A program made the translations under genes and the position numbers. A stretch of 64,000 nt of DNA from Ectothiorhodospiraceae bacterium 2226 (GTDB taxonomy: Bacteria > Pseudomonadota > Gammaproteobacteria > GCA-013348725). Of the stretch, positions 1 through 64,000 are shown piece by piece. Numbering within the stretch: position 1 is the first letter of the stretch; each line of letters begins with the position of its first letter. The stretch is from assembly GCA_013348725.1 (NCBI GenBank), contig CP054689.1:1414501-1478500 (forward strand), in the 5' to 3' direction. The notes below the pieces were generated by a model. It had not been told where the DNA came from. It did not search any database and was given only the letters and a program-made list of their open reading frames with translations.

Positions 1-1
1 T

Positions 2-3000
2 CGCCAGCACGTCGGGGACCAAGTGCTAGCCGATCTGCGCGGCTCGCGTGAGCCCCTCATCGTCGCCGGCTATGCCTCTCTGGACAAGCTCATCGACTTC
101 ATCGCCGACTGCCCCGAGGACACGCAGGTACGCCTCCTGCTCGGCTTCGAGCCGTTCCCGTCTCGGCGGGAGAGCTTTCACGTGCGCGGCTACAGCTTTC
201 CCAAAGAGGTGGAGACTTACTGGCTCGGCCGCAACATCTCCCTGCTGCTGAGCGCGAAGATTATTCAGTGCATTGACCGGCTGGAGCGCGGGCCGGTGCA
301 GGCGCGACACTTGTCCAGTGTCAGCCGCCGACTGCATGCGAAGATCTACGTGGGCGACCGGGCGGCCACTGTCGGCTCCAGCAATTTCACCTCGCCGGGC
401 CTGAACAACCAATGGGAAGCCAACGCCCGATTTGAGGCGGCCACAGAGCGCAAGCGCTACGGGGAGCTGAAGGGCATCGCGGAGAACTACTGGTCCATGG
501 GCGTGGACTATAGTGCCAACCTTATCGCCCTGCTACGTGAGCTGTTGCGCGAGGTGTCTTGGCAGGAGGCGCTTGCACGTGCCTGCGCGGAACTGCTGGA
601 GGGCGACTGGGCGGAGGGCTTCTTGAGGGATGACGTGCTCCCAGGGGAGACCAGCTTGTGGCCCTCCCAACGCCAGGGCATCGCTCAGGCGTTGTATGTG
701 TTGTCCCGCCAGGGCAGCGTGCTGGTGGCCGATGCCACCGGCTCAGGCAAAACGCTCATGGGCACACACTTGGTTCGCGCCATCGGCGAGCAGATCGTCC
801 ATTCGGGGCGGCTGCGCCGTGGTAAGGCGCTGATGGTCTGCCCGCCCGCCGTGGAGGAGAACTGGCGCCGGGATGCGACGTTTGCGGGTGCGCAGCTGGA
901 GACCTTCTCCCACGGCATGTTGAGCCACGCGGGCAGCGGGCGGCATGAACTAGTCATCGAGTCATTGCGGCGCGCGCAGATCCTGTGCGTGGACGAGGGC
1001 CACAACTTCCTCAACGTCAAGTCCAATCGCACTCAGAACCTGCTTCGCAACATGGCGGACCATGTGTTGCTGTTCACCGCCACGCCTATCAACCGCAGCG
1101 TGGTGGACCTGCTGCGGATTGTCGACATGCTGGGGGCGGACAACTTGCAGCCCTCCACACTCAAAGCCTTCCAGAAGATGCTGGGCGTGCGGGACATCAA
1201 CCGCTCGCTGGAAGAGGAGGAGATCGACCTGTTGCGCGCGGAGATCCAGAAGTTCACGGTGCGGCGCACCAAGCGTATGCTCAATGACCTGATCGACCGG
1301 GATCCGGAGGCCTATCGGGACAAGAACGGCAAACCCTGCCGTTTTCCCAAGCATCAGCCCCAGATCTACACGCTCGACGAGCCGGACGAGGATCGCGAGT
1401 TGGCGGCCGAGATTCGCGCCCACGCGGACCAGCTTTTCGCCGTGTCCCATTTCCGCCGCCCGGTGGAGATGCCCGATTTCCTCGCTCGCTTGGGACGCAG
1501 CGAGGAGAGCTACCTCCAGGGGCGCCTGCATTCGGCCAAGAAGATCGCGCGCTACCTCATCATGGCCACCCTGCGTTCCTCGCGGCTGGCCCTGGCCGAG
1601 CATATCGCGGGAACGGAGCAGGCCACCCGGGACTTCGACCTAGCGGGTTTCCAGAAGCACACGGAGACCGGCAACATGCTCGCCGGCCTGGAGGCGCTTG
1701 CCGGCAAACCGCCCAAGAACAAACTCAGCATCGCCCTTCCCGACTGGCTCTCCGATCCGGCGGCCCATGCCGAGGCCTGCGCGCACGACCGGGAGATCTA
1801 TGTACGCATCTATCAACTTCTGACCCGCATGACCGACGCCCGGGAACGCGGCAAGGCCTTGCGGCTCCTGGATCTGGCCACGCGCCATTCCCTGCTGCTG
1901 GCCTTCGACCGCAGCCCCATTACTCTGGCGGAGATCCGCCGGCACATCGCCCTGCTCGCGCCCGAGCAGAAGACCCTGACCGGCACCGGTGACAGTGGCT
2001 CGGAGCGTGCAAAGCTGATGAAGGCGTTTCAATGGGGTTCGGCGGAGCGCGCCATCATCGGCCTGTGTTCCGACAGCCTGGCCGAGGGCGTGAATCTGCA
2101 GCAGGCCTCCTGCATGGTGCATCTCGATATGCCGAGCGTGGTGCGCATTGCCGAACAGCGCGCCGGGCGCGTGGATCGCATGGACAGCCCTCACCAGACC
2201 GTCGAGGCTTGGTGGCCCCAGGATGCACCGGAGTTCGCGCTGACCTCGGATGAGCGTTTCGTGGAACGCTATGAAACCGTCGAAAGCCTGTTGGGCTCGA
2301 ACATGCCCCTGCCGACCGAGATGCTCAACGGCAAGGAGAAGCGGGTGAGCACCCAGGACATCATCAAGGAATATGAAGAACAGACCCGCCAAGCCGAGTG
2401 GGACGGCATCCGTGACGCCTTTGAGCCGGTGCGACGACTGGTGGAGGGCGACGACGCGTTGGTGCCTCCCGCCACGTACGAGGCGCTACGAACCGTCACT
2501 GCACGCGTGCTCGCACGCGTAAGCGTCGTGCGAACCACCAAACCCTGGGCGTTCTTCAGTCTCTCGGGAGGCAGCTTCCAGGCGCCGCATTGGATCTTGT
2601 TCACCAGCCCTACCGCACCGCCAATCGCGGAGCTTGGCCCCATATGCGACCGCCTGCGCGAGCGCCTGAACGGTGGGACCGAGCGGCTGCGCATGGACCA
2701 ACGGGCAGCTGATCTCCTCGCAGAGTTCGTCGCCCAACTGAGCCAGGCGGAGCGCGCACTGCTGCCGCGCAAGAAGCAGCGTGCTCTCGAAGAAATGGAG
2801 CGGGCGCTTTCTAAATACATCGATAAGGCGTCCGCGCGCCAGGACCAGGAGGCCGTCGATCACTACCACGCGCTGTTGGACTGCCTCCGCTCGCCTGACC
2901 CACATCGCCAGCCGGCATGGGACGAAGTTGCCGCCCGATGGCTAGATCTCATACGACCTATTTGGTACGAACGCTTGAAGCAACGCCGTAACAAGCCGCT

Positions 3001-3142
3001 ACTGCTCGCGGACATTCGTGCCTATGTCCTCGCGCAGGAGGAATCACTGGGTCCGCGGATCATCGCGCAGTTCCAGAGTTTTCCTGTGCTTCCGTCGCCG
3101 GACGAACGAGTGACGGCCTGCATCCTCGGCGTGAACGCTTAG
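2..3142 (+). CDS. PLD-nuclease/SNF2-type helicase, 5' end probably outside window
   Basis: A large superfamily 2 helicase fused to a phospholipase-D-type nuclease domain, probably acting on DNA in phage or plasmid defence. Counting from the GTG at 23, the nuclease motif H-x-K-x4-D is at H105, K107 and D112, followed by G-S-S-N at 118-121. The helicase has Walker A (G-S-G-K-T, about 240-244), a D-E-G-H box near 324, T-A-T-P near 352 and the C-terminal motif Q-R-A-G-R-V-D-R near 712. The frame is open to the left edge, and the GTG at 23 has no clear ribosome binding site, so the true start may lie upstream. An Mrr-type endonuclease gene follows after 18 bases. The architecture resembles helicases of restriction-like systems such as DISARM, but I cannot assign a named system. 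Confidence 0.88.
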   Translation, partial: RQHVGDQVLADLRGSREPLIVAGYASLDKLIDFIADCPEDTQVRLLLGFEPFPSRRESFHVRGYSFPKEVETYWLGRNISLLLSAKIIQCIDRLERGPVQARHLSSVSRRLHAKIYVGDRAATVGSSNFTSPGLNNQWEANARFEAATERKRYGELKGIAENYWSMGVDYSANLIALLRELLREVSWQEALARACAELLEGDWAEGFLRDDVLPGETSLWPSQRQGIAQALYVLSRQGSVLVADATGSGKTLMGTHLVRAIGEQIVHSGRLRRGKALMVCPPAVEENWRRDATFAGAQLETFSHGMLSHAGSGRHELVIESLRRAQILCVDEGHNFLNVKSNRTQNLLRNMADHVLLFTATPINRSVVDLLRIVDMLGADNLQPSTLKAFQKMLGVRDINRSLEEEEIDLLRAEIQKFTVRRTKRMLNDLIDRDPEAYRDKNGKPCRFPKHQPQIYTLDEPDEDRELAAEIRAHADQLFAVSHFRRPVEMPDFLARLGRSEESYLQGRLHSAKKIARYLIMATLRSSRLALAEHIAGTEQATRDFDLAGFQKHTETGNMLAGLEALAGKPPKNKLSIALPDWLSDPAAHAEACAHDREIYVRIYQLLTRMTDARERGKALRLLDLATRHSLLLAFDRSPITLAEIRRHIALLAPEQKTLTGTGDSGSERAKLMKAFQWGSAERAIIGLCSDSLAEGVNLQQASCMVHLDMPSVVRIAEQRAGRVDRMDSPHQTVEAWWPQDAPEFALTSDERFVERYETVESLLGSNMPLPTEMLNGKEKRVSTQDIIKEYEEQTRQAEWDGIRDAFEPVRRLVEGDDALVPPATYEALRTVTARVLARVSVVRTTKPWAFFSLSGGSFQAPHWILFTSPTAPPIAELGPICDRLRERLNGGTERLRMDQRAADLLAEFVAQLSQAERALLPRKKQRALEEMERALSKYIDKASARQDQEAVDHYHALLDCLRSPDPHRQPAWDEVAARWLDLIRPIWYERLKQRRNKPLLLADIRAYVLAQEESLGPRIIAQFQSFPVLPSPDERVTACILGVNA

Positions 3143-3160
3143 ATCTCAGTGGAGAGAACG

Positions 3161-4174
3161 ATGACCAGAACGACATGGATGGTACGAGCTTCCACCGGGG
3201 GCCGCTTGGCGGATGAGTTTGTAGAGAAGGGCGTCGTTGGTATCGGTTGGCGCTCTCTCGGGGATTTCGGTCATTACCCCGATAAGGCAGCCATCTTACG
3301 CGCGCTCAAGGAGCTTCGTCCGGATGGAAGGCCAGGCAACCAACAGAACGGCGCGAGCCAAGTCTACCGATTTCGCGAAGAACCTCAGGCAGGTGATCGT
3401 GTACTTACGTACGACTCCGGCCGGCGGATTTACCACGTGGGCGAGATAACAGGCCCGTACCGGCACGAGCCGGCCTTGATTCCTACGCTACCCAACGTAC
3501 GGCCGGTCCGATGGCTCGGCAATATCGACCGCGACGTCCTCTCCACTGCGACACGTAACTCGTTGGGTTCCACGCTCACGCTTTTTCGGGTGCCGGACTT
3601 CGCAGCGGACGAGATCGCGAAGCGTCTTTCCGGCGAGACGCAGGTAACGCTACAGCCTCGCCCCGAGGAGGAGACGGAGGCCGAAGAAGCCGACGATGAA
3701 GAGACACTGCTCGAGGGCTACCGTAAGGAGGCGTTCGAGATCATCAAGGACCGCGTGAACCGCTTGGACGCTGACCAGATGGAAAAGCTGGTTGCCGGTC
3801 TACTCCGATCGATGGGGTACAAGACGCGGCAGTCGGACCCCGGTCCGGATCGCGGTATTGACCTGCTTGCCTCTCCCGATGGTTTCGGTTTTGAGTCGCC
3901 GCGCATTGTGGCGGAAGTGAAGCACCGCAATGGCGCGATCGGCGCACAACAGGTTCGCAGCTTTCTCGGTGGGCGGCACGCGGATGACAAGGGCCTGTAC
4001 GTAAGTACCGGGGGCTTTACCAAGGACGCACGCTATGAAGCGGACCGCGCCAAGATCCCGCTGATGCTCATGGACTTGGACGGGCTGGTGACCGCCCTCA
4101 TGGAGCATTACGAGAACGCGGATTCCGAAACGCGCGCGCTGCTTCCCTTGCGGCGGATCTACTGGCCGATATGA
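3161..4174 (+). CDS. Mrr-family restriction endonuclease
   Basis: Predicted type IV-like restriction nuclease. The N-terminal part (about residues 1-110) begins T-W-M-V-R-A and contains V-G-I-G-W, a small beta domain common in front of Mrr nucleases and possibly a modified-base reader (inference). An acidic linker follows. The C-terminal Mrr fold carries G-I-D near residue 232, E-V-K near 253 and Q-Q-V-R-S-F-L after it, so the PD-(D/E)xK catalytic residues are present. ATG 3161 is chosen over the in-frame GTG at 3149 because GGAGAG (3151-3156) sits five bases before it. The gene follows the helicase by 18 bases and overlaps the next by four (ATGA), so the three probably form one operon. Confidence 0.88.
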   Translation: MTRTTWMVRASTGGRLADEFVEKGVVGIGWRSLGDFGHYPDKAAILRALKELRPDGRPGNQQNGASQVYRFREEPQAGDRVLTYDSGRRIYHVGEITGPYRHEPALIPTLPNVRPVRWLGNIDRDVLSTATRNSLGSTLTLFRVPDFAADEIAKRLSGETQVTLQPRPEEETEAEEADDEETLLEGYRKEAFEIIKDRVNRLDADQMEKLVAGLLRSMGYKTRQSDPGPDRGIDLLASPDGFGFESPRIVAEVKHRNGAIGAQQVRSFLGGRHADDKGLYVSTGGFTKDARYEADRAKIPLMLMDLDGLVTALMEHYENADSETRALLPLRRIYWPI

Positions 4175-4617
4175 CAGCGTTCACTATCACCAGGGACCGC
4201 TGGTATGGATGGCAGATGAATCCGGGTTACACTGGGGAGCGCTTCGTCCCCTACTGCTCGCCCATCTTTGTCACCGGTATTCAGCCGCTCCACTCGGGCC
4301 AGGGAATCCTAAAGGTGGATTTCCTTAACGTCCTCTACGCGGCAGGAGTTCAGGATTTTTCCGTCAGGCTCAGAGTGCTGAAGCGCGCTAAAGACTACCT
4401 GCTGGGTGACGTCGCTGAATCGGGGGGCGGTGGCGACCGCTGCGCCCTAATCAGTCACATCGAGATGGACTGGATTAAAAGGTTGTGCCCAGAAATTTGG
4501 TTTCACCGACCGCCATCGTCGTGCTCTCCGGCCGCGCAGGGAAGCGTGGACGGCTATCTCAATGAACTGTTCTTTCGGTGCGCCCGTGGACGCGGAGATC
4601 TAGGTGCGGGGATCTAG
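4171..4617 (+). CDS. Uncharacterised protein coupled to the Mrr nuclease
   Basis: A 148-residue protein of no family I recognise. It starts at an ATG overlapping the nuclease stop by four bases (ATGA), a sign of translational coupling. The first two thirds look like a folded globular protein rich in Trp, Tyr and Gly. The last 40 residues are proline-, serine- and arginine-rich with low complexity, which could be a decayed or frameshifted tail. Position alone suggests an accessory subunit, regulator or immunity component for the helicase/nuclease pair. No membrane segment or signal peptide is seen. Confidence 0.6.
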   Translation: MTAFTITRDRWYGWQMNPGYTGERFVPYCSPIFVTGIQPLHSGQGILKVDFLNVLYAAGVQDFSVRLRVLKRAKDYLLGDVAESGGGGDRCALISHIEMDWIKRLCPEIWFHRPPSSCSPAAQGSVDGYLNELFFRCARGRGDLGAGI

Positions 4618-4691
4618 CGACAATCATGAGCACAGCTCCGCGTGAACCGCCTTGGGTGAGCTTCGCCTGCTTCGCCACGAACTTCGCGCCA

Positions 4692-5279
4692 TCACGAACG
4701 CGCAAACGCGAGCAACGGCCTCAGATCATGATTATCGGCGGCACGCAGGGCCTCCACATAACGCCGCCGCGTCTCGCCCGCATCGACCAGATTGACCCGG
4801 CCCCAGGAGAAACGGGGGCGTCCCAGCGAGACCAGCAGCAAGTCGGTTGCCGTGCGCGCATGGCGGCCGTTGCCGTTGGGAAACGGGTGGATCTGCACCA
4901 GCCGGTGGTGAAAGCGCGCGGCGATCTCGTCAGGCGGGTAGGTTTGGTGCTCCACCCAGAACCGGGAGTCGTCCAGTAGTTGGCGAAGCGCCATCCGTAT
5001 GCGGTAGGCATCGACGCCGATGTTCCGCTCCGTCTGGCGAAACTTTCCGGCCCAGCGCCAGACGCGCCCGAGCATGCGCTTGTGCAGGTCGATCAGGAAG
5101 CGCTCGTCGAGCACCGCGCGCTTGCGCGCGTAGGCCCATTCCTCCGCCTCCATAATGTTGGCCTGTTCGGCTTCGTTAAGCTCCGAGCACAGCGTGATGT
5201 AGGAGGGAATCAGGTCCGCCCGTTCTTCTTCCGTGAGCGGCGTGGCGGCGTCGTCCTGGTCCTCGAGCAGGTCCGTCAT
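4692..5279 (-). CDS. Fic/DOC family protein (mobile mystery protein B)
   Basis: Fic proteins transfer AMP or related groups from nucleotides onto target proteins. The signature H-P-F-P-N-G-N-G-R-H-A-R is complete at residues 131-142, including catalytic His131 and the phosphate-binding loop. At 195 residues it matches mobile mystery protein B, which travels with the HTH protein encoded just upstream. The start is the ATG at 5279, overlapping the upstream stop by four bases and preceded by GGAGGAGG. An in-frame extension to 5294 is less likely. I see no clear (S/T)xxxE(G/N) inhibitory helix, so activity may be controlled by the partner. The pair probably acts as a toxin-antitoxin-like module. 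Confidence 0.88.
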   Translation of the reverse strand: MTDLLEDQDDAATPLTEEERADLIPSYITLCSELNEAEQANIMEAEEWAYARKRAVLDERFLIDLHKRMLGRVWRWAGKFRQTERNIGVDAYRIRMALRQLLDDSRFWVEHQTYPPDEIAARFHHRLVQIHPFPNGNGRHARTATDLLLVSLGRPRFSWGRVNLVDAGETRRRYVEALRAADNHDLRPLLAFARS

Positions 5280-5746
5280 TCCCCCTCCTCCCAAAGCTCG
5301 GACCCCGCCTTTTGCAGCATGCGGTCGACTAGGCCCTTGAGCTGCGCGTCTTCGTCGGCCGCGTCTACGCGCTGCGCTTCCAGCGCCATGCTGTGCCGCG
5401 TGGACGCGAGTCTTTGCCTGGCCTTATGGGCCGCGCGCTCCTTGATCGTTTCCTCCAGCGGCTGCCGGGGAACGAGCGCGTACACGAGCCGACAATCCAA
5501 CGCATGCGCGGCCTTTTCAAGGCTTTCGAGCGTGATCGCGCCCCTGGCTTCCGCCTTCTCGAGGGCGACGATGCGGGGCTGACTCACGCCCAGGCGCCGT
5601 CCGAGTTGCGCGGTGGTCATGCCCAACGCCTCGCGGATGGCCTTGACCCAGCCGCGCGGAGGGCGCAGAAGGGACTCGGAATCGCGTAGCGGATTCAACC
5701 TGGTATCGAGTTTTCGGCGTGCCGTGGCACGATCTTCCGAGCGCAT
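5276..5746 (-). CDS. XRE-type HTH protein (mobile mystery protein A)
   Basis: A 156-residue DNA-binding protein that is the usual upstream partner of the Fic protein. The helix-turn-helix lies at about residues 40-75 (T-T-A-Q-L-G-R-R-L-G-V-S-Q-P-R), followed by the second helix region to about 95. An alpha-helical C-terminal tail may contact the Fic partner. The ATG at 5746 has AGGGG upstream. The stop overlaps the Fic start by four bases. The palindromes immediately upstream (5765-5822) are likely its own operators, so the pair is probably autoregulated. By family it belongs with small mobile two-gene modules found on plasmids and integrons. Confidence 0.87.
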   Translation of the reverse strand: MRSEDRATARRKLDTRLNPLRDSESLLRPPRGWVKAIREALGMTTAQLGRRLGVSQPRIVALEKAEARGAITLESLEKAAHALDCRLVYALVPRQPLEETIKERAAHKARQRLASTRHSMALEAQRVDAADEDAQLKGLVDRMLQKAGSELWEEGE

Positions 5747-5764
5747 ATCAATAACCCCTAAGCA

Positions 5765-5822
5765 ATTATCGAAGGTATCGATAATAGCATAAAGGTTATT
5801 TCGCGATACCCCATCGATAACC
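5765..5822 (-). promoter_or_regulatory. Paired palindromic operators upstream of the HTH/Fic pair
   Basis: Two inverted repeats lie just upstream of the HTH gene. The first is ATTATCGA (5765-5772) and TCGATAAT (5778-5785), a perfect 8-base inverted repeat with a 5-base spacer. The second has GGTTAT (5794-5799) and ATAACC (5817-5822) as outer arms with related GATA/TATC elements inside. The local AT content is far above the surroundings. They most likely bind the XRE protein and overlap the promoter. Confidence 0.6.
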
Positions 5823-5863
5823 TGAGAGTTATACCATGAGGTGCACTGTCATTGCGGGGCAGA

Positions 5864-6370
5864 TCAGCGCCTGTGGTAATTCGCGCGCTCCGGGATGACG
5901 TTGCGGATGCCGCCCCTCGGATCTTCGACGTCGCCTTGGTAGCGCGGCAGGAGGATGACATGCAGGTGGTCGATGCTGCGCCCGGCGGCGCGGCCGTCGT
6001 TGTTGCCGAGGGTGTACGCGTCGGGGCGGCTGCCGAGGAAGGGGAGTTCCAGCACGGTTTCGATGTGGTCCTTCGGTCGGTCCCGCAGGTCTTCCCGGTG
6101 CAGCATGTTGCGGTAGAGCTCGGCCAGGTCGGTGCTTTCGATCACCTGCCGGATGCCGTGGAGGGCGTCGAAGTAATCCGCCTGCTCCGCTGCGTCCAAC
6201 TCGAACAGGGAGACGACGTGCCGCCGGGGGATCATCAGGGCGTGGCCCGGATTGACCGGGTGGGTATCGAAGACGCCGACGAACGAGCGGTTCTCGAAGA
6301 TGAACGGGTCGGCCAGACCGGCGGACACCCGGCAGAAGTAGCAGTTCGGGTCGGCTGAGGCGATGGTCAT
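5864..6370 (-). CDS. HIT family nucleotide hydrolase
   Basis: Histidine-triad proteins hydrolyse or transfer nucleotidyl groups (dinucleoside polyphosphates, nucleoside phosphoramidates). The N-terminal C-Y-F-C pair is typical of the bacterial HIT group. The core M-I-P-R-R-H-V follows at about residues 46-52. The triad region near residue 135 reads D-H-L-H-V-I-L-L-P, with two alternating histidines instead of three, so catalytic capacity could be altered. The gene is monocistronic between the HTH/Fic module and the PIN module. ATG 6370 has only a weak ribosome binding site. Confidence 0.85.
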   Translation of the reverse strand: MTIASADPNCYFCRVSAGLADPFIFENRSFVGVFDTHPVNPGHALMIPRRHVVSLFELDAAEQADYFDALHGIRQVIESTDLAELYRNMLHREDLRDRPKDHIETVLELPFLGSRPDAYTLGNNDGRAAGRSIDHLHVILLPRYQGDVEDPRGGIRNVIPERANYHRR

Positions 6371-6609
6371 CGAATAGGCCCGGTTTGTTCGCTAGGCGTG
6401 CGATTCTACTGAATCCACCCGACCGTCGACAGGGAGATGGCGGCTGCTCCTTTCAAGCCAACGACTTGTCTTGCCTAGCCGCAGCGCAAATGAAACGGCA
6501 CGGAGTAACCGAGCGGGCCGCCAGTCCCCTTCTAACCCCTTGCCCATTAGTCACGCGCACATGGGTCCGGCCGCTTCGAACAGTTTCATCCTGGAAACTG
6601 TTGCCCGAT

Positions 6610-7173
6610 CTACAGCAAGTCTGCGAACTCCCGCAAGCGGTCCGCCGTGACTACCAGCCCCTGTGCAGCGAGCGTTTCGAGATACTCTTCCGGCGACTTC
6701 GCCGGGTGTCTGAGGGAGGCACGATGTGTCTTGGCTGAGCCGATGACCAGACCCTGGTGCAGATCAAGTTGATGCTCGACGAATCGGTCCGGGTGCATGG
6801 CTTCTATGCCAAAGGGGTCGAGCGCGGCGACCGGGAAATCCTTGAGGTTGAACGTGACAACGATCTGGGCGTTGCACCGGATCGCCGCCGCGAGTACATG
6901 TCTGTCGCCCGCATCGGGTAACGTTAGCCCATCGATCAGCGGCTCGTAGCCGCTGACCAGGCAGTCTGGGACCGCCTCGTTCATCAGTTCGCGCGTCCGG
7001 GCGAGTTGATGCTCCAGGTCCGGTCGCACCTTCAGTAGGTTCCGAATCCATTCGTCATGTATGCGGTCCGTCCAGCGGGCGGCGAAGAGGCCTGTGGTCG
7101 CCAAGCGAAGCAGAAAGTCCCGCAGTGGAGCGGGATACAACACGCAGGCGTCGAACAGTACGACGAACCGCAT
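6610..7173 (-). CDS. PIN-domain ribonuclease toxin (VapC-like)
   Basis: A 187-residue PIN-domain protein, probably a toxin endoribonuclease cutting RNA with Mg2+ or Mn2+. The acidic residues are D8, E41, D87 and D90, with D112 in a conserved L-K-D-F-P near the end of the fold. The C-terminal 60 residues form a helical extension typical of longer PIN toxins. Its ATG overlaps the stop of the upstream excisionase-type gene by one base (TGATG), so expression is coupled with the antitoxin encoded first. It belongs to the family of long PIN toxins paired with MerR/excisionase-like antitoxins. Confidence 0.87.
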   Translation of the reverse strand: MRFVVLFDACVLYPAPLRDFLLRLATTGLFAARWTDRIHDEWIRNLLKVRPDLEHQLARTRELMNEAVPDCLVSGYEPLIDGLTLPDAGDRHVLAAAIRCNAQIVVTFNLKDFPVAALDPFGIEAMHPDRFVEHQLDLHQGLVIGSAKTHRASLRHPAKSPEEYLETLAAQGLVVTADRLREFADLL

Positions 7174-7625
7174 CAGTAACCCATATCGTGGTCCTGGGCC
7201 TCTTTTGCCAGTTCGTCGAGCGCCGCCTTGCTTCGTTCATCGCGACGCCGTTTGTACTCCATCAGGTCCTGATAACGAATGCGGCGATGTGTACCCGTCT
7301 TCGTGAACGCGAGTTCGCCTGCCTCCAGCAGCTTGACCAGATGCGGGCGCGACACGTTGAGGAGGTCGGCCGCTTCCTGGGTGGTCAACTCCGCATGCGT
7401 AGGCACGACGGTGACGGCGTGGCCTTGAGCCATCTCGGCCAGCAGGTCACGCAGCAGCGTTAGCGCTTGGCGGGGAAGAATCAGGTCATGGCCGTCGAGG
7501 CGGACGTGGGCGCGATCTGCCTTCGGCTTCTCGGCCAGCAGGCGACTCAGTTCACCTGCCCCGGCGTGTGCTAAGCGTGAAGCTTCAGTGTCCGGCAGTT
7601 CCTGGTGACTCCGTTCAGCGCTCAT
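7173..7625 (-). CDS. Excisionase-family HTH antitoxin of the PIN toxin
   Basis: A 150-residue protein with a MerR/excisionase-type winged helix at about residues 79-132 (L-T-T-Q-E-A-A-D-L-L-N-V-S-R-P, then a T-H-R-R-I wing and R-Y-Q-D-L). The N-terminal 75 residues are helical, and the acidic C-terminal tail probably wraps the toxin. The open frame continues upstream to 8645, but that stretch only shadows the transglutaminase gene. ATG 7625 gives the family's normal length. It overlaps the toxin start by one base. The tandem repeats at 7670-7687 are probable operator sites. Confidence 0.82.
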   Translation of the reverse strand: MSAERSHQELPDTEASRLAHAGAGELSRLLAEKPKADRAHVRLDGHDLILPRQALTLLRDLLAEMAQGHAVTVVPTHAELTTQEAADLLNVSRPHLVKLLEAGELAFTKTGTHRRIRYQDLMEYKRRRDERSKAALDELAKEAQDHDMGY

Positions 7626-7669
7626 GGTGCGAGACCTTCGGTCGGCTAGGCGTGCATCCCAACTCAGCA

Positions 7670-7687
7670 TAAACGCAATAAACGCAA
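7670..7687 (-). promoter_or_regulatory. Tandem 9-base repeat upstream of the antitoxin
   Basis: Two perfect head-to-tail copies of TTGCGTTTA (minus-strand sense) lie 45 bases before the antitoxin ATG. A partial third copy, TTGCGAG, lies just upstream. The island around it is locally AT-rich. The repeats probably bind the excisionase-type antitoxin, and one copy may double as a -35 element. Confidence 0.5.
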
Positions 7688-7850
7688 CTCGCAATATTCG
7701 AAACGGCCGCGCGTCGTGGACCCCGCGGCCCTGCGCGGCGTGTCGCGCGCCGGACTCGTGATACTGTGGACAGACGGGCGCTGCGCGGGGACGAGCAGCC
7801 GGCCGACCATCCGGCATCTGGACCGATCCGGCGCGAGTTGAGGTAGAGGC

Positions 7851-8648
7851 ATGTGGCTGCGGGTCAGCTGTAGCATCGAAATGGACTTCGAGGTGGAGAG
7901 CCCGATGATCCTGCTGTTGCGTCCGCGCAGCGACGCGCGGCAGTGGGTGGCGCGCGATCGCTATGCTGTCTCGCCGGCCTTGCCGATCACCGAGTACACG
8001 GACATGTACGGCAACCGCTGTCAGCGCCTGCTGGCCCCGCCGGGCCGCTTCGAGTTGAACGTCAGCTCGGATGTGAAGGTGGCGGCGCTGACCGAGCAGC
8101 GGCCCGATGCCCCTTACGTCCCGGTGCAGGATCTGCCCGACGATACCCTGATGTATCTGACCCCCAGCCGCTACTGCGAGTCCGACAAGCTGGACGCGCT
8201 GGCCTCGCAGATCGTGGCCGACTGCGCGCCGGGCTACGAGCAGGTGCTGGCGATCTCGCGCTGGATCAACCGCTCGATCGCCTACCGCACCGACTCCGAC
8301 CCGGTGCCCGTCTCGGCCGTGGAGGTGGTGGCGCGGCGCGACGGCGTATGCCGCGACTTCGCGCACCTGGGCATCGCCTTGTGCCGCAGCCTGAGCATCC
8401 CGGCGCGCATCATCGTGGGCTACCGCCATCGCCTGGAGCCGATGGACCTGCACGCCTGGTTCGAGGCCTTCGTCGGCGGCCAGTGGTACCCTTTCGACCC
8501 GACCCAGCCGACCCTGAGCGGAGCGCGCGTGTACCTCGCGCGCGGCCGGGACGCGGCCGATGTGCCGGTGTTCGCCCAGTTCGGCCCGCTCGTGATCCCC
8601 TCGCGGATGGACGTGGCGGTCGAGGAGATTTCGGAGCCGGGACATTGA
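7851..8648 (+). CDS. Transglutaminase-like cysteine protease family protein
   Basis: A 265-residue cytoplasmic transglutaminase-core protein; members are usually peptidases rather than cross-linking enzymes. The core spans about residues 120-225. It has the nucleophile in V-C-R-D-F-A-H (Cys near 167), the His in D-L-H-A-W-F-E and the Asp in F-D-P-T, so the triad is complete. The N-terminal half is the beta-rich domain normal in this family. There is no signal peptide. The gene is separated from the antitoxin by about 225 bases of divergent promoter region. Its substrate cannot be read from the sequence. Confidence 0.87.
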   Translation: MWLRVSCSIEMDFEVESPMILLLRPRSDARQWVARDRYAVSPALPITEYTDMYGNRCQRLLAPPGRFELNVSSDVKVAALTEQRPDAPYVPVQDLPDDTLMYLTPSRYCESDKLDALASQIVADCAPGYEQVLAISRWINRSIAYRTDSDPVPVSAVEVVARRDGVCRDFAHLGIALCRSLSIPARIIVGYRHRLEPMDLHAWFEAFVGGQWYPFDPTQPTLSGARVYLARGRDAADVPVFAQFGPLVIPSRMDVAVEEISEPGH

Positions 8649-8700
8649 TGCGCGAGTTTGCCGTTCGCCCTGACTTCATCGTTACGGTACGTCCCACCCC

Positions 8701-9255
8701 ATGACCCGCTTCGCCGCCATCGACTTCGAGACCGCCTGCTACCGGGCCGACAGCGCCTGCGCGGTGGGCATCGTGATCGTGGAGGACGGGCGCATCGTGG
8801 AGCGGCTGTACCAGGTGATCCGGCCGCCGACGCGGTGGTTTTCGTTCACACATATCCACGGGCTGACCTGGGCCGACGTGCAGGACGCACAGGCGTTCGA
8901 CGCGGTGTGGGAGGGCATGGCGCAGGCGCTGGAGGGCATCGCGTTCTTCGCCGCGCACAATGCGCCGTTCGACCGGGGCGTGCTCGCGGCCTGCTGCACG
9001 CGCTACGGGCTGCCGGCCCCCGCCCCCGAGTTCGTGTGCACGGTGCGCCTGGCGCGCGCGCAGTGGAACGTCCGCCCCACCAAACTGCCCGACGTGTGCC
9101 GCTACCTCGGCATCCGCCTCAACCACCACCACGCGGGCTCGGACGCCGAGGCCTGCGCGCAGATCGTGATCGCGGCGCAGCAGGAGGGGTGGCGCTACGC
9201 ATGCGAAGGGACGGACCCGGGCATCGCCATCGATTCAACCGGTTGCGGCGACTGA
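8701..9255 (+). CDS. DEDDh-type 3'-5' exonuclease (DnaQ-like)
   Basis: A 184-residue exonuclease of the DNA polymerase III epsilon family, probably acting on single-stranded DNA or RNA ends. Motif I is D-F-E-T at residues 8-11, motif II is H-N-A-P-F-D near 86-91, and motif III is H-H-A-G-S-D near 149-154, giving the DEDDh acidic set. No BRCT or GIY-YIG extension is present, so it is a minimal stand-alone enzyme. It lies 52 bases downstream of the transglutaminase-like gene on the same strand and may be co-transcribed with it. Confidence 0.9.
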   Translation: MTRFAAIDFETACYRADSACAVGIVIVEDGRIVERLYQVIRPPTRWFSFTHIHGLTWADVQDAQAFDAVWEGMAQALEGIAFFAAHNAPFDRGVLAACCTRYGLPAPAPEFVCTVRLARAQWNVRPTKLPDVCRYLGIRLNHHHAGSDAEACAQIVIAAQQEGWRYACEGTDPGIAIDSTGCGD

Positions 9256-9299
9256 GGTGCACTGGATACGACCACCCCCTCTGACTGGCGAAGGGCCTC

Positions 9300-9590
9300 A
9301 TGGTCCGCGAGCGCGCACTCGACCTCCTTAGTCGAAGCAAACCGGTACTCGCCGCCCGATACGGCGTTACCGGCTTGGCCCTGTTCGGCTCCACGGTTCG
9401 TGGCGGCGCGCGCGCCGACAGCGATGTCGACGTATTGGTTGCCTTCGACGGCCCGGCCACCTCCGACCGCTACTTCGGCGTTCAGTTCTTTCTGGAGGAT
9501 TTGCTCGGGGCGCCGGTCGACCTCGTTACCGAGAAGGCGCTACGCCCGGAGTTACGCCCCTTCATCGAGAAGGAGGCGGTTCGTGTCTGA
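9300..9590 (+). CDS. mntA: MNT-domain nucleotidyltransferase (antitoxin of a HEPN/MNT pair)
   Basis: A 96-residue minimal nucleotidyltransferase. In characterised pairs, MntA-type antitoxins AMPylate and thereby neutralise the HEPN RNase HepT. The motif G-S-x10-D-x-D is complete (G30, S31, D42, D44). The next reading frame begins at a GTG at 9583, overlapping the MNT stop by eight bases, the usual gene order. The partner is broken by two frameshifts, leaving the antitoxin alone. The ATG at 9300 has no strong ribosome binding site. Confidence 0.88.
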   Translation: MVRERALDLLSRSKPVLAARYGVTGLALFGSTVRGGARADSDVDVLVAFDGPATSDRYFGVQFFLEDLLGAPVDLVTEKALRPELRPFIEKEAVRV

Positions 9591-9922
9591 GCGACCTCCC
9601 GAGCGCGCGTGGCATTTTTACGTGCAGGACATGATCCGCTTCGCGAGCGAGTGCTGAAGTACTCCGACGGGCTTAGTCAGAGCGACTTCTTCTCCAATGA
9701 TCTCGTTCACGATGCAACGCTGCGCAACCGCGAACTGATCGGGAGGCAGCGACGCGTATACCCGACGATATTCGCACAGCGCATCCCGATATTGGGTGGC
9801 GGCGCATCATCGCTACGCGAAACCGTCTCATCCACGGTTATCTGGGCATCGACAGCGATACGCTGTGGAGCATTATTCGCGATGACGTCCCTGTGCTGCT
9901 CAAGAACCTGAGGGACCTTTAG
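9583..9922 (+). pseudogene. hepT: HEPN-domain toxin gene hepT, broken by two single-base deletions
   Basis: The toxin can be read in three successive frames. It starts with GTG at 9583 (frame of V-S-E-R-P-P-E-R-A-W) and shifts near 9648, where one base is missing before A-G-C-G-A-G-T-G. It then continues as V-L-K-Y-S-D-G and shifts again at 9741-9743, where G-G-G-A-G-G lacks one base. It finishes as E-A-A-T-R-I-P-D-D-I with the HEPN active motif R-N-R-L-I-H-G-Y, ending at TAG 9920-9922. Restoring one base at each point gives a full-length DUF86/HepT protein. The residues are otherwise well conserved, so the damage is recent or due to sequencing error. Confidence 0.8.
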
Positions 9923-10143
9923 CCCGCTGCGCCCAGGCGGCGATGCTGACCTGCCCTAGATCAGCGACCGCCAGGCGTCGCGGCGCAGCAAGAGGGTGGC
10001 GCCATGCCTAGCGGCACGTCACCCATTCTTTTTTTTCCAGCGCTTGCGCACACCGTCCCGCCTTGTGGCAGGATGAAGGCTAGGGCGTGCGCTTGCGACA
10101 AGAGAACGCACAACACACCGCGCGCGTCCCACAGGGAGTGCGC

Positions 10144-10815
10144 ATGGGCAAGCGGCGAGAACCGACAACCGAGGAGGGCAGCGAGGCGCCCACCTGGTTT
10201 CCATGGTGGGTGTATCTGCTCCTCGCCCCCGCCGCTTATTTCGGCCTCGATAGTTTCACGTCACCCTCCGCCCTCCCCGCCCTACCCGCCCTCGGCGACG
10301 CCGCCTCACCGCTCCTCACGGGTTTGACCGCCCTGCAATATGCGATCCCCGCGCTCTGCCTGCTGGCCGCAGGCGTCGCCATCCGCACGCGCCTACTGCG
10401 CCGCTCGGCCGTAGCGGCCGATGAACTCGCCAGCCTCGTCGGCATCGAGCGGCCGCAGTTCGAGACACTGGCGCGCGAGTGGTTTCGGCGCCAGGGACTC
10501 ACCGAGCGCGGGCTCGGCCAGCGCGAGGTCTGTTTGGTGCTGACCGCGGACGGGCGGCTGCGGGTGGTGCAGTGCAAGGCATGGCAGGCGGGGATCGTGG
10601 ACGCCGACGTGGTGCGGGAGCTGTTCGACGTGATGGCGGCGCAGCGCGCCGACGGGGGTTATGTGGTGACCACCGGGCGCTTCACGGGCGAGGCACGCCA
10701 CTACGCCAGCGGCAAACACATCGGACTGATCGACGGCGCGCAGTTGCTGAAGATGGCTCCGGCCGCGCCGGGCTCCGCTGGCGCTTCGGCCGCCACGGCT
10801 ACGCCGGCGGCGTGA
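10144..10815 (+). CDS. Membrane-anchored Mrr-like nuclease domain, catalytic Asp apparently lost
   Basis: A 223-residue protein with two predicted transmembrane segments (about residues 18-35 and 60-80) followed by an Mrr-type restriction-endonuclease fold. The domain has V-V-Q-C-K-A-W (the Q-x-K part of the active site), a strand ending in V-V-T-T-G-R-F-T and L-I-D-G-A-Q-L-L-K. In relatives, the strand before Q-x-K starts with the catalytic Asp (G-x-D-L-x-L). Here it reads E-V-C-L-V-L, so Cys replaces Asp. It may be a non-cutting, DNA-binding or degenerate member. ATG 10144 is preceded by AGGGAG. The C-terminus is Ala/Thr-rich. Confidence 0.78.
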   Translation: MGKRREPTTEEGSEAPTWFPWWVYLLLAPAAYFGLDSFTSPSALPALPALGDAASPLLTGLTALQYAIPALCLLAAGVAIRTRLLRRSAVAADELASLVGIERPQFETLAREWFRRQGLTERGLGQREVCLVLTADGRLRVVQCKAWQAGIVDADVVRELFDVMAAQRADGGYVVTTGRFTGEARHYASGKHIGLIDGAQLLKMAPAAPGSAGASAATATPAA

Positions 10816-10865
10816 GCCCACCCCAGATCCACATTTCGTTTGACACATGACCGGCGGAGCGGATA

Positions 10866-10900
10866 TTTTCGCATTTCGCGAAACGCGAATCATGCGAATA
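10866..10900 (+). promoter_or_regulatory. Palindromic operator-like sequence before the HTH/nucleotidyltransferase pair
   Basis: A perfect 10-base palindrome TTTCGCGAAA (10874-10883) is flanked by further half sites: TTTTCGC on the left, CGCGAAT and ATGCGAAT on the right. The 35-base stretch is much more AT-rich than its surroundings and ends 17 bases before the HTH gene start. It probably binds the HTH protein for autoregulation. Confidence 0.5.
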
Positions 10901-10916
10901 AACCGCGGACTACCAC

Positions 10917-11450
10917 ATGGCACGCGCCCGCAACCCACAACCCGCCCTGAAGGCGCAGGACCTCTATCTGGTCCTGGCGCTCGCCGCGCGAGGCCCCACC
11001 CCCTCGTCCTATCCTGAGTTGGCGGCCTTCACTGGACTCTCCATGTCCGAAGTGCACGGCGCGCTCAAGCGCGCGCACCAGGCTCAACTCCTGTATTTCG
11101 ACGACCGTCGGCCCACTTTGATCGCGCCGGCGTTGCGCGAGTTTTTGTTGCACGGCGCGCGCTATGCCTTTCCGGCGGCTCGTGGAAGCATGGTCGCGGG
11201 CATGCCGACTGCGCACGCGGCGCCGCCGCTGGTTGAGCACATCGTGTCCGGCGGGGAGCCGCCGCCGGTATGGCCCTATGCCGATGGCACCGTTCGCGGC
11301 ATCGCACTGTATCCGCTCTATCCTTCGGTACCCGCGGCCGCGCAGCGCAACCAAGCTCTGTACGAGTACCTCGCGCTCTTCGACGCGCTGCGCAGCGGGA
11401 ACGCGCGGGAACGGGCGTTGGCGCGTGACCTGCTGGATGCCCGGCTATGA
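10917..11450 (+). CDS. Winged-helix DNA-binding protein, probable antitoxin
   Basis: A 177-residue protein. Residues 10-75 form a winged helix with the pattern Y-L-V-L-A-L-A, Y-P-E-L-A-A-F-T-G-L-S and V-H-G-A-L-K-R-A, as in MarR/AbiEi-type regulators. The rest is a Pro/Ala-rich middle and a helical C-terminus. Its stop overlaps the start of a nucleotidyltransferase by four bases (ATGA). HTH plus nucleotidyltransferase is the arrangement of AbiEi/AbiEii and MenA/MenT toxin-antitoxin systems, so this is most likely the antitoxin and repressor. A palindromic operator candidate lies directly upstream. Confidence 0.75.
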   Translation: MARARNPQPALKAQDLYLVLALAARGPTPSSYPELAAFTGLSMSEVHGALKRAHQAQLLYFDDRRPTLIAPALREFLLHGARYAFPAARGSMVAGMPTAHAAPPLVEHIVSGGEPPPVWPYADGTVRGIALYPLYPSVPAAAQRNQALYEYLALFDALRSGNARERALARDLLDARL

Positions 11451-12169
11451 GAGCGGACGATCCCAACGTTGTGCTCGTGGAGGCTGTCGCTGGAGGCTTG
11501 GGCGATCTTTGCGAGGAACTTGTGTTCGTGGGCGGTTGTGCCGTGAGCTTGCTCATGGACTCGCCTTCGGCGGCGCCGGCTCGGGTCACGCATGATGTGG
11601 ACCTTGTGGTCAAGGTGGTTGCGCTGCCGGCCTACTATGCCCTGGAGCGCGAGCTCGAACGCAGCGGTTTCAAACGGGATGACGACCCGGATGCGCCGAT
11701 TTGCCGCTGGCGCCTGGGAGAGGTCATGGTCGATGTAATGCCCTCGGACCCGACCGTCCTCGGCTTTTCGAACCGCTGGTACGCCACGGTTGTTTCGAGG
11801 GAACATTTCTTGGTCCGGCTTCCGAGCGGGCGAGGGATACGGCTGATCTCAGCCCCGGGACTGCTCGCCACGAAATTCGAGGCATTCCGCTCGCGCGGCA
11901 AGAGCGACGCACTTCAGAGCCACGACCTTGAAGACATCATCAACATCATCGAAGCGCGGCGGAACATTATCGCGGAAGTGGGCGCATCAGATGCCGCCGT
12001 GCGCGAATACATTAAGGAACAGGTGGCCGACCTGGTTCAGGACAGAGGCTTTGCCCACGCGCTCCCGGGCTTGATCACGTTCGACGATATTTATCAGGAC
12101 CGCCTTGACGCGGTGCGCGGGCGACTCGCCGCCCTCGCCCAGCTTGAGAACGGAGGTTCCACGGAATGA
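11447..12169 (+). CDS. Nucleotidyltransferase, AbiEii/MenT-like toxin candidate
   Basis: A 240-residue DNA-polymerase-beta-fold nucleotidyltransferase. The motif G-G-C-A-V-S-L-L (residues 29-36) followed by T-H-D-V-D-L-V (48-54) supplies the D-x-D metal site at D50 and D52. A third carboxylate is likely in V-M-V-D-V-M. A lysine in A-T-K-F-E-A and D-L-E-D-I-I-N-I follow, as in AbiEii relatives. Such toxins add nucleotides to tRNA or other targets. It is coupled by ATGA overlaps both to the HTH gene upstream and to the exported cupin gene downstream. Chromosomal housekeeping functions cannot be excluded. Confidence 0.78.
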   Translation: MRADDPNVVLVEAVAGGLGDLCEELVFVGGCAVSLLMDSPSAAPARVTHDVDLVVKVVALPAYYALERELERSGFKRDDDPDAPICRWRLGEVMVDVMPSDPTVLGFSNRWYATVVSREHFLVRLPSGRGIRLISAPGLLATKFEAFRSRGKSDALQSHDLEDIINIIEARRNIIAEVGASDAAVREYIKEQVADLVQDRGFAHALPGLITFDDIYQDRLDAVRGRLAALAQLENGGSTE

Positions 12170-12654
12170 TCACTCGCAGAACCCTCACGGCTGCCATACC
12201 GAGGAGCATGTCGCTAGCCTTGGTTCTCGTTTCCACGGCCAGCATGGCCCACCCCGGCCCCGAAGTCGTGCCGCCCGCCGAGCGCGAGCGCGCGGCGGCG
12301 CTGGCGGCGCAGGGGCCGGCGGAGAACCGGGGCATCGAGGATGTGTCGCGGCTGGGGGGCGTGGACCTCGGGCGCGAGTTCGAGGGGCTGGCGGGGCGCG
12401 AGCTGCGCGCGCGCGAGATCGTGATCGCGCCGGGCGGGGTGATCGGCGTGCACGAACACGACCGACGCCCGGGCATGGCGTACATCCTGGAAGGTGAGAT
12501 CGTGGAGCACCGCAGCGATGCGCAGGAACCGCTGCTGCGGCGCGCGGGCGAGGCGGCCTTCGAGTGGAGCGGCGTGGTGCACTGGTGGGAGAACCGCTCG
12601 AACACGCCGGTGCGCGCGCTGGTGGTGGATATCGTGCCGGCCGAGGCGCGCTAG
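12166..12654 (+). CDS. Exported cupin-domain protein
   Basis: A 162-residue protein with a signal peptide (about residues 1-28, cleavage after S-M-A) and one cupin barrel. Metal-binding cupin motif 1 is V-I-G-V-H-E-H-D-R-R-P-G with E downstream in Y-I-L-E-G-E; motif 2 includes V-V-H-W-W-E-N. Exported single cupins of this type bind a metal and often act on, or sense, small aromatic or oxidised compounds. The start ATG overlaps the nucleotidyltransferase stop by four bases, although the two products seem functionally unrelated. The long GC-rich codons differ from the preceding gene. Confidence 0.85.
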   Translation: MITRRTLTAAIPRSMSLALVLVSTASMAHPGPEVVPPAERERAAALAAQGPAENRGIEDVSRLGGVDLGREFEGLAGRELRAREIVIAPGGVIGVHEHDRRPGMAYILEGEIVEHRSDAQEPLLRRAGEAAFEWSGVVHWWENRSNTPVRALVVDIVPAEAR

Positions 12655-12876
12655 TAGGACCTTAGCGTTCCAGCCGAGCGGCGCCACGCGCGGTTGATGC
12701 TTTGGCTCGCGTCCGGTGGCGCGCGGCGATCGTCATGGCGGCACATCGCCGGGCCGCGCAGGCGCCCGATTTGGGCCGCGCGCGCATACGCGTTGCCCGC
12801 CCTTTTGCGAAACGATAGTCTGAGCACTGACCGTTTCTGATTCCGGGCAGGAGGCCCCGCAAGCCCAGGGGGCGCT

Positions 12877-15708
12877 TTGGCTCGATCGGCTATTGCTACA
12901 CCTCCCCGCTTTCTAAAAGACCTGCTTGGCTGGTTGGCCGTCGCCGCCGGCTTCGTGGTTGCCGCGCGGCTCGGCGCACTGCTCATCGTGCAGCCGACCG
13001 AACTCAACAACTGGATGCCCATCTGGTTCCCCGCGGGGGTCGGTTTTGCGGCGGTCTATGCATGGGGCCCACGTGTCTGGCCCGGCATCTTCCTCGGCGC
13101 GTTGGTGACGGGGCTGTGGGCTGCCGTGCCGCCGCTTGTCGCAGCGCTGATCGGCCTCGGCAACGTTGTCGAGGCGCTGGTCGCGGTGTATCTGGTACGG
13201 CGCTTGGGCGGGCCGCTCCTGCTGGCGCATGTGCGCGGCGTGCTCGCCTTCGCGGCCGCGGCGGTGGTGGGCGCCGCGCTCAGCGCGTCGCTCGGGCTGG
13301 CGGCGCTGCTCGCCGGCGGCCTCGCCACAAGCACCGCAATCGGCTTGATGTGGTGGCAGTGGCTGTTCGGCAACGTCGCCGGGGTGTTCGTGCTCGCGCC
13401 GCTGCTGCTCGCCTGGAAGCGCAGCCCGCGCGTGGAAAAGGTGAACGGCGCCGAGGCGGTGCTCATTGTCGGCCTCGCGGTGCTAAGCGCACAGGCGATG
13501 TTCGGCGGTTGGACCGCCTCGGGGGCGCTACCGCTTAGTTTCGCCACGGTCCCGCTGCTGGTGTGGGCCGCGTTTCGCCTAGGGCTCGGCGGCACGGCGG
13601 CGGTCATCCTCACGCTGACCTTCATCGCGGCATGGAACACCGCGGCCGGGCGCGGCCCCTTCATGCACGAGAACGGCATCGCGAGCATGCTGCTGCTGCA
13701 GACCTACGTGGGCATTACCAGCTTCCTCGGTTTGATGTTCGCGGCGGTGATCGGCGAGAACGAGCGGGTGCGCCACCTCCAGCAACGCACGGTGCGGGAT
13801 CTCGAACGGCGGGTGGACGAGCGTACCGACGCGCTGCGTGCGGCCAACCGCTCGCTGCACACCGAGATGGCCGAACGCGCCCGCGCGCAGCGCATCAGCA
13901 GCGGCCATGCGCGGGTATTGGAGCTGCTCGCCACCGGCCGCCCGCTGGAGGATGTGCTGCACCGGCTGTGCACCGAGACGCAGGCGGCGGCGCCGGGCGT
14001 GCTGTGCTCCATCCTGCTGCTGGATGCGGACGGGCGCCGTTTGCATCACGCCGCTGCGCCCAGCCTGCCGGGGTTTTACCGCCGCGCGATCGACGGGATC
14101 GAGATCGGGCCGGGGGTGGGCTCCTGCGGGACGGCGGCGGCGACCGGCGCCCGCGTGGTCATCGCCGACATCGCCAGCCACCCCTACTGGGCGGGGCTGC
14201 GCGAGCTGACCGCCCGGGCCGGGCTGCGCGCCTGTTGGTCGGAACCGATCAAGGCGCAGGACGGCGCGGTGCTCGGCAGCTTCGCGCTCTATTACCGCCA
14301 GCCGCGGGGTCCCGAGCCGTTCGAGCTCGAGTTGCTCGGCGGAGCGGCGCACCTCGCGGGCATCGCGATCGAGCGCAAACGCGACGAGCAGCGGCTCTAC
14401 CAACTGGCGAACCACGATCCGCTGACCGGCCTGCTGAACCGCCCCGCCTTCCTGGCGGGGGTCGACCAGGCGCTCGGTGCCGCACGGCGGCAGGGCGTGC
14501 GCGCGGCGCTGCTGTTTCTGGATCTGGACAACTTCAAGCTGGTCAACGACACGCTCGGCCACGAGGCGGGCGATCAGCTCCTGCAGGAGGTCGCCCGCCG
14601 CCTGCAGGCGCCGCTGCGCAGCCACGACCTGGTTGCCCGCCTCGGCGGCGACGAGTTCACCGTGCTGTGCGAGCTGGCGCATTCGGGCGACGGACGCGCG
14701 GTGGCCGACAAGCTGCTGGACACCCTCGCGCCGCCGCTGGTGCTGGGCGGTCACGAGTTCGCCGTGAAGGGCAGCATCGGCATCAGCGTGTTTCCCGACG
14801 ACGGCACCACCGCGGCCGAGTTGCTGAAGCACGCCGACGTGGCCATGTACCGCGCCAAGGAAGCGGGCGGCGACACTGCGCACTACTTCACCGCGGACAT
14901 GAACGCACGCACGCAGGCCCGTCTGCGCATCGAGCACGAACTGCGCGCGGCGCTGACGCGCGAGGAGTTCTGCCTGCACTTCCAACCGCAGTGGCATCTG
15001 GCCAGCGGCGCCTTGGTCGGGCTGGAGGCGCTGGTGCGCTGGAACCACCCCGAGCGCGGGCTGGTGGGCCCGGCCGAGTTCATTGCCGCCGCGGAGGCCA
15101 ACGGCCTCATCGTGCCGCTGGGCAACTGGGTGCTGCGCGCCGCCTGCGCGCAAGTCGCCGCGTGGCGGGCGCGCGGTCTGCCGTTGGTGCGGTTGGCGGT
15201 CAACCTCTCGCCGCGCCAGCTCCTCCACGAGGACGTCGCGGACGTGGTGGCCCGCGCGCTGCACGAGACCGGTCTGCCCGCGCAAAGCCTGGAACTGGAG
15301 CTGACCGAGACCGCGCTGATGGAGAACGTGGACGAGTCGGTGGCGGTGCTGCACGCACTGCGGGCGCAGGGCGTGCAGCTCGCCATCGACGACTTTGGCA
15401 CCGGCTATTCGTCGCTGGCGCACCTCAAGCGCCTGCCGATCGGGCGCCTGAAGATCGACCGCGGCTTCGTGCGCGACCTCACCACCAACCCCGACGACGC
15501 GGCGATCGTGTCGGCCACCATCGCCCTCGGCCACAGCCTGCACCGCCAGGTCATCGCCGAAGGCGTGGAGAGCGACGAGCAGTTGCAGTTCCTCAAGGAC
15601 GCCGGCTGCGACGAGGTTCAGGGCTACTTCCTCAGCCGCCCGCTACCGGCGACGGACATCCCGGCGCTGCTGGTCGCGTCCCGGACGCGCGACAAAGCCT
15701 GCTCCTAG
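12877..15708 (+). CDS. MASE1-GAF-GGDEF-EAL cyclic-di-GMP turnover protein
   Basis: A 943-residue inner-membrane protein that can make and break cyclic di-GMP. Residues 10-300 are a MASE1 sensor with about eight membrane helices. A short coiled coil follows, then a GAF domain (about 340-500), a GGDEF domain (about 510-680) and an EAL domain (about 690-940). The cyclase motif G-G-D-E-F is intact, with the inhibitory R-S-H-D site five residues before it. The phosphodiesterase keeps E-A-L, N-L-S, E-L-T-E, D-D-F-G-T-G-Y, K-I-D and A-E-G-V-E. Both activities are therefore plausible. TTG 12877 is used as start with AGGGGGCG just upstream. Target and signal are unknown. Confidence 0.93.
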   Translation: MARSAIATPPRFLKDLLGWLAVAAGFVVAARLGALLIVQPTELNNWMPIWFPAGVGFAAVYAWGPRVWPGIFLGALVTGLWAAVPPLVAALIGLGNVVEALVAVYLVRRLGGPLLLAHVRGVLAFAAAAVVGAALSASLGLAALLAGGLATSTAIGLMWWQWLFGNVAGVFVLAPLLLAWKRSPRVEKVNGAEAVLIVGLAVLSAQAMFGGWTASGALPLSFATVPLLVWAAFRLGLGGTAAVILTLTFIAAWNTAAGRGPFMHENGIASMLLLQTYVGITSFLGLMFAAVIGENERVRHLQQRTVRDLERRVDERTDALRAANRSLHTEMAERARAQRISSGHARVLELLATGRPLEDVLHRLCTETQAAAPGVLCSILLLDADGRRLHHAAAPSLPGFYRRAIDGIEIGPGVGSCGTAAATGARVVIADIASHPYWAGLRELTARAGLRACWSEPIKAQDGAVLGSFALYYRQPRGPEPFELELLGGAAHLAGIAIERKRDEQRLYQLANHDPLTGLLNRPAFLAGVDQALGAARRQGVRAALLFLDLDNFKLVNDTLGHEAGDQLLQEVARRLQAPLRSHDLVARLGGDEFTVLCELAHSGDGRAVADKLLDTLAPPLVLGGHEFAVKGSIGISVFPDDGTTAAELLKHADVAMYRAKEAGGDTAHYFTADMNARTQARLRIEHELRAALTREEFCLHFQPQWHLASGALVGLEALVRWNHPERGLVGPAEFIAAAEANGLIVPLGNWVLRAACAQVAAWRARGLPLVRLAVNLSPRQLLHEDVADVVARALHETGLPAQSLELELTETALMENVDESVAVLHALRAQGVQLAIDDFGTGYSSLAHLKRLPIGRLKIDRGFVRDLTTNPDDAAIVSATIALGHSLHRQVIAEGVESDEQLQFLKDAGCDEVQGYFLSRPLPATDIPALLVASRTRDKACS

Positions 15709-15931
15709 GGCCGCCCAACACGGCGCGGATGGTCGGACTCTTCACACCGCAACAGCGCTATTTTTTGTTGCGCGCACGCGCAACGGCTCGGCCCGGCGGA
15801 GCGTCGAGCCGCCGCCCGATGCACTCCCCACTTTCCCCATAAGCCCATAGCCAAGCGCCGCTACTCCGCCCGTCGACGGGTGGGCGCTCGCCTATGCTAG
15901 GAAGGTGGGCCAGCCGCGGGAGGAACGTCCG

Positions 15932-16513
15932 ATGAGCCAGATCGTAGAGGAAGTAATGGCCGCCAACGCGGCCTATGCCAAGGACTTCGGCGACAAGGGC
16001 AAACTCGCCATGCCGCCGGCGCGCCACTTTGCCATCCTCACCTGCATGGACGCGCGCCTGGACCCGGCCAAGTACGCGGGTCTCGCCGAGGGCGACGCGC
16101 ACGTGATTCGCAACGCCGGTGGGCGCGCGAGCGATGACGCGATCCGCTCGCTGGTGATCTCGCACAAGCTGCTCGGCACGCGCGAGTGGTTCGTGATCCA
16201 CCACACCGACTGTGGCATGGAGACCTTCACCAACGAGGTGATGGCCGAGCTGCTCACGAACAGCCTGGACACGGCCAGCATCGATGCGCAGGGATGGCAC
16301 GACACGGGCAAAGGCCCCGGCTCGATCGAGGGTCGCTACATCAATTGGCTGACCATCAAGGACCAGGCGGCCAGCGTGGTGGAGGACGTCAAGCGCATCA
16401 AGGCGCACCCGCTGGTGCCGCACGACATTCCGGTGTACGGCTACATCTACGACTGCAAGAGCGGGCAGCTGCAGGAAGTGAGTAAGGCGACCGAGATCGG
16501 CAGGGCCGCGTAG
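15932..16513 (+). CDS. Beta-class carbonic anhydrase
   Basis: Interconverts CO2 and bicarbonate in the cytoplasm. Zinc ligands are C38 (in C-M-D-A-R), H91 and C94 (in H-H-T-D-C-G-M); the D40/R42 dyad is present. At 193 residues it fits the small beta-CA group found in many bacteria. ATG 15932 is preferred to the GTG at 15905 because GGGAGGA (15918-15924) lies seven bases before it. It stands alone. In an autotrophic sulfur oxidiser such an enzyme would support carbon uptake, but nothing nearby is specific for carboxysomes. Confidence 0.92.
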
Positions 16514-16577
16514 GCGCTCGTTCGCGGAGCTCGCCTGCGCCGAGGCGCGACGATTTGCGCCCCCCGCCTGCTGGCGC

Positions 16578-16620
16578 AGGCGGCCCTCCCCCTCACCCCC
16601 TCCCGCCAGCGGGAGGGGGG
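16578..16620 (-). repeat. GC-rich palindromic intergenic repeat, copy 1
   Basis: A near-perfect hairpin with 11-base arms, CCCCCTCCCGC (16596-16606) and GCGGGAGGGGG (16609-16619), with a two-base loop. It is flanked by GCCCTCCCCCTCA on the left. The same hairpin plus flank occurs in opposite orientation at 24865-24905, so this is a dispersed repeat of the REP type, not only a terminator. Confidence 0.75.
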
Positions 16621-16730
16621 ATCAAAGCTGCAGGCGCCCTGGACTGTCCCCTACCGTGACGCGAGGGGGATGCAGAATGGGAGGCGGCTACTTCGGGGAA
16701 TTCGCGCGTTCAAAGGCACGACGATTTGCG

Positions 16731-16766
16731 CCCTCCCTCGCGTTCGCGGGGGAGGGTCGGGGGGGG
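16731..16766. repeat. Degenerate copy of the GC-rich palindromic repeat
   Basis: CCCTCCCTCGCG followed by TTCGCGGGGGAGGG forms an imperfect hairpin like the neighbouring copy at 16596-16619. It is followed by a G-run, and the same CGACGATTTGCGCCC leader stands in front. It looks like a diverged duplicate of the upstream unit. Confidence 0.5.
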
Positions 16767-16815
16767 CCGCGGCGTAGCCGCGGGGGGTCCTGTGACGTGC
16801 CCCGCCTGCGGGCGC

Positions 16816-18138
16816 CTACCGTCCCGCGCCGGAGATATGCAGCGTGACGGACAGGCCGCCAAGCGCGGACGAGCGGCCGTACGCGACGCGGCCTTCGTAC
16901 TGATCGACCACGTCGTGCACGATCGCGAGGCCGAGGCCGTGGCCGGGGGTCTGCTCGTCGAGGCGCACGCCGGGCTGGCCGAGGCGCGCGTAGGCCTCCG
17001 GCGCCACGCCCGGGCCGTCATCCTCGATCACCGCGTCCAGATCTCGGCCCTGGCGCACGCTCACCCGCACGCGTGCGGCGGCCCACTTGCAGGCGTTGTC
17101 GAGTAGATTGCCGAACAGCTCGAGCATGTCTTCGGCGTCGAGCGGCGCGGGCTCACCGCGCACGTCCAGGTCAATGGTCACGCGCCCCTCGTACAGGCGC
17201 TGCAGGGCCTCGGCGAGCGGCGGCAGTTCCGCGCGCGCATCGAAGCCCGCGCCGGGTTGGTCGCGACCGGCCAGTCGCGCGCGGCGCAGTTCGCGCTCGA
17301 CCGTGCGGTGCATCGTCGCCAAGGGCGCGCGCAGCGCCTCGGCGGTGGCGTGGTCGCCGCGCGCAGCGGTCTCGTCGGCGATCTGACCGAGCACCGCGAG
17401 CGGCGTCTTGAGCGCGTGACTCAAGTTACCGAGCGCGCGCCGCTGGCGCGCGAGGCGCCGGCCGTGGTGGCGCACCAGGCGGTTGATGGCCTCCACCAGC
17501 GGCTCGATCTCGCGCGGCGCCCGCAGCTCGACCGGGGCGGGCGCGCCGCGCTCCAGCGAGCGGCAGGCGGCCACCGCGGCATCCACCGGGCGCAGCGCGC
17601 GGCGGATCACCAGCAGCTGCAACAACAGCACCAGCACCACCGCCGCCAGCATGGCGCCGAGCAGTTGCCGCTCCAGGCGCGCCACGGTCCGCTCCATGGC
17701 GCTCACGTCCTCGGCCACGGCGATGGTGACCGCCTGCCCCGCCACTTGGTAGCCGCGGCTGAGGACCAGCAGGGTCTGATCGAGCGGCCCGGGCAGGCGC
17801 GCGGTGCGCGCTTCACCCGGCACGAGCGCGGCGAGCGGCAGGTCCTCGTCCCACAGCGAGCGCGAACGCAGCACGGCATCGCCCGTGTCGATGCGAAAGT
17901 AATGCCCCGACAGGGGGCGTTCGTAGATGATCCCGACGCTGCCGGCGAACAATTCGACCGGCTCGGCGGCGGCCAACAGGCGCGCGTACAGCGTGTCGGC
18001 GTCGTGCTCCAGGCGGGTGAGCACGTAGTCCTCGACCAGGGCGCCCGGGATCACGCGCAGGCCCGCCGCCTGCAGCGCCAACAGCGCCAGCAGGCCGGCG
18101 CCGATCAGCAGCGTGAGGTGGCCCTTGAGGGAGCGCAT
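16816..18138 (-). CDS. Two-component sensor histidine kinase
   Basis: A 440-residue inner-membrane kinase of the PhoQ/QseC type. It has a transmembrane helix near residues 8-28, a periplasmic sensor to about 158 and a second helix at about 160-178. A HAMP-like linker precedes the H-box L-S-H-A-L-K-T-P (His241), and the N-box is N-L-L-D-N-A-C-K. The G1 box is D-D-G-P-G-V and the G2 box is G-H-G-L-G-L-A. It overlaps its response regulator by one base (TGATG), so they are produced together. The operon also encodes a PepSY protein and a cytochrome b561, suggesting the signal concerns the envelope or redox state. Confidence 0.93.
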   Translation of the reverse strand: MRSLKGHLTLLIGAGLLALLALQAAGLRVIPGALVEDYVLTRLEHDADTLYARLLAAAEPVELFAGSVGIIYERPLSGHYFRIDTGDAVLRSRSLWDEDLPLAALVPGEARTARLPGPLDQTLLVLSRGYQVAGQAVTIAVAEDVSAMERTVARLERQLLGAMLAAVVLVLLLQLLVIRRALRPVDAAVAACRSLERGAPAPVELRAPREIEPLVEAINRLVRHHGRRLARQRRALGNLSHALKTPLAVLGQIADETAARGDHATAEALRAPLATMHRTVERELRRARLAGRDQPGAGFDARAELPPLAEALQRLYEGRVTIDLDVRGEPAPLDAEDMLELFGNLLDNACKWAAARVRVSVRQGRDLDAVIEDDGPGVAPEAYARLGQPGVRLDEQTPGHGLGLAIVHDVVDQYEGRVAYGRSSALGGLSVTLHISGAGR

Positions 18139-18803
18139 CAGGCGTCCGCCCGGAGCACGTAGCCCTGCCCGCGGCGGGTTTCGATCAGCCCGGGGCCGAG
18201 CTTCTCGCGCAGGCGGCGCACGTAGACCTCCAGCACGTTGCTGTCGCGCTCGCTGTCGTACTCGTACAGGTGTTCGGAGAGCCGCGTCTTGGACAGCACC
18301 TGCCCCGGGTGGCGCAGGAAGTAGCGCAGCAGGCGGTATTCGGTGGCGGTGAGCGCCAGGGTCTCATCGTGCGCGTTCAGCAGGCACTGACGCGTCTCGT
18401 CCAGGCGCCAGGGGCCGACCGTGAGCTGCACGTCGTGCACCGGCGCGGCGCGGCGCAGCAGCGCGTGGACGCGGGCAATTAATTCCTCGGTGTGAAAGGG
18501 TTTGCCGAGGTAGTCGTCGGCGCCGGCCTGCAGGCCCTCCACCCGCTCGCGCCAGCCGTCGCGCGCGGTGAGGATCAACACCGGCAGGGTAAGGCCTGCG
18601 CCGCGCCAGGCGCGCAGGATGTCGAGCCCGGGTATCTCGGGCAGGCCCAGGTCGAGGATGACCAGATCGTAGGGCTCGGTCTCGCCCAGGTGGCGGCCGT
18701 CGATGCCGCCGCTGGCGAGATCGACGGCGAAGCCTTCCTTGGTGAGGCGCTGGCGCAGCCGCGGCCCCAGGTCTGCATCATCCTCGACGAGGAGTACCCG
18801 CAT
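18138..18803 (-). CDS. OmpR-family response regulator
   Basis: A 221-residue transcription factor. The receiver has the acidic pair E-D-D at 7-9, phospho-acceptor D51 and the conserved Lys in L-G-K-P-F. The C-terminal winged helix (about 125-218) includes T-A-T-E-Y-R-L-L and V-Y-V-R-R-L-R-E-K, as in PhoP/QseB regulators. It is the partner of the kinase encoded next, with a one-base overlap. It begins three bases after the PepSY gene, so the whole group is one operon read leftwards. Autoregulation is likely but no repeat site was recognised. Confidence 0.94.
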
Positions 18804-18806
18804 CGG

Positions 18807-19115
18807 TCAGTCCTTGATCTTACGCTTCAGCACCTCGCCGCTGGCCGCGTCCAGCTCCAGCTTGTGCACCTGGCCTTGCGCGTCGAGGATCTTGAGTTCG
18901 TAAACGTAGCGGCCGTCCTCGCGCTCGAGCTCGGCCTCGATCAAGTGCCCGGCCTGCGCCTTGCGGGCGTGCGCCAGGATGTCCTCCATTGCCAGGATCT
19001 GGCCGCTTTCGCGCAGTTGATACACCTCGTTGTGGCGCAGGTCGCTGGCGAGCGCGGCACCGCCGGCGAGCAGGGACGCGGTGAGGGTGGCAACCAACAG
19101 GGTCTTCGCTTTCAT
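18807..19115 (-). CDS. Periplasmic PepSY-domain protein
   Basis: A 102-residue exported protein. The signal peptide (M-K-A-K-T-L-L-V to A-A-L-A-S) is followed by one PepSY domain with the pattern I-E-A-E-L-E, Y-V-Y-E-L-K-I-L-D and G-E-V-L-K. Small PepSY proteins are commonly encoded beside PhoPQ-like systems and b-type cytochromes and may modulate the sensor or bind a metal. ATG 19115 is preferred to 19130 because GGAG sits eight bases before it and the signal peptide then begins normally. Confidence 0.9.
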   Translation of the reverse strand: MKAKTLLVATLTASLLAGGAALASDLRHNEVYQLRESGQILAMEDILAHARKAQAGHLIEAELEREDGRYVYELKILDAQGQVHKLELDAASGEVLKRKIKD

Positions 19116-19178
19116 CGTGGCATTCTCCATTGAATGGATCGGGTTGGAAACGGGCAGCCGGTCACTGCTCTAGGGAAG

Positions 19179-19235
19179 GTCTGAATAAATCCATCCTGGA
19201 TTTTTCAGACCACGCAAAGCGTGGTGCTTTTTGAC
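19179..19235. repeat. Compound inverted repeat, MITE-like or IS-end remnant
   Basis: GTCTGAATAAATCCA (19179-19193) is followed after three bases by its near-exact reverse complement TGGATTTTTCAGAC (19197-19210). A second hairpin, ACCACGC (19209-19215) and GCGTGGT (19219-19225), follows with a T-run on the plus side. The last codons of the cytochrome b561 gene lie inside it. The low GC and nested inverted repeats resemble a small transposable remnant, although a terminator role is possible. Confidence 0.5.
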
Positions 19236-19813
19236 TTCGCATCGCCGCGCGCCGGCTTGTTGCCCGTGAACATCGCGCGGACGAGGTTTTCGCGGTGCAG
19301 CAGGCTTTCCACCAGCACACCGGCGATATGCAGCAGCACGAGCACCAGCAGCAGATTGGCCAGCACCTCGTGCGTTTCCTCCAGGGTCTCGGCGAGCCAG
19401 TGCGGGCTGCCCGCGAGCAGGCCCGCCAGCGGCCCGGCGCCCTCCTCCACCGCGAGGGTCGCCATGCCGGTGAGCGCCATGAGGGGAATCGCCACCAGCA
19501 GCGCAAGGATCATCAGGCCACCGGCGGGGTTGTGGCCTAGGTGGCGCGCGGCGCGACCGCGCAGCAGGTCACCGAGGTAGCGCAGCGCCACACGCGGCGG
19601 GCGCACGAAATCTGAGAAGCGCGCGCGACGCGAACCGATCAGGCCCCAGGGGAGGCGCACCAGCACGATGGCGAAGGCGGCGTAGCCGGCCAGCGTGTGC
19701 AGATCGAGTAACTCGTCGCCCGAGAGGTAGGCGATGGTGAATGCCAGGGCCAGCCCCCAGTGCAGCGTCCGCACCAAGGGGTCCCACACCCGAATCTCCG
19801 CGTTCCGTTGCAT
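19205..19813 (-). CDS. Cytochrome b561-type membrane protein
   Basis: A 202-residue four-helix membrane cytochrome of the Ni/Fe-hydrogenase b-subunit/b561 family, which passes electrons across the inner membrane through two haems b. Likely haem ligands are H18 (T-L-H-W-G), H39 (D-L-H-T-L-A-G), H148 and H162 in the last helix pair. ATG 19813 is preferred over 19885 because GGAGGG precedes it and the protein then begins as relatives do. The last dozen residues (K-S-K-S-T-T-L-C-V-V) are read from the inverted repeat at 19205-19235 and are probably not native. It is the first gene of the PepSY/two-component operon. Confidence 0.9.
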   Translation of the reverse strand: MQRNAEIRVWDPLVRTLHWGLALAFTIAYLSGDELLDLHTLAGYAAFAIVLVRLPWGLIGSRRARFSDFVRPPRVALRYLGDLLRGRAARHLGHNPAGGLMILALLVAIPLMALTGMATLAVEEGAGPLAGLLAGSPHWLAETLEETHEVLANLLLVLVLLHIAGVLVESLLHRENLVRAMFTGNKPARGDAKSKSTTLCVV

Positions 19814-19907
19814 CGCCTTGCCCTCCGCCTTGTCGACCATGGAGCGCATTGTGGCGAGGCAAGCTGAAGTGAAGCTGAACAACAAGACGGTGAGTGATCG
19901 GGTCTGC

Positions 19908-20555
19908 TCAGGGCAGCAGCGCGATGACCCCGACCAGGATCAGGAACACGGCCCACACCACATCGATGTTGAACCAGCTCTGGCGCAGCAGGCGCAGGCC
20001 GAGGTAGCGGTACACCACCCAGGCGAGCGCGCCGGCGGTGAGGATCATGAAGCCGGTGTGCACCAGGGTGACCAGCGCGGCGCTGCCGAGCCCCGGCGGC
20101 ATCAGGTGCGGCAGGTGGCCGAGGTGGCCGAGGCTCTCGTCGCCTGCCGCGTGCGCGTGTTCGAGGTCGAGCAGAAAGGGCGCGACCATGAGGCCCGCGC
20201 CGTGACTGGTGGCCATGAGGAAGGACCACAGCACCAGGTGGCGCGGGCCGATGCGCGCCAGGATGCGCGGGTGGCGCGGCACTAAGAGTTTGTAGAGCCC
20301 GAGGCCGATGAGCAGCACACCCACCGCGATGGCGAGCGGGCGCAGGTTCAGCATGTAGAGCGACAGCAGCGACAGCGGCAGCAGCACCACGCCGATGGCC
20401 AGCAGATGCCCGGCGGCGAGCGGCGGCAGGGCGCGCCACACGCCGCCGGCGCGCCCTGCCTGCATGCCGTTCGAGACCGCGAACAGCCAGCCCATGGCCG
20501 GGTTCAGGCCATGGAACACGCCCAGCCCGACGATGGCGAGCCAGGCGTGCCACAC
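19908..20555 (-). CDS. NicO/UreH-like membrane transport protein with His-rich loop
   Basis: A 215-residue protein with about six transmembrane helices. The first helix has V-F-H-G-L-N-P-A-M-G and another has A-T-S-H-G-A-G, both like the His motifs of NiCoT/NicO and UreH transporters. A loop at about residues 132-150 is histidine-rich (H-A-H-A-A-G and H-L-G-H-L-P-H-L). These features suggest transport of a divalent metal or export of a small product. GTG 20555 lies 24 bases after the SBP56 gene, so the two probably share a transcript. The permease may supply the metal needed by SBP56 (inference). Confidence 0.75.
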   Translation of the reverse strand: MWHAWLAIVGLGVFHGLNPAMGWLFAVSNGMQAGRAGGVWRALPPLAAGHLLAIGVVLLPLSLLSLYMLNLRPLAIAVGVLLIGLGLYKLLVPRHPRILARIGPRHLVLWSFLMATSHGAGLMVAPFLLDLEHAHAAGDESLGHLGHLPHLMPPGLGSAALVTLVHTGFMILTAGALAWVVYRYLGLRLLRQSWFNIDVVWAVFLILVGVIALLP

Positions 20556-20579
20556 GGCCGTCGCCCTCGCCGGCGCGCC

Positions 20580-21998
20580 TCAATGCACCGAGGGGTAGCA
20601 GAACGAATCGGTGGAGCTGTCGCCGCCCTCCAGGCGCACCTGGTGCGCGCGGTAGCCGTCGGGGAACGCCACGTAGAAGTCCTCGTTCAGGCGCAGCCCG
20701 CCGTTCGGGTCGGCATCGCACATCACCTGCACACCCGGTATGCCCTCGGGATAGAACTGCTCGTCCCAGGTGCTGTACAGCGAGTTGGTGAAGTACACCC
20801 GCTCGCCGTCGCGGCTGATCTCCACCATCTGCGGCCCGCCGCCGAACGCGCGCCCGTTGGGGTGCTTGGCGTGGCGCGCGATGCCGCCGATCTCGACCTT
20901 GCCGGCGAGCGTGGGGTGATGCGGGTCGCTCACGTCGTACTGGTGCAGCTCGCCGAGGCCCCAGCAGGAGACGTACAGGAAGCGGTCGTCCAGCGAGAGG
21001 TCGATGTCGGTGATCAGCGCCGGCACCGCCGAGAAGCCCTTCAGCAGCTCGGGCAGCTCGTCGGGCGAGGCCGCCGCGGGCGGGATGTCGATCACCTTCT
21101 TGGCCTGGAACTCGCGATCGGTGGGCTGATCCTTGTACCAGAGCCAGATTTCGCCGTTGAGGTTCTCGGTGTTCACCACCACGCCGACGAAACCGTACTG
21201 CTGCGCCGGCTCGTGCGCGGGGCGCACCTCCAGCGCCATCTGGTGGTTGGCGCCGAGGTCCAGGGTCTGCGTGATGCGGCGGGTGCCGAGGTCCCAGAAG
21301 TGCAGCCGGTGGCCGTACTTGTTGCTGAGCAGGTCCTCGGGCACCAGCCCGCCCTCGAACTGCGGCGGCAGCGCCCACTCGCTGGAGATGGCGACGTGCT
21401 GGGCGATGTGCCACCAGAAGTCGTAGGCGAGGCGCTGCTCGCCGTGGTCCATTTCCCACGGGCCGAGGATGTCGAAAGTCTCGCAGTCCATGAGGAAGAT
21501 GCCGGCGGGGCCTTCGTCGCCGTTCGGGCCCTTGCCGCCCAGGCAGCTGACGTAGATGCCTTCGGGGCCGCAGTGGGTGGTGTGCGGGCGCGAGTAGCCG
21601 GTCTTGCGCATCACCTCCTCCGGCTCGATGGTCTTCACAATGCGTGCCTGGGTCGGATCGGGCTTGGTGTCGATGATGTAGATGCGCGAGGAGCGAATGC
21701 CGGGCACCACCAGGTAGCGGCGCTCGACGAACGGGTGCCCGCTCAGCGGGCACAGCATGGAACTGCAGGCATTCCAGCCGAAGTGGTGCAGCTCGTCGCC
21801 GACGTGCGGCAGCACCACCTGGTGCACGATCTGGCCGTACTGGGCGGAGTCGGGGTTGAGGTCGACGACGGACAGCGCGTCGGGACGCGAGCCGTCGGTG
21901 CACAGGTTGGCGGTGTAGCCGAAGGTCTCGCGGGGAGCCTCCATCGCCAGCTTGGGCGAGGGGTAGAACGTGGGATCGGGGCGTAAGCGCGTAGCCAT
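20580..21998 (-). CDS. SBP56-family selenium-binding protein / methanethiol oxidase
   Basis: A 472-residue protein covering the full SBP56 family length. In characterised bacteria, members are copper-dependent methanethiol oxidases that turn methanethiol into formaldehyde, hydrogen sulfide and hydrogen peroxide. Recognisable segments include H-H-F-G-W-N-A-C-S-S, R-P-H-T-T-H-C-G-P-E-G, W-W-H and H-Q-M-A-L-E-V, which hold conserved His and Cys. No signal peptide is seen, so it is predicted cytoplasmic, unlike some periplasmic homologues. ATG 21998 is used because GAGGAGG lies just before it. A NicO-like permease is encoded directly downstream. Confidence 0.92.
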   Translation of the reverse strand: MATRLRPDPTFYPSPKLAMEAPRETFGYTANLCTDGSRPDALSVVDLNPDSAQYGQIVHQVVLPHVGDELHHFGWNACSSMLCPLSGHPFVERRYLVVPGIRSSRIYIIDTKPDPTQARIVKTIEPEEVMRKTGYSRPHTTHCGPEGIYVSCLGGKGPNGDEGPAGIFLMDCETFDILGPWEMDHGEQRLAYDFWWHIAQHVAISSEWALPPQFEGGLVPEDLLSNKYGHRLHFWDLGTRRITQTLDLGANHQMALEVRPAHEPAQQYGFVGVVVNTENLNGEIWLWYKDQPTDREFQAKKVIDIPPAAASPDELPELLKGFSAVPALITDIDLSLDDRFLYVSCWGLGELHQYDVSDPHHPTLAGKVEIGGIARHAKHPNGRAFGGGPQMVEISRDGERVYFTNSLYSTWDEQFYPEGIPGVQVMCDADPNGGLRLNEDFYVAFPDGYRAHQVRLEGGDSSTDSFCYPSVH

Positions 21999-22199
21999 CG
22001 CCAATCCTCCTCTGCGGGGACGATTGTGGGTGATCCAGGCACCCTGGCCGACGCTCGCGCCGCGCAGGGTGCGCGGGATTCAGCGGCAACGCTTCCTCGG
22101 CGGGGGCACAGGCGAAAGGTCGTCTGCGCGCGGGGTCGGGGAATCGTCTTTGAGTATAGAGGGTGCGGCAGCAGCGACTGCACGGCAGGCGCAGAAAAG

Positions 22200-22748
22200 T
22201 TATGGATTCGTGTGGCGGGTGTTCTCGAATGCGGCCGGGTCGTACCCCTGGGCGCGCAGGCGCCGGTCGATGTGCGCGCGCAGCTCGGACGAGAGCGCCG
22301 GGCGGCGGGCCAGGATCCAGCCGTAGCGGCGGTTGGGGTTGCCGACCACGGCGTACTCGTAGTCGTCGCCGAGTTCGAGGATCCAGTAGTCGTTCCACAG
22401 GAGCGGCCGGCCGAGGAAGCTGACGAAACTGACCTCGAGCTTGCCGGCCTCCGCGCCCTCCACCGGACGCGCGGTGCCGCTGGCGCTGTCCTCCTCGCCC
22501 TCGGCCGTGTAGCAGCGATTGAGTACCACCAGGCGGTCGTCGGGCAAGCGGGTGTAGGTCGCGGTGACGTCGCGCACGCACTTGCGCTGGAAGCGGTTGG
22601 GAATGCGCGCGATCTCGTACCACTCGCCCGCGTAGCGGTCGAGATCGACCTGCTCTACCGCGGTGGGCGGTGGCCCATCGCCCCGCCCGCAGGCCGCCAG
22701 CCAGAGCCCCGCACCCACCAGCAGTGTCACCGCGATCGGTCGAAACAT
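22200..22748 (-). CDS. blc: Lipocalin lipoprotein (Blc-like)
   Basis: A 182-residue lipocalin tethered to a membrane. The lipobox L-A-A-C places the lipidated Cys at residue 20. The lipocalin signature G-E-W-Y-E-I-A-R lies at 41-48, followed by R-I-P-N-R-F-Q and C-V-R-D-V-T-A-T-Y. The third conserved segment, D-Y-E-Y-A-V-V-G-N-P, is also typical of Blc. Blc proteins carry lysophospholipids or similar lipids in the outer membrane and are often stress-induced. The gene is divergent from the SRPBCC gene. Confidence 0.93.
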   Translation of the reverse strand: MFRPIAVTLLVGAGLWLAACGRGDGPPPTAVEQVDLDRYAGEWYEIARIPNRFQRKCVRDVTATYTRLPDDRLVVLNRCYTAEGEEDSASGTARPVEGAEAGKLEVSFVSFLGRPLLWNDYWILELGDDYEYAVVGNPNRRYGWILARRPALSSELRAHIDRRLRAQGYDPAAFENTRHTNP

Positions 22749-22875
22749 CCTCGGCAGCCTCCGTCTCTCTCGCTCAGTATGGCAGGGCGCGCAGGCGCCG
22801 CCGGGCCGCCTTGACCCCCTCGCCCGCCCCGCCTATAGCTTTCGGACCCATGACGCTATGCAGGGAGGCAAGGCG

Positions 22876-23592
22876 ATGGCCAAACAGGCTCAGGACCGGC
22901 ACGCGCGCAACATCGGCACGCCGGAGCGGATCTTCTCACTCGCCGGCGGCGGCTGGCTCGCGCTGAAGGGACTGCGGCGCCGCTCGCTGACCGGCACCTT
23001 GCTGGCCGCCGCGGGCGCCACGCTGCTCTACCGCGGCAGCACCGGTCACTCGGCGCTCTATCGCCGGCTGCACATCGACACCCTCACCGACACCCGGGAG
23101 ATCCGCTTCAGCAAGGCGGTCACCGTGAACGCACCGCCGGGCGAGGTGTACGGCTATTGGCGCGACGTGGAGAACTTCCCGCGCTTTCTGAGCCATATCC
23201 GCAAGGTGCGCGCGCTAAGCAACACCCGCTCGCACTGGATTACCGAGACGCCGACCGGGCGCACCGGCCCGCAGTGGGATTCGGAGATCATCGAGGACGT
23301 GCCCAACCAGCGCATCGTCTGGCGCTCGCTCGAGGGCGGCGGACTGTACAACACCGGCAGCGTGAGCTTCCGGCCCGCACCCGGCCACCGCGGCACCGAG
23401 GTGCTCCTGGAACTCGAGTACCGGCCGCCGCGCGGCACGGTGACGCTGTCCAAGCTGATGGTGCCGCTCAGCGAGCGCGTCCTGGCCGAGGACCTGCGCC
23501 GCTTCAAGCGCATGGTCGAGCTCGGCAAACTGCCGACCACCCAGGGCCAACCGGTGGGCCGCGAGCAGGCCGCGGCAGGGGGTGCGGCATGA
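22876..23592 (+). CDS. SRPBCC (polyketide cyclase-like) protein with N-terminal DUF2892 segment
   Basis: A 238-residue protein. The first 70 residues contain a double hydrophobic hairpin of the DUF2892/YgaP type ([11 protein letters not shown], then [10 protein letters not shown]). Residues 75-215 are a START/SRPBCC ligand-binding fold with [12 protein letters not shown] and F-P-R-F-L-S-H. The ligand is unknown. ATG 22876 is chosen because GGGAGG lies eight bases before it. Its stop overlaps the alcohol dehydrogenase start by four bases. This two-gene pair is common in proteobacteria, where it is thought to act in stress or aldehyde metabolism. Confidence 0.88.
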
Positions 23593-24767
23593 GGGCGGTC
23601 TGCTGGAACGGGCCCGAGGACGTGCGCGTCGAGCAGGTGCCCGACCCGAGCATCCTGCATCCGCGCGACGCCATCCTGAAGATCACCAGCACCGCCATCT
23701 GCGGCTCGGACCTGCACCTGTACGGCGGCTTCATGCCCGGCATGCGCCGCGGCGACATCCTCGGCCACGAGTTCATGGGCGAGGTGGTGGAGGTGGGGCC
23801 GGACGTGGAGAACCTTGCCAAGGGCGACCGGGTGGTGGTGCCGTTCACCATCACCTGTGGGCGCTGCCACTACTGCGCGACCGGGCGGGGTTCGCTGTGC
23901 GACAACTCCAACCCCAACGCCTGGATGGCCGAGAAGGCGTTCGGCTACTCACCGGCCGGGCTGTACGGCTACACCCATGTGCTCGGCGGCTACGCCGGCG
24001 GGCAGGCCGAGTACGTGCGCGTGCCCTTCGCCGACTCGGGTCCGCTGAAGGTGCCGGAGAGCCTGCCGGATGAGAAGGTGCTGTTTCTGTCCGACATTCT
24101 GCCCACCGGCTACCAGGCGGCAGTGAATTGCGACATCAAGGATGGCGATGCAGTGGCGGTGTGGGGCGCCGGGCCGGTCGGGCTGTTCGCCATCCAGAGC
24201 GCACTGCTGCTCGGGGCCGAACGGGTGGTGGCGATCGACTTGGTGCCCGAGCGCCTGGCGCAAGCGAAGGCCCTGGGCAACGGCCAGGTCGAGACCCTGC
24301 ACTACGAGAACGACAGCGTGCTGGAGGCCCTGGACGAGATCACCGGCGGGCGCGGCCCCGATGCCTGCATCGAGGCGGTGGGCATGGAGGCGCACGGCAT
24401 GGGTCTGACCGGCTGGTACGACAAGACCAAGCAAGGCCTGATGCTGGAGACCGACCGGCCCACCGCGCTGCGCCAGGCCATCCTCGCCTGCGGCAAGGGC
24501 GGCACCGTATCGATCCCCGGCGTGTTCGGCGGCTTCATCGACAAGCTGCCGATGGGCGCGGCGTTCAACAAGAGCCTGACCTTCAAGATGGGGCAGACCC
24601 ATGTGCCCACCTTCATGCCGGAGTTGCTGCGACGCATCGAGCGTGAGGAGATCGACCCCTCGTTCGTGATCAGCCACGAGGTCCCGCTAGACCAGGCGCC
24701 GGAAGCCTATCGCCTGTTCCGCGACAAGCAGGACGGCTGCACCAAGGTGGTATTGAAGCCGCACTGA
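23589..24767 (+). CDS. Zinc-dependent alcohol/formaldehyde dehydrogenase
   Basis: A 392-residue medium-chain dehydrogenase related to glutathione-independent formaldehyde dehydrogenases. Catalytic zinc ligands are C38 and H60/E61 in G-H-E-F-M-G-E. The structural zinc site is C90, C93, C96 and C104. The nucleotide-binding motif G-A-G-P-V-G lies near residue 192. It oxidises an alcohol or aldehyde with NAD(P); the substrate cannot be fixed from sequence. It is coupled by ATGA to the SRPBCC gene. If SBP56 makes formaldehyde from methanethiol, this enzyme could remove it (inference). Confidence 0.92.
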
Positions 24768-24864
24768 GCGCTTCCTTGCGCGCGGCCCGCGCGTGTGCGT
24801 GACGGCTAACTCGCGTTCATTGGGCCCCCTCGCGCGCGAGGGAGCGCGCCGCCTTCATTCTTAT

Positions 24865-24905
24865 CCCCCTCCCGCGAGCGGGAGGGGGCGAGGGGGAGGG
24901 CCGCC
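24865..24905 (+). repeat. GC-rich palindromic intergenic repeat, copy 2
   Basis: Arms CCCCCTCCCGC (24865-24875) and GCGGGAGGGGG (24878-24888) with a GA loop, followed by CGAGGGGGAGGGCCGCC. This is the reverse orientation of the copy at 16578-16620, flank included. It lies between the converging ends of the dehydrogenase and ppnP genes. Confidence 0.75.
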
Positions 24906-24934
24906 CGCGCGTGCGGAGGGCTGCGCGCAACCGC

Positions 24935-25216
24935 TCAGCCGTACAGGCAGAGATACGCCGTCTCGACCTCGACCTGCACGCCGAACTTGGCCTTGCCGGG
25001 CACCTGGAAACGCTCGCCTTCGCGGTAGGTGCGCCACTCGCTCTCGCCCGGCTGGCGGATGGTGAGCGCGCCGCTCACCACCTGCACGGTCTCCGGCGCA
25101 TCGGTGCCGAACTCGTACGCCCCCGGCGCCATCACGCCCACCGTGGCGGGCAGGCGCTCGGTCTGGAAGGCGATCGACACGACCTTGCTGTCGAAGTACT
25201 CGTTGATCTTGAACAT
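24935..25216 (-). CDS. ppnP: Pyrimidine/purine nucleoside phosphorylase PpnP
   Basis: A 93-residue single-cupin enzyme (DUF1255/YaiE family) that splits several nucleosides with phosphate into base and ribose 1-phosphate. Recognisable segments are N-E-Y-F-D-S-K-V near the start, T-V-G-V-M-A-P-G-A-Y-E-F and F-Q-V-P-G-K-A-K-F. Length and sequence fit the family closely. ATG 25216 has GGAGCGG just upstream. The open frame extends to 25312, but only this start matches the family. Confidence 0.94.
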   Translation of the reverse strand: MFKINEYFDSKVVSIAFQTERLPATVGVMAPGAYEFGTDAPETVQVVSGALTIRQPGESEWRTYREGERFQVPGKAKFGVQVEVETAYLCLYG

Positions 25217-25323
25217 GCGCCCGCTCCGGTTAGAAAAGGCGGCGCAGTATGCCACGGGGCCGGCCGCCCGACTATGCTTCTGGCGAGGGCGCGGCGCGCC
25301 CGCCGCTCCCATGGAGACCGTAC

Positions 25324-25482
25324 ATGGACGTACTGCGTATCCTGATCGCCATTCTGTTGCCCCCCCTCGGGGTGTTTCTGCAGGTCGGCATCGGCCTGCA
25401 CTTCTGGATCAACATCCTGCTGACGCTGCTCGGCTATGTGCCGGGCATCATCCATGCCATTTGGGTGATCGTGAGCCGCTGA
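25324..25482 (+). CDS. Pmp3/YqaE-family small membrane protein
   Basis: A 52-residue hydrophobic peptide with two transmembrane helices, A-I-L-L-P-P-L-G-V-F-L-Q and W-I-N-I-L-L-T-L-L-G-Y-V-P-G, followed by H-A-I-W-V-I. This is the complete signature of the Pmp3 family, which affects membrane potential and salt or cold tolerance. The gene stands alone, divergent from ppnP. Confidence 0.93.
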   Translation: MDVLRILIAILLPPLGVFLQVGIGLHFWINILLTLLGYVPGIIHAIWVIVSR

Positions 25483-25602
25483 GCCACGGCCGGCACAGCC
25501 GTGCTGGTCGTCCTGCCCCGTTTTCGGTTATTGTGACGCTCACGCGCGCCCTCGCGCGCGACGAAGAACGATAACAACGCAGAATAACAATAAGGGGGCG
25601 TT

Positions 25603-26943
25603 ATGACGGCCGCGGCCTATACGTTGATTTTCGAGGGTGAGATCCTCGATGGGTTCGAGCCCAGCGCGGTCAAGGTCCAGGCGGCCAAGGTGTTCAAACT
25701 CACCCCGGAACGCCTCGACGAGATGTTCACCCTGCCGCGCGTGGTTCTGAAACGCGGCCTGAGCCTGGAAGAGGCCACCCGCTTCAGCCAGGTGCTGCAG
25801 CGCATGGGACTGGTCGTACAGCTCGAGCCCGGTGCGGCGGCGAAGGCCGCCCAAGCCGCAGCGCCCCTACCTGCTACAGCACCCGCCGCTCCGACCGCCC
25901 CCGTGACGGACGCCGCCGTCGCGACACCCGCGTCCGACGCCGCCCGCACCGTCGCATTTCGCTTCTACGGCGAGGGGTTCGAGTTCTTCAAGATCTGGAT
26001 CGTCAACATCCTGCTGACCATCGTCACGCTGGGCATCTACTCGGCGTGGGCAAAGGTCCGCACCAAGCGCTACTTCTACGGCAACACGCAACTGGACGGG
26101 GCGGCGTTCGAATACCTGGCCGATCCGATCCGTATTCTGAAGGGGCGCCTCATCGCGTTCGCCTTCTTAGTGGCCTACACGCTCTCCGACTTGGTGTCGC
26201 CGCTGCTCAGCTTTACCTTCTTCCTGCTGTTCCTCGCCCTGCTGCCCTGGGTGATGGTGCGTGCGCTGCGCTTCCGTAACCACTACAGCGCATACCGCGG
26301 CGTGCGCTTCGGCTTCGACGGCCAGTGGCGCGAGGCGGCCAAGGTGTTCCTGCTCTGGCCGCTGCTCGGGCTGCTCACCCTCGGCGTGCTCATGCCGATG
26401 GCCTTTCATCGCCAGCAGCACTTCATCATCGGCAACGGCCGCTACGGCAATGCGCCGTTCGAGTTCAGCGCCACCGTGCGCGGCTTCTACAAGGTGTTCC
26501 TGATCACCATCGGGGTGGTGGTGGGCGGGGCGATCGCCGCGGGCATCTTCTCCGGCATCCTGGCCGCCGCCGGCGCGGCGGGGCTGAGCGTGGTGATGAT
26601 GCCCCTGCTGATCATGGTCGCCTACCTCGGCGCCTTCGTCGCGTTCAGCGTGCTGATGACCAACCTGCGCTTCAACCACACCGCCCTGGCAGGTCACCGC
26701 CTCGAGGCGAACTACGCGATCGGCTCCTACGCCAAGCTCATGGCGGTGAACACCCTGGGGATGATCCTCACGCTGGGCCTGTTCTACCCCTGGGCGAAGG
26801 TGCGCACCGCGCGCTACGCCTCCCAGCACATCCGCGTACACGCCGCCGGCAACCTGGACGGCTTCGTGGCCACGCAGCACCAAGAGATGTCGGCGGTCGG
26901 CTCCGAGGTGGGCGACCTGTTCGATATCGATATCGGGTTTTGA
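25603..26943 (+). CDS. DUF898 (YjgN-like) membrane protein with extra N-terminal domain
   Basis: A 446-residue inner-membrane protein of unknown function. The first 75 residues form a small alpha/beta domain (pattern G-x-x-P-x-A-V-K, then L-K-x-G-L-S-L-E-x-A) that also begins the M48 peptidase encoded at 37626-40037. An Ala/Pro linker follows, then the DUF898 region from about 115 onwards. It has the repeated motif L-G-I-Y-S-A-W-A-K-V-R and L-F-Y-P-W-A-K-V-R and about six helices. It overlaps the following M48 gene by four bases, as is usual for DUF898/M48 pairs. A role in envelope protein quality control is plausible. Confidence 0.88.
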   Translation: MTAAAYTLIFEGEILDGFEPSAVKVQAAKVFKLTPERLDEMFTLPRVVLKRGLSLEEATRFSQVLQRMGLVVQLEPGAAAKAAQAAAPLPATAPAAPTAPVTDAAVATPASDAARTVAFRFYGEGFEFFKIWIVNILLTIVTLGIYSAWAKVRTKRYFYGNTQLDGAAFEYLADPIRILKGRLIAFAFLVAYTLSDLVSPLLSFTFFLLFLALLPWVMVRALRFRNHYSAYRGVRFGFDGQWREAAKVFLLWPLLGLLTLGVLMPMAFHRQQHFIIGNGRYGNAPFEFSATVRGFYKVFLITIGVVVGGAIAAGIFSGILAAAGAAGLSVVMMPLLIMVAYLGAFVAFSVLMTNLRFNHTALAGHRLEANYAIGSYAKLMAVNTLGMILTLGLFYPWAKVRTARYASQHIRVHAAGNLDGFVATQHQEMSAVGSEVGDLFDIDIGF

Positions 26944-27953
26944 CCACCCTCGCCGGCAATTACTTCGACGGGGCGAGTTCGCGCCGCCGACCGGCCGAGG
27001 CGCAACTCGCGGGCGGCGCCGTGCGGGTGCAGGTCGACGGGCGCGAACTCGAGCCCCCTACCCCCCTCGAACTCATCGAGGTCTCCTCGCGTATCGGCAA
27101 CACGCCGCGGTTCCTGCGCTTCCCGAGCGGGGGAAGCTTCGAGACCGCGGACAATGACGCGGTGGACCGCGCTCTCGCGGCCCGGCGCCTCGGGCGCGGG
27201 TTGGCGCATCGGCTGGAGTCGCGCCTGCGCGTGGTGCTGCTCGGCCTGGTGGTCACCATCGCCTTTGTGTGGGGCACCATCCAGTGGGGCGTTCCGGCGC
27301 TCGCCAAGGTCGCGGCGGAGGCGTTGCCGCCGCACGTCAACCAGCACATGGACGGCGCCGTGCTCAGCGCCCTGGACCGCCAGTTGCTGCACCCTAGCAC
27401 GCTCGACGAGGACGAACAGGCGCGGCTGCTTACCGTGTTCGCGCCCTTCCTCGACGAAGTGGACCCGGCCTACCGGCTGCGCGTGCTGTTTCGCGACGCG
27501 GGCCACAGCATCGGGCCGAACGCGCTGGCACTGCCCTCCGGTACGGTCATCTTCACCGACCAATTGGTGGAACTGGCCGAGCGCGACGAGGAGCTGATCG
27601 GCGTGCTGGCGCACGAGATCGGCCATGTGGTGGGCCGTCACGGCATGCGCCAAACCCTGCAGGCCTCGGCGCTCGGCTTGCTGGCGGTACTGGTGGTGGG
27701 CGACGTCTCGTCGGTCTCCTCCGCGGTGATCGCCCTGCCGCTGCTGCTCACCGAACTCGGCTACACCCGCAACTTCGAGCGCGAGGCTGATCGCTACGCC
27801 CTGGCCACCCTCGCGCGCCACGACATCGACGCCGCACACCTTGCCGCCATCCTGCAGCGCCTGGGCGGTGAGGGCGAGGAGCCCGGGGAGTGGAGCGGTT
27901 ACCTGTCGACCCATCCCCCCACCGCCGAACGGCTGCAATACCTCGCACCGTGA
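26940..27953 (+). CDS. M48-family membrane metalloprotease
   Basis: A 337-residue zinc peptidase. An N-terminal region of about 90 residues precedes a transmembrane helix (about 97-117). The catalytic part contains H-E-I-G-H near 225-229 and the third ligand in E-R-E-A-D-R-Y near 280, so the zinc site is intact. The frame is open far upstream inside the DUF898 gene. I place the start at TTG 26940, which overlaps the DUF898 stop by four bases and is followed by a sequence that no longer overlaps. Coupling suggests it works with the DUF898 protein. Confidence 0.87.
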   Translation: MTTLAGNYFDGASSRRRPAEAQLAGGAVRVQVDGRELEPPTPLELIEVSSRIGNTPRFLRFPSGGSFETADNDAVDRALAARRLGRGLAHRLESRLRVVLLGLVVTIAFVWGTIQWGVPALAKVAAEALPPHVNQHMDGAVLSALDRQLLHPSTLDEDEQARLLTVFAPFLDEVDPAYRLRVLFRDAGHSIGPNALALPSGTVIFTDQLVELAERDEELIGVLAHEIGHVVGRHGMRQTLQASALGLLAVLVVGDVSSVSSAVIALPLLLTELGYTRNFEREADRYALATLARHDIDAAHLAAILQRLGGEGEEPGEWSGYLSTHPPTAERLQYLAP

Positions 27954-28245
27954 TGGCGCGCCGTCAAGCCGCATGATCGGCCGCGGGGCGTAGCGCCATA
28001 GCCCTGTGCCTTCGCGGCGCGCCGAAAGACACCAACTCCCGAGAGACACCGACGTCGAGACTTGGCGGTCCGCCGACCGGGGGACGCATGCGGGCCGCAA
28101 CATCCGCCTTGGCCAGCGCCTTGCAGCGCCTCTACCACGCCGCGGCGCCGGCTCAGACAGCGAAGCCGCGACTTGCGTGCTAGGCTGCTAGCCCGTTGGC
28201 GCAGCGGTCGCCACGTCTCACGCACCAGGGCAGGACGTTCTATCC

Positions 28246-28650
28246 ATGGAATGGCTGGGGCAGTACGAAGCGTTGATGTGGAGTCTCGCAGCCTTCTCGG
28301 CGGTGGCGTTCGTGGGGACGCTGATCGCCGTGCCGATCCTGGTTGCGCGCATCCCGACGCACTATTTCGCCGACCCTAAGCATCGGGTGCGAGGCACCAC
28401 CGGACAAAACCGGGTGCTGCAGGCGCTGCTGTTAGTGGGGAAGAACGCGCTGGGCGCGGTGTTCATCCTGATGGGGCTATTGATGCTGGTGCTGCCGGGT
28501 CAGGGCCTCATCACCCTGCTGTTCGGCATCATGCTGCTCAACTTCCCCGGCAAGTACCGCCTGGAGCGTTGGGTGGTGAGCCGCCGGCCGGTGCTGCGCC
28601 CGGTGAACTGGCTGCGCCGCCGTGCCCGGCGACCGCCGCTGGAGCTGTAG
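28246..28650 (+). CDS. Small membrane protein, PGPGW-like family
   Basis: A 134-residue protein with a transmembrane helix at about residues 12-34 and a second hydrophobic stretch at 68-100. The latter includes V-L-P-G-Q-G-L-I-T-L-L-F-G and L-N-F-P-G-K, matching the PGPGW-type family of unknown function. The C-terminus is strongly basic. It is a single gene with no obvious partner. Confidence 0.82.
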   Translation: MEWLGQYEALMWSLAAFSAVAFVGTLIAVPILVARIPTHYFADPKHRVRGTTGQNRVLQALLLVGKNALGAVFILMGLLMLVLPGQGLITLLFGIMLLNFPGKYRLERWVVSRRPVLRPVNWLRRRARRPPLEL

Positions 28651-28665
28651 AAAGCGATTTCCTGG

Positions 28666-29295
28666 TTAGCGCTGGAGCAGCACCGCGAGGAAGCCGCCGA
28701 ATGGCAGTCGTTGCGGAAGCACGGTCTCGATCCATCGCGCGATGCCGCCTCCGCCGGCTAGGAACACCGCGCTGCGCACCGAGACGCGGGGGCGGGGATT
28801 CAAAGTGCGGGCCCAGGCGCGTACCTCACGCACGGTATCCCAGCGTGCGCCGCGGTAACCGCCACGGCCTGCCCGGCGGCGGTACAGCAGGCTATGCCGG
28901 TTCAACAGCCCCAGCACCACGGCGCGATCGGCCACCCGCCAAAGCTCACCCACGGCGCGCTCCGGCGGTTCGACGAAACAGAGGCTGGTCATTGCGGTGA
29001 CATAGGTGAACCGTCGGTCGGCAAACGGGAGCGCACGTGCGTCGCCGCACACATAATGGACGTCACCACCCTGGGCGCGTGCGAACAGAAGCGACGCCCG
29101 GTCCGGATCCAATCCGGTAGCCTCGGCGGGCCAGGCGGAGAACCGGCGACTGAAGTGACCGGTTCCACACCCGACGTCGAGCACCGTGCAGGGCGCACGC
29201 GGCCGCAGCAGGGCGCTGACGAGATCCGCCTCGCGCTGCGCGATCCACCTGCCGCGCGGCGTGTGGTACCAAGCTTCATAGGCGGCCGGCGTCAT
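28666..29295 (-). CDS. Class I SAM-dependent methyltransferase
   Basis: A 209-residue methyltransferase. The SAM site has motif I V-L-D-V-G-C-G-T-G-H-F, an acidic residue in G-L-D-P-D, and a motif IV region C-G-D-A-R-A-L-P-F. The substrate is unknown; relatives of this length methylate small molecules or quinone precursors. ATG 29295 is chosen because the protein then begins with the usual Y-x-x-W-Y-x-T-P-R-G lead-in of this group. An earlier start at 29346 cannot be excluded. It is separate from the sulfur genes downstream of it. Confidence 0.88.
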   Translation of the reverse strand: MTPAAYEAWYHTPRGRWIAQREADLVSALLRPRAPCTVLDVGCGTGHFSRRFSAWPAEATGLDPDRASLLFARAQGGDVHYVCGDARALPFADRRFTYVTAMTSLCFVEPPERAVGELWRVADRAVVLGLLNRHSLLYRRRAGRGGYRGARWDTVREVRAWARTLNPRPRVSVRSAVFLAGGGGIARWIETVLPQRLPFGGFLAVLLQR

Positions 29296-29418
29296 CGAGA
29301 GCCAACGCCCGCTACAAGAGTTTCGTTCGGCAAGTCTCCGCGGCACGGTGATGTGCCGCCGTCACCCACATCGCGGAGACCGTAGATGACGGCGCACAAT
29401 GAACGATCGCGGGGCGGT

Positions 29419-29877
29419 TCAGCGTGCTTCCTCAGCCACGGCGCGTTCATAGGCCTCGAAGCCGCCCAGGCGCTTCCACTCGTCGAGGCCGCCCTGCAGG
29501 ATGCGCACGTTTTCATGGCCCGCGAGGCGCAGCGCGAAACCGGCCTGGGCGGAGAGTGTGCCGCTGTTGCAGTAGATCAGCACCGAACGGTCGCGCGGCA
29601 ACTCGTCCCGATGATCGAGTACCTGACGCCATTCGATGTTCACCGCGCCCGGGATGTGCTCGCTTGCGTACTGGTCCGCATCCCGCGCGTCGATCACGTA
29701 GATGTTCTTCCAGTCCGCCGCCGGGATCTGCTCGGGTCGGATGGTCGAGCCGCTGTAGTCCACGAACATCATGTACTCTTCCATCGCATCCACCACCCCA
29801 TCGTCCGCGGCATGCGCCGCGGAGATGAAGGCGCACATCAACAGCACACCGGCGGCGCGCAAGACATTCAGTTTCAT
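29419..29877 (-). CDS. Periplasmic rhodanese-domain protein
   Basis: A 152-residue exported protein. The signal peptide ends near residue 23 (I-S-A-A-H-A-A). A single rhodanese domain has V-I-D-A-R-D and the active-site loop Y-C-N-S-G-T, with the persulfide-carrying Cys at 103. Rhodaneses move sulfane sulfur between thiols. It lies downstream of the MFS/MBL/ArsR-rhodanese group on the same strand, about 98 bases after the MFS gene. It may be co-regulated as the periplasmic sulfur-handling part. Confidence 0.9.
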   Translation of the reverse strand: MKLNVLRAAGVLLMCAFISAAHAADDGVVDAMEEYMMFVDYSGSTIRPEQIPAADWKNIYVIDARDADQYASEHIPGAVNIEWRQVLDHRDELPRDRSVLIYCNSGTLSAQAGFALRLAGHENVRILQGGLDEWKRLGGFEAYERAVAEEAR

Positions 29878-29975
29878 CGTGTCTCCTTAGAGATTGAGGG
29901 GTAACCAGTTCAGTTTGCATGCCTCCCGCGCTCGTGACGGTTTTCAGCACCAAGTTGGCAGTCGATTTGCGTTAC

Positions 29976-31298
29976 TCACCTGTCATGCGCCGGATTTAGG
30001 CGCGGGTGCGTCTCCTCGCCCCAGATCACCACCAACAGGCCCGACAGGAACATGGCGACGGTGACGAACCAGAAACCGGCGGTGACGCTGCCGGAGAGGT
30101 AGCCCACGAGGCCCAGTGCGAGCGCGCCGATGCCGTAACCGAGGTCCCGCCAGAAGCGGTAGATACCGATCGCCGAGCCGCGCCAGTTGGGATGCGCGAT
30201 GTCGGCCACCGCGGCGCTGAGGTTGGGGTACAGCAGCGCCATGCCGAAGCCGGTGATCGCGGCGGCGAAGGACCACCACCACACGCTCTCGCCGAGCAGG
30301 GTGAGCCCGACGCCCGCGCCGCAGATCCACATGCCCCACACAATCGGCTTCATGCGCCCGACGTGATCGGACAGGCGGCCGGTGAAGAGCTGCGAGCCGC
30401 CCCACACAAAGCCGTAGATGCCGACCACCCAGCCGATGCCCGCGAGGCTCAGGCCCTGCTGGTAGAGGTACACGGGGTAGAACACCCACACCAGCGAATC
30501 GACGAACTTCTCCACCAGCCCGGCTTGACTGAACGCGGCCATGCGCCGGTCGCGCCACGACATGAGCGTGAACACCGCCCAGGTGGTGGGCCGCTCGGCG
30601 ATGTTGCGCGGATAGCGCGCGCGCGGACCCTGCGCGATTCCGGCGGCGTGGCGCGCGCCCTCGGCCTTGGCCCACGCGAGGGTTTCCTTCACCCATAGCG
30701 CGGTGAGCAGCATGGCGAGCGCGATGGTCACCACGCCGAAGATCAGGAGGCCCTCGCGCGCGCCGTAGGCCGCGGCCATGTAGCCGGTCACGATACCGGC
30801 GACGGCCACGCCGACATAACCGGAGAACTCGTTCAGCCCCATGGTCAGGCCGCGCTGATCGGCGCGCGTGATGTCGAGCTTCGCGGTCTGGGTCATGGAC
30901 CAGGTGAGGCCCTGGTTCACACCCAGCAGCACGGTGGCCGCGACGATCCAGCTCCAAGTCGGCGCGTACAGGAGCATGAACGGGATGGGCACTGCGGCCA
31001 GCCAGCCGAGCATCAGCACCGCCTTGCGGCCGAGACGCTCGGACAGGCGCCCCGCCACGAAGTTGAGCGTGCCCTTCACGAAGCCGAACGCGACCACGAA
31101 CGCGGTCAGCAACATGAACGAGCCTTGCGGCACGCCGAACTCGGTTTCGGCCAGCGCCGGTACCACGGTGCGCAGCATGCCCAGCGTGAGGCCGACCAGG
31201 AACACCTGGATCAGCTGGTGCGTGAACTGCGCGAGATTGTCGCCGATGCCGTGGCGGTACTCCGCGTACAGTCCGGCGGTATGTGAGGGTTTGCTCAC
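29976..31298 (-). CDS. MFS transporter in sulfane-sulfur cluster
   Basis: A 440-residue major facilitator with 12 predicted helices. Typical elements are G-R-L-S-E-R-L-G-R-K-A between helices 2 and 3, the matching G-R-L-S-D-H-V-G-R-M after helix 8, and a long cytoplasmic loop in the middle. It is encoded directly after the MBL enzyme in an operon headed by an ArsR-rhodanese regulator. By position it probably exports or imports a sulfur compound such as sulfite or thiosulfate (inference); no substrate motif is visible. Confidence 0.9.
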   Translation of the reverse strand: MSKPSHTAGLYAEYRHGIGDNLAQFTHQLIQVFLVGLTLGMLRTVVPALAETEFGVPQGSFMLLTAFVVAFGFVKGTLNFVAGRLSERLGRKAVLMLGWLAAVPIPFMLLYAPTWSWIVAATVLLGVNQGLTWSMTQTAKLDITRADQRGLTMGLNEFSGYVGVAVAGIVTGYMAAAYGAREGLLIFGVVTIALAMLLTALWVKETLAWAKAEGARHAAGIAQGPRARYPRNIAERPTTWAVFTLMSWRDRRMAAFSQAGLVEKFVDSLVWVFYPVYLYQQGLSLAGIGWVVGIYGFVWGGSQLFTGRLSDHVGRMKPIVWGMWICGAGVGLTLLGESVWWWSFAAAITGFGMALLYPNLSAAVADIAHPNWRGSAIGIYRFWRDLGYGIGALALGLVGYLSGSVTAGFWFVTVAMFLSGLLVVIWGEETHPRLNPAHDR

Positions 31299-31317
31299 CG
31301 TTGTCTCCCAGCGCCCC

Positions 31318-32049
31318 TCAGGCCGCCACGTTGGCCGCGACGTACTGCTCCATCTTGGCCGGGCGGGGCGGGATGTTGGTCGTCAACTCGCGCACGAAGC
31401 CATCCTTGTCGAGCGTCAGCGCGGGGTTGAAGCGTTTCTCGAAGCCGATGGTGGAGGACGGCTTCCCGGACAGGCCCGCCCCGCACGCGCTGCCGGCGTA
31501 GTGGCCGGGGTAGATCTCGGTGACCTCGGGCAAAGTGAGCAGCTTCCCGTGCAGACTGTCGTACAACATGCCCGCCATCTCCTGCTCGCGGCCGGCGAGG
31601 TCGGGACGGCCGACGCTGGCGATGAACAGCGTGTCGCCGGTCAGCACGAACCAGGGCTCCGGTCCGCGTCGCTGGTCGCTCACCGCCAGCGAGATGCTGT
31701 CGAGCGTGTGGCCGGGGGTGTGCAGCACCTTGACCTCGACATTGCCCACTTCGATCACCTCGGCGTCGTGCAGCGTCTGAAAGTCGAACTGCACCAGTTC
31801 GCGCGCGTTCTCGTGCAGGCAGTAGGGCGCGCCGGCGAGTTCGGCGAGCTTGCGCCCGCCGGAGTAATGGTCGGCGTGCACGTGCGTGTCGATGACGTGG
31901 GTGATGGCCACGCCGGCCTTCTGCGCCTCGTCGAGGAACCACTGTTCGTCGCCCGCCACCACATCGACCGCCACGGCCTTGCCTTTGCCGCCGCAGCCGA
32001 AGAAGTAGGACAGAGAAGATTCCGTGGTGGAAAGTTGCTTGAAGAACAT
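31318..32049 (-). CDS. MBL-fold persulfide dioxygenase-like enzyme
   Basis: A 243-residue metallo-beta-lactamase-fold hydrolase of the ETHE1/Blh group. These oxidise glutathione persulfide to sulfite with a single iron. Metal ligands are in H-x-H-x-D-H (H56, H58, D60, H61), L-H-T-P-G-H and T-G-D-T-L-F. The C-terminal segment S-G-K-P-S-S-T-I-G-F-E is characteristic of bacterial persulfide-dioxygenase-like enzymes. It follows the ArsR-rhodanese regulator and precedes a transporter, like the BigR/Blh arrangement in other bacteria. No rhodanese domain is fused. Confidence 0.9.
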   Translation of the reverse strand: MFFKQLSTTESSLSYFFGCGGKGKAVAVDVVAGDEQWFLDEAQKAGVAITHVIDTHVHADHYSGGRKLAELAGAPYCLHENARELVQFDFQTLHDAEVIEVGNVEVKVLHTPGHTLDSISLAVSDQRRGPEPWFVLTGDTLFIASVGRPDLAGREQEMAGMLYDSLHGKLLTLPEVTEIYPGHYAGSACGAGLSGKPSSTIGFEKRFNPALTLDKDGFVRELTTNIPPRPAKMEQYVAANVAA

Positions 32050-32086
32050 GGGGCGTCTCCTTTGGAGCGGTTCGTTGTTGCGGTTG

Positions 32087-32770
32087 TCAGGTTCGGTCGC
32101 TCGGTATCGCCGGCGCCTCGAGCGGCAGGCCGCGCGCGCGCCACTCGGCCACGCCGTCTTCGATGCGGCCCGCGCGGATGCCCGCCCGGGCGAGCAGTTC
32201 CACGGCCTGCTTGGCCATCAGGCAGAACGGCCCGCGACAGTAAGCGACCACTGGCTTGTCCTGGGGCAGCTCGCCGAGGCGCGCCTTGAGCTCGGGGAGT
32301 GGCAGGGAGCGCGCGTGCGGTAGGTGGGCGGCCGCGTACTCGGCGCCGGGGCGCACGTCGATCACCACCACCTCGCCGCGCCGTGCCTGTTCGAGCAGGC
32401 GCTTACCGTCCAGCGGTGAGAGCTCGTCGGGGCGCGACACCAGGCTCTGGGTGGCAGCCTGCAGCTCCAGCAGACGCTCCTCGGCGAGCACGCGCAGCAT
32501 CACCCAAAAGTCGGCAACATGCGCGTCGAGCAAGCGATAGAAGACGTGCTTGCCCTCGCGCCGGGTCTCCACCAGGCGCGCGAGGCGCAGCTCCTTCAGG
32601 TGCGCGCTGGCGAGCTTGAGGCTGATCTCGGCATCGGCGGCGAGCTGTTCGACGCTCTTCTCGCCCTGGCACAGCACCTCCAGGAGCTCCAGCCGCTTGG
32701 GGCTGGCCGCCGCCTTGGCGATACGCGCCACTTGCTCGTACAGCAAATTCTTGAGAGCTCGCTCAGACAT
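32087..32770 (-). CDS. ArsR-family regulator fused to a rhodanese domain
   Basis: A 227-residue fusion. Residues 8-95 are an ArsR winged helix (S-P-K-R-L-E-L-L, then A-S-A-H-L-K-E-L and G-K-H-V-F-Y). Residues 120-215 are a rhodanese with V-I-D-V-R and the active loop Y-C-R-G-P-F-C, giving Cys178 and a second Cys183. The HTH part has only one Cys (Cys34), unlike two-Cys persulfide sensors. The rhodanese may therefore load or sense sulfane sulfur. It heads the operon with the MBL enzyme and transporter, and a perfect inverted repeat overlaps its ribosome binding site. It is likely an autorepressor released by persulfide. Confidence 0.91.
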   Translation of the reverse strand: MSERALKNLLYEQVARIAKAAASPKRLELLEVLCQGEKSVEQLAADAEISLKLASAHLKELRLARLVETRREGKHVFYRLLDAHVADFWVMLRVLAEERLLELQAATQSLVSRPDELSPLDGKRLLEQARRGEVVVIDVRPGAEYAAAHLPHARSLPLPELKARLGELPQDKPVVAYCRGPFCLMAKQAVELLARAGIRAGRIEDGVAEWRARGLPLEAPAIPSDRT

Positions 32771-32776
32771 TGAAAC

Positions 32777-32796
32777 ACTCCAACGAACGTTGGAGT
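32777..32796 (-). promoter_or_regulatory. Operator-like perfect inverted repeat of the ArsR-rhodanese gene
   Basis: ACTCCAACG (32777-32785) and CGTTGGAGT (32788-32796) form a perfect 9-base inverted repeat with a two-base spacer. On the minus strand it contains the GGAG ribosome binding site, six bases before the ATG. A repressor bound here would block both transcription and translation start. Size and symmetry fit an ArsR dimer. Confidence 0.72.
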
Positions 32797-32909
32797 ATTG
32801 AACGCGCCCGGGAGTGGCCGTGTCAACCCCCGGCGACGCTCGCGTTCGAGCACCACGGCCAGGTAGCCCCAGGGCAGGCCGCGATGTTGCAGGAGGGGAG
32901 AGTTATCGG

Positions 32910-35900
32910 TTACTGCGCCGGGTGCGAGGCGAGCAGTACGAACAACTTTTCAAGATCGAGCGGCTTCAGCAAGTGCTCATCGATCCCCGCCGCCTGCAGG
33001 CGTGCCGCGTCCTTTTGGTAGCCCGTCATCGCGACGATCAACATCTTGGTACCGTGCTCCTCGCGCAGCTTGCGAGCCACCTCATAACCGTCCAGGGTCG
33101 GCAGCCCCACATCGAGGAGCACGACCTCCGGCCTGAAGGTACGCGCTGCGTCCAGGGCCTCCGGGCCGTCCCCCACGGCATGCGCGTCGTGGCCGCGAAA
33201 GGTCAGGATCTCTACCAGCGACTGGGCCGCATCCTCCTCGTCCTCCACCACCAGCACGCGACGTGGCGCACCGGCAGGAAGCTCGGCGTCGGCATCGGCG
33301 GCGCGGACGATATGGCCGAGGTGCAGGCGCGGCAAAGTGACCACGAACTCGCTGCCTGCACCCGCACCTGCGCTGTAGGCGTCCACCCGGCCGCGATGCG
33401 CCTCCACCAAGCTGCGCACCAGCGCAAGCCCGAGGCCGAGTCCGCCATTGGCCCGATGCAAACCCTGCGGCGCCTGGCTGAACAGGTCGAAGACGTGGTC
33501 GAGCATTTCGGGCTCCAGACCGACGCCCGTGTCCCGCACCGTGAGCAGCACCGACGTCTCCGTCACGCTAATCGTGAGCCAGATGCGGCCCTTGGGCTCG
33601 GTGTACTTCGCTGCGTTCCCTAACAGGTTCTCGACCACCTGCATCAGACGGACGGGATCGCCCAGCACCAGTGCGACCCCGAGCTCGGGGGCCGATATCG
33701 TCAGCTCCTGACCCGCGGCCTCGAACATCGGCTGCGTGGCCTCAACCGCCGCGTCGGCGGCCTCCACCAAGTCGACCGCCTCCTGCGTCAGTTCAAACTT
33801 CCCCGCGCTGATGCGCGCGGCGTCCAACAACTGGTCCAGCATCACGGTCATGCGCCGCGCCTGGCGGGCCATCATGCCGCGCACTCGCTCCACGGCCGCG
33901 GCATCGCCCCGCGCCACCTCCAGAACCGAGAGACCGTTGGCGAGCGCAGCCAGCGGGTTGCGCAGTTCGTGACCCAGCATGGCGAGGAATTCATCCTTGC
34001 GCCGGTGGTCCTGCGACAATTCGTCCGCGCGCCGCTGCGCCGCCATTTCGGCTTTACGTAGATCGGTGACATCTTCAATGGATACCAAGAGGAGATCAGG
34101 CTGGCCGCTGCGCGCCATCACGTCGGCATTCAGGCGCATGGTGCGCCACCCGATCGTGTCGAACACATGCTCCACGTCGTAATTGCGCACCGAGCGCTCC
34201 GTGGGCAGGGCCTCCAGTAGCCCGCGCAGCGCGGGGATGTCCCACTGGTGATTGCCAAGCTCGTAGATGCGCTGTCCCTGGGTGTCCTGCTGGGTGACTT
34301 GGAAGGCCTCGTAGAAGGCCTCGTTGGCCGACACCACGCGCAGCTGCGCATCGAGCACCAGCAGCGGCGTGCGCGAGGTGCGGATCACCGCCTCGGCAAA
34401 AAGCCGCGCGTCCTCGATCTCGCCCGCCGCGCGTTTTTGCGCGGTGACGTCGTGAAAGGTGATGCACACCCCGTCCACGCGCTCCTCTTCCGAGCGGTAG
34501 GGCAGCACCCGGCGCAGGAACCATCGCCCGTCGTCCGCCGGTACCTCGGCCTCGATGGGTGTGCTCTGCGCCAGCACGCGCCGCGCATCGGCGAGCAGTT
34601 CGGCGTCATCGACTTGCATCTTGATGTCCTCGATGGAGCGACCGAGATCCGTCGGGACGATGTGCATGACGCGGGAGCACGCCGGCGTGTAGCGTCTGAT
34701 GCCGAGCGCCGGGTCGAGGAACAGGGTGGGGACATCCGCGCTTACCAGCAGGTTATTGAGGTCCAGGGTGAGCGTGCGCAGGTCTGTGTTTCGCTCCTCG
34801 AGCTGGTGGTTGATAGTGATGAGCTCTTCGTTCAGGGACTGCAGCTCTTCCTTGGAGGTTTCGAGTTCCTCATTGCTCGATTGGAACTCCTCGTTCAGCG
34901 ACAGGAGCTCTTCGTGCCCGGCATAGTGCTCTTCGTTCACGATGGCGAGCTGCGCGACAGCGGCCTGCAGTTCCTGACGCGTCTCCGTAAGCTCCTGCTC
35001 GAGTTGAAGCACGATGGACGGTGCGGCGCCCTCATGGGCGCTGTCGCCGCTGTCAGCCGCCGCGCCGGTGGGGTGCTCGACCGCCTTGGGGACATCGCGG
35101 AAGCTAACGAGAAACAAGCCATCGGCGCCGGCCACGCCGCTCACCGGCTCGACCGTGGCCTCGACGCGCGCTGCCGAGTCCGTACTATCCAACCGCATGC
35201 CGGTAACCGACACCTTCTGTCCCTGCTCCACCGCCTCCGTAAGCGCCGTGCGTAGCTTCGCGTACAGGCCTGGCCGGACCCAGGCGAGCAAGTCCATGCG
35301 CGCCTCGCCCATCGGTTGCGTGAGGTACTCGCCGGTCGGCCCGAAGGAGTAGAGGATCCGCAGACTACGATCGACGATCACGCAGGCGGCGCTGTAGCGT
35401 GCCAGCACCAACTGCTCCAGGCGGCGTGCCAGCTGCGGTCCGGTCTGCGGCCCGGCCTCTCGGCTGGAACCCTGAATCGATACCCGCTCAGTGACCCACT
35501 GCGGGACGCGGTGGCGCTCGGGACGCCCGCGTCCGATGGACTGGTAGATGCGTTGTTTTCCAGACACCTCGTGGAAGCTGCTGTCGCGACCGCGGATCGT
35601 CTCGGCGCTGCCGAGCATCAACACGCCGTGTGGCCGCAACGAAAAGTGAAACAGGTCGAGCAAGCCTTCCTGCGCGCGCGGCTCCAGATAGATAAGCACG
35701 TTGCGGCAGCTCACCAGATCGAGACCGGCGAACGGGGGGTCGGACAACAGATTGTGCGCCGCAAAGGTCACGCGATCGCGCAGCTCCCGGTCCACCTCGA
35801 AATGCTCACCCACGGGATTGAAAAAGCGGCCCAGGCGCGCGGGCGACACGTCATTCTTGATGCTGCCCGGATACACGCCGCGCCGCGCGATGGCGAGCGC

Positions 35901-37046
35901 TTCGTGACTGATGTCGGAGGCAAACACCTGCAGCTTGCTGCGCAGTCCCCTGCGCTCCATGTGCTCCAAGAAAACCATCGCGAGGCTGTAGGCCTCCTCG
36001 CCCGTCGCGCAGCCCGCGCTCCAGACCCGTACCGGCGCGCCCGTGTCGTGACTCGCGAGCAGATCCGGGAGGATGTGCTGTTCGAGGTATGCCCACGTCT
36101 CGGGATCGCGGAAAAACCCCGTCACCCCGATGAGCACGTCGCCGTAGAGCGCCTCGAGTTCGTCGGGATGCGCGCGCAGATACGCGATGTAGTCATCCCA
36201 GTGCGCGATCTGCTTGAGGTCCATACGCCGCTGTGTCCGGCGCTTGAGGGTGTTGAGCTTATAGTCGCGAAAGTCCACCGCGTAGCGCTTGCCGAGCAAG
36301 GCCAGAATAGCGCCCAGCCCCGTATTGGGGGCGTCGTCAGCCGCGACGGGCGCAGGGTGGTCCTCACGTGGCGGGCGCGACTGTGAGCGCTCGCCCGCCG
36401 TCGCGGCGTAGTCGGTGAGGACACGGCCCATCTCGTCGGGGGACACCACCGCGTCAGCCGCACCCAGGGCGCTCCGGGGCATGCCGTCGAACTCGGCCGT
36501 TTCAGGGGCCTGAACCATGCACATGCCGCCAATCGCGCGAATCGCCTTCAGGCCGGCGGCGCCATCGTCACCGGTGCCGGAGAGCACGACGCCAACCGCG
36601 CGCTCGCGCTGGTCCGCGGCGAGCGCGGCGAAGAAATCATCGATCGGCTTGGCCTTGTAGTGAGGCTCCACCGGCGCACCGACCTCCAGCACGCCGTCGC
36701 GCACGCCCAGCGACGTCGCCGGTGCGATGACGTAAACGTGATTGGGTTCGAGGCGGCCCGTCTCCGCGACCTGCGTGACCGGCATGGTCGTGACCGTCTG
36801 CAGGATTCCGGCGACATGACTTTCCTGTGCAGGCGCCAGGTGCAGCACGATTACGTATGCGATGTTCTTGTCGACAGGGGCGCCCTTGAGCACGCGCTTG
36901 CAGGGGTCGAGTCCGCCGGCGGATGCGCCGATGCCCACCACGAGCATGGGCGCCGGCTGTCGGGCGCGTTCCGCGCTGTCTCTTTGCTCCAAGCTCTTGC
37001 TCAAGCGCTCTCCCTGGCCCATAGGACCGCACACGCGCTGCGTCAT
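32910..37046 (-). CDS. CheB-CheR-PAS-histidine kinase-receiver hybrid
   Basis: A 1378-residue cytoplasmic multi-domain signalling protein. Order: CheB methylesterase (about 35-220, with G-A-S-A-G-G, H-L-A-P and G-T-G-D-D-G), then CheR methyltransferase (about 245-510, SAM motif W-S-A-G-C-A-T-G-E-E). Next comes a long coiled coil (about 690-780, repeats of S-L-N-E-E), then two PAS domains (about 780-1010). The kinase core (H-box M-L-G-H-E-L-R-N-P, ATPase D-T-G-V-G-L) and a C-terminal receiver with V-L-L-D-V-G follow. The phosphoryl target is unknown. No other chemotaxis gene is nearby, so it is probably not part of flagellar control. TTG 37049 is a possible alternative start. Confidence 0.93.
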   Translation of the reverse strand: MTQRVCGPMGQGERLSKSLEQRDSAERARQPAPMLVVGIGASAGGLDPCKRVLKGAPVDKNIAYVIVLHLAPAQESHVAGILQTVTTMPVTQVAETGRLEPNHVYVIAPATSLGVRDGVLEVGAPVEPHYKAKPIDDFFAALAADQRERAVGVVLSGTGDDGAAGLKAIRAIGGMCMVQAPETAEFDGMPRSALGAADAVVSPDEMGRVLTDYAATAGERSQSRPPREDHPAPVAADDAPNTGLGAILALLGKRYAVDFRDYKLNTLKRRTQRRMDLKQIAHWDDYIAYLRAHPDELEALYGDVLIGVTGFFRDPETWAYLEQHILPDLLASHDTGAPVRVWSAGCATGEEAYSLAMVFLEHMERRGLRSKLQVFASDISHEALAIARRGVYPGSIKNDVSPARLGRFFNPVGEHFEVDRELRDRVTFAAHNLLSDPPFAGLDLVSCRNVLIYLEPRAQEGLLDLFHFSLRPHGVLMLGSAETIRGRDSSFHEVSGKQRIYQSIGRGRPERHRVPQWVTERVSIQGSSREAGPQTGPQLARRLEQLVLARYSAACVIVDRSLRILYSFGPTGEYLTQPMGEARMDLLAWVRPGLYAKLRTALTEAVEQGQKVSVTGMRLDSTDSAARVEATVEPVSGVAGADGLFLVSFRDVPKAVEHPTGAAADSGDSAHEGAAPSIVLQLEQELTETRQELQAAVAQLAIVNEEHYAGHEELLSLNEEFQSSNEELETSKEELQSLNEELITINHQLEERNTDLRTLTLDLNNLLVSADVPTLFLDPALGIRRYTPACSRVMHIVPTDLGRSIEDIKMQVDDAELLADARRVLAQSTPIEAEVPADDGRWFLRRVLPYRSEEERVDGVCITFHDVTAQKRAAGEIEDARLFAEAVIRTSRTPLLVLDAQLRVVSANEAFYEAFQVTQQDTQGQRIYELGNHQWDIPALRGLLEALPTERSVRNYDVEHVFDTIGWRTMRLNADVMARSGQPDLLLVSIEDVTDLRKAEMAAQRRADELSQDHRRKDEFLAMLGHELRNPLAALANGLSVLEVARGDAAAVERVRGMMARQARRMTVMLDQLLDAARISAGKFELTQEAVDLVEAADAAVEATQPMFEAAGQELTISAPELGVALVLGDPVRLMQVVENLLGNAAKYTEPKGRIWLTISVTETSVLLTVRDTGVGLEPEMLDHVFDLFSQAPQGLHRANGGLGLGLALVRSLVEAHRGRVDAYSAGAGAGSEFVVTLPRLHLGHIVRAADADAELPAGAPRRVLVVEDEEDAAQSLVEILTFRGHDAHAVGDGPEALDAARTFRPEVVLLDVGLPTLDGYEVARKLREEHGTKMLIVAMTGYQKDAARLQAAGIDEHLLKPLDLEKLFVLLASHPAQ

Positions 37047-37263
37047 CAATCCACGCTATCACGATCCGAGGCGTAACATGCTACTTTTCCCCCGCCCAAA
37101 CGCGCTGGAAGCGCTTCAAGCGCGTGTGACCATCGTTATCCGTTCGGCAGATGCACGGTGCCGCGGAGCGCGCTGTGCGCCAGTTCATCGCGCACACCGG
37201 CACGCGCATGTGGAAGTGGCTGCATTGACTACACTTTTCGGAGCGAAGCCCAAGGAGGGTGAC

Positions 37264-37617
37264 ATGAACAGACGAACCGCAGATTGGGTGGTCGTGTTGC
37301 TGGGCGCATGGCTGGTGATCTCGCCCTGGCTATTGGGCTACGCGGGCACCGGCACGGCCGCCGGCGTGTCCTACGTCGTCGGCATCGCGCTGCTGGCCTT
37401 CGCGCTGGTCGCGTTGTTCACGTCGATCCGCTTTCCCTACCAGGAGCGCTTCAACTACATCGTGCTGGCGCTGTTGTTGATCGCGTCGCCGTGGCTGCTC
37501 GGCTTCGCGTGGTTGACGGCTGCACTGTGGAACGCGGTGGTGATCGGCATCCTGGTGGTGGCCATGGCCGCCTGGGCGCTGAAGGAGACCGGCAGCCCCG
37601 ACATGCACGCCCGGTAG
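37264..37617 (+). CDS. SPW-repeat membrane protein
   Basis: A 117-residue protein with four membrane helices in two repeats, each with the S-P-W-L-L-G-F/Y motif (I-S-P-W-L-L-G-Y and A-S-P-W-L-L-G-F). This is the SPW family, of unknown function and often stress-related. The start at 37264 has a strong AAGGAGGGTGAC ribosome binding site. It is a single gene divergent from the hybrid kinase. Confidence 0.92.
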   Translation: MNRRTADWVVVLLGAWLVISPWLLGYAGTGTAAGVSYVVGIALLAFALVALFTSIRFPYQERFNYIVLALLLIASPWLLGFAWLTAALWNAVVIGILVVAMAAWALKETGSPDMHAR

Positions 37618-37625
37618 CGCGCCTG

Positions 37626-40037
37626 TCAGGCGTGGGTCCGTTGAGGAGCGACGGCGCGCGGATCGGGCAGCGCACGCGCGAGACTGAGCGGCTCCACACC
37701 GAGCGCCTGTTCGTAGCGGCCGGCCACATCGGCAAGGTAACCCATCAGGCGTTGGTGGAGTGCGTCCAGCGCCTCCACGAGCGCGAGCGCGTAGTCCACC
37801 AACTCGTGGGGACGGTTGTGTCCTGCCGGCAGCTGATCACCGATGTGGACCCAAGCGCTGCGCACGCCGACGGACGAGGGCAACGGGTAGGGCACCCGTT
37901 TTAACGCGGCCTCGATCTCGCCGGTGCCCTGGCGGGTACGCCGATACCATAACTCCAGCAACGAGCCTGGGAGTCCTTCGGCGCCCCGCGACTCGCGTCG
38001 CGCGGCGGCATCGGCCTGCAGCCCGTAGTGTAAGACGGCGGCCGACAGGCGAAGCTCATCACGCACCGACTGCAGCTTGCGCAAGGCTTGGGCGGTGCGC
38101 AGCACGCGCGCCAGCGTGTCACGTGCCGCGGCGTCGAGGCCCGCCCACTCGCGCGCGCCTTCGAGTGCGAGGCTGAATCGGCGCCGCAGCATGGTCTCCG
38201 CCTTGGCGGCCTCGCCATGCAAACGCTCGGCCTCGACCTGCAGCTCGGCGTGGCCGCGCTCGGCGAGGCGCGCCAACACGGATCGCAGCGACGGGGCCGC
38301 TTGGGTCAGCACCTGCGCGGCGAAGGCGGGCGGTAGTTGAGCCTCGACGCGCTCGCGTCTCTCCTTCAGCAGATCCACCTCCGGAAGCATGCGGCGCAAG
38401 CGTCGAACCAGGTCGTCCAATTCGTGGCGCCGTGCCACCTCGTCCATGGACTCGACCCGCGCGGGCGTGAGGTAACGGCTGCGCACGAACACCGACCGCC
38501 AATAGTCACGCAGCGCGCGCTCCTGGCGGCGCGTCTCGGCGACCACTGTGGCCATGGTCTCGAGCGAGACGAGCTGCGCGGGCGTCACGTCCACGCCGAG
38601 GGTGTGCCGGTAATAGCGCAGCGTGGCCTGCCGCGCGATCTCGGATCGGTTGGCCAGCAGCGCATGAGCGGGCCGCTCCAGGGTGAAAATGCCCGGCGCC
38701 TGGAGCGCCTCGGCGGCCTCGATACGTGCCTCGTCGGGCGGGTGGCTGGCGAAGAGATCGCCGGTGTGTTCAGCCAGCGAGGCCTCGATTTCCTCCGCGA
38801 CGTCGGGCGGCACCTCGGCCGCCTTACGGGCCACGGCGGTCGGCAGATCGTCCACCAGCTGGCGACGGTCCCATAACGCGCCGAGCTCGGACTGTGTGGC
38901 GCCGAACGCCCAGCCCAAGTGGCGCAGGCGCAGCGATGTCGCGCGGAACTGCGCGCTGCCGGTGAGGCGGGCCTCGTAGGTATCGGCGTCGAACTCCATT
39001 TGGCGCAGCATGTAGGCGCTGATCGCCTCCCCCACCCATAGAAAGCCGGCCAGGATCCGCCGCACCAGGCCGACCCCCAGCTGCGCCGCGCCCGCCACCG
39101 CGGCGAGCGGACCCGCCTGCTCCTCGACCCAGCGGCTCAAGCGCTCGTCCCACGCGTCGCGCTCGGCCACGGCGCGGTGGAACTCGTAGTTGATGCGGCG
39201 AATGATGTACGTGGCCGACATGCCCGCGCGCTGCGAGAAGTGACCGAACTCATGCGCCAGCACGCCGGCCAGTTGGCGGGTGTTCATCCCCGCGAGCAGC
39301 GGCAGGCCCACCACCAAGGAGAGTTCGTTGCCGCGCAGGCCGCGCAGCCCGTGGTGGTAAGACGCAGCGGCATTGGGCAGGCAGTCCACCTCGACGCTGC
39401 GCGGGCGCGGCGCGCCCACCTTGTCGGCAATGGCATCGATGAAGGCGAACAACAGCGGCTGCTCGGAGCGGCGCAGGTGGAGTGCGAAGGGAGCCGGGGC
39501 CCGAGGCGCGAAGAACGGCTTGAGCAGGAACAGCACCATCACCACGCCGGCCACGAGGGGTAGCGCGAGCAAGAACAGCAGCACCGGATTATGGGTGGCG
39601 GCGAGGGGGCCGCTCAGGCCGTACCAAAGCAACGCCGCGATCAGGCCGACGATGAGGCCGAGGTACAGCAAGGGCAGCAGTAACATCAGCAGCGACACGG
39701 CCGCCAGACCCGCGAGATAAGCGCGCGCCGGCGCGCGCGGCACGAACTCGCCGGCAAAGGCGCGCGCGATGTCCTGGGCCGCAAGCCCTGCCGGCGCGGG
39801 CGCGCCGCCGAGCCGCACCACCTTCCCCACCGCACCGGCCCGGCGCAATCCACCCGCCAAGCGCCCCGCCGCTTCGAGACTCAAACCCTTCTTGAGCGTG
39901 ATCGGCCCCTGGAACAGCCGCTCCACCTGCTGTGGCGAGACCTTCAACAGCGCGGCCAAGCGCTGCTTTACCGCCGCAGGGTCCGCACCCTCCACGAGCG
40001 CGCCATCGTACACGACGCCGTATATCCGCTCCGCCAT
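37626..40037 (-). CDS. Large M48-family metalloprotease with shared N-terminal domain
   Basis: An 803-residue membrane protease. Residues 1-77 match the small domain that starts the DUF898 protein (25603-26943). Two membrane helices lie at about 105-140 and 150-173. The catalytic region has H262-E263-F-G-H266 and a third ligand in E-F-D-A-D-T-Y. A helical C-terminal half of some 400 residues, about a third of it charged, has no family I recognise. It may be a substrate-handling or scaffold part. ATG 40037 is preceded by GGGGGAAG and preferred to 40058. It converges with the SPW gene and stands alone. Confidence 0.86.
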   Translation of the reverse strand: MAERIYGVVYDGALVEGADPAAVKQRLAALLKVSPQQVERLFQGPITLKKGLSLEAAGRLAGGLRRAGAVGKVVRLGGAPAPAGLAAQDIARAFAGEFVPRAPARAYLAGLAAVSLLMLLLPLLYLGLIVGLIAALLWYGLSGPLAATHNPVLLFLLALPLVAGVVMVLFLLKPFFAPRAPAPFALHLRRSEQPLLFAFIDAIADKVGAPRPRSVEVDCLPNAAASYHHGLRGLRGNELSLVVGLPLLAGMNTRQLAGVLAHEFGHFSQRAGMSATYIIRRINYEFHRAVAERDAWDERLSRWVEEQAGPLAAVAGAAQLGVGLVRRILAGFLWVGEAISAYMLRQMEFDADTYEARLTGSAQFRATSLRLRHLGWAFGATQSELGALWDRRQLVDDLPTAVARKAAEVPPDVAEEIEASLAEHTGDLFASHPPDEARIEAAEALQAPGIFTLERPAHALLANRSEIARQATLRYYRHTLGVDVTPAQLVSLETMATVVAETRRQERALRDYWRSVFVRSRYLTPARVESMDEVARRHELDDLVRRLRRMLPEVDLLKERRERVEAQLPPAFAAQVLTQAAPSLRSVLARLAERGHAELQVEAERLHGEAAKAETMLRRRFSLALEGAREWAGLDAAARDTLARVLRTAQALRKLQSVRDELRLSAAVLHYGLQADAAARRESRGAEGLPGSLLELWYRRTRQGTGEIEAALKRVPYPLPSSVGVRSAWVHIGDQLPAGHNRPHELVDYALALVEALDALHQRLMGYLADVAGRYEQALGVEPLSLARALPDPRAVAPQRTHA

Positions 40038-40914
40038 GGACTTCCCCCGATCCCCCAAAGGCGCGGCGACGCGCGCGCCGCGCGGAGACGTTTCTAGTTT
40101 TTGTCGTTGTGGCCGTGCGGCCTTGCGCGCGCGGGTATCTCCCCGCGCGCGGCGACGCTGCCAAGGGCATCAACCCGTGGGCTGCCTGCGCGTGGGCCAA
40201 TAAAACCAGAACCGCATGAATCGCTGCATCGGCGCCCGCAGAAGCAGGTAGGCGTGACTCCCCAGGGGACGGCGCGTGCGGTGGGCCGGCGACATTGACC
40301 GGAAGGAACCGGAACACGAGCGACGGCCCCTACGGCGTCATGATCACGACGCATAAAGGTTGATATGCAGCAGGCTGAGAGGGCGGGCAGCGTCAATGGA
40401 TCGATCATGAATGTTGGTTTTGTTAAGCACCCCGCTATAGAGATGGCAGTCTAGCTGCGGAATCGCATATAAAGGGTGTCGATCATCACGATATTCAACC
40501 TCTTGCCGTGTCATCCCCTACGATATCCGGCGCCGGTTCGCGTCCCCGGGACCGGATCAGATGCGAACGCACGCAGCGCATACCACGAGTTTGCACCGAG
40601 GACCATTTCGCGCCGCATCCTCCACCTTTTGCTACCGCCGGAGCGCGTTGCGTGGTTTCGCCGCGCGGTCCGTCTGTCGGGGTGCTACCGACCCCACGGC
40701 GCCCGAGCGGTCGGATGCAGCGGCGACCTTATGGAGCTGGATGCGGAGTAGCGGGTGGTTGGGGGCGTGGGTCGGGCTGGACGTATCGGTGGAATTGAAG
40801 GTGCTGATGAAGAACAACAAACGCCGGCGCGCGTGACGGCGATCTACAAGAGGGCGCGAGGCGCGGCGCCGCCACCGGGCGGTGAGCGACCGACGCCCGG
40901 AACCAAGCACCGCG
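40038..40914. other. 877-base gap without a convincing gene
   Basis: No frame here looks coding: the open ones are short, change composition and have no family match. A stretch at about 40320-40510 is clearly AT-richer than the rest and may hold promoters. It includes TTGTTAAG (about 40419) and TATAAAGGG (about 40469). It could be decayed DNA from a lost mobile element, but no terminal repeats were seen. Confidence 0.5.
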
Positions 40915-42393
40915 TCAGCACGGGGGACGGTTCGCGCAGGCGGCTTCATAACGCTCGGGAATGCACCGCTTGCCGGCGGCCTTGGCCGCCTCGAACAGGG
41001 TTTGCGACTCGGCGCAGCGGCCCTGCTCGGCGCGCAGGTAACCCTCCAGCGCCTCGCGCTCGCCCGGATCCACCGGCCCCTCGAGGCGCGCGAGCAGCGT
41101 CTCCGCGGGCTCCCACATGCGCTCGTCGATGAGTAGCGCGATCAGCTTTATGCGATCCATGTTCGTGCGTCGGAGTGCCAGGGTCTCGGCGTCGACCGCA
41201 TCGCCCGCTTGCGGCCAACCCCCTTCATCGGCCAGCAACATGCGGTCATCCACCGTGAAGGTCGTTCGAAAGCGCGGCGTCTCACTCAGGAAACGCCCTT
41301 GCGCGTCGTAGGCCTTGACCGTCACGCTGTACTCGGTCTCCACCGCCTCCGCCTCCACGCTGGGCAATGCCATGAGGGGCAGCGACGTCTCGGCCACGGG
41401 GCGCGACAGCACCGGACGGTAGGTGGTGGTCTGTCCCTCGTGCGATACGTGCCACAGCGACAGCACATAGGTTGCGGCCCCGGGGTACGGCTCCCAGCCC
41501 AGCGCGTCCTCGGACCAGGAGACGCTCGGCGTGGTGTCGTCGGGAACGAGCAAGCGCACCCGAGGGCGGATCTCGATATCCGGTACCGTGCCGGGCTGGT
41601 CGGCCGTGACCTCCACCGCTAGGCCCCGATCCGGGAATGTCGGACGTGGCGCCACGCCGTCGGCGCCCAGTGCGGGCTCCCGGCCGCTGACCATCAGGAA
41701 CTCACCGGCGGGCTTCGCTCGCCACGCCGTGGCCTGAATCCCGTTCACGCGCCAGGCGCCCGGCTCCACGGCCAGCCGGTAGCGGCCGTCCGCATCCGTG
41801 GTGACCGCCGCGCTTTGATAACGCTCGTCGAGAAAAAGCTGCAGTTCCACGCCCGCCGCCGGCTTCCCCTCGTAGAGCACGCGCCCGACCAGGGCGCCGT
41901 CCCCCGGCGGGGGCGGCTCGTCGCCGTAGACGGTGTTGCCCCCGTAGCGGACGCTCGCGTGGAAGAACGGCAAGGAGGCGGACGGGCTCCCCGCCTCGCC
42001 GAACTCGGTCGGCCCGGCGTTCGCGCGCAGGTAGTAGTTCGCGTACTGCAGCCCGACGCCCATCCCGATCAGGCTCAACAGCAAGGCGCCTACGATGCCC
42101 GTCGGCGTCCAGCGGGCGATGGTGGCGCGCGTCCCCCGGTAGCCGTCCCACACCGTGACCGCGACGCTCACCCCCCAGATGACGAGCATGCCGATGGCGA
42201 GCAGGCGCACGTAGCGCTGCGCCTCGAAGGGTTCGATCAGCCACATCCCGATGGTCGGGCCGAACCCTAACCACAGCAGACCGAGCGCGAAAAAGAGGAT
42301 GACGCGGTCCCAACGCTGGTTGACGAAATGGCCACCGATGCCGGTGCCCGCCGAAACGACGGCGGCGCCGGCCGCCTTCACCCACTGAGCCAT
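40915..42393 (-). CDS. Membrane protein with carboxypeptidase-regulatory-like domain, unknown function
   Basis: A 492-residue protein. Four membrane helices lie in the first 125 residues (about 30-50, 65-80, 100-120). The outer part has a carboxypeptidase-regulatory-like beta domain (G-R-V-L-Y-E-G-K-P-A-A-G-V-E and D-A-D-G-R-Y-R-L) near 165-230. A second beta domain around 300-390 and a helical, TPR-like C-terminus with A-E-T-L-L-A-R-L follow. Function is unknown; the layout suggests an envelope-anchored binding or assembly protein. ATG 42393 has AAGGAAA upstream and is preferred to 42438. Confidence 0.72.
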   Translation of the reverse strand: MAQWVKAAGAAVVSAGTGIGGHFVNQRWDRVILFFALGLLWLGFGPTIGMWLIEPFEAQRYVRLLAIGMLVIWGVSVAVTVWDGYRGTRATIARWTPTGIVGALLLSLIGMGVGLQYANYYLRANAGPTEFGEAGSPSASLPFFHASVRYGGNTVYGDEPPPPGDGALVGRVLYEGKPAAGVELQLFLDERYQSAAVTTDADGRYRLAVEPGAWRVNGIQATAWRAKPAGEFLMVSGREPALGADGVAPRPTFPDRGLAVEVTADQPGTVPDIEIRPRVRLLVPDDTTPSVSWSEDALGWEPYPGAATYVLSLWHVSHEGQTTTYRPVLSRPVAETSLPLMALPSVEAEAVETEYSVTVKAYDAQGRFLSETPRFRTTFTVDDRMLLADEGGWPQAGDAVDAETLALRRTNMDRIKLIALLIDERMWEPAETLLARLEGPVDPGEREALEGYLRAEQGRCAESQTLFEAAKAAGKRCIPERYEAACANRPPC

Positions 42394-42492
42394 CTTGTTT
42401 TCCTTCTTATCGGCTTCGCTCGGTCGGATGCCGAGCATGGTTTTTTGGTTCGACGACGCTCACACGGCGCCGGTGCGGCGCGCGTCGCACGC

Positions 42493-42840
42493 TCAGGCCT
42501 CGCGCGCCCGAGTGGCCGCGGCGGGTGCGGCGCAATCCGCCTCCAAGGGACGATACAGGAGGGTCATGGGCCTCGCCATCGCATAAAGCCACAGGCCGAG
42601 CGCCATCACGCTGCCGAGCACGGCCGTGAATACGAAGGCCATGAACAGCCCCATCAACGGTCCGGCGATCACGGCAATGGGACCGGTGATCGGCTGCTCG
42701 TTCCAGCTGAGGGTGGCGAGACCGAATGCGCCCATCACACCCAGCAACAGGAAAATCGGCACGAAGCCGCAGGTGAGACCGATCAAGGTCAATTTGTAGA
42801 TACTGCCCGTGCCGAGCTTGCGCATACCTATGCTATTCAT
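42493..42840 (-). CDS. Small membrane protein of unknown family
   Basis: A 115-residue protein with two strong transmembrane helices (about 15-40 and 55-85) and an Ala/Arg-rich tail. ATG 42840 has GAGGGGGC upstream, a good ribosome binding site. It lies about 100 bases upstream of the larger membrane protein gene on the same strand and may be co-transcribed. No motif gives a function. Confidence 0.7.
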   Translation of the reverse strand: MNSIGMRKLGTGSIYKLTLIGLTCGFVPIFLLLGVMGAFGLATLSWNEQPITGPIAVIAGPLMGLFMAFVFTAVLGSVMALGLWLYAMARPMTLLYRPLEADCAAPAAATRAREA

Positions 42841-42971
42841 GTTGCCCCCTCCCCCATTTCGTTACGCGATGCTATCAGCCTCGCCGCGCCGGGCGAAGGC
42901 GCGCGGTTCGCGGTGCCGGGTCGTGTATCATCCCGGGCGCCATCGATAGGCCGCTCGGCGGCGGCCCAGGC

Positions 42972-43571
42972 TTGGAATCCGCTCGCGTGCTCAATCCCGA
43001 AGTGCTATCCGTTGCGCTCTCCACCTTCGCCCTGATCGCCCTCGCCGAGATCGGCGACAAGAGCCAACTCGTTTGCATGACCCTGGCGGCGCGCCACCGC
43101 GCCTGGCCGGTGCTGCTCGGCGCGTCGGCGGCCTTCGTCGTGCTGAATACCCTGGCAGTGCTGTTCGGCGCCGGGCTGGCGGCGTGGGTCCCGGAGCGGG
43201 TGTTGGCGGCCCTGGTGGCGGTGCTGTTCGCGGCGTTCGGGATTCATGCGCTGCGTCAGCAAGATCCGGCGCACAGCGAGGACGTGCCGGTACAGCGTCC
43301 GGCGCGGAGCATTTTCCTCAGCGCCCTGCTGCTGATCTTCGTCGCGGAGTTCGGTGACAAGACGCAGCTCGCGGTCGCCGGGCTGGCCGGCAGCCTCTCG
43401 CCCGTCCCGGTCTGGCTGGGCGCGACCGGCGCGCTGCTCGCGATTTCCGCTTTGGGCATCTGGGCGGGCCAGACCATACTGAAGCGGCTGCCGATCGTCT
43501 GGCTGCACCGCCTCAGCGGCGGCGTGTTCCTTCTGTTCGCGGCCCTGGCGGCATGGCGGGTATTCGCGTAA
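42972..43571 (+). CDS. GDT1/TMEM165-family (UPF0016) cation transporter
   Basis: A 199-residue inner-membrane protein with six helices in two inverted repeats, each with the family motif E-x-G-D-K-(S/T): A-E-I-G-D-K-S-Q near residue 25 and A-E-F-G-D-K-T-Q near 124. Bacterial members such as MneA export manganese; eukaryotic ones move Mn2+ and Ca2+ against protons. A TTG at 42972 gives the listed start; the GTG at 42987 is equally possible. No yybP-ykoY (Mn) riboswitch could be made out upstream. Confidence 0.9.
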   Translation: MESARVLNPEVLSVALSTFALIALAEIGDKSQLVCMTLAARHRAWPVLLGASAAFVVLNTLAVLFGAGLAAWVPERVLAALVAVLFAAFGIHALRQQDPAHSEDVPVQRPARSIFLSALLLIFVAEFGDKTQLAVAGLAGSLSPVPVWLGATGALLAISALGIWAGQTILKRLPIVWLHRLSGGVFLLFAALAAWRVFA

Positions 43572-43612
43572 ACCGTGCTTCCTTGGCCGACGCTTCGCGC
43601 GTGCCCAGCCTA

Positions 43613-45277
43613 TTAATCCGAGTAAATGCCCGAACCGACGATAAAGGTCTCCGGTCCCGCCTGGACCTTACGCACATAGGTCAGTTTGCGCGCCGGGGTA
43701 TTGTCGCCGGGCTTGTACCAATACATCTCGCGCCAGGCGGCGCCCGCGCGCATTACCGCGTCGATCTGCTCGCGGATCACCGGACGGCCGTGTGCGTCGC
43801 GCAAGGCGAGCAGATTGCGGCCTTCGAGGCTGGGCAGGCCGGCATTGACGAGCTCGGTGCCGTCGGGGCTTTGCACGAACACGTAGGTATCCATGAACAC
43901 GAACGGGCCGGTGGGGTCGCGTAGCGCGTCGAACGCCGCCCGTCCCTGCGCCTCGATCAGGCTCGCCGCGCGCTGCACCACGTCCTCGACGAAGGCCCGG
44001 TCCATCTGCATGTTGTAGATCCCACAGCCGATGGCGTGCGGCTGTCCGGACGGGAACGTCACCCGCTGCACGAAGGTCGACTTCCAGGTCGGGAAGAGGC
44101 CGCCCGGGAGGGGGAACATGTAATGGGTCCACCCCTGCCCCGCCTCGCTGCGCGCGACGTCCAGGATCATGCGACCGTAGGGCCGCCCGAGTCCGTCCGT
44201 GAGATCGCGCACGTCGACGCCCTCGCCCGTCGGATCGGGTGGCAGGACGACCCGGATTCCGTCCAGGGTGACCACGACCACGTAGACGTCATCGTAGAAC
44301 CACTTGGAGCCCGGACGGCGCAGCTCCTCATAGGCCGCTTCACCCTCGGCCTCCAGTTTGGCCGCCGCCTCCCGCACCAGCGCGATGACCTCCGCCGCGG
44401 AGATCTTCGGCGCCGGCGCCGCCTGCTTGGGCGCGTCAGCCAGATAGACGCCGCAGCCGACCAGCACCCACTGCCCGTTCAGCTTGGCCTTCGCCACGTA
44501 GGTCGACTTCTGCGTGGACGCGCTCTCCCCCGGCTTCGGCCACAGGTAGTCCACCCAACCGGCCCCCTCCTCGGCCACGCGCGCGAGCATCTCGCGCACG
44601 ATGTACTCGCCCTGGGTATCCTGCACCGACGAAAGGTCACGCCCCTCGAGCGTCGGAAACCCCGGATGGACCAGCGCCTGCCCCTGCAGGTCGAGCACGA
44701 AGACGTAGGCGTCCTTCGCCATGAACGGCCCGGCGGGCTCGCGTAGCTGCGCCAGGGCGGATTCGCCGCCCCGCTCCAGGGCGGCCACGGCGTCGCTGAC
44801 CATGTCGACCACGAAGGCGCGCTCCATACGGTCGTCGTACATGCCGGCGCCGACGATATACGTCCGCCCCGACGGCGCCTGCACCTGCCGCACATAGCTG
44901 CTCTTCCAGCGCGGCAGCAGGCCGCCGGGCACCGGCCACTGATAGTGGTACCAGCCTGCGGGTCGGTCGGGGAACGCGGTGGCGGCACGGATCAAGCCGC
45001 CGACGATCGGCTTGCCCTGCACGTCCTTCAGCGCCAGTGTGTTATGCCCGGCTAGCGCCGAGTCAGGGTGTACGTGCATGTGCCCTTCCGGGTCGAGCAC
45101 GAACACGTAGGTCTCGTCTTGCCGCCAGCGGCTGCTGGGCACGGCGAGCGCGGCGAAGGCGGCTTCGCCGTCGGCGGCCACGCGCGCGGCGGCCGCCTCC
45201 ACCAGGGCGACCAGGTCGCGCGTCTCCTGGTGGTTGTAATCCCCCGGTGCGCCGGTGCGGTCGCTCGACGTGCTCAT
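43613..45277 (-). CDS. Protein of four tandem Cache domains, no membrane segment
   Basis: A 554-residue protein made of four repeats of about 135 residues. Each has a helix ending in G-E-A-A-F or G-R-A-A-F, a Y-V-F-V-L-D-x-x-G strand, a V-H-P or related loop, a W-x-x-Y-x-W/F-P-x-P-G segment and a closing V-G-x-G-x-Y-x-D/A. These are single-Cache-type small-ligand sensor domains, which bind carboxylates or amines. There is no signal peptide, transmembrane helix or output domain, unlike normal Cache sensors. The start ATG 45277 is preceded by a weak GAGGA. It is a lone gene. Confidence 0.82.
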   Translation of the reverse strand: MSTSSDRTGAPGDYNHQETRDLVALVEAAAARVAADGEAAFAALAVPSSRWRQDETYVFVLDPEGHMHVHPDSALAGHNTLALKDVQGKPIVGGLIRAATAFPDRPAGWYHYQWPVPGGLLPRWKSSYVRQVQAPSGRTYIVGAGMYDDRMERAFVVDMVSDAVAALERGGESALAQLREPAGPFMAKDAYVFVLDLQGQALVHPGFPTLEGRDLSSVQDTQGEYIVREMLARVAEEGAGWVDYLWPKPGESASTQKSTYVAKAKLNGQWVLVGCGVYLADAPKQAAPAPKISAAEVIALVREAAAKLEAEGEAAYEELRRPGSKWFYDDVYVVVVTLDGIRVVLPPDPTGEGVDVRDLTDGLGRPYGRMILDVARSEAGQGWTHYMFPLPGGLFPTWKSTFVQRVTFPSGQPHAIGCGIYNMQMDRAFVEDVVQRAASLIEAQGRAAFDALRDPTGPFVFMDTYVFVQSPDGTELVNAGLPSLEGRNLLALRDAHGRPVIREQIDAVMRAGAAWREMYWYKPGDNTPARKLTYVRKVQAGPETFIVGSGIYSD

Positions 45278-45441
45278 GACCCTGGTTCCTCGAAGCCAAG
45301 ACGGCGCGACAGCAGACGCGCCGCGTGAGACGCACGGCGGCGCGTCTGCCGCGGCGCGAAGAATGGGCCGGGGCGAGATCACCAGGCCGCATCGCAAAGC
45401 TTAGGAAGCGCGGGGGAGGCTTTCCAACGCCGGCGGCGGGC

Positions 45442-46167
45442 TCAACCCGCGCGCGCCACGTAGCGTTTCAGATCCCGCGCATTGGCGACGGCGTAGCCGT
45501 ACAGGTCGTTGTTGAAGTACGCGTACACATCGTGCCCGTCGGCACGCAGCGCCGCGATGCGGCGCGCCTGTGCAGAGAGGTACTGGCTGCTGTAGTTCCC
45601 GTCGTGGGTGGCCCGGCCGTGGAAGCGCAGGTACACGAAGGGCGCGGTCAGCCGCCAGGGGTGATCTTCCAGCATGTCGTGGATACACAGTGCGACCCGG
45701 TGGCGCGCCAGCAGCGCGTACACGTCATCGGTCAACCAGCGCGCGTCGCGCAGTTCCAGCACCCAGCGCTGGCCCGGCGGCAGCGCCTGCAGAAAGCCCT
45801 CCAGGCGCGTGAGATTCAGTCCCCAGCGCGGCGGCAGTTGTACCAGGATCGGGCCGAGGGACGAACGCAGATGGCGCGCGCGCCCGATGAAACGCTGGAT
45901 CGGCTCCTGCGGGTCCTTGAGGCGCTTCATGTGCGTGCCGTAGCGGCTGAACTTCACCGCGTAGCAGAAGCCCGGCGGCGCCTGCGAGCGCCAGGCATCG
46001 AAGGTCTCGGCCTCGGGCAAGCGATAGAAGGTGTTGTTGATCTCGACCGTATCGAAGTGCTGCGCGTAATGCGCAAACCACCCGCGCTTGGGAACGTCCT
46101 GCGGATAGAACACGCCGCGCCAGTGGTCGTATTGGTATCCCGAGGTTCCGATGCGTACCACCGCCAC
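45442..46167 (-). CDS. DUF72 (YecE-like) protein
   Basis: A 241-residue TIM-barrel protein of the DUF72 family. Matches are I-G-T-S-G-Y at the N-terminus, F-D-T-V-E-I-N-N-T-F-Y-R-L-P, A-V-K-F-S-R-Y, G-P-I-L-V-Q-L-P-P and the C-terminal Y-F-N-N-D. It is widespread but of unknown function, possibly an endonuclease or sugar-related enzyme. Length matches the family. It is encoded alone between the Cache protein and the glyoxalase-type protein. Confidence 0.94.
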   Translation of the reverse strand: MAVVRIGTSGYQYDHWRGVFYPQDVPKRGWFAHYAQHFDTVEINNTFYRLPEAETFDAWRSQAPPGFCYAVKFSRYGTHMKRLKDPQEPIQRFIGRARHLRSSLGPILVQLPPRWGLNLTRLEGFLQALPPGQRWVLELRDARWLTDDVYALLARHRVALCIHDMLEDHPWRLTAPFVYLRFHGRATHDGNYSSQYLSAQARRIAALRADGHDVYAYFNNDLYGYAVANARDLKRYVARAG

Positions 46168-46230
46168 TGTGCCTCCTCGCGGCCGCCCGCGCCGCGACCG
46201 TCTACGGGAGTCTAGTCCGGGCGCGGCACG

Positions 46231-46644
46231 CTAGGTCGCGTAGTCGCCGCGGTACTCAGCGCTGGGCGCGGTGGCCTGTACGATGTCGAGATGCACGCCG
46301 TTCGGGTCACGTGCGCAGAAGTGGCGCTGGCCCCAGTCCTCGCTGCGCAGCGCCAACACGATGTTCAAGCCGGCCTCCTGCGCGTAGGCATACGCCGCCT
46401 CGGCGTCATCGACCTCCAGACTGAAGATCGCCCCGTTACCGCTGTAGGCGGTGTGGAAGATCGGGGGCTGGGTCGGCTGCTCCGGCAGCAGGAAACCGAG
46501 CTGCACGCCGCTGCGGGACACCAGGTGCAGATACCAATCGTTGGCGAACACCGGCGTGAACCCGAAGTGCCCGGTGTAGAACGCGCGAGCGGCGCCCAGA
46601 TCCGTGACGATGAACACGGGAAACGAGTTGTTCGGTTCGATCAT
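46231..46644 (-). CDS. VOC-superfamily (glyoxalase/bleomycin-resistance) protein
   Basis: A 137-residue single-domain VOC protein. It has the usual paired beta-alpha-beta-beta-beta modules: F-I-V-T-D-L-G-A-A-R-A-F-Y near the start, F-S-L-E-V-D-D-A-E-A-A-Y in the middle, and the closing D-P-N-G-V-H-L-D-I. Metal ligands are not all clear. It could detoxify a small electrophile or bind an antibiotic. It is monocistronic. Confidence 0.87.
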   Translation of the reverse strand: MIEPNNSFPVFIVTDLGAARAFYTGHFGFTPVFANDWYLHLVSRSGVQLGFLLPEQPTQPPIFHTAYSGNGAIFSLEVDDAEAAYAYAQEAGLNIVLALRSEDWGQRHFCARDPNGVHLDIVQATAPSAEYRGDYAT

Positions 46645-46670
46645 GAACGTGCCTCTCTCGACCGCTGCGC

Positions 46671-47513
46671 CTAAAGGTAGTCGACCATGCCGGCGAGTCC
46701 CGCTTCGCCCGCACGGCCGTTGCGATATCCGCGGCCGCCCGCACCGCCGGCACCGCCTTGCACATTCACCGTCGGCAGATCACCCGCGATACGCGCGGCC
46801 TTGACCACCAAGCGGCCCCCCTCGCCGCCGGGTGCCCCGCCGCCCCCACCCGCCGGGCCCGTCCCCACCGCGCCGCCGCCGGTACCGGCCCCGCCGTTCA
46901 CCCCGGCGGGTCCATCCAAGCCGGCCAGCTCGATGCGCCCGCCGGTGGCGTCGAAGCTGCCACCGACGTAGAGGTACAGCAATCCGCCGTTGCCCGCGCG
47001 CAGGCGCCGGCCGCCATCGCCGCCGTCGCCGTGCGGGCGATGCCCCCCGCTGCGGCCGCCGCGCCAGGCCGAGGCATCGCCGCCGGGCTGCATGTTGGGT
47101 CGGCCGTTGAATCCGGCGCCGCCGCCACCCCCGCCGTGGTCCGCGGTGCCGTGGGCGCCGCGCCCGCCCCGATTGCCGACGCCCTTCGACCCGCCGTCGC
47201 CTCCGTCACCGCCCAGGTTGTCCTGCACGAAGCGGTGGCGCATCCGTTCGCCGTCCGGCGCCTGCGCCTCGACGGGGTCGGTGGTGGAATGAAAGCCCCG
47301 AAACACGATCGTGCCGTACACCCGCGCATCGCCCTCGCAGTGCAGGATCAACCACTGGCGGGCATTCTCGGCGATGCTCAGGATGCCGCCGGGCGCGATC
47401 GCGATGTTCGCGTAGCGGTAGGTGCGCGCGGGCAGGGTCAGTGTTTCGCCCGCCGCGATCTCGAGCGTGGGCAGGGTTTCGGGCGCTGACGCGGGATCAT
47501 GAGCAGAGGGCAT
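46671..47513 (-). CDS. Glycine-rich repeat protein
   Basis: A 280-residue protein. The first 90 residues are a beta-rich domain (L-E-I-A-A-G-E-T-L-T-L, then Y-R-Y-A-N-I-A-I-A-P-G-G), resembling the start of a parallel beta-helix. Residues 95-275 are a glycine-rich block of G-G-x and G-G-A-G-G-x repeats with short interruptions, ending in G-M-V-D-Y-L. Such sequences form adhesive or cell-surface fibres, but no signal peptide is visible, so export would need another route. ATG 47513 has AAGGTA upstream and is preferred to a longer TTG start. Confidence 0.7.
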   Translation of the reverse strand: MPSAHDPASAPETLPTLEIAAGETLTLPARTYRYANIAIAPGGILSIAENARQWLILHCEGDARVYGTIVFRGFHSTTDPVEAQAPDGERMRHRFVQDNLGGDGGDGGSKGVGNRGGRGAHGTADHGGGGGGAGFNGRPNMQPGGDASAWRGGRSGGHRPHGDGGDGGRRLRAGNGGLLYLYVGGSFDATGGRIELAGLDGPAGVNGGAGTGGGAVGTGPAGGGGGAPGGEGGRLVVKAARIAGDLPTVNVQGGAGGAGGRGYRNGRAGEAGLAGMVDYL

Positions 47514-47565
47514 GGCATTACCTTTACTGTTGGAGTTCTTGATCAACGGGATGACGCGCGGTTCG

Positions 47566-48075
47566 TCAACGGCACCAAAGCCCCTCGCGCGTCGGCGAAG
47601 GCAGCCCGGTACGCAGCGAAAACTCGGCGCCCCGCGCGGGTGTGTCCAGCGGGTGGCCGGTCAGCAGTCGCCACCCGACCCGGTCGGCACGTTCGGAATC
47701 GTCGACCACGTGCACCGCGTATCGCTCGTTCGGCTCGATGTGGGGCATGGTGAACGTAGAGTTGCGCCACTGGCCGCCGCGGTGGCGGAAGTACAGGGTG
47801 AACGAGGCGGGACGCCCGGCGGGAATCAGCACCGTGGTGGGCGCTTCGCTGGTGCCCACCGGGCGGGCGACGATGCCGAGTTTGTGGTAGCAGTTCTGTG
47901 CCGACCGATAGGTGGAGACCTGCATCTCGTGGGAGCTGTCGTTGGCGATCAGGAAGTGGGCGGTCGGGCCCGAGGTCGGCGCCACGTACCGTCCACTGAA
48001 GCTGTTGGGCGGCGCGCAGCCCTGCAAGAACAACAGCAGCAAAGCGAATAACGCAACCCACACAATCCGGCGCAT
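47566..48075 (-). CDS. Putative lipoprotein, unknown function
   Basis: A 169-residue protein with a signal peptide ending in L-F-L-Q-G-C, giving a lipidated Cys near residue 20. The rest is a beta-rich domain with aromatic residues (F-L-I-A-N-D-S-S, Y-F-R-H-R-G-G-Q-W, Y-A-V-H-V-V). No family is recognised; the fold could be a small immunoglobulin-like or carbohydrate-related domain. ATG 48075 is preceded by GAGGAGG and preferred to an upstream start at 48207. Confidence 0.72.
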   Translation of the reverse strand: MRRIVWVALFALLLLFLQGCAPPNSFSGRYVAPTSGPTAHFLIANDSSHEMQVSTYRSAQNCYHKLGIVARPVGTSEAPTTVLIPAGRPASFTLYFRHRGGQWRNSTFTMPHIEPNERYAVHVVDDSERADRVGWRLLTGHPLDTPARGAEFSLRTGLPSPTREGLWCR

Positions 48076-48267
48076 AACAGTCCTCCTCGTCCGGTTGTTC
48101 TTATCGCGAAGATGGCGTGTGCCCTTTCTCCGTCTCGTATGCGAACTGGCGGCAGGCACCGGCGCGTTGCGAGCTGTGCCAAGGCGCGCCTTATCGATCA
48201 TACGCACGCCGCAAAGATCGGCAAAATGCGTGGCGTCGAAACCGCCTGGGCGGTGCCGCCGAGCGCG

Positions 48268-48825
48268 TTAGTTGATGTGCAACAGGCCCAACCACAGCGC
48301 AAGGCAAACGAAGCCGGCGGCGATCACGCTCACGTGGTGCGCCCGCCGGCGCTTGCTGAGCGTCCGGCAGATCACCGCGCTGCCCGGCTGCGCCGGGTCG
48401 TAATAAATCGGGATCGTAGTGCCCCAGCGCTGCCAATCGCGCGGCTCGGTTTCGCCGCGCCACAGGTTTTCGCGCTCGAAGCTCACGCGGGTGCTCGCGT
48501 ACGGGGTGTCGCCGACGGTGTAGCGGTATTCGGCGAGGGGATAGAAGTACCGCGGGACGTAGCTTCCGCCCGTGGGGATCGTCACCCAGGTTTCCTCCAG
48601 CCGCTCGAGTGTGGCGACGGTCTGCGGCCAACGGCGCGCACGGAAGTACGGATACAGGCCGCGTGCGCCCCAGCCGACCAGCCCCAGCGCGAGCACCAGG
48701 GCCAGGTGATGCGCCTGCGCGGGGAAGGCGAACACGACCGGCGCCGCCACGGCCAACAGCCCGAGGGCCACGCCCAGCCCTTTCGCGACGCGGATGAACG
48801 TATGGGGCGTCGGATCGTCGTTCAT
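48268..48825 (-). CDS. DUF3592-domain membrane protein
   Basis: A 185-residue inner-membrane protein. Two helices at about 15-35 and 40-55 lead into a DUF3592 region with Y-F-Y-P-L-A-E-Y-R-Y and I-P-I-Y-Y-D-P-A-Q-P-G-S-A. A last helix lies at about 163-183. The family is widespread and of unknown function. The ATG overlaps the stop of a short upstream frame (48822-49052) by four bases. Confidence 0.8.
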   Translation of the reverse strand: MNDDPTPHTFIRVAKGLGVALGLLAVAAPVVFAFPAQAHHLALVLALGLVGWGARGLYPYFRARRWPQTVATLERLEETWVTIPTGGSYVPRYFYPLAEYRYTVGDTPYASTRVSFERENLWRGETEPRDWQRWGTTIPIYYDPAQPGSAVICRTLSKRRRAHHVSVIAAGFVCLALWLGLLHIN

Positions 48826-49464
48826 CGTCTCAGCCGAGGAGCTAAGCCAGCAGCGCCGCGCCCACGGCGATCAGGCCGCAGTGCACTCACGTCATTCGCG
48901 CCGCCGCATGCATGCGGCGGTGCCACGCGCGCCCGCGCGCGATCGCGAGCAAAAGGCCCGACGAGGTAACGAGGTAGGTGTCGTCCACTTCCACCGTCCC
49001 ACAACCCCATGGACAGCACCGTCACCACCACCAGCGCGAGACCCGAGAGCATGCCGCCCCTCTGCGTACAAAGGCGAGGCGAGTCATCAGGCACGCAACG
49101 CCCCACGCGAGCTCGGCTTGCGCCTCAGCGCTCGCTCGCCTACCTTCGCCCAAGGCTGCAGCGATGCCGGGGCATGGAGCAGGACCACGCGCCCGCCGCA
49201 CGCAGCCACGAGCGGAGGCGAACGCAAGCCACCGGGTGCCGCAGATCCGAGCAGGAGCAGGTGCGAGCGTGGGCAGCAAGGTCGGTAACGTGAAGCGGGG
49301 CATGCAGGGTTCCCGAAACGGCAGAAGCCGCTTCGAGCGCACCGAGGTGCTGAAGAAACAGAGCAAGAAGCTACTACGGCAGCTCGGGAAGCAGGAATCC
49401 GAAGAAACGCGCGGCTGAACGTGGGCGGCGCGATCAAAACAACCCGATGGCCAGCGCTCGCCCG
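48826..49464. other. 639-base region with only fragmentary open frames
   Basis: No strong gene is seen. On the minus strand, a frame from ATG 49052 to 48822 begins with a clear hydrophobic helix (L-S-G-L-A-L-V-V-V-T-V-L-S-M-G-L-W) and then turns into Arg/Gly-rich sequence, as if frameshifted. It ends in an ATGA overlap with the DUF3592 gene. On the plus strand, a short basic frame is listed separately. The stretch may be a decayed membrane-protein gene. Confidence 0.45.
49302..49418 (+). CDS. Possible small basic protein
   Basis: A 38-residue frame whose product is rich in Lys, Arg and Gln (R-T-E-V-L-K-K-Q-S-K-K-L-L-R-Q-L-G). It has a helical, nucleic-acid-binding look, and an upstream GAAGCGGGG could act as ribosome binding site. 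Composition differs from shadow frames, but no family is recognised. Confidence 0.3.
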   Translation: MQGSRNGRSRFERTEVLKKQSKKLLRQLGKQESEETRG

Positions 49465-50256
49465 TCATGTCGACGCCCGTCGGGGCGGCGCCTCGCGTCG
49501 GCGCGCGATGAAGAACTCATAGGCATAGTAGGCCGAGTAGCGCCGGTGCAGCTTCGGCTCCTCGGCGATTTGCTCGAGTAGGGCGAGGGCCTCTGGATCC
49601 CGCGCGTACTTTCCACGCAGAGCATCAATGCGCGCCTCCATCGGGGTATAGAAGTCACGCCACCACGCCGCTTCCGGCAGGGTGAAGTGGCCGAGCACAT
49701 CGAATCCGGACGCCGCAAGCGTTGCCAGCACATCTTCCACCCGACCCATGGTCGGATACTCCTCGGCGAAAGCCGATGCCAGTTCAGGTGGCCGATCGTC
49801 TTTGCGCCATACCGCGTCGGTGAATACGAGCTGACCGCCGGGGCGCAGAAGGCCATGACAGACCCGCAACGCATTTTCGAGCCCGATGCTATAGAGCGCG
49901 CCTTCGGACCAAATGAGGTCGAAGCTCTCGGGTGGCTGGTGCAGATGAGCCATGTCGCCGACCAGGGCCACAACGCGATCCGCAAGGCGGTGCCTGGCAA
50001 TGCTGGCGTTGAGGCGCTCGATGCTGGGCGCGTGGTTGTCGACAGCCACGATGCGTCCGGTGGTAAGTTCCGCGAGATAGAGGGTCTGCGCGCCCACGCC
50101 GCAACCCAGGTCGAGGATCAGGGGCGAGGGTGGCAAGGCTCGACAAAGGCTGAGCGCCCGCTCGGCGCTCGCGCGCTCGCCGGGGCCTTGGCGTGGCAAG
50201 GCCTCGAACACTTCGAAGAAAATGTCGCTGAATCGCCGAGAACGGTCAGACGTCAT
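49465..50256 (-). CDS. Class I SAM-dependent methyltransferase
   Basis: A 263-residue methyltransferase. Motif I is I-L-D-L-G-C-G-V-G-A-Q-T, followed by V-A-V-D-N-H and D-M-A-H-L-H. The post-II region is S-E-G-A-L-Y and L-R-P-G-G-Q-L-V-F-T-D. A C-terminal alpha-helical extension with W-W-R-D-F-Y-T-P and Y-Y-A-Y-E-F-F matches small-molecule methyltransferases of the UbiE/CmoA-like group. Substrate unknown. ATG 50256 is chosen, although no good ribosome binding site is visible. Single gene. Confidence 0.88.
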   Translation of the reverse strand: MTSDRSRRFSDIFFEVFEALPRQGPGERASAERALSLCRALPPSPLILDLGCGVGAQTLYLAELTTGRIVAVDNHAPSIERLNASIARHRLADRVVALVGDMAHLHQPPESFDLIWSEGALYSIGLENALRVCHGLLRPGGQLVFTDAVWRKDDRPPELASAFAEEYPTMGRVEDVLATLAASGFDVLGHFTLPEAAWWRDFYTPMEARIDALRGKYARDPEALALLEQIAEEPKLHRRYSAYYAYEFFIARRREAPPRRAST

Positions 50257-50819
50257 GCGGCATGGCTGCTCAGACTGTCGCGAGATGGATGTTGTGATCA
50301 GAGACGCCGTCCATGGTGCCCAGTTTCGCACAAATTGCGTGCAAGCCTGAACGACGCTAACGCAAGCGCCAAGCCTGCGTCCGCACAGCTTTAGCTGCCG
50401 GACGAGCGACGGGCGTCACGACAGGCTGGCGCCGGCGCGCTCCCGAGCTGATCAGATCGTAGCGCCGCGCTCTTGCTTGAGCCTCTTCAACCGCGTTTGG
50501 CGCGCAGATCGTCATCCCCGGCCCCTCCCGCAGTACAAAGGTACTCCTCGTGGGCAAATGACGTCCTTCCTGCGCGCGGGCGGCCGTGCGGGACGATGCG
50601 GAACCGCGGTGGGCGTATTCGCCCCGGCGACACGCACTTCCGCAAACGACTCGCCAACTCGCTGATCCGGCACAACGCGTGCGCCTGGATCGTCTTCAAC
50701 ACCGGCATACCCAACCTTGGGGATGCGGGCGCACGGAACTTGGCGTAGTTTCCCGCATCAAGTCGTCGCGCGCGGTACATGGCCGGGCGCGGCTATTCCA
50801 CTGGCACCGGAGAAGCAAC
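50257..50819. other. 563-base intergenic region with one doubtful short frame
   Basis: The only candidate is a 52-residue minus-strand frame from ATG 50515 to 50357 with a good GGGAGGGG ribosome binding site. Its product is basic with no known family (M-T-I-C-A-P-N-A-V-E-E-A-Q). Otherwise no coding signal, tRNA or repeat was recognised. Confidence 0.4.
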
Positions 50820-51161
50820 ATGCGTAGACCTTTCTTTGCTGCTCTCGCCGCCTGTGCGCTTATGGCACCGGCCCACGCGAGCAACTACCTGCCCTTTAAC
50901 CACACCGGTCACGGTCAGATGGCCTGCCGGTCGTTCATCAGCGTGCCCGGCAAGGGCGATACGCCGTACTGGTCGGACATCTTCGCGACCAATGAGTCCG
51001 GCTATGACGTGATGCCCAAGTTCGAGGCATTCGTCCGTCAGAGCTACGGCGCGATAGGGCGCATCCACGCCCCCACCTGCTTCAAGTTCGCGTCCACGGC
51101 CGATGCCGAGCGCATGATCCAGACCCATCCGCCCGGCGTCAGTACGCGCTGGCGGCAGTAG
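50820..51161 (+). CDS. Small exported protein of unknown function
   Basis: A 113-residue protein with a signal peptide ending in A-P-A-H-A-S. The mature part has two Cys (M-A-C-R-S-F and P-T-C-F-K-F), probably forming a disulfide, plus the segment N-H-T-G-H-G-Q-M. No family is recognised. The ATG at 50820 directly precedes M-R-R-P-F-F. It is upstream of a lysozyme-like lipoprotein on the same strand but separated by about 200 bases. Confidence 0.72.
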   Translation: MRRPFFAALAACALMAPAHASNYLPFNHTGHGQMACRSFISVPGKGDTPYWSDIFATNESGYDVMPKFEAFVRQSYGAIGRIHAPTCFKFASTADAERMIQTHPPGVSTRWRQ

Positions 51162-51357
51162 ACGCGGCGGTACCGGAAACCGTTCACATCCTGTCGTCGG
51201 CTTTTGCCCCCGTTGGCCTTCCTCGGGGGCCGCATGCGCTTCGTGATGTTTTCGCCGGTGGGCCGAGACAGGACCGCCGGGAGCGACATTGCTCGCAGAA
51301 GGGGGGGTTGCCTATCTTCTATGATGCAGCCTCACCTGGAGCGTATGGAGACCGGCA

Positions 51358-52158
51358 ATGGGCTTCGCGGGTTGGACACGAGTGATCGGAAGCGCGGTGT
51401 TGCTCATCGCGCTTAGCGGCTGCGACCTGGAGTTCATCATCGGCGGCGGCGGGTCGTCCGACGTCACGCCGTCCGACTGGTGGAAGTGCCCGGAACGCCT
51501 CGGCGGGAGCTGGACCTTCGGCCGCGCGCCCTACGGCTGCGACGTCGAGCAGTTTGCCAGCGCCGCGACCGTGCGCGCACAGTTCGGCGCACACATCTTC
51601 GATGACGAGCAGTCACAGGAGGTGGAGCGCGTCCGCTACATGGGCGGGTTATACACCTTTCTCGGCGACCGGGCCGCCGCCTACTTACGCGACCGCCGCA
51701 GCGGCGTGAGCGACGCCGAGGTGGAGGCGTGGCGCCACGCCGTCTATACCACCGCCCACCAGGAGAGCTTCTGGACCCATTACCGCGAGGCGCACACGGG
51801 GCTGCGCCGCCTGCTCACCATGTTGCGCGGCGACAACGGCCACGGCCATGGGCTGATGCAGATCGATGACCGCTGGCATACCGACCCCATCCGCTCCGGG
51901 GTGGGCTGGCACCTCGAAGACAACCTGATCTACGCCCTGGATATCTACTACGACGGCTGGCGGCGCGCGGAGACGGCGGATTGCGTTAGCTTCGCGGAGG
52001 ATTGGGAGGCACGCGCCCGCGCCGCCTACTCGGCCTACAACGGCGGCCCCGCGCAGATCTGCCGCTGGACCGACCCGAACCATCGCTGGTCACAGAACGA
52101 CGCAGGCTTCCACGACAAGTACCAGCGGCAGGAATGGCTAAACTATGTCGCCGGCTAA
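51358..52158 (+). CDS. Lysozyme-like lytic transglycosylase lipoprotein
   Basis: A 266-residue lipoprotein; the signal peptide ends with A-L-S-G-C, so Cys22 is lipidated. The lysozyme-fold domain (about 120-262) has the catalytic Glu in A-H-Q-E-S-F-W (E136), the G-H-G-L-M-Q-I-D motif and A-Y-N-G-G, all hallmarks of SLT-type enzymes that cut peptidoglycan. The stretch between the lipobox and the domain is enriched in Trp and Tyr. It overlaps the following gene by 14 bases, suggesting joint expression. It may take part in wall remodelling or be tied to a secretion apparatus (inference). Confidence 0.87.
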   Translation: MGFAGWTRVIGSAVLLIALSGCDLEFIIGGGGSSDVTPSDWWKCPERLGGSWTFGRAPYGCDVEQFASAATVRAQFGAHIFDDEQSQEVERVRYMGGLYTFLGDRAAAYLRDRRSGVSDAEVEAWRHAVYTTAHQESFWTHYREAHTGLRRLLTMLRGDNGHGHGLMQIDDRWHTDPIRSGVGWHLEDNLIYALDIYYDGWRRAETADCVSFAEDWEARARAAYSAYNGGPAQICRWTDPNHRWSQNDAGFHDKYQRQEWLNYVAG

Positions 52159-52993
52159 GGAGCGCGGGAGCCGGCGACTGATCATCGGGCTCGGCGTCGC
52201 GGTCGTCGTGCTCGGTCTACTGTACGCCGGGTGGCAGGCCTGGGGGCCGCGCGATGACGGCGCGCCCGACGAGGCCGCACGTACGGAAACGGTGCGACCG
52301 GCTGACCGGCCCCCGGACGGACCACAGCAGGAAGTGGACCCGACGCGCGAGGCCCCGCCGTTCGAGGATGCGGCCCCCGCCGAGGAGGCGGACGAGATCG
52401 CGTGGGATGCACTCCAAGCGCACGAAGTCCTCGCCCACATGCGCGCAGTATGGGAATGCTATGCGAACGCCGACTGCACCCTGGGCGCGGACACCGACCC
52501 GCGTGCCGAATACTTCGAGGCGGGGGAGCGTCTCGCCGCCGCCATGCGCGCCCTTAATGAACAACACCGCGACCACCGGATCAGCGATCCCGAACTCGCC
52601 GCCGCGGCACTGGAGGTCCTGGCGTACGACAGCGGGCCCGCACGCGCCGAGGCCATTCAGGCGCTACGCGCGCTACCGCCTTCGGACGCGCACCTCGACG
52701 CACTCCTCACCACGCTGGATCAGCATCACGACGAGAAACTGTTCGAGCTCGCTCTGCCCGATCTGCAACGCTATGCCGAACAGGGCCGCCGCGATGAGGT
52801 GGACGAATTTCTGCAGTCCAACCTACGCCGCGGCGCCCAGTTCCCGGCGCGCACCATCGCGCGCCAACTCGGCCCGTTTCTGACGCCCGAGAACATCGCG
52901 GAGTACCGCGCCCTCGCCGAGGAACTGCCGGAGGATAGCCGCCACAGGGCGCTGCTCATGGAGACGTTGGCGGAGTACGAAGGCTCGGACTGA
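52145..52993 (+). CDS. Single-pass membrane protein with HEAT-like helical domain
   Basis: A 282-residue protein. A short basic start is followed by one membrane helix at about 11-31 and an acidic Pro/Glu/Ala-rich linker to about 85. A mainly helical domain (about 85-280) then has repeated A-L-x-x-L patterns like HEAT or TPR-type solenoids. It overlaps the transglycosylase gene by 14 bases, so the two products may work together at the inner membrane. No catalytic motif is seen. Confidence 0.72.
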   Translation: MSPAKERGSRRLIIGLGVAVVVLGLLYAGWQAWGPRDDGAPDEAARTETVRPADRPPDGPQQEVDPTREAPPFEDAAPAEEADEIAWDALQAHEVLAHMRAVWECYANADCTLGADTDPRAEYFEAGERLAAAMRALNEQHRDHRISDPELAAAALEVLAYDSGPARAEAIQALRALPPSDAHLDALLTTLDQHHDEKLFELALPDLQRYAEQGRRDEVDEFLQSNLRRGAQFPARTIARQLGPFLTPENIAEYRALAEELPEDSRHRALLMETLAEYEGSD

Positions 52994-53080
52994 CCGCGCC
53001 CGTTGGGCGAGGGCGAATCTGCTTTCCGCGTCGTCAATACGGTCCTCCAGCAGGCGATGGCTCGCCGAGCCCGCCGGTCG

Positions 53081-53551
53081 CTACTGCGCGTCGACGACCT
53101 CGGCCAGAAACTGACCGTGCACCTGGAGGTAGGTGCGTACGGCGTCGCGCAAACGCGCCCTGGTGATGCCGCCGGCGACGTCCACATCCATCTCCAACGC
53201 CGGATCACCATCACTATCCAGAAAGGCCTTGGTGAACAGCCGCGTGCGGTTCCACTCGTTGACGTCCTGCAGCGTAACGGCGGTGTCGGCCATGGCGGAG
53301 TAAAAACGCAGCACCGTATAGTCGTTCTCGCGCACGAAGGCCACCACGTTGTAACCGTTCAGGCTGAACAGAATGTCGTCGTCATCGTCGGCGCGGGCGT
53401 CGGCGACGCCCTCGCCCTTGAGCACGCTGACCACCTGCGCAGAGGTCAGTTTGCCGATGACTCGCTCGGACCCGTGGGCCGTCGACGACAGGAGTAAGGC
53501 GAGGGCCATACAGCACCACAGCGTGGCCGCTCTCGAGATCAGTGTTTGCAT
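53081..53551 (-). CDS. Exported YbjN-domain protein
   Basis: A 156-residue exported protein with a signal peptide ending in S-T-A-H-G-S. The mature part matches the YbjN family, with L-T-S-A-Q-V-V-S-V-L and V-N-E-W-N-R-T-R-L-F-T-K-A-F near residue 100, then D-G-D-P-A-L-E-M-D-V. YbjN proteins affect motility, biofilm and stress responses in enterobacteria. This member is periplasmic. Confidence 0.84.
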   Translation of the reverse strand: MQTLISRAATLWCCMALALLLSSTAHGSERVIGKLTSAQVVSVLKGEGVADARADDDDDILFSLNGYNVVAFVRENDYTVLRFYSAMADTAVTLQDVNEWNRTRLFTKAFLDSDGDPALEMDVDVAGGITRARLRDAVRTYLQVHGQFLAEVVDAQ

Positions 53552-53663
53552 TATTGTTATTCTCTCGGACCTGGAAGGACCCGGGCATTATACATCTGCG
53601 CGGGCGTGAAGCATGCCGGTCAATCGCGTAGCATGGACCGCAGCTCGCTATTACTCAGGTCCT

Positions 53664-53873
53664 ATGACGCTCAAGATCCTCACGTTCCTCGCCCTGGTCG
53701 GCTTCGCCTGGTGGCGCCTACGGCGCTTTCTCTACGGCAGGACCCTGCAGAAGCAGGGGATAAAGAGACCTGAGCCGCAAGGTATCCGCCCGATTGCCAT
53801 TTTTGCCGGGGCCATGGTGGCGGTGTATGCCGGGGTCCTACTATGGCACATGCTCGGTTTCGCGGCGCCGTGA
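53664..53873 (+). CDS. Small membrane protein of unknown function
   Basis: A 69-residue protein with two helices (M-T-L-K-I-L-T-F-L-A-L-V-G-F at the start and A-I-F-A-G-A-M-V-A-V-Y-A-G-V-L-L near the end). ATG 53664 is used with CAGGT before it. No partner or motif points to a role. Confidence 0.6.
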   Translation: MTLKILTFLALVGFAWWRLRRFLYGRTLQKQGIKRPEPQGIRPIAIFAGAMVAVYAGVLLWHMLGFAAP

Positions 53874-54008
53874 TGTAGCCGTTCGCCGGCCCTTGAGTTA
53901 GCCGAGACACACCGCGAGTGAATCGGTGCGCGCAGCTTGACGGAGGGATTGCCGCGACACGGATACCGGACGCGCGCGGGAGCACAGAATCCGCAGGCTG
54001 AGTCCCAA

Positions 54009-54413
54009 CTACGGTCGCGGCGCGTCCACTTCGACGGCGTAGGCGGAAATGCCGACAAGCCGCAGGCCGGCGCAGGTGCCAGAGACGTGGGTATCGGCAC
54101 CGCCCACGTTGAATCGCAACCTGCCTTCCTCGGCCTGCTCCACCGTCAATGCGGCCGCGGTGGACACGCCGAAGCCCCGTAACGCTAGGTCAGTGACGGC
54201 CAAGAAATCGAGGGTGACCTGCGCGGTATTCGCGCTCGGCGCCCACCGCCTGGGCGGACGGTCGGGAAACCGCGCCAAGTCAGCGCGAAGGCGCATGGTG
54301 GGGCCCTCGCGGTGCAGCGTGACTTCCAGTACGTCCATGCGCTCCAGGCCATGGCTAGAGGCATACAGCGTGGCCACCGCCTCTCGGTTCATCAGACAGT
54401 CGATCCAAATCAT
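54009..54413 (-). CDS. Imm50-like immunity protein (orphan)
   Basis: A 134-residue protein resembling immunity family Imm50: an N-terminal W-I-D-C-L, then V-L-E-V-T-L-H-R-E-G-P, L-R-A-D-L-A-R-F-P-D-R-P-P-R-R-W and V-T-L-D-F-L-A-V near the middle. Imm50 proteins neutralise polymorphic toxins secreted by other cells. No toxin gene is next to it here. The open frame extends upstream to 54728 in the same phase as the TusA-like gene, but ATG 54413, with AGGAG upstream, gives the family length. I cannot exclude a start at GTG 54632. Confidence 0.65.
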   Translation of the reverse strand: MIWIDCLMNREAVATLYASSHGLERMDVLEVTLHREGPTMRLRADLARFPDRPPRRWAPSANTAQVTLDFLAVTDLALRGFGVSTAAALTVEQAEEGRLRFNVGGADTHVSGTCAGLRLVGISAYAVEVDAPRP

Positions 54414-54728
54414 GCTCGCGCGGACTCCTGTGCCCAATGCTGACTGCGCCCTAGGCCCTTTCTGCCGGAACTGAGACAGGAGGTCAATGGCCCAGACGAC
54501 GGGGTTGCTTGCCATGCGCACGTCACGCGACCTGCGCAGCGCCGGCGCGTGGTGAGCCACCGAAAGGTCGCGGATGCGCATCGGAACGAGCGCCACGTGC
54601 ACGAAGTCTTCGATGCCGTTGCTGAAACGCACGAGAGCGATGGCGCCGCCAAGGAGTGCCCGCCCGAGATCCTGACGTACTTGTAGTTCGAGGTGGTTCC
54701 CCTCAAGCCCTGGTGCTTCGCGGCCGAC
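54414..54728 (-). other. Open frame continuing from the TusA-like stop into the immunity gene
   Basis: A 315-base stretch without a stop in the phase shared by the TusA-like gene and the Imm50-like gene. Translated, it has segments such as L-E-L-Q-V-R-Q-D-L-G-R-A-L-L-G-G and V-V-W-A-I-D-L-L that look protein-like, but no family is recognised. It might be a decayed gene or a genuine N-terminal extension of the immunity protein. Confidence 0.4.
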
Positions 54729-55013
54729 CTACTTCACGACCGATATCGTCCATGCGTCTCCGTCTTGACGCATCCCCTTGAAGGTGTATCCCTTTTCCTT
54801 GCACCAGGCCTTCACGTCATCGCCACACGGCGCGTAGGTGGTAACAAGCACCGCGGAGGTGCCCACGTCGAGCGCGTCCATCGCGTTGTTGATCGACAGA
54901 AGGTAACCCGGACACGTCTGCCCGCGTACGTCGATGGACACGCGTCCGTCATCGAGCCGAAGAACCTCGGCGAAGATGGTTTTCTTCTCATCCTTCTTGC
55001 GAAATAGCCACAT
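54729..55013 (-). CDS. TusA-family sulfur carrier-like protein
   Basis: A 94-residue TusA-like protein. The active motif R-G-Q-T-C-P-G-Y-L-L lies at 30-39, with the sulfur-carrying Cys34. TusA itself has C-P-x-P; here the second Pro is replaced by Tyr. Two more Cys occur (C63, C71). TusA-type proteins relay sulfane sulfur to tRNA thiolation or to dissimilatory sulfur oxidation. ATG 55013 follows AAGAGGG and is preferred to TTG 55019. It lies upstream of the immunity gene and is divergent from a methyltransferase. Confidence 0.84.
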   Translation of the reverse strand: MWLFRKKDEKKTIFAEVLRLDDGRVSIDVRGQTCPGYLLSINNAMDALDVGTSAVLVTTYAPCGDDVKAWCKEKGYTFKGMRQDGDAWTISVVK

Positions 55014-55350
55014 TCTCAACCCTCTTCTTGAGCTCGTGGAGCAGCATGAAGCGCAAAGCGCTTGACCCGCCGCTGTCTATCATAACGTGAGGCGTGCGCT
55101 CATGCTTTTGCATGCATGAGGCGCTCCAACTGACGCGGACGCGCCGGGTAGCCATGTGTACGGGGGATCCACGCGCGTCCGCGGCGGGTGTCGATGTTGC
55201 GCCCTCCCGCCCCGCCGTGAGGCGGGGGCTGCCCCGCGCCGGATGCACGCCATTGACTCCTGTTGCGCTAGACTGAATGGATCGCCTCAAGGCGATCAGG
55301 GCGCGTCGGGACGCTGCGGACGCACCCCGCTCCGACGACGGGAGCCGCGA

Positions 55351-56157
55351 ATGAGCGACCAACCTGCGAATTATGAAGCCATCACCGCGCGCCAGCAGGA
55401 AGCATGGGCCACGGGCGATTTCAATCAGGTGGCGCGACAGAACGTGTGTATGGCCGAAGCGCTGTGTGACGCGCTGGATCTGCGCGCCGGGCAGCGGGTG
55501 CTCGACGTGGCCTGCGGCAGCGGCACGGCGGCGCTGGTGGCGGCGAGACGGTATTGCGATGTAGCAGGCATCGATTATGTCCCCGCCTTGATCGAGCGCG
55601 CGAAGCGGCGAGCGGAGGCGGACGGACTGGATGCCGAATTTCAGGTCGGTGACGCGCAGGCGTTGCCATTCTCCGCTGGGAGCTTCGACGCGGTCGTGTC
55701 CGTGTATGGCGTGCAGTTCGCCGCCAACCAAGCACAGGCTGCCCAGGAGATGCTGCGCGTCTGTCGTCCCGGCGGGAAGATTGGCCTGGCCAGCCCCATG
55801 CCCGAAGGCTGGAGCGGTGACTTCTTCGCGGTCAATGCCAAGCACGTGCCGCCACCGCCCGGCGTGGAGCCACCCCTGCGCTGGGGCACCGATCAAGGGT
55901 TGGAGGCCCTACTCGGGGCGGATACGGTATCGATCAGCAGTCAGAAGCGTACCGCGCTGCAGTACTACCGCTCCATCGATCATGCGGTGGACGTCTTCAT
56001 GACCTATTTCGGCCCCGTGGTACGGGCCTCCGCAGTGGCTGCCAAACAAACGCTGCACGACGACCTCAGTGCGGTGTTCCGCAAGTACAACCGCGCGACC
56101 GATGGAACCGCGGTCATCGAGAACACCTATCTCCTAACCACCGCGCTGCGTTCCTGA
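55351..56157 (+). CDS. Class I SAM-dependent methyltransferase
   Basis: A 268-residue methyltransferase of the UbiE/Coq5-like type. It has motif I V-L-D-V-A-C-G-S-G-T, then G-I-D-Y-V-P, G-D-A-Q-A-L-P-F and the motif V/VI segment V-C-R-P-G-G-K-I-G-L. The C-terminal part, with Y-F-G-P-V-V and F-R-K-Y-N-R-A, matches methyltransferases acting on small molecules. ATG 55351 has GGGAGCC upstream. It is divergent from the TusA-like gene and monocistronic. Confidence 0.9.
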   Translation: MSDQPANYEAITARQQEAWATGDFNQVARQNVCMAEALCDALDLRAGQRVLDVACGSGTAALVAARRYCDVAGIDYVPALIERAKRRAEADGLDAEFQVGDAQALPFSAGSFDAVVSVYGVQFAANQAQAAQEMLRVCRPGGKIGLASPMPEGWSGDFFAVNAKHVPPPPGVEPPLRWGTDQGLEALLGADTVSISSQKRTALQYYRSIDHAVDVFMTYFGPVVRASAVAAKQTLHDDLSAVFRKYNRATDGTAVIENTYLLTTALRS

Positions 56158-56301
56158 CGACGCGCCGCCGAGTACTTCTGCTACAGCCTCGGGGTGCACG
56201 GGACCCGTGCCGCTTGGCGAGGGGGGCGCCCGGTTGCTCACCGCTACCAGCCGAGTTTCTCCCGTAGCTGGACTTCCCTCTGGATGGATTTCACGCACGT
56301 T

Positions 56302-56964
56302 CTAGGACTGAAGCTCGATGTTCCAGCCCGTCAGGCTGCACGCCAGGCGCACGTGCTGGCTCCGCTGCGCGTGCGACATGGGGCGCTGCAGCAGGGCAAG
56401 CTTCACGCGCAGCGCGTGCGCTTCGTGATCTACCGAAACGGTGCGCACGCGCAGCGGCAGGAGCGCCTCGCGCGCGAAGGCCTCGATGTCCTCGCTGAAG
56501 CGCACGAGGTCGACGGTCTCACCATGGAGTTGCTCGGTCACGCGCCGCACCTGCGCGCCGCCGACGCCCGCGCAGGTTTCAATGGGGTCCAGTCCCGGCA
56601 CCAGCGCCCGCAGCGCCAGCTTGGCGCGGCTGCCCGCCTCGCGCGCGACCGCCTGGATGGCGACTGCGCCCTCGCGGATCTCGGGCACCGCGTTCTCGAA
56701 CACCCGCACCAGGAACATCGGCGCCGCGCGCGACAGACGCGCCGTCACGCCCGCCGGCGTCACGACGGCTTCGACCAGGTAGGCATCGATGCGCTCGCCC
56801 GGCTGGAAGCGCTCACCCGGGATCGCCTCCGCCTCGGGCAACACCCCCGTCACCTCCCCCAGATCGACGTGCAGCGCACCCTGCACCTGCTCGCGGACGA
56901 TGCCCGCCACGAGCGCGCCTTCGAGGTTCTTGAACTTTTCGAAGACTTGACTCTTGGCGTGCAT
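56302..56964 (-). CDS. Free-standing NusA-like S1-KH protein
   Basis: A 220-residue protein matching the centre of transcription factor NusA without its N-terminal RNA-polymerase-binding domain or C-terminal acidic repeats. Residues 14-79 are an S1-like barrel. The segment A-P-M-F-L-V-R-V-F-E-N-A-V-P-E-I-R-E-G (81-99) and A-R-E-A-G-S-R-A-K-L follow NusA closely. KH1 has G-V-G-G at 133-136. KH2 ends in S-L-T-G-W-N-I-E but has lost its G-x-x-G. It probably binds RNA; a role in antitermination or regulation is inferred. The neighbours (MscS channel, methyltransferase) give no clue. Confidence 0.8.
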   Translation of the reverse strand: MHAKSQVFEKFKNLEGALVAGIVREQVQGALHVDLGEVTGVLPEAEAIPGERFQPGERIDAYLVEAVVTPAGVTARLSRAAPMFLVRVFENAVPEIREGAVAIQAVAREAGSRAKLALRALVPGLDPIETCAGVGGAQVRRVTEQLHGETVDLVRFSEDIEAFAREALLPLRVRTVSVDHEAHALRVKLALLQRPMSHAQRSQHVRLACSLTGWNIELQS

Positions 56965-57009
56965 GTCGAACCTCTTCTACGGCGCTGCGGCTGCGCACGC
57001 GCGCGACGC

Positions 57010-58284
57010 TCAGAAACCCACCGGCAGGCGCGGCGCGTCCGCCGGCGCACCAAGCTGCTGGAGTGCCAGTCGCACGTCGGGGCCGCTCGGCTGCTGAAAC
57101 ACCTGCAGGCCGAACTCGGGCAGGATGGCGAGCAGGTGGTCGAAGATGTCCGACTGGATGCCTTCGTAGACCGCCCAGGCGGTGGAGCGGGTGAAGCAGT
57201 AGACCTCCAGTGGCAGCCCTTGCGGCCCGGGGTTCAGCTGGCGCACGATCAGGGTCATCCCTTGATGGACGTCGGGATGCTTGCGCAGATAGCGCTCGGT
57301 GTAGGCGCGGAAGGTGCCGATGTTGGTGACCTGGCGGCGATTGATCGGGTCGAGCCCCTGCGCCATCAGGGTGTCGTTCCATGCGCGCAACTCCAGCTCC
57401 TTTGCATCCAGATAGTCCGCCAGCACCGCAAAGCGGCGCAGGTTGTCCTGTTCGGACTCGGACAGAAATCGGACGCTGTTCTGATCGATGTACAGCGCGC
57501 GCTTGATCCGTCGTCCGCCGCTCTCCTGCATGCCGCGCCAGTTCTTGAACGAATCGGAGATCAAGCGCTTGGTAGGAATGGTGGTGATGGTGCGGTCCCA
57601 GTTCTGGACCTTGACCGTATGCAGAGCGATGTCGATAACGTCGCCGTCCGCGTTGAGCTGCGGCATTTCGATCCAGTCGCCCACGCGCACCATATCGTTC
57701 GAGGAGAGCTGCACACTCGCAACCAGCGATAGCAGTGTGTCCTGAAACACCAACATCAACACCGCCGCCATGGCGCCCAAGCCGGAGAGCAGAATCAGCG
57801 GCGAACGGTCGAGTAGCGAGGCGATGATCAGAATCGCCGCGACGGCGTACACGACGATCTGGACCACCTGCAGGTAGCCCTTGATCGGCCGATGTTTGGC
57901 GTCGGGTCGACGGCAGTAGATCGCGTTGACGCTGTGCAACAAGGCGCCGATCGCCAGCGCGAGGGTCAAAACGATGTAGGCGTTGCTGACGTTGCGCACC
58001 ACCACCACGGCCGCGTCCGCCAAGCCGGGCACCGCGCCGATACCCGCCCACAGCACCAGGGCGGGCACGACGTGCGCCAGGCGGACCAGTACCGTGCCCA
58101 GCCCGAGATCCGCATCCTGCCCCAGAGTGGTCGCCTGCAACATGCGGCGCGCCGCCCGCATCAGCACGTGCTTGGTGATGAAGTTCGCGAACCACACCGC
58201 CAGCAAGAGCAGGCTGATGGCGATGAGCGTGTAGACCCAGGGCTGACCGTCGGCCCACGTAATGAACCATTCGGGGTAAGACAT
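57010..58284 (-). CDS. Mechanosensitive channel, MscS family (YbdG-like)
   Basis: A 424-residue inner-membrane channel. Five membrane helices occupy the first 180 residues. The pore-lining helix region L-L-S-G-L-G-A-M-A-A-V-L-M-L-V-F-Q is followed by the beta domain with V-G-D-W-I-E-M and V-Q-N-W-D-R-T-I-T-T-I-P-T. The insert after the beta domain (about 245-360) and overall length resemble E. coli YbdG rather than MscS. It releases solutes on osmotic downshock. The NusA-like gene follows on the same strand with a 45-base gap. Confidence 0.91.
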   Translation of the reverse strand: MSYPEWFITWADGQPWVYTLIAISLLLLAVWFANFITKHVLMRAARRMLQATTLGQDADLGLGTVLVRLAHVVPALVLWAGIGAVPGLADAAVVVVRNVSNAYIVLTLALAIGALLHSVNAIYCRRPDAKHRPIKGYLQVVQIVVYAVAAILIIASLLDRSPLILLSGLGAMAAVLMLVFQDTLLSLVASVQLSSNDMVRVGDWIEMPQLNADGDVIDIALHTVKVQNWDRTITTIPTKRLISDSFKNWRGMQESGGRRIKRALYIDQNSVRFLSESEQDNLRRFAVLADYLDAKELELRAWNDTLMAQGLDPINRRQVTNIGTFRAYTERYLRKHPDVHQGMTLIVRQLNPGPQGLPLEVYCFTRSTAWAVYEGIQSDIFDHLLAILPEFGLQVFQQPSGPDVRLALQQLGAPADAPRLPVGF

Positions 58285-58528
58285 GTTCTACCGGCCTCTT
58301 GCGACGGGCGGACGACGCGCAGAGCGCCCCTCGCTTACCGCAACCGGGGCGAACAGCACGATATCAATGGATTACGGCTACCATAACACACAGAAAGCGG
58401 CGCCCGACGCGCGTGGTCAGTAGGTGGGACCGCGTCCGCGCATGCCGGCCCCGTGCGCGCTTGGTCGTGCGTGAACCTCACAGCGAACTCATACCCTGAA
58501 ATAGCAATAATCATCGCTCTCCCGGCAT

Positions 58529-59473
58529 TCACTCAGCGCCGCTGCGTTCCGCCACCTCCCCGGCGTCGGAGTGGGCTCGGGTACGGCGGGATGCCGAAGC
58601 TTGGCGCTTACGTTGCACGAGGTACGCGTGCAACATCTCGCTTGCCAATCCATGAAGTACTAGCCGATAACCCGCACGAAGCGTGCTCATGGCGACCATT
58701 GGGTGCTTATTGTTGACCAGCAGCATTGGCAATGGATCGTCCAAAAGCTGGCTCGTATAGATAGCGACGGTCTCATCCAGCTGGAGTGAGTTCGAGGCGC
58801 GCCAAAAGTCGCTGTCGGTCAGGAACAACTGGAAGATCGGTGTGAAGACTTCAATGGCCGTCAGCAGGTCTATTTTATTAGTCCAACCGTCGGGCATCGG
58901 TTCAATGGGCAATGGACCGTCCGTTATCATGCTGAAATCCAGGGGGGAAGAAGGAGGTTTTATCGTCCTTTCCTGCCGAGCGAGCTCGCGGTTCACCCAG
59001 ATAACGAAGTTGAATAGATTCAAGTCGTGTTTCACGAAGCCGTCCGGCTTCAGATCCTCCAGATTTCGAAATCGCATGAAGTGCAGCTCCGGTATCTGGA
59101 TGTCAGGAAGGTTCTTGAGGATGAACTGCTGGATCTCCGAGCCCACATGAAAGTGGCGCATCACCAGCCAGTTCGCATCCGGACTCACGAAATGGCGCAT
59201 TCCACCGACCAACACACGATGCAAAAGGCTCACTGCGCGTAGACGTTTTGGGAGGATGAGCTTGAGCAACTGCACGGCGACCAGGCCGAGCCGCGCCATG
59301 GGCCTGACGATGGGGAGGAGATACTGCCGGCTTGGACTACTGGCATCCCTTAGCCACCGTCGTTTCACTTCAGCATCTAACGGGATGCTTTGATCGAGTA
59401 GCAGTGCGTGCCACGGGCTTGGATCTGCCGGATCGTGTTCCCGATTTGGGTCCTCTAACCACGGCTGGCTCAT
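58529..59473 (-). CDS. Unrecognised protein coupled to the ketosynthase fusion
   Basis: A 314-residue protein with no family I can name with certainty. One membrane-associated stretch lies at about 58-80 (P-M-A-R-L-G-L-V-A-V-Q-L-L-K-L-I-L-P). The rest looks globular, with conserved-looking H-F-H-V-G-S-E-I-Q and K-H-D-L-N-L-F-N-F-V-I. The ATG overlaps the upstream KAS/di-iron gene stop by four bases (ATGA), so the two are made together. By context it may help the same lipid pathway, perhaps as a membrane-associated partner or acyl carrier handling protein (inference). Confidence 0.7.
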   Translation of the reverse strand: MSQPWLEDPNREHDPADPSPWHALLLDQSIPLDAEVKRRWLRDASSPSRQYLLPIVRPMARLGLVAVQLLKLILPKRLRAVSLLHRVLVGGMRHFVSPDANWLVMRHFHVGSEIQQFILKNLPDIQIPELHFMRFRNLEDLKPDGFVKHDLNLFNFVIWVNRELARQERTIKPPSSPLDFSMITDGPLPIEPMPDGWTNKIDLLTAIEVFTPIFQLFLTDSDFWRASNSLQLDETVAIYTSQLLDDPLPMLLVNNKHPMVAMSTLRAGYRLVLHGLASEMLHAYLVQRKRQASASRRTRAHSDAGEVAERSGAE

Positions 59474-61353
59474 AGTAACTCCCATTGCAGCGTGTATAGT
59501 GCTGCGACATGCTTAGCGGTTGTCATGATGCTATGTGCATGCTCACGCGCGTTTTCGTTCGGCGTCGCCAGCACCAGCTCGACTGCATTCAGCCAGCGAG
59601 CCAGGTGACTAGGGTCGTTCTCCCCGTGATACCTCAAAAACCGATAACACTCCTCCGGAAGCGCGAGCTGCTGACGGATGCTCGGCAAGAGAGCGGGGAT
59701 GATGCGTTGGCCGGTGCCCTCGATGATGTAGACGCCGCCTAGGAGCCCGACCGGCAGGGGCTCGCGTGCTAGGCCGTGCATATAGGCGTTCAGCGCTTCG
59801 CCACCTGCGTTTCGGCGCAGATCGTTCACGGATGCTATTGTTCCCCCCGCTCGGCGATAATCCTGAAATAGCATCATGAAGTCACCATGCTCGTCATCGG
59901 CATGCTGGTGGATGAGATCCCGTAGGTCGGCATACGCGTCCGGCAGATCGGCGACCGCTTGCCGCATCCACCGCGTACCTTCCTGCACCTGTGGAATCCA
60001 GGTCTCCATCCAGCGGAGGTAATCCTGGCGAGTCAACTTCCCGCCCAGGATCTTGGCCACGAAAGGGGTATGCCAAATCCCTGAACGATACTCATGCCAG
60101 ATCGACGCTAACCCTTGGAGCGTATCCTTGATCAAACCCTTTGTTGAACCGCCGGGGTCGTGCGGCGGCGCGACCGGCGCGTGCGCACTGCCGCCCCGCT
60201 TGGGGCTGCCCTTGCCGCTACCCGGGACCACAGTGAGCATAACAAACGACACGGAGAAGCGACCGGATTCGGGGACAAAACATAGCACCCGCTCTCCAGG
60301 CAGCAGGCTCCTCTCGCGCATGAGGTCGGCGAGCTGGATGAATATCGCAGAAGAGCCCGTATTCCCGCGGCGGGTGAGATTAGAGAACCAGCGCTCGCGC
60401 TGTATATGCAAACCTGCAGTACGCATCAACTCGTCGCAGACCTTGCCTAGCTTTTCCGAGGAATAGTGTGCCAAGAAATGCGTGACTTTCTCCGGAATCA
60501 CGTGCCCGGCGCGCACCAACTCGGCATACTCGTGCACCGCGACCTCGAACAACTGGGGAAGGATCCGCAGATCCTGGCGCAGGAGCAGTGCTCCTGCTCG
60601 CTCCGCTGATGCAAAGGACTCATAGTCCATGAACGAGCGCTTGGATGCTTCGGTCGCGGTCCCCAGCTGCATACACGGGGGATAATCTCCCGAGAATGAC
60701 TTCGTGTGTATCCAGTCGACACGTAACGCGGTACCAGACGCCGCCTCGGAGTGCGAAGATAGAACGCACGCTCCGGCGCCGTCGGATAACATCCAGCGGA
60801 GAAATTCTGCGTCGAAGGTAGGCCGACCAATCAGCGATGTGTAACGAGACTTGCGAAGCAGACGGGAGGGAAACTCCACCGCGGCGACAACCGCACGGGT
60901 ATGATTCCCCGTCCCGACGTGGTTCGCGGCATCCGTAAGCGCTCCGATGCCGGCGCCGCAGATGCCATGGTGGCTACGGGTCGACATTGGCGGACCACGA
61001 AGCTCCCCTTGCAACATGTTGGCGAACCCCGGCATCAGCACATCTCCACCGGAGGTGGCTGCCGCAAGGAACGTGATATCCGATAGTTTTACGCCCGCAT
61101 GGGCCAGACCCGACTCAACGGCGAGCGCCCCCATCTGGGCGGCCGTGTAGCGAGCCTCTCCCTCCGGATCGATTCCGTAATGGCGCGTGGTGATGCCGTT
61201 GTCGGCGAGCACCCGCCGCTTGAGGCGCACTGATCCTGGGTCCAGCGGCGAGATGTAACGGTCCATCGCCTCGTTATCGACGGGTTCGCCCGGGAGGAAG
61301 CTGCCAGTTCCAACGATGTAAACGCCGTCGTAGTGCTGCGGACCGTAGCGCAT
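59470..61353 (-). CDS. Ketoacyl-ACP synthase III fused to a haem-oxygenase-like di-iron domain
   Basis: A 627-residue bifunctional protein. Residues 1-378 are a FabH-type thiolase fold with the full catalytic set: Cys132 (H-G-I-C-G-A), His296 (F-L-A-H-Y) and Asn331 (G-N-T-G-S-S). It should condense an acyl donor with an extender or a second acyl group. A Gly/Pro/Ser linker (378-404) leads to a helical TenA/haem-oxygenase-like domain (about 405-627). Candidate metal ligands are H484, E488, H489, E545 and the H576-x3-D580-x2-H583 cluster, as in iron-containing redox enzymes such as UndA. The product may be an unusual lipid, ketone or hydrocarbon (inference). Confidence 0.88.
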   Translation of the reverse strand: MRYGPQHYDGVYIVGTGSFLPGEPVDNEAMDRYISPLDPGSVRLKRRVLADNGITTRHYGIDPEGEARYTAAQMGALAVESGLAHAGVKLSDITFLAAATSGGDVLMPGFANMLQGELRGPPMSTRSHHGICGAGIGALTDAANHVGTGNHTRAVVAAVEFPSRLLRKSRYTSLIGRPTFDAEFLRWMLSDGAGACVLSSHSEAASGTALRVDWIHTKSFSGDYPPCMQLGTATEASKRSFMDYESFASAERAGALLLRQDLRILPQLFEVAVHEYAELVRAGHVIPEKVTHFLAHYSSEKLGKVCDELMRTAGLHIQRERWFSNLTRRGNTGSSAIFIQLADLMRERSLLPGERVLCFVPESGRFSVSFVMLTVVPGSGKGSPKRGGSAHAPVAPPHDPGGSTKGLIKDTLQGLASIWHEYRSGIWHTPFVAKILGGKLTRQDYLRWMETWIPQVQEGTRWMRQAVADLPDAYADLRDLIHQHADDEHGDFMMLFQDYRRAGGTIASVNDLRRNAGGEALNAYMHGLAREPLPVGLLGGVYIIEGTGQRIIPALLPSIRQQLALPEECYRFLRYHGENDPSHLARWLNAVELVLATPNENAREHAHSIMTTAKHVAALYTLQWELL

Positions 61354-61594
61354 GTCTCTGTCCCCCCCCTGTCGAAACTATCGCTGTTACTCTCACTCGC
61401 GCCGCCGTTTCCCGGGACCACGGACGTTGCCATCAGTTCTTATCGCGGCTCCTGCAGCGTAGCGCGATCAGTGTTCTCCGACCCGGTTCTTCACCCAGCA
61501 AGCATTGTTCTCTTACCCGGGTTCTCAGGCAAGGCGCGGCATGCAGGAGAGCTTGCTCGAACCGCTCAGCAGAGGAGAGCGTCGCCGTCCCCAG

Positions 61595-62788
61595 CTATCC
61601 CAGCGGGAACGCTTTGTTCGCATTGTCGCGATCAACAGCAACGGTGCGAAGCCCTTGGAGCAATCGTGGCACCTTCTTGAACGGTACCGCCGGAGCCGTC
61701 AACTGGTCTACTGTCCCGGTAATGTAGATATCGAGTTGGGGGGCGTAGAACAGCCATGAGCCGGTAGCTCCAGTATGACCGATGAGGGTCGGCATGGAGA
61801 GAAACGGCTTCAGGACGCGCGGAGTCTGGAAGCGCATCATGGCCAACCCGTACTCGATCGGCCACCCGGGGGCTATGGGTATGAGTGAGAACCCAAAGGG
61901 GTTCCAGTGGCGCCACATCAGTTCTGCCGTCGCAGGGTCATCGAACAGTTCCCCGGTAATCAGGGCCCGCAAGAATGTGAGCGTCTCGTCGGCCGTGCTG
62001 AAGAGATCCCGGAACGAGGCCAGTGCGAGCGGCCTGTCCATGGGCGCGTCACCTGCCCATGGCACCGCGGCTGGCGGCATGGATGCCTCCGGAGGCGTAC
62101 CCGGATGCCACGTCCGCGTCAGGCCTAGCGGCTCGTAAATGAGTGTGGCGAACACCTCATGGAGTGGTTGCCGCGTCACCGTCTCGATCACTGCAATGAG
62201 AAGTTGAAAATTGGTGTCAGAGTACCGGACCGTGTGGCGACGACCGTCGAGCGGCCGGGGGGCGAAGTGCGCGCCCCGCGTCACGCGGACCATCTCAAGA
62301 ATATCGGATATATCCCAGCTCCGGTCCCCCTGCTCTACGACCAGATCCAGTAGTGCCTTCTTCCCCTTCGGCGCTTCGGAAAGGTACTCGGGAAGCCCGG
62401 AGGCATGGCCCATGAGGTGGCGCAATGTGAGCTCCGCCGTCCTGTCCACGCCTCGGCGCCGATGAAGACCCGACACCAGGCGGGCAGGCAGATGATCCGT
62501 TAGCGGATCGTCGATGGATAGCTGCCCTCGCTCCTGGAGGCGCAGCACCGCCGCACCGATATAGAGCTTGGTGACGCTCGCTAGGCAGTAGGGCGTTTCC
62601 GGCGTCATCGGGGTTCCGGTTGGATCGGCGACACCGGCAGCACCGACCCAACAGTAAGAGCGGTCGCGCGGCTCGACCCCAACAATGACGTGCCGGATAT
62701 CCCGAAGATCCGCCAGCTCTTGGACGGTACGTTCGAGCAGATCCTTAACGCCTGACGGGACAGCCCCTTGGTGAACTGAAAGAACCAT
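61595..62788 (-). CDS. Serine hydrolase, class C beta-lactamase/penicillin-binding-like
   Basis: A 397-residue serine hydrolase of the beta-lactamase/transpeptidase fold. The S-x-x-K motif is S71-V-T-K74, the second motif is Y189-S-D191, and the third is H338-T-G340. No signal peptide is seen, so it is predicted cytoplasmic, unlike true beta-lactamases. Relatives act as esterases, amidases or acyltransferases. It is upstream of the KAS/di-iron gene on the same strand (about 240 bases) and could process the acyl intermediate or product of that pathway (inference). Confidence 0.87.
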   Translation of the reverse strand: MVLSVHQGAVPSGVKDLLERTVQELADLRDIRHVIVGVEPRDRSYCWVGAAGVADPTGTPMTPETPYCLASVTKLYIGAAVLRLQERGQLSIDDPLTDHLPARLVSGLHRRRGVDRTAELTLRHLMGHASGLPEYLSEAPKGKKALLDLVVEQGDRSWDISDILEMVRVTRGAHFAPRPLDGRRHTVRYSDTNFQLLIAVIETVTRQPLHEVFATLIYEPLGLTRTWHPGTPPEASMPPAAVPWAGDAPMDRPLALASFRDLFSTADETLTFLRALITGELFDDPATAELMWRHWNPFGFSLIPIAPGWPIEYGLAMMRFQTPRVLKPFLSMPTLIGHTGATGSWLFYAPQLDIYITGTVDQLTAPAVPFKKVPRLLQGLRTVAVDRDNANKAFPLG

Positions 62789-63103
62789 CTTCTATCTATT
62801 GCCGAGGTTCGAGAGGATTGGGGGCTTCGGGTTGCCGGACTATGTCGGTTCGATCAAGGGGCTAAAGCCCGCCGCCTGATAGGCCCGCGCCCAGAGAGGT
62901 CGCCCCCGATGTCTGCGGGTCGCGTAGGAAAGGGTAGCGCCGCCGTCTCCCTTGATCCACCTAATGGAGAATGCCTGCACACGTTGGCGCCGCGAGTTCT
63001 GGACGGAGTCGGAGCCAGTGTTCGGGCTCGTGCCGCCACCGGACCCATGCCGACTGCTGCTATACACTGGAAAGCAACGGAAGGAAGCGCGGGAGGGTCC
63101 AAC
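62789..63103. other. Divergent promoter region between the hydrolase and TetR genes
   Basis: A 315-base gap between the serine hydrolase gene and the divergent TetR gene. No frame here looks coding. It presumably holds both promoters and the TetR operator, but I could not identify an inverted repeat confidently. Confidence 0.5.
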
Positions 63104-63775
63104 ATGGCGCGCAAAGCCGATCTGCGGGAGAAGATAGTCGACGCGGCCGTGGCACTGGCGGAGGCGCGTTCCTGGGAAGAGGTGCGACTCTTCGAAGTCG
63201 CGGAGACGCTAGGGGTCGACCTCAACGAGGTGCGCCGACACTTCCGCGAGAAGGAAGACCTGATCGACGCCTGGTTCGATCGTGCCGACGAGGCGGTACT
63301 CGCGGCCAGCGCCGCGCCGGCGTTCAAGGCGCTCCCCGCGCGGGTGCGGCTGCACCGGTTGATCATGGCGTGGCTGGAGGCCTTGGCGGGCCACCGGCGG
63401 GTGACACGCCAGATGATCTATGGGCGCCTGGAGCCCGGGCATGTGCACATGCAGGTACGTGGTCTACTACGCGTGAGCCGCACCGTGCAGTGGATCCGCG
63501 AAGGTGCGCGGCGTGACGCGGCGTTTTTGACCCGCGCGCTGGAGGAGACCGTACTGACCAGCATCTACCTCGCGACGTTCTTCCGCTGGCTGCACGACGA
63601 CTCCACCGACGCGGCCGCCACGCGGCGGCTGCTGGACCGGTTGCTGCGCGGCGCCGAGTGGCTGCCGCCCTTCATGTTCGTGCCGGAGCAAACCGTGCGC
63701 GCCGTCGACGCCGCGCCCGCCGCGGCTGCGGATGCGGGCCGCCCGGCAACCGCGCCCGCCACCCCCAAATCCTGA
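63104..63775 (+). CDS. TetR-family transcriptional regulator
   Basis: A 223-residue regulator. The N-terminal helix-turn-helix (about 5-52) has I-V-D-A-A-V-A-L-A, V-A-E-T-L-G-V-D-L-N-E-V-R-R-H-F and K-E-D-L-I-D-A-W-F. The remainder is the helical ligand-binding domain, with an Ala/Pro-rich tail. ATG 63104 has GGGAGGG upstream. It is divergent from the serine hydrolase and KAS/di-iron genes, the usual position for a local repressor responding to a pathway lipid (inference). Confidence 0.87.
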   Translation: MARKADLREKIVDAAVALAEARSWEEVRLFEVAETLGVDLNEVRRHFREKEDLIDAWFDRADEAVLAASAAPAFKALPARVRLHRLIMAWLEALAGHRRVTRQMIYGRLEPGHVHMQVRGLLRVSRTVQWIREGARRDAAFLTRALEETVLTSIYLATFFRWLHDDSTDAAATRRLLDRLLRGAEWLPPFMFVPEQTVRAVDAAPAAAADAGRPATAPATPKS

Positions 63776-63790
63776 CCCGCACCGCCGTTC

Positions 63791-64000
63791 GTGGACACCC
63801 TCACCCATGCACTGAGCGGTGCCCTGCTGGCACGTGCCGCCACCCCCGCGCGCCCCGCGCCGGGCACGCCCGGCGTGAGCGGCCGCATGGCGGCCGGCTT
63901 CGTCGGCGGCGCCTTCCCCGACATCGACGTGGTCACGCGCGCGGTCGACACCCTCTGGTACCTGAGCGAGGTGCACCAGCGCGCGACGCATTCGCTGGTG
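63791..64000 (+). CDS. YdjM-like membrane metal-dependent hydrolase, 3' end outside window
   Basis: The first 70 codons of a membrane-bound hydrolase of the YdjM/DUF457 type. The opening D-T-L-T-H-A-L-S-G-A-L-L-A-R is the family signature, with G-G-A-F-P-D-I-D and H-Q-R-A-T-H-S-L following; the His and Asp residues bind the metal. GTG 63791 is taken as start. It follows the TetR gene by 15 bases and may be co-transcribed with it. The sequence runs off the window edge. Confidence 0.87.
   Translation, partial: MDTLTHALSGALLARAATPARPAPGTPGVSGRMAAGFVGGAFPDIDVVTRAVDTLWYLSEVHQRATHSLV

Follow-up and report, generated by a model that had tools for sequence, protein, structure and literature searches.

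What role, if any, does a gene for the S1-KH1-KH2 centre of NusA alone play in a bacterium that also encodes a complete NusA? The locus that raises this question lies in a 64,000-nt stretch of the genome of Ectothiorhodospiraceae bacterium 2226 (hereafter, the window), where a 220-aa ORF occupies positions 56302–56964 of the minus strand, with its ATG at 56964 and its stop at 56302; both the coordinates and the strand were verified. The GC content by codon position (0.78/0.44/0.89) is coding-like, and a Shine-Dalgarno-like AGAGG (56971–56975, minus strand) is found 6 nt 5′ of the ATG, within GAAGAGGTTCGAC. The genome is complete (a single 2.96-Mb contig, completeness of 100), and elsewhere it encodes a normal NusA of 512 aa, flanked by rimP and infB. 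Because a full NusA is also present, the 220-aa protein is a paralogue, which excludes the case in which it would be what is left of a sole nusA. The two proteins are 35% identical, with one gap in 218 aligned residues (BLASTP E-value of 4e-43), and the gene for the paralogue sits downstream of an mscS-like gene rather than between rimP and infB. The initial annotation, which proposed a short paralogue of NusA encoded away from the nusA operon, is thus borne out on this point.

The homology of the paralogue to NusA is far beyond chance. The NCBIfam model for bacterial NusA (TIGR01953) matches it with an E-value of 9.2e-56, and a search of PDB sequences returns NusA entries (best E-value of 2e-39). 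The TIGR01953 score of 189 bits falls below the equivalog cutoff of 253 because the match covers only model positions 119–336 of 340. This truncation follows domain boundaries: the protein begins where the S1 region of NusA begins and ends immediately after KH2, and when the genome's own NusA is searched against the window with tblastn, only its residues 141–358 align at this locus. The N-terminal RNA polymerase-binding domain (NTD) and the acidic repeats are accordingly absent, as had been noted from the sequence. Of the three domains, S1 (residues ~14–80; 56725–56925, minus strand) is the weakest by profile, with a Pfam S1 score of 17.9 bits against a curated cutoff of 22, while KH1 (residues ~99–178; 56431–56670, minus strand) matches Pfam KH_5 above cutoff (9.6e-15) and is delimited by column comparison with 45 NusA-core sequences; the profile check proposed earlier therefore succeeds for the KH model and falls short for S1. 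KH2 (residues ~179–220; 56305–56430, minus strand) was assigned by the same column comparison. The paralogue is not of the archaeal type, as it contains an S1 domain and scores 24 bits with TIGR01952, for which the cutoff is 74.

The predicted structure agrees with this assignment. An AlphaFold2 model, built from a 14-row alignment of the window protein and NusA cores from fetched loci, shows an S1-KH1-KH2 arrangement (pLDDT of 94, pTM of 0.87), with the S1 strands lying between residues 18 and 78, and the first 17 Foldseek matches are all NusA (TMq of 0.80–0.91). Together with the TIGR01953 match, the NusA fold of the model upholds the earlier reading of an end-to-end alignment with the centre of NusA, and the fold is RNA-binding in kind. 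Within KH2, a predicted helix (residues 198–212) passes through the former loop, and the block of residues 191–200 has a pLDDT of 82.

To what extent has the paralogue kept the residues by which NusA is recognized? Of 53 columns with conservation of 95% or more across the 45 NusA-core sequences, it retains 32. VRLA and the terminal SLTGW are kept. In the KH1 loop, GMRGSR of NusA is replaced by GVGGAQ, such that the GxxG motif is kept and both conserved arginines are gone (R135G and R138Q); this arginine loss is new beyond the initial annotation. In KH2, the annotated loss of GxxG alongside a retained SLTGW ending holds, with HAQRSQH in place of IGRxGQN, and only one of the two KH domains thus carries GxxG. 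Loops of this type in KH domains and NusA contact RNA, and the notable losses in the paralogue fall in the presumed RNA-contact loops of both KH domains. As the best-conserved RNA-contact residues of the loops are altered in both, canonical di-KH binding of RNA by the paralogue appears doubtful. NusA cores average a net charge of −6 and the genome's own NusA has −11, whereas the core of the paralogue carries −2, a value compatible with RNA.

In the tree, the paralogue has a very long branch (3.3–4.6 changes per site) and is not placed; sisterhood with the genome's own NusA (p = 0.55) and a position among NusAs of the class (p = 0.65) both survive the AU test. With the paralogue protein as query, 359 of 369 genomes of the class have matches, and only the window genome, G064 and G329 have two. 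The KH_5 profile finds matches in 361 of 370 class genomes, two of them only in the window genome, G329 and G787. The second matches in G064 and G787 are genes split by the ends of contigs rather than extra copies, while G329 carries two complete rimP-nusA-infB loci (L037 and L039), encoding NusAs that are 72% and 64% identical to that of the window genome, and is probably a mixed assembly. In a phylum sample of 397 genomes, two matches occur only in the window genome and in G461 (best E-value of 5e-23), where the gene is probably split as well. The order of G118, a genome with one of the NusAs nearest in the tree to that of the window genome, shows one match apiece in 20 of 20 genomes. The premise that bacteria normally have a single full NusA agrees with the one NusA each in ~360 class genomes. 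No other free-standing NusA core was found in these ~360 and in ~250 other-class genomes of the phylum, a sample in which the window genome is the sole representative of its family and order, and a scan of genome contigs returned only an ordinary Rhodospirillaceae NusA.

Searches of plasmids, phages and IMG/VR likewise yielded nothing that resembles the paralogue, but either no match or ordinary NusA with identities no higher than 41%. Every plasmid or phage match looks like ordinary NusA, including a Niveibacterium "plasmid" match that is an ordinary nusA locus with rimP, and we thus reject a phage or plasmid gene as the identity of the paralogue. Separately, several members of a set of viral contigs (L064–L078 from IMG/VR, 24–289 kb, and L051, the 636-kb phage record LR756504) encode NusAs of ~410–423 aa. 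These form their own clade in the tree, some adjoin phage-like genes (endolysin, DHFR), and a PHROG scan of three of them gave no match. The paralogue itself looks like a private, very divergent offshoot of a universal gene, and it is an orphan for which we found no conserved neighbourhood or target evidence.

The protein is a genuine NusA paralogue reduced to the S1-KH1-KH2 core, and it is probably functional. Our main reading, to which we assign a probability of roughly 0.4, is that it serves as a specialised auxiliary module, unanchored to the polymerase, that enters, or competes for, the sites of the NusA core on restricted transcripts. According to Ha et al. (2010), as cited in PMC8770471, pausing in E. 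coli requires the NTD, which also suffices for it. The S1-KH1-KH2 part binds RNA and is held in check by autoinhibition from the acidic repeat (AR) domains (PMC6614801; PMC12297416). Lacking the NTD, the paralogue alone would not grip the RNA polymerase flap or enhance pausing, and lacking the acidic repeats, it would neither be autoinhibited by them nor dock on the α-CTD. With both missing, it would join in, or compete, where the NusA core normally sits, candidates being nascent RNA close to the exit channel and Nus-factor or ribosomal partners such as S10 or IF2. Such an unanchored, repeat-less core would be permanently open and mobile, and its action would be confined to a restricted set of transcripts. 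An S1-KH1-KH2 fragment of Mycobacterium tuberculosis NusA binds boxC-like RNA (PMC6614801); any RNA contact by the paralogue would be made mainly through S1 and the groove of KH1 rather than the KH2 loop, in a mode unlike that of a canonical di-KH protein. As the initial annotation suggested, the paralogue may be a regulator or antiterminator that binds RNA and has targets of its own; a role as protein partner or competitor is nearly as likely. What the analysis shows is the homology, the predicted fold, the lost domains, the presence of a full NusA as well, the altered loops and the constraint seen against a decayed copy described below; that the paralogue is expressed, binds RNA or partners, competes or modulates, or has any tie to the mscS-like gene, we infer.

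In a less probable reading, the paralogue is mainly a protein-binding decoy that has kept partner surfaces (e.g., for AR2 of full NusA, S10/NusE or IF2) and has lost RNA contact. It would then tune NusA either by drawing off its partners or by lifting its autoinhibition in trans. This would fit the alteration of the RNA-contact loops in both KH domains while the fold is preserved along with many structural columns. It would also fit what is reported of NusA, whose KH domains make contact with ribosome and IF2 partners as well (PMC8116511; PMC12297416): in E. coli, AR2 binds KH1 and IF2 has been modelled on KH2/AR1 (PMC12297416), and NusG-coupled expressomes gain stability from one KH domain (PMC8116511). 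The net charge argues in the other direction, as the paralogue is less acidic than NusA cores, not more.

The window contains a second, decayed copy, a feature that the first reading of the sequence missed. A 140-nt direct repeat at 54518–54657 (minus strand), with 73% DNA identity and a spacing of 1873 bp, duplicates the KH1 region of the paralogue, and weaker KH2 similarity runs on to ~54470 with an internal deletion; it overlaps a third NusA-like match in the genome, at 54531–54665. The frame of the decayed copy scores 116 against the paralogue and 46 against the genome's own NusA, whereas the maximum of 1000 shuffles against the paralogue is 53, and the copy therefore derives from the paralogue, not directly from nusA. 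The decayed copy carries indels, and identity between the two copies by codon position is flat (33, 30 and 33 of 44). Exactly one of the copies holds the NusA consensus at 16 sites, and at 14 of these that copy is the intact one (binomial p = 0.004), a comparison that rests on 69 aligned positions. This asymmetry implies selection on the intact copy and is the best evidence here that the paralogue works. The paralogue was thus duplicated locally, with decay of one copy and stronger constraint on the other. Directly downstream of the decayed copy is an immunity-like gene with an Imm50 domain (54009–54410, minus strand), for which the mechanical ORF start at 54632 is wrong, as it takes in the NusA-core remnant.

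The dead sister copy 1.9 kb away also lends itself to another, rather unlikely reading, in which the paralogue is itself a relic in decay, left by duplication of part of nusA and now drifting with hardly any function or none at all. Very fast evolution, the loss of hallmark residues and the orphan distribution are all expected of such a relic, as is the flat codon-position identity, which indicates mostly unconstrained divergence between the copies. An intact ORF that aligns over 218 residues with a single gap, although only 35% identical, is not, nor are the 14-versus-2 asymmetry in NusA-consensus residues kept, the confident predicted fold, and the coding-like GC pattern with a ribosome-binding site.

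The mscS-like mechanosensitive channel gene (57010–58284, minus strand; Pfam MS_channel_2nd, 3.9e-15) ends 45 bp upstream of the paralogue, and we found no σ70-like promoter and no intrinsic-terminator-like site between them, which suggests that the two are probably in one transcript. A stress-linked regulator tied to this gene, either an RNA-binding (auto)regulator of its transcript or a modulator of transcription in osmotic shock, would suit the short same-strand gap lacking a recognisable terminator or promoter, but is improbable given that, elsewhere in the class, no NusA-like gene adjoins the MscS homologues examined and that the adjacency may be accidental. A conserved pairing of the two genes was thus not found in other genomes of the class. 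Farther along, an ORF at 59470–61353 (minus strand) fuses a StlD/DarB-like ketosynthase (residues ~11–376) to a haem-oxygenase-like iron-containing redox enzyme domain (448–613) and is followed by a DUF6999 gene, possibly as a small biosynthetic cluster. At the other end of the window, a long helicase-like ORF (2–3142, plus strand), truncated by the window start, has a phospholipase-D-like N-terminal part and by eye a defence-type look.

In favour of the auxiliary module, we count the near-gapless alignment, the conserved columns, the predicted fold (pLDDT of 94, TMq of ~0.9), the full NusA retained elsewhere in the genome, the 14/16 constraint and the charge. Against it, we count the loss of the KH1 arginines and the KH2 GxxG, the very long branch, the lack of an orthologue in ~600 genomes and the lack of a recognisable σ70-like promoter. 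A stand-alone core beside full NusA would allow a direct test of what the RNA-binding centre can do without a polymerase anchor, within the limits on generality set by a paralogue known from one genome.

Compared with bacterial NusA (TIGR01953), the paralogue has the same S1-KH1-KH2 order and fold throughout, ~31–41% identity, the SLTGW ending and the KH1 GxxG. It differs in lacking the NTD and acidic repeats, in lying outside rimP-nusA-infB, in coexisting with a full NusA, and in the absence of the KH1 loop arginines and the KH2 GxxG. The nearest known free-standing NusA module is that of archaea (TIGR01952; PDB 2cxc and 9fjl, the latter named NusA2), which have one or several free-standing NusA-type KH genes (PMC7289017) and likewise lack the NTD; however, the archaeal forms consist of KH1-KH2 only, whereas the paralogue has S1 and is bacterial in sequence. 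Nearest in logic are the well-known specialised paralogues of NusG (RfaH, ActX and others), which act on few genes and in which a divergent paralogue of a universal elongation factor stands beside the housekeeping gene (PMC6391919). We found no report of a bacterial NusA equivalent in the literature searched, which included few subscription papers and is weak evidence of absence. RfaH belongs to a different protein family and binds RNA polymerase itself, whereas the paralogue lacks the RNA polymerase-binding domain of NusA. It is conceivable, if on balance unlikely, that the paralogue is the NusA counterpart of RfaH, a trans-acting, unanchored S1-KH1-KH2 core that would control a few transcripts or antagonise the housekeeping NusA.
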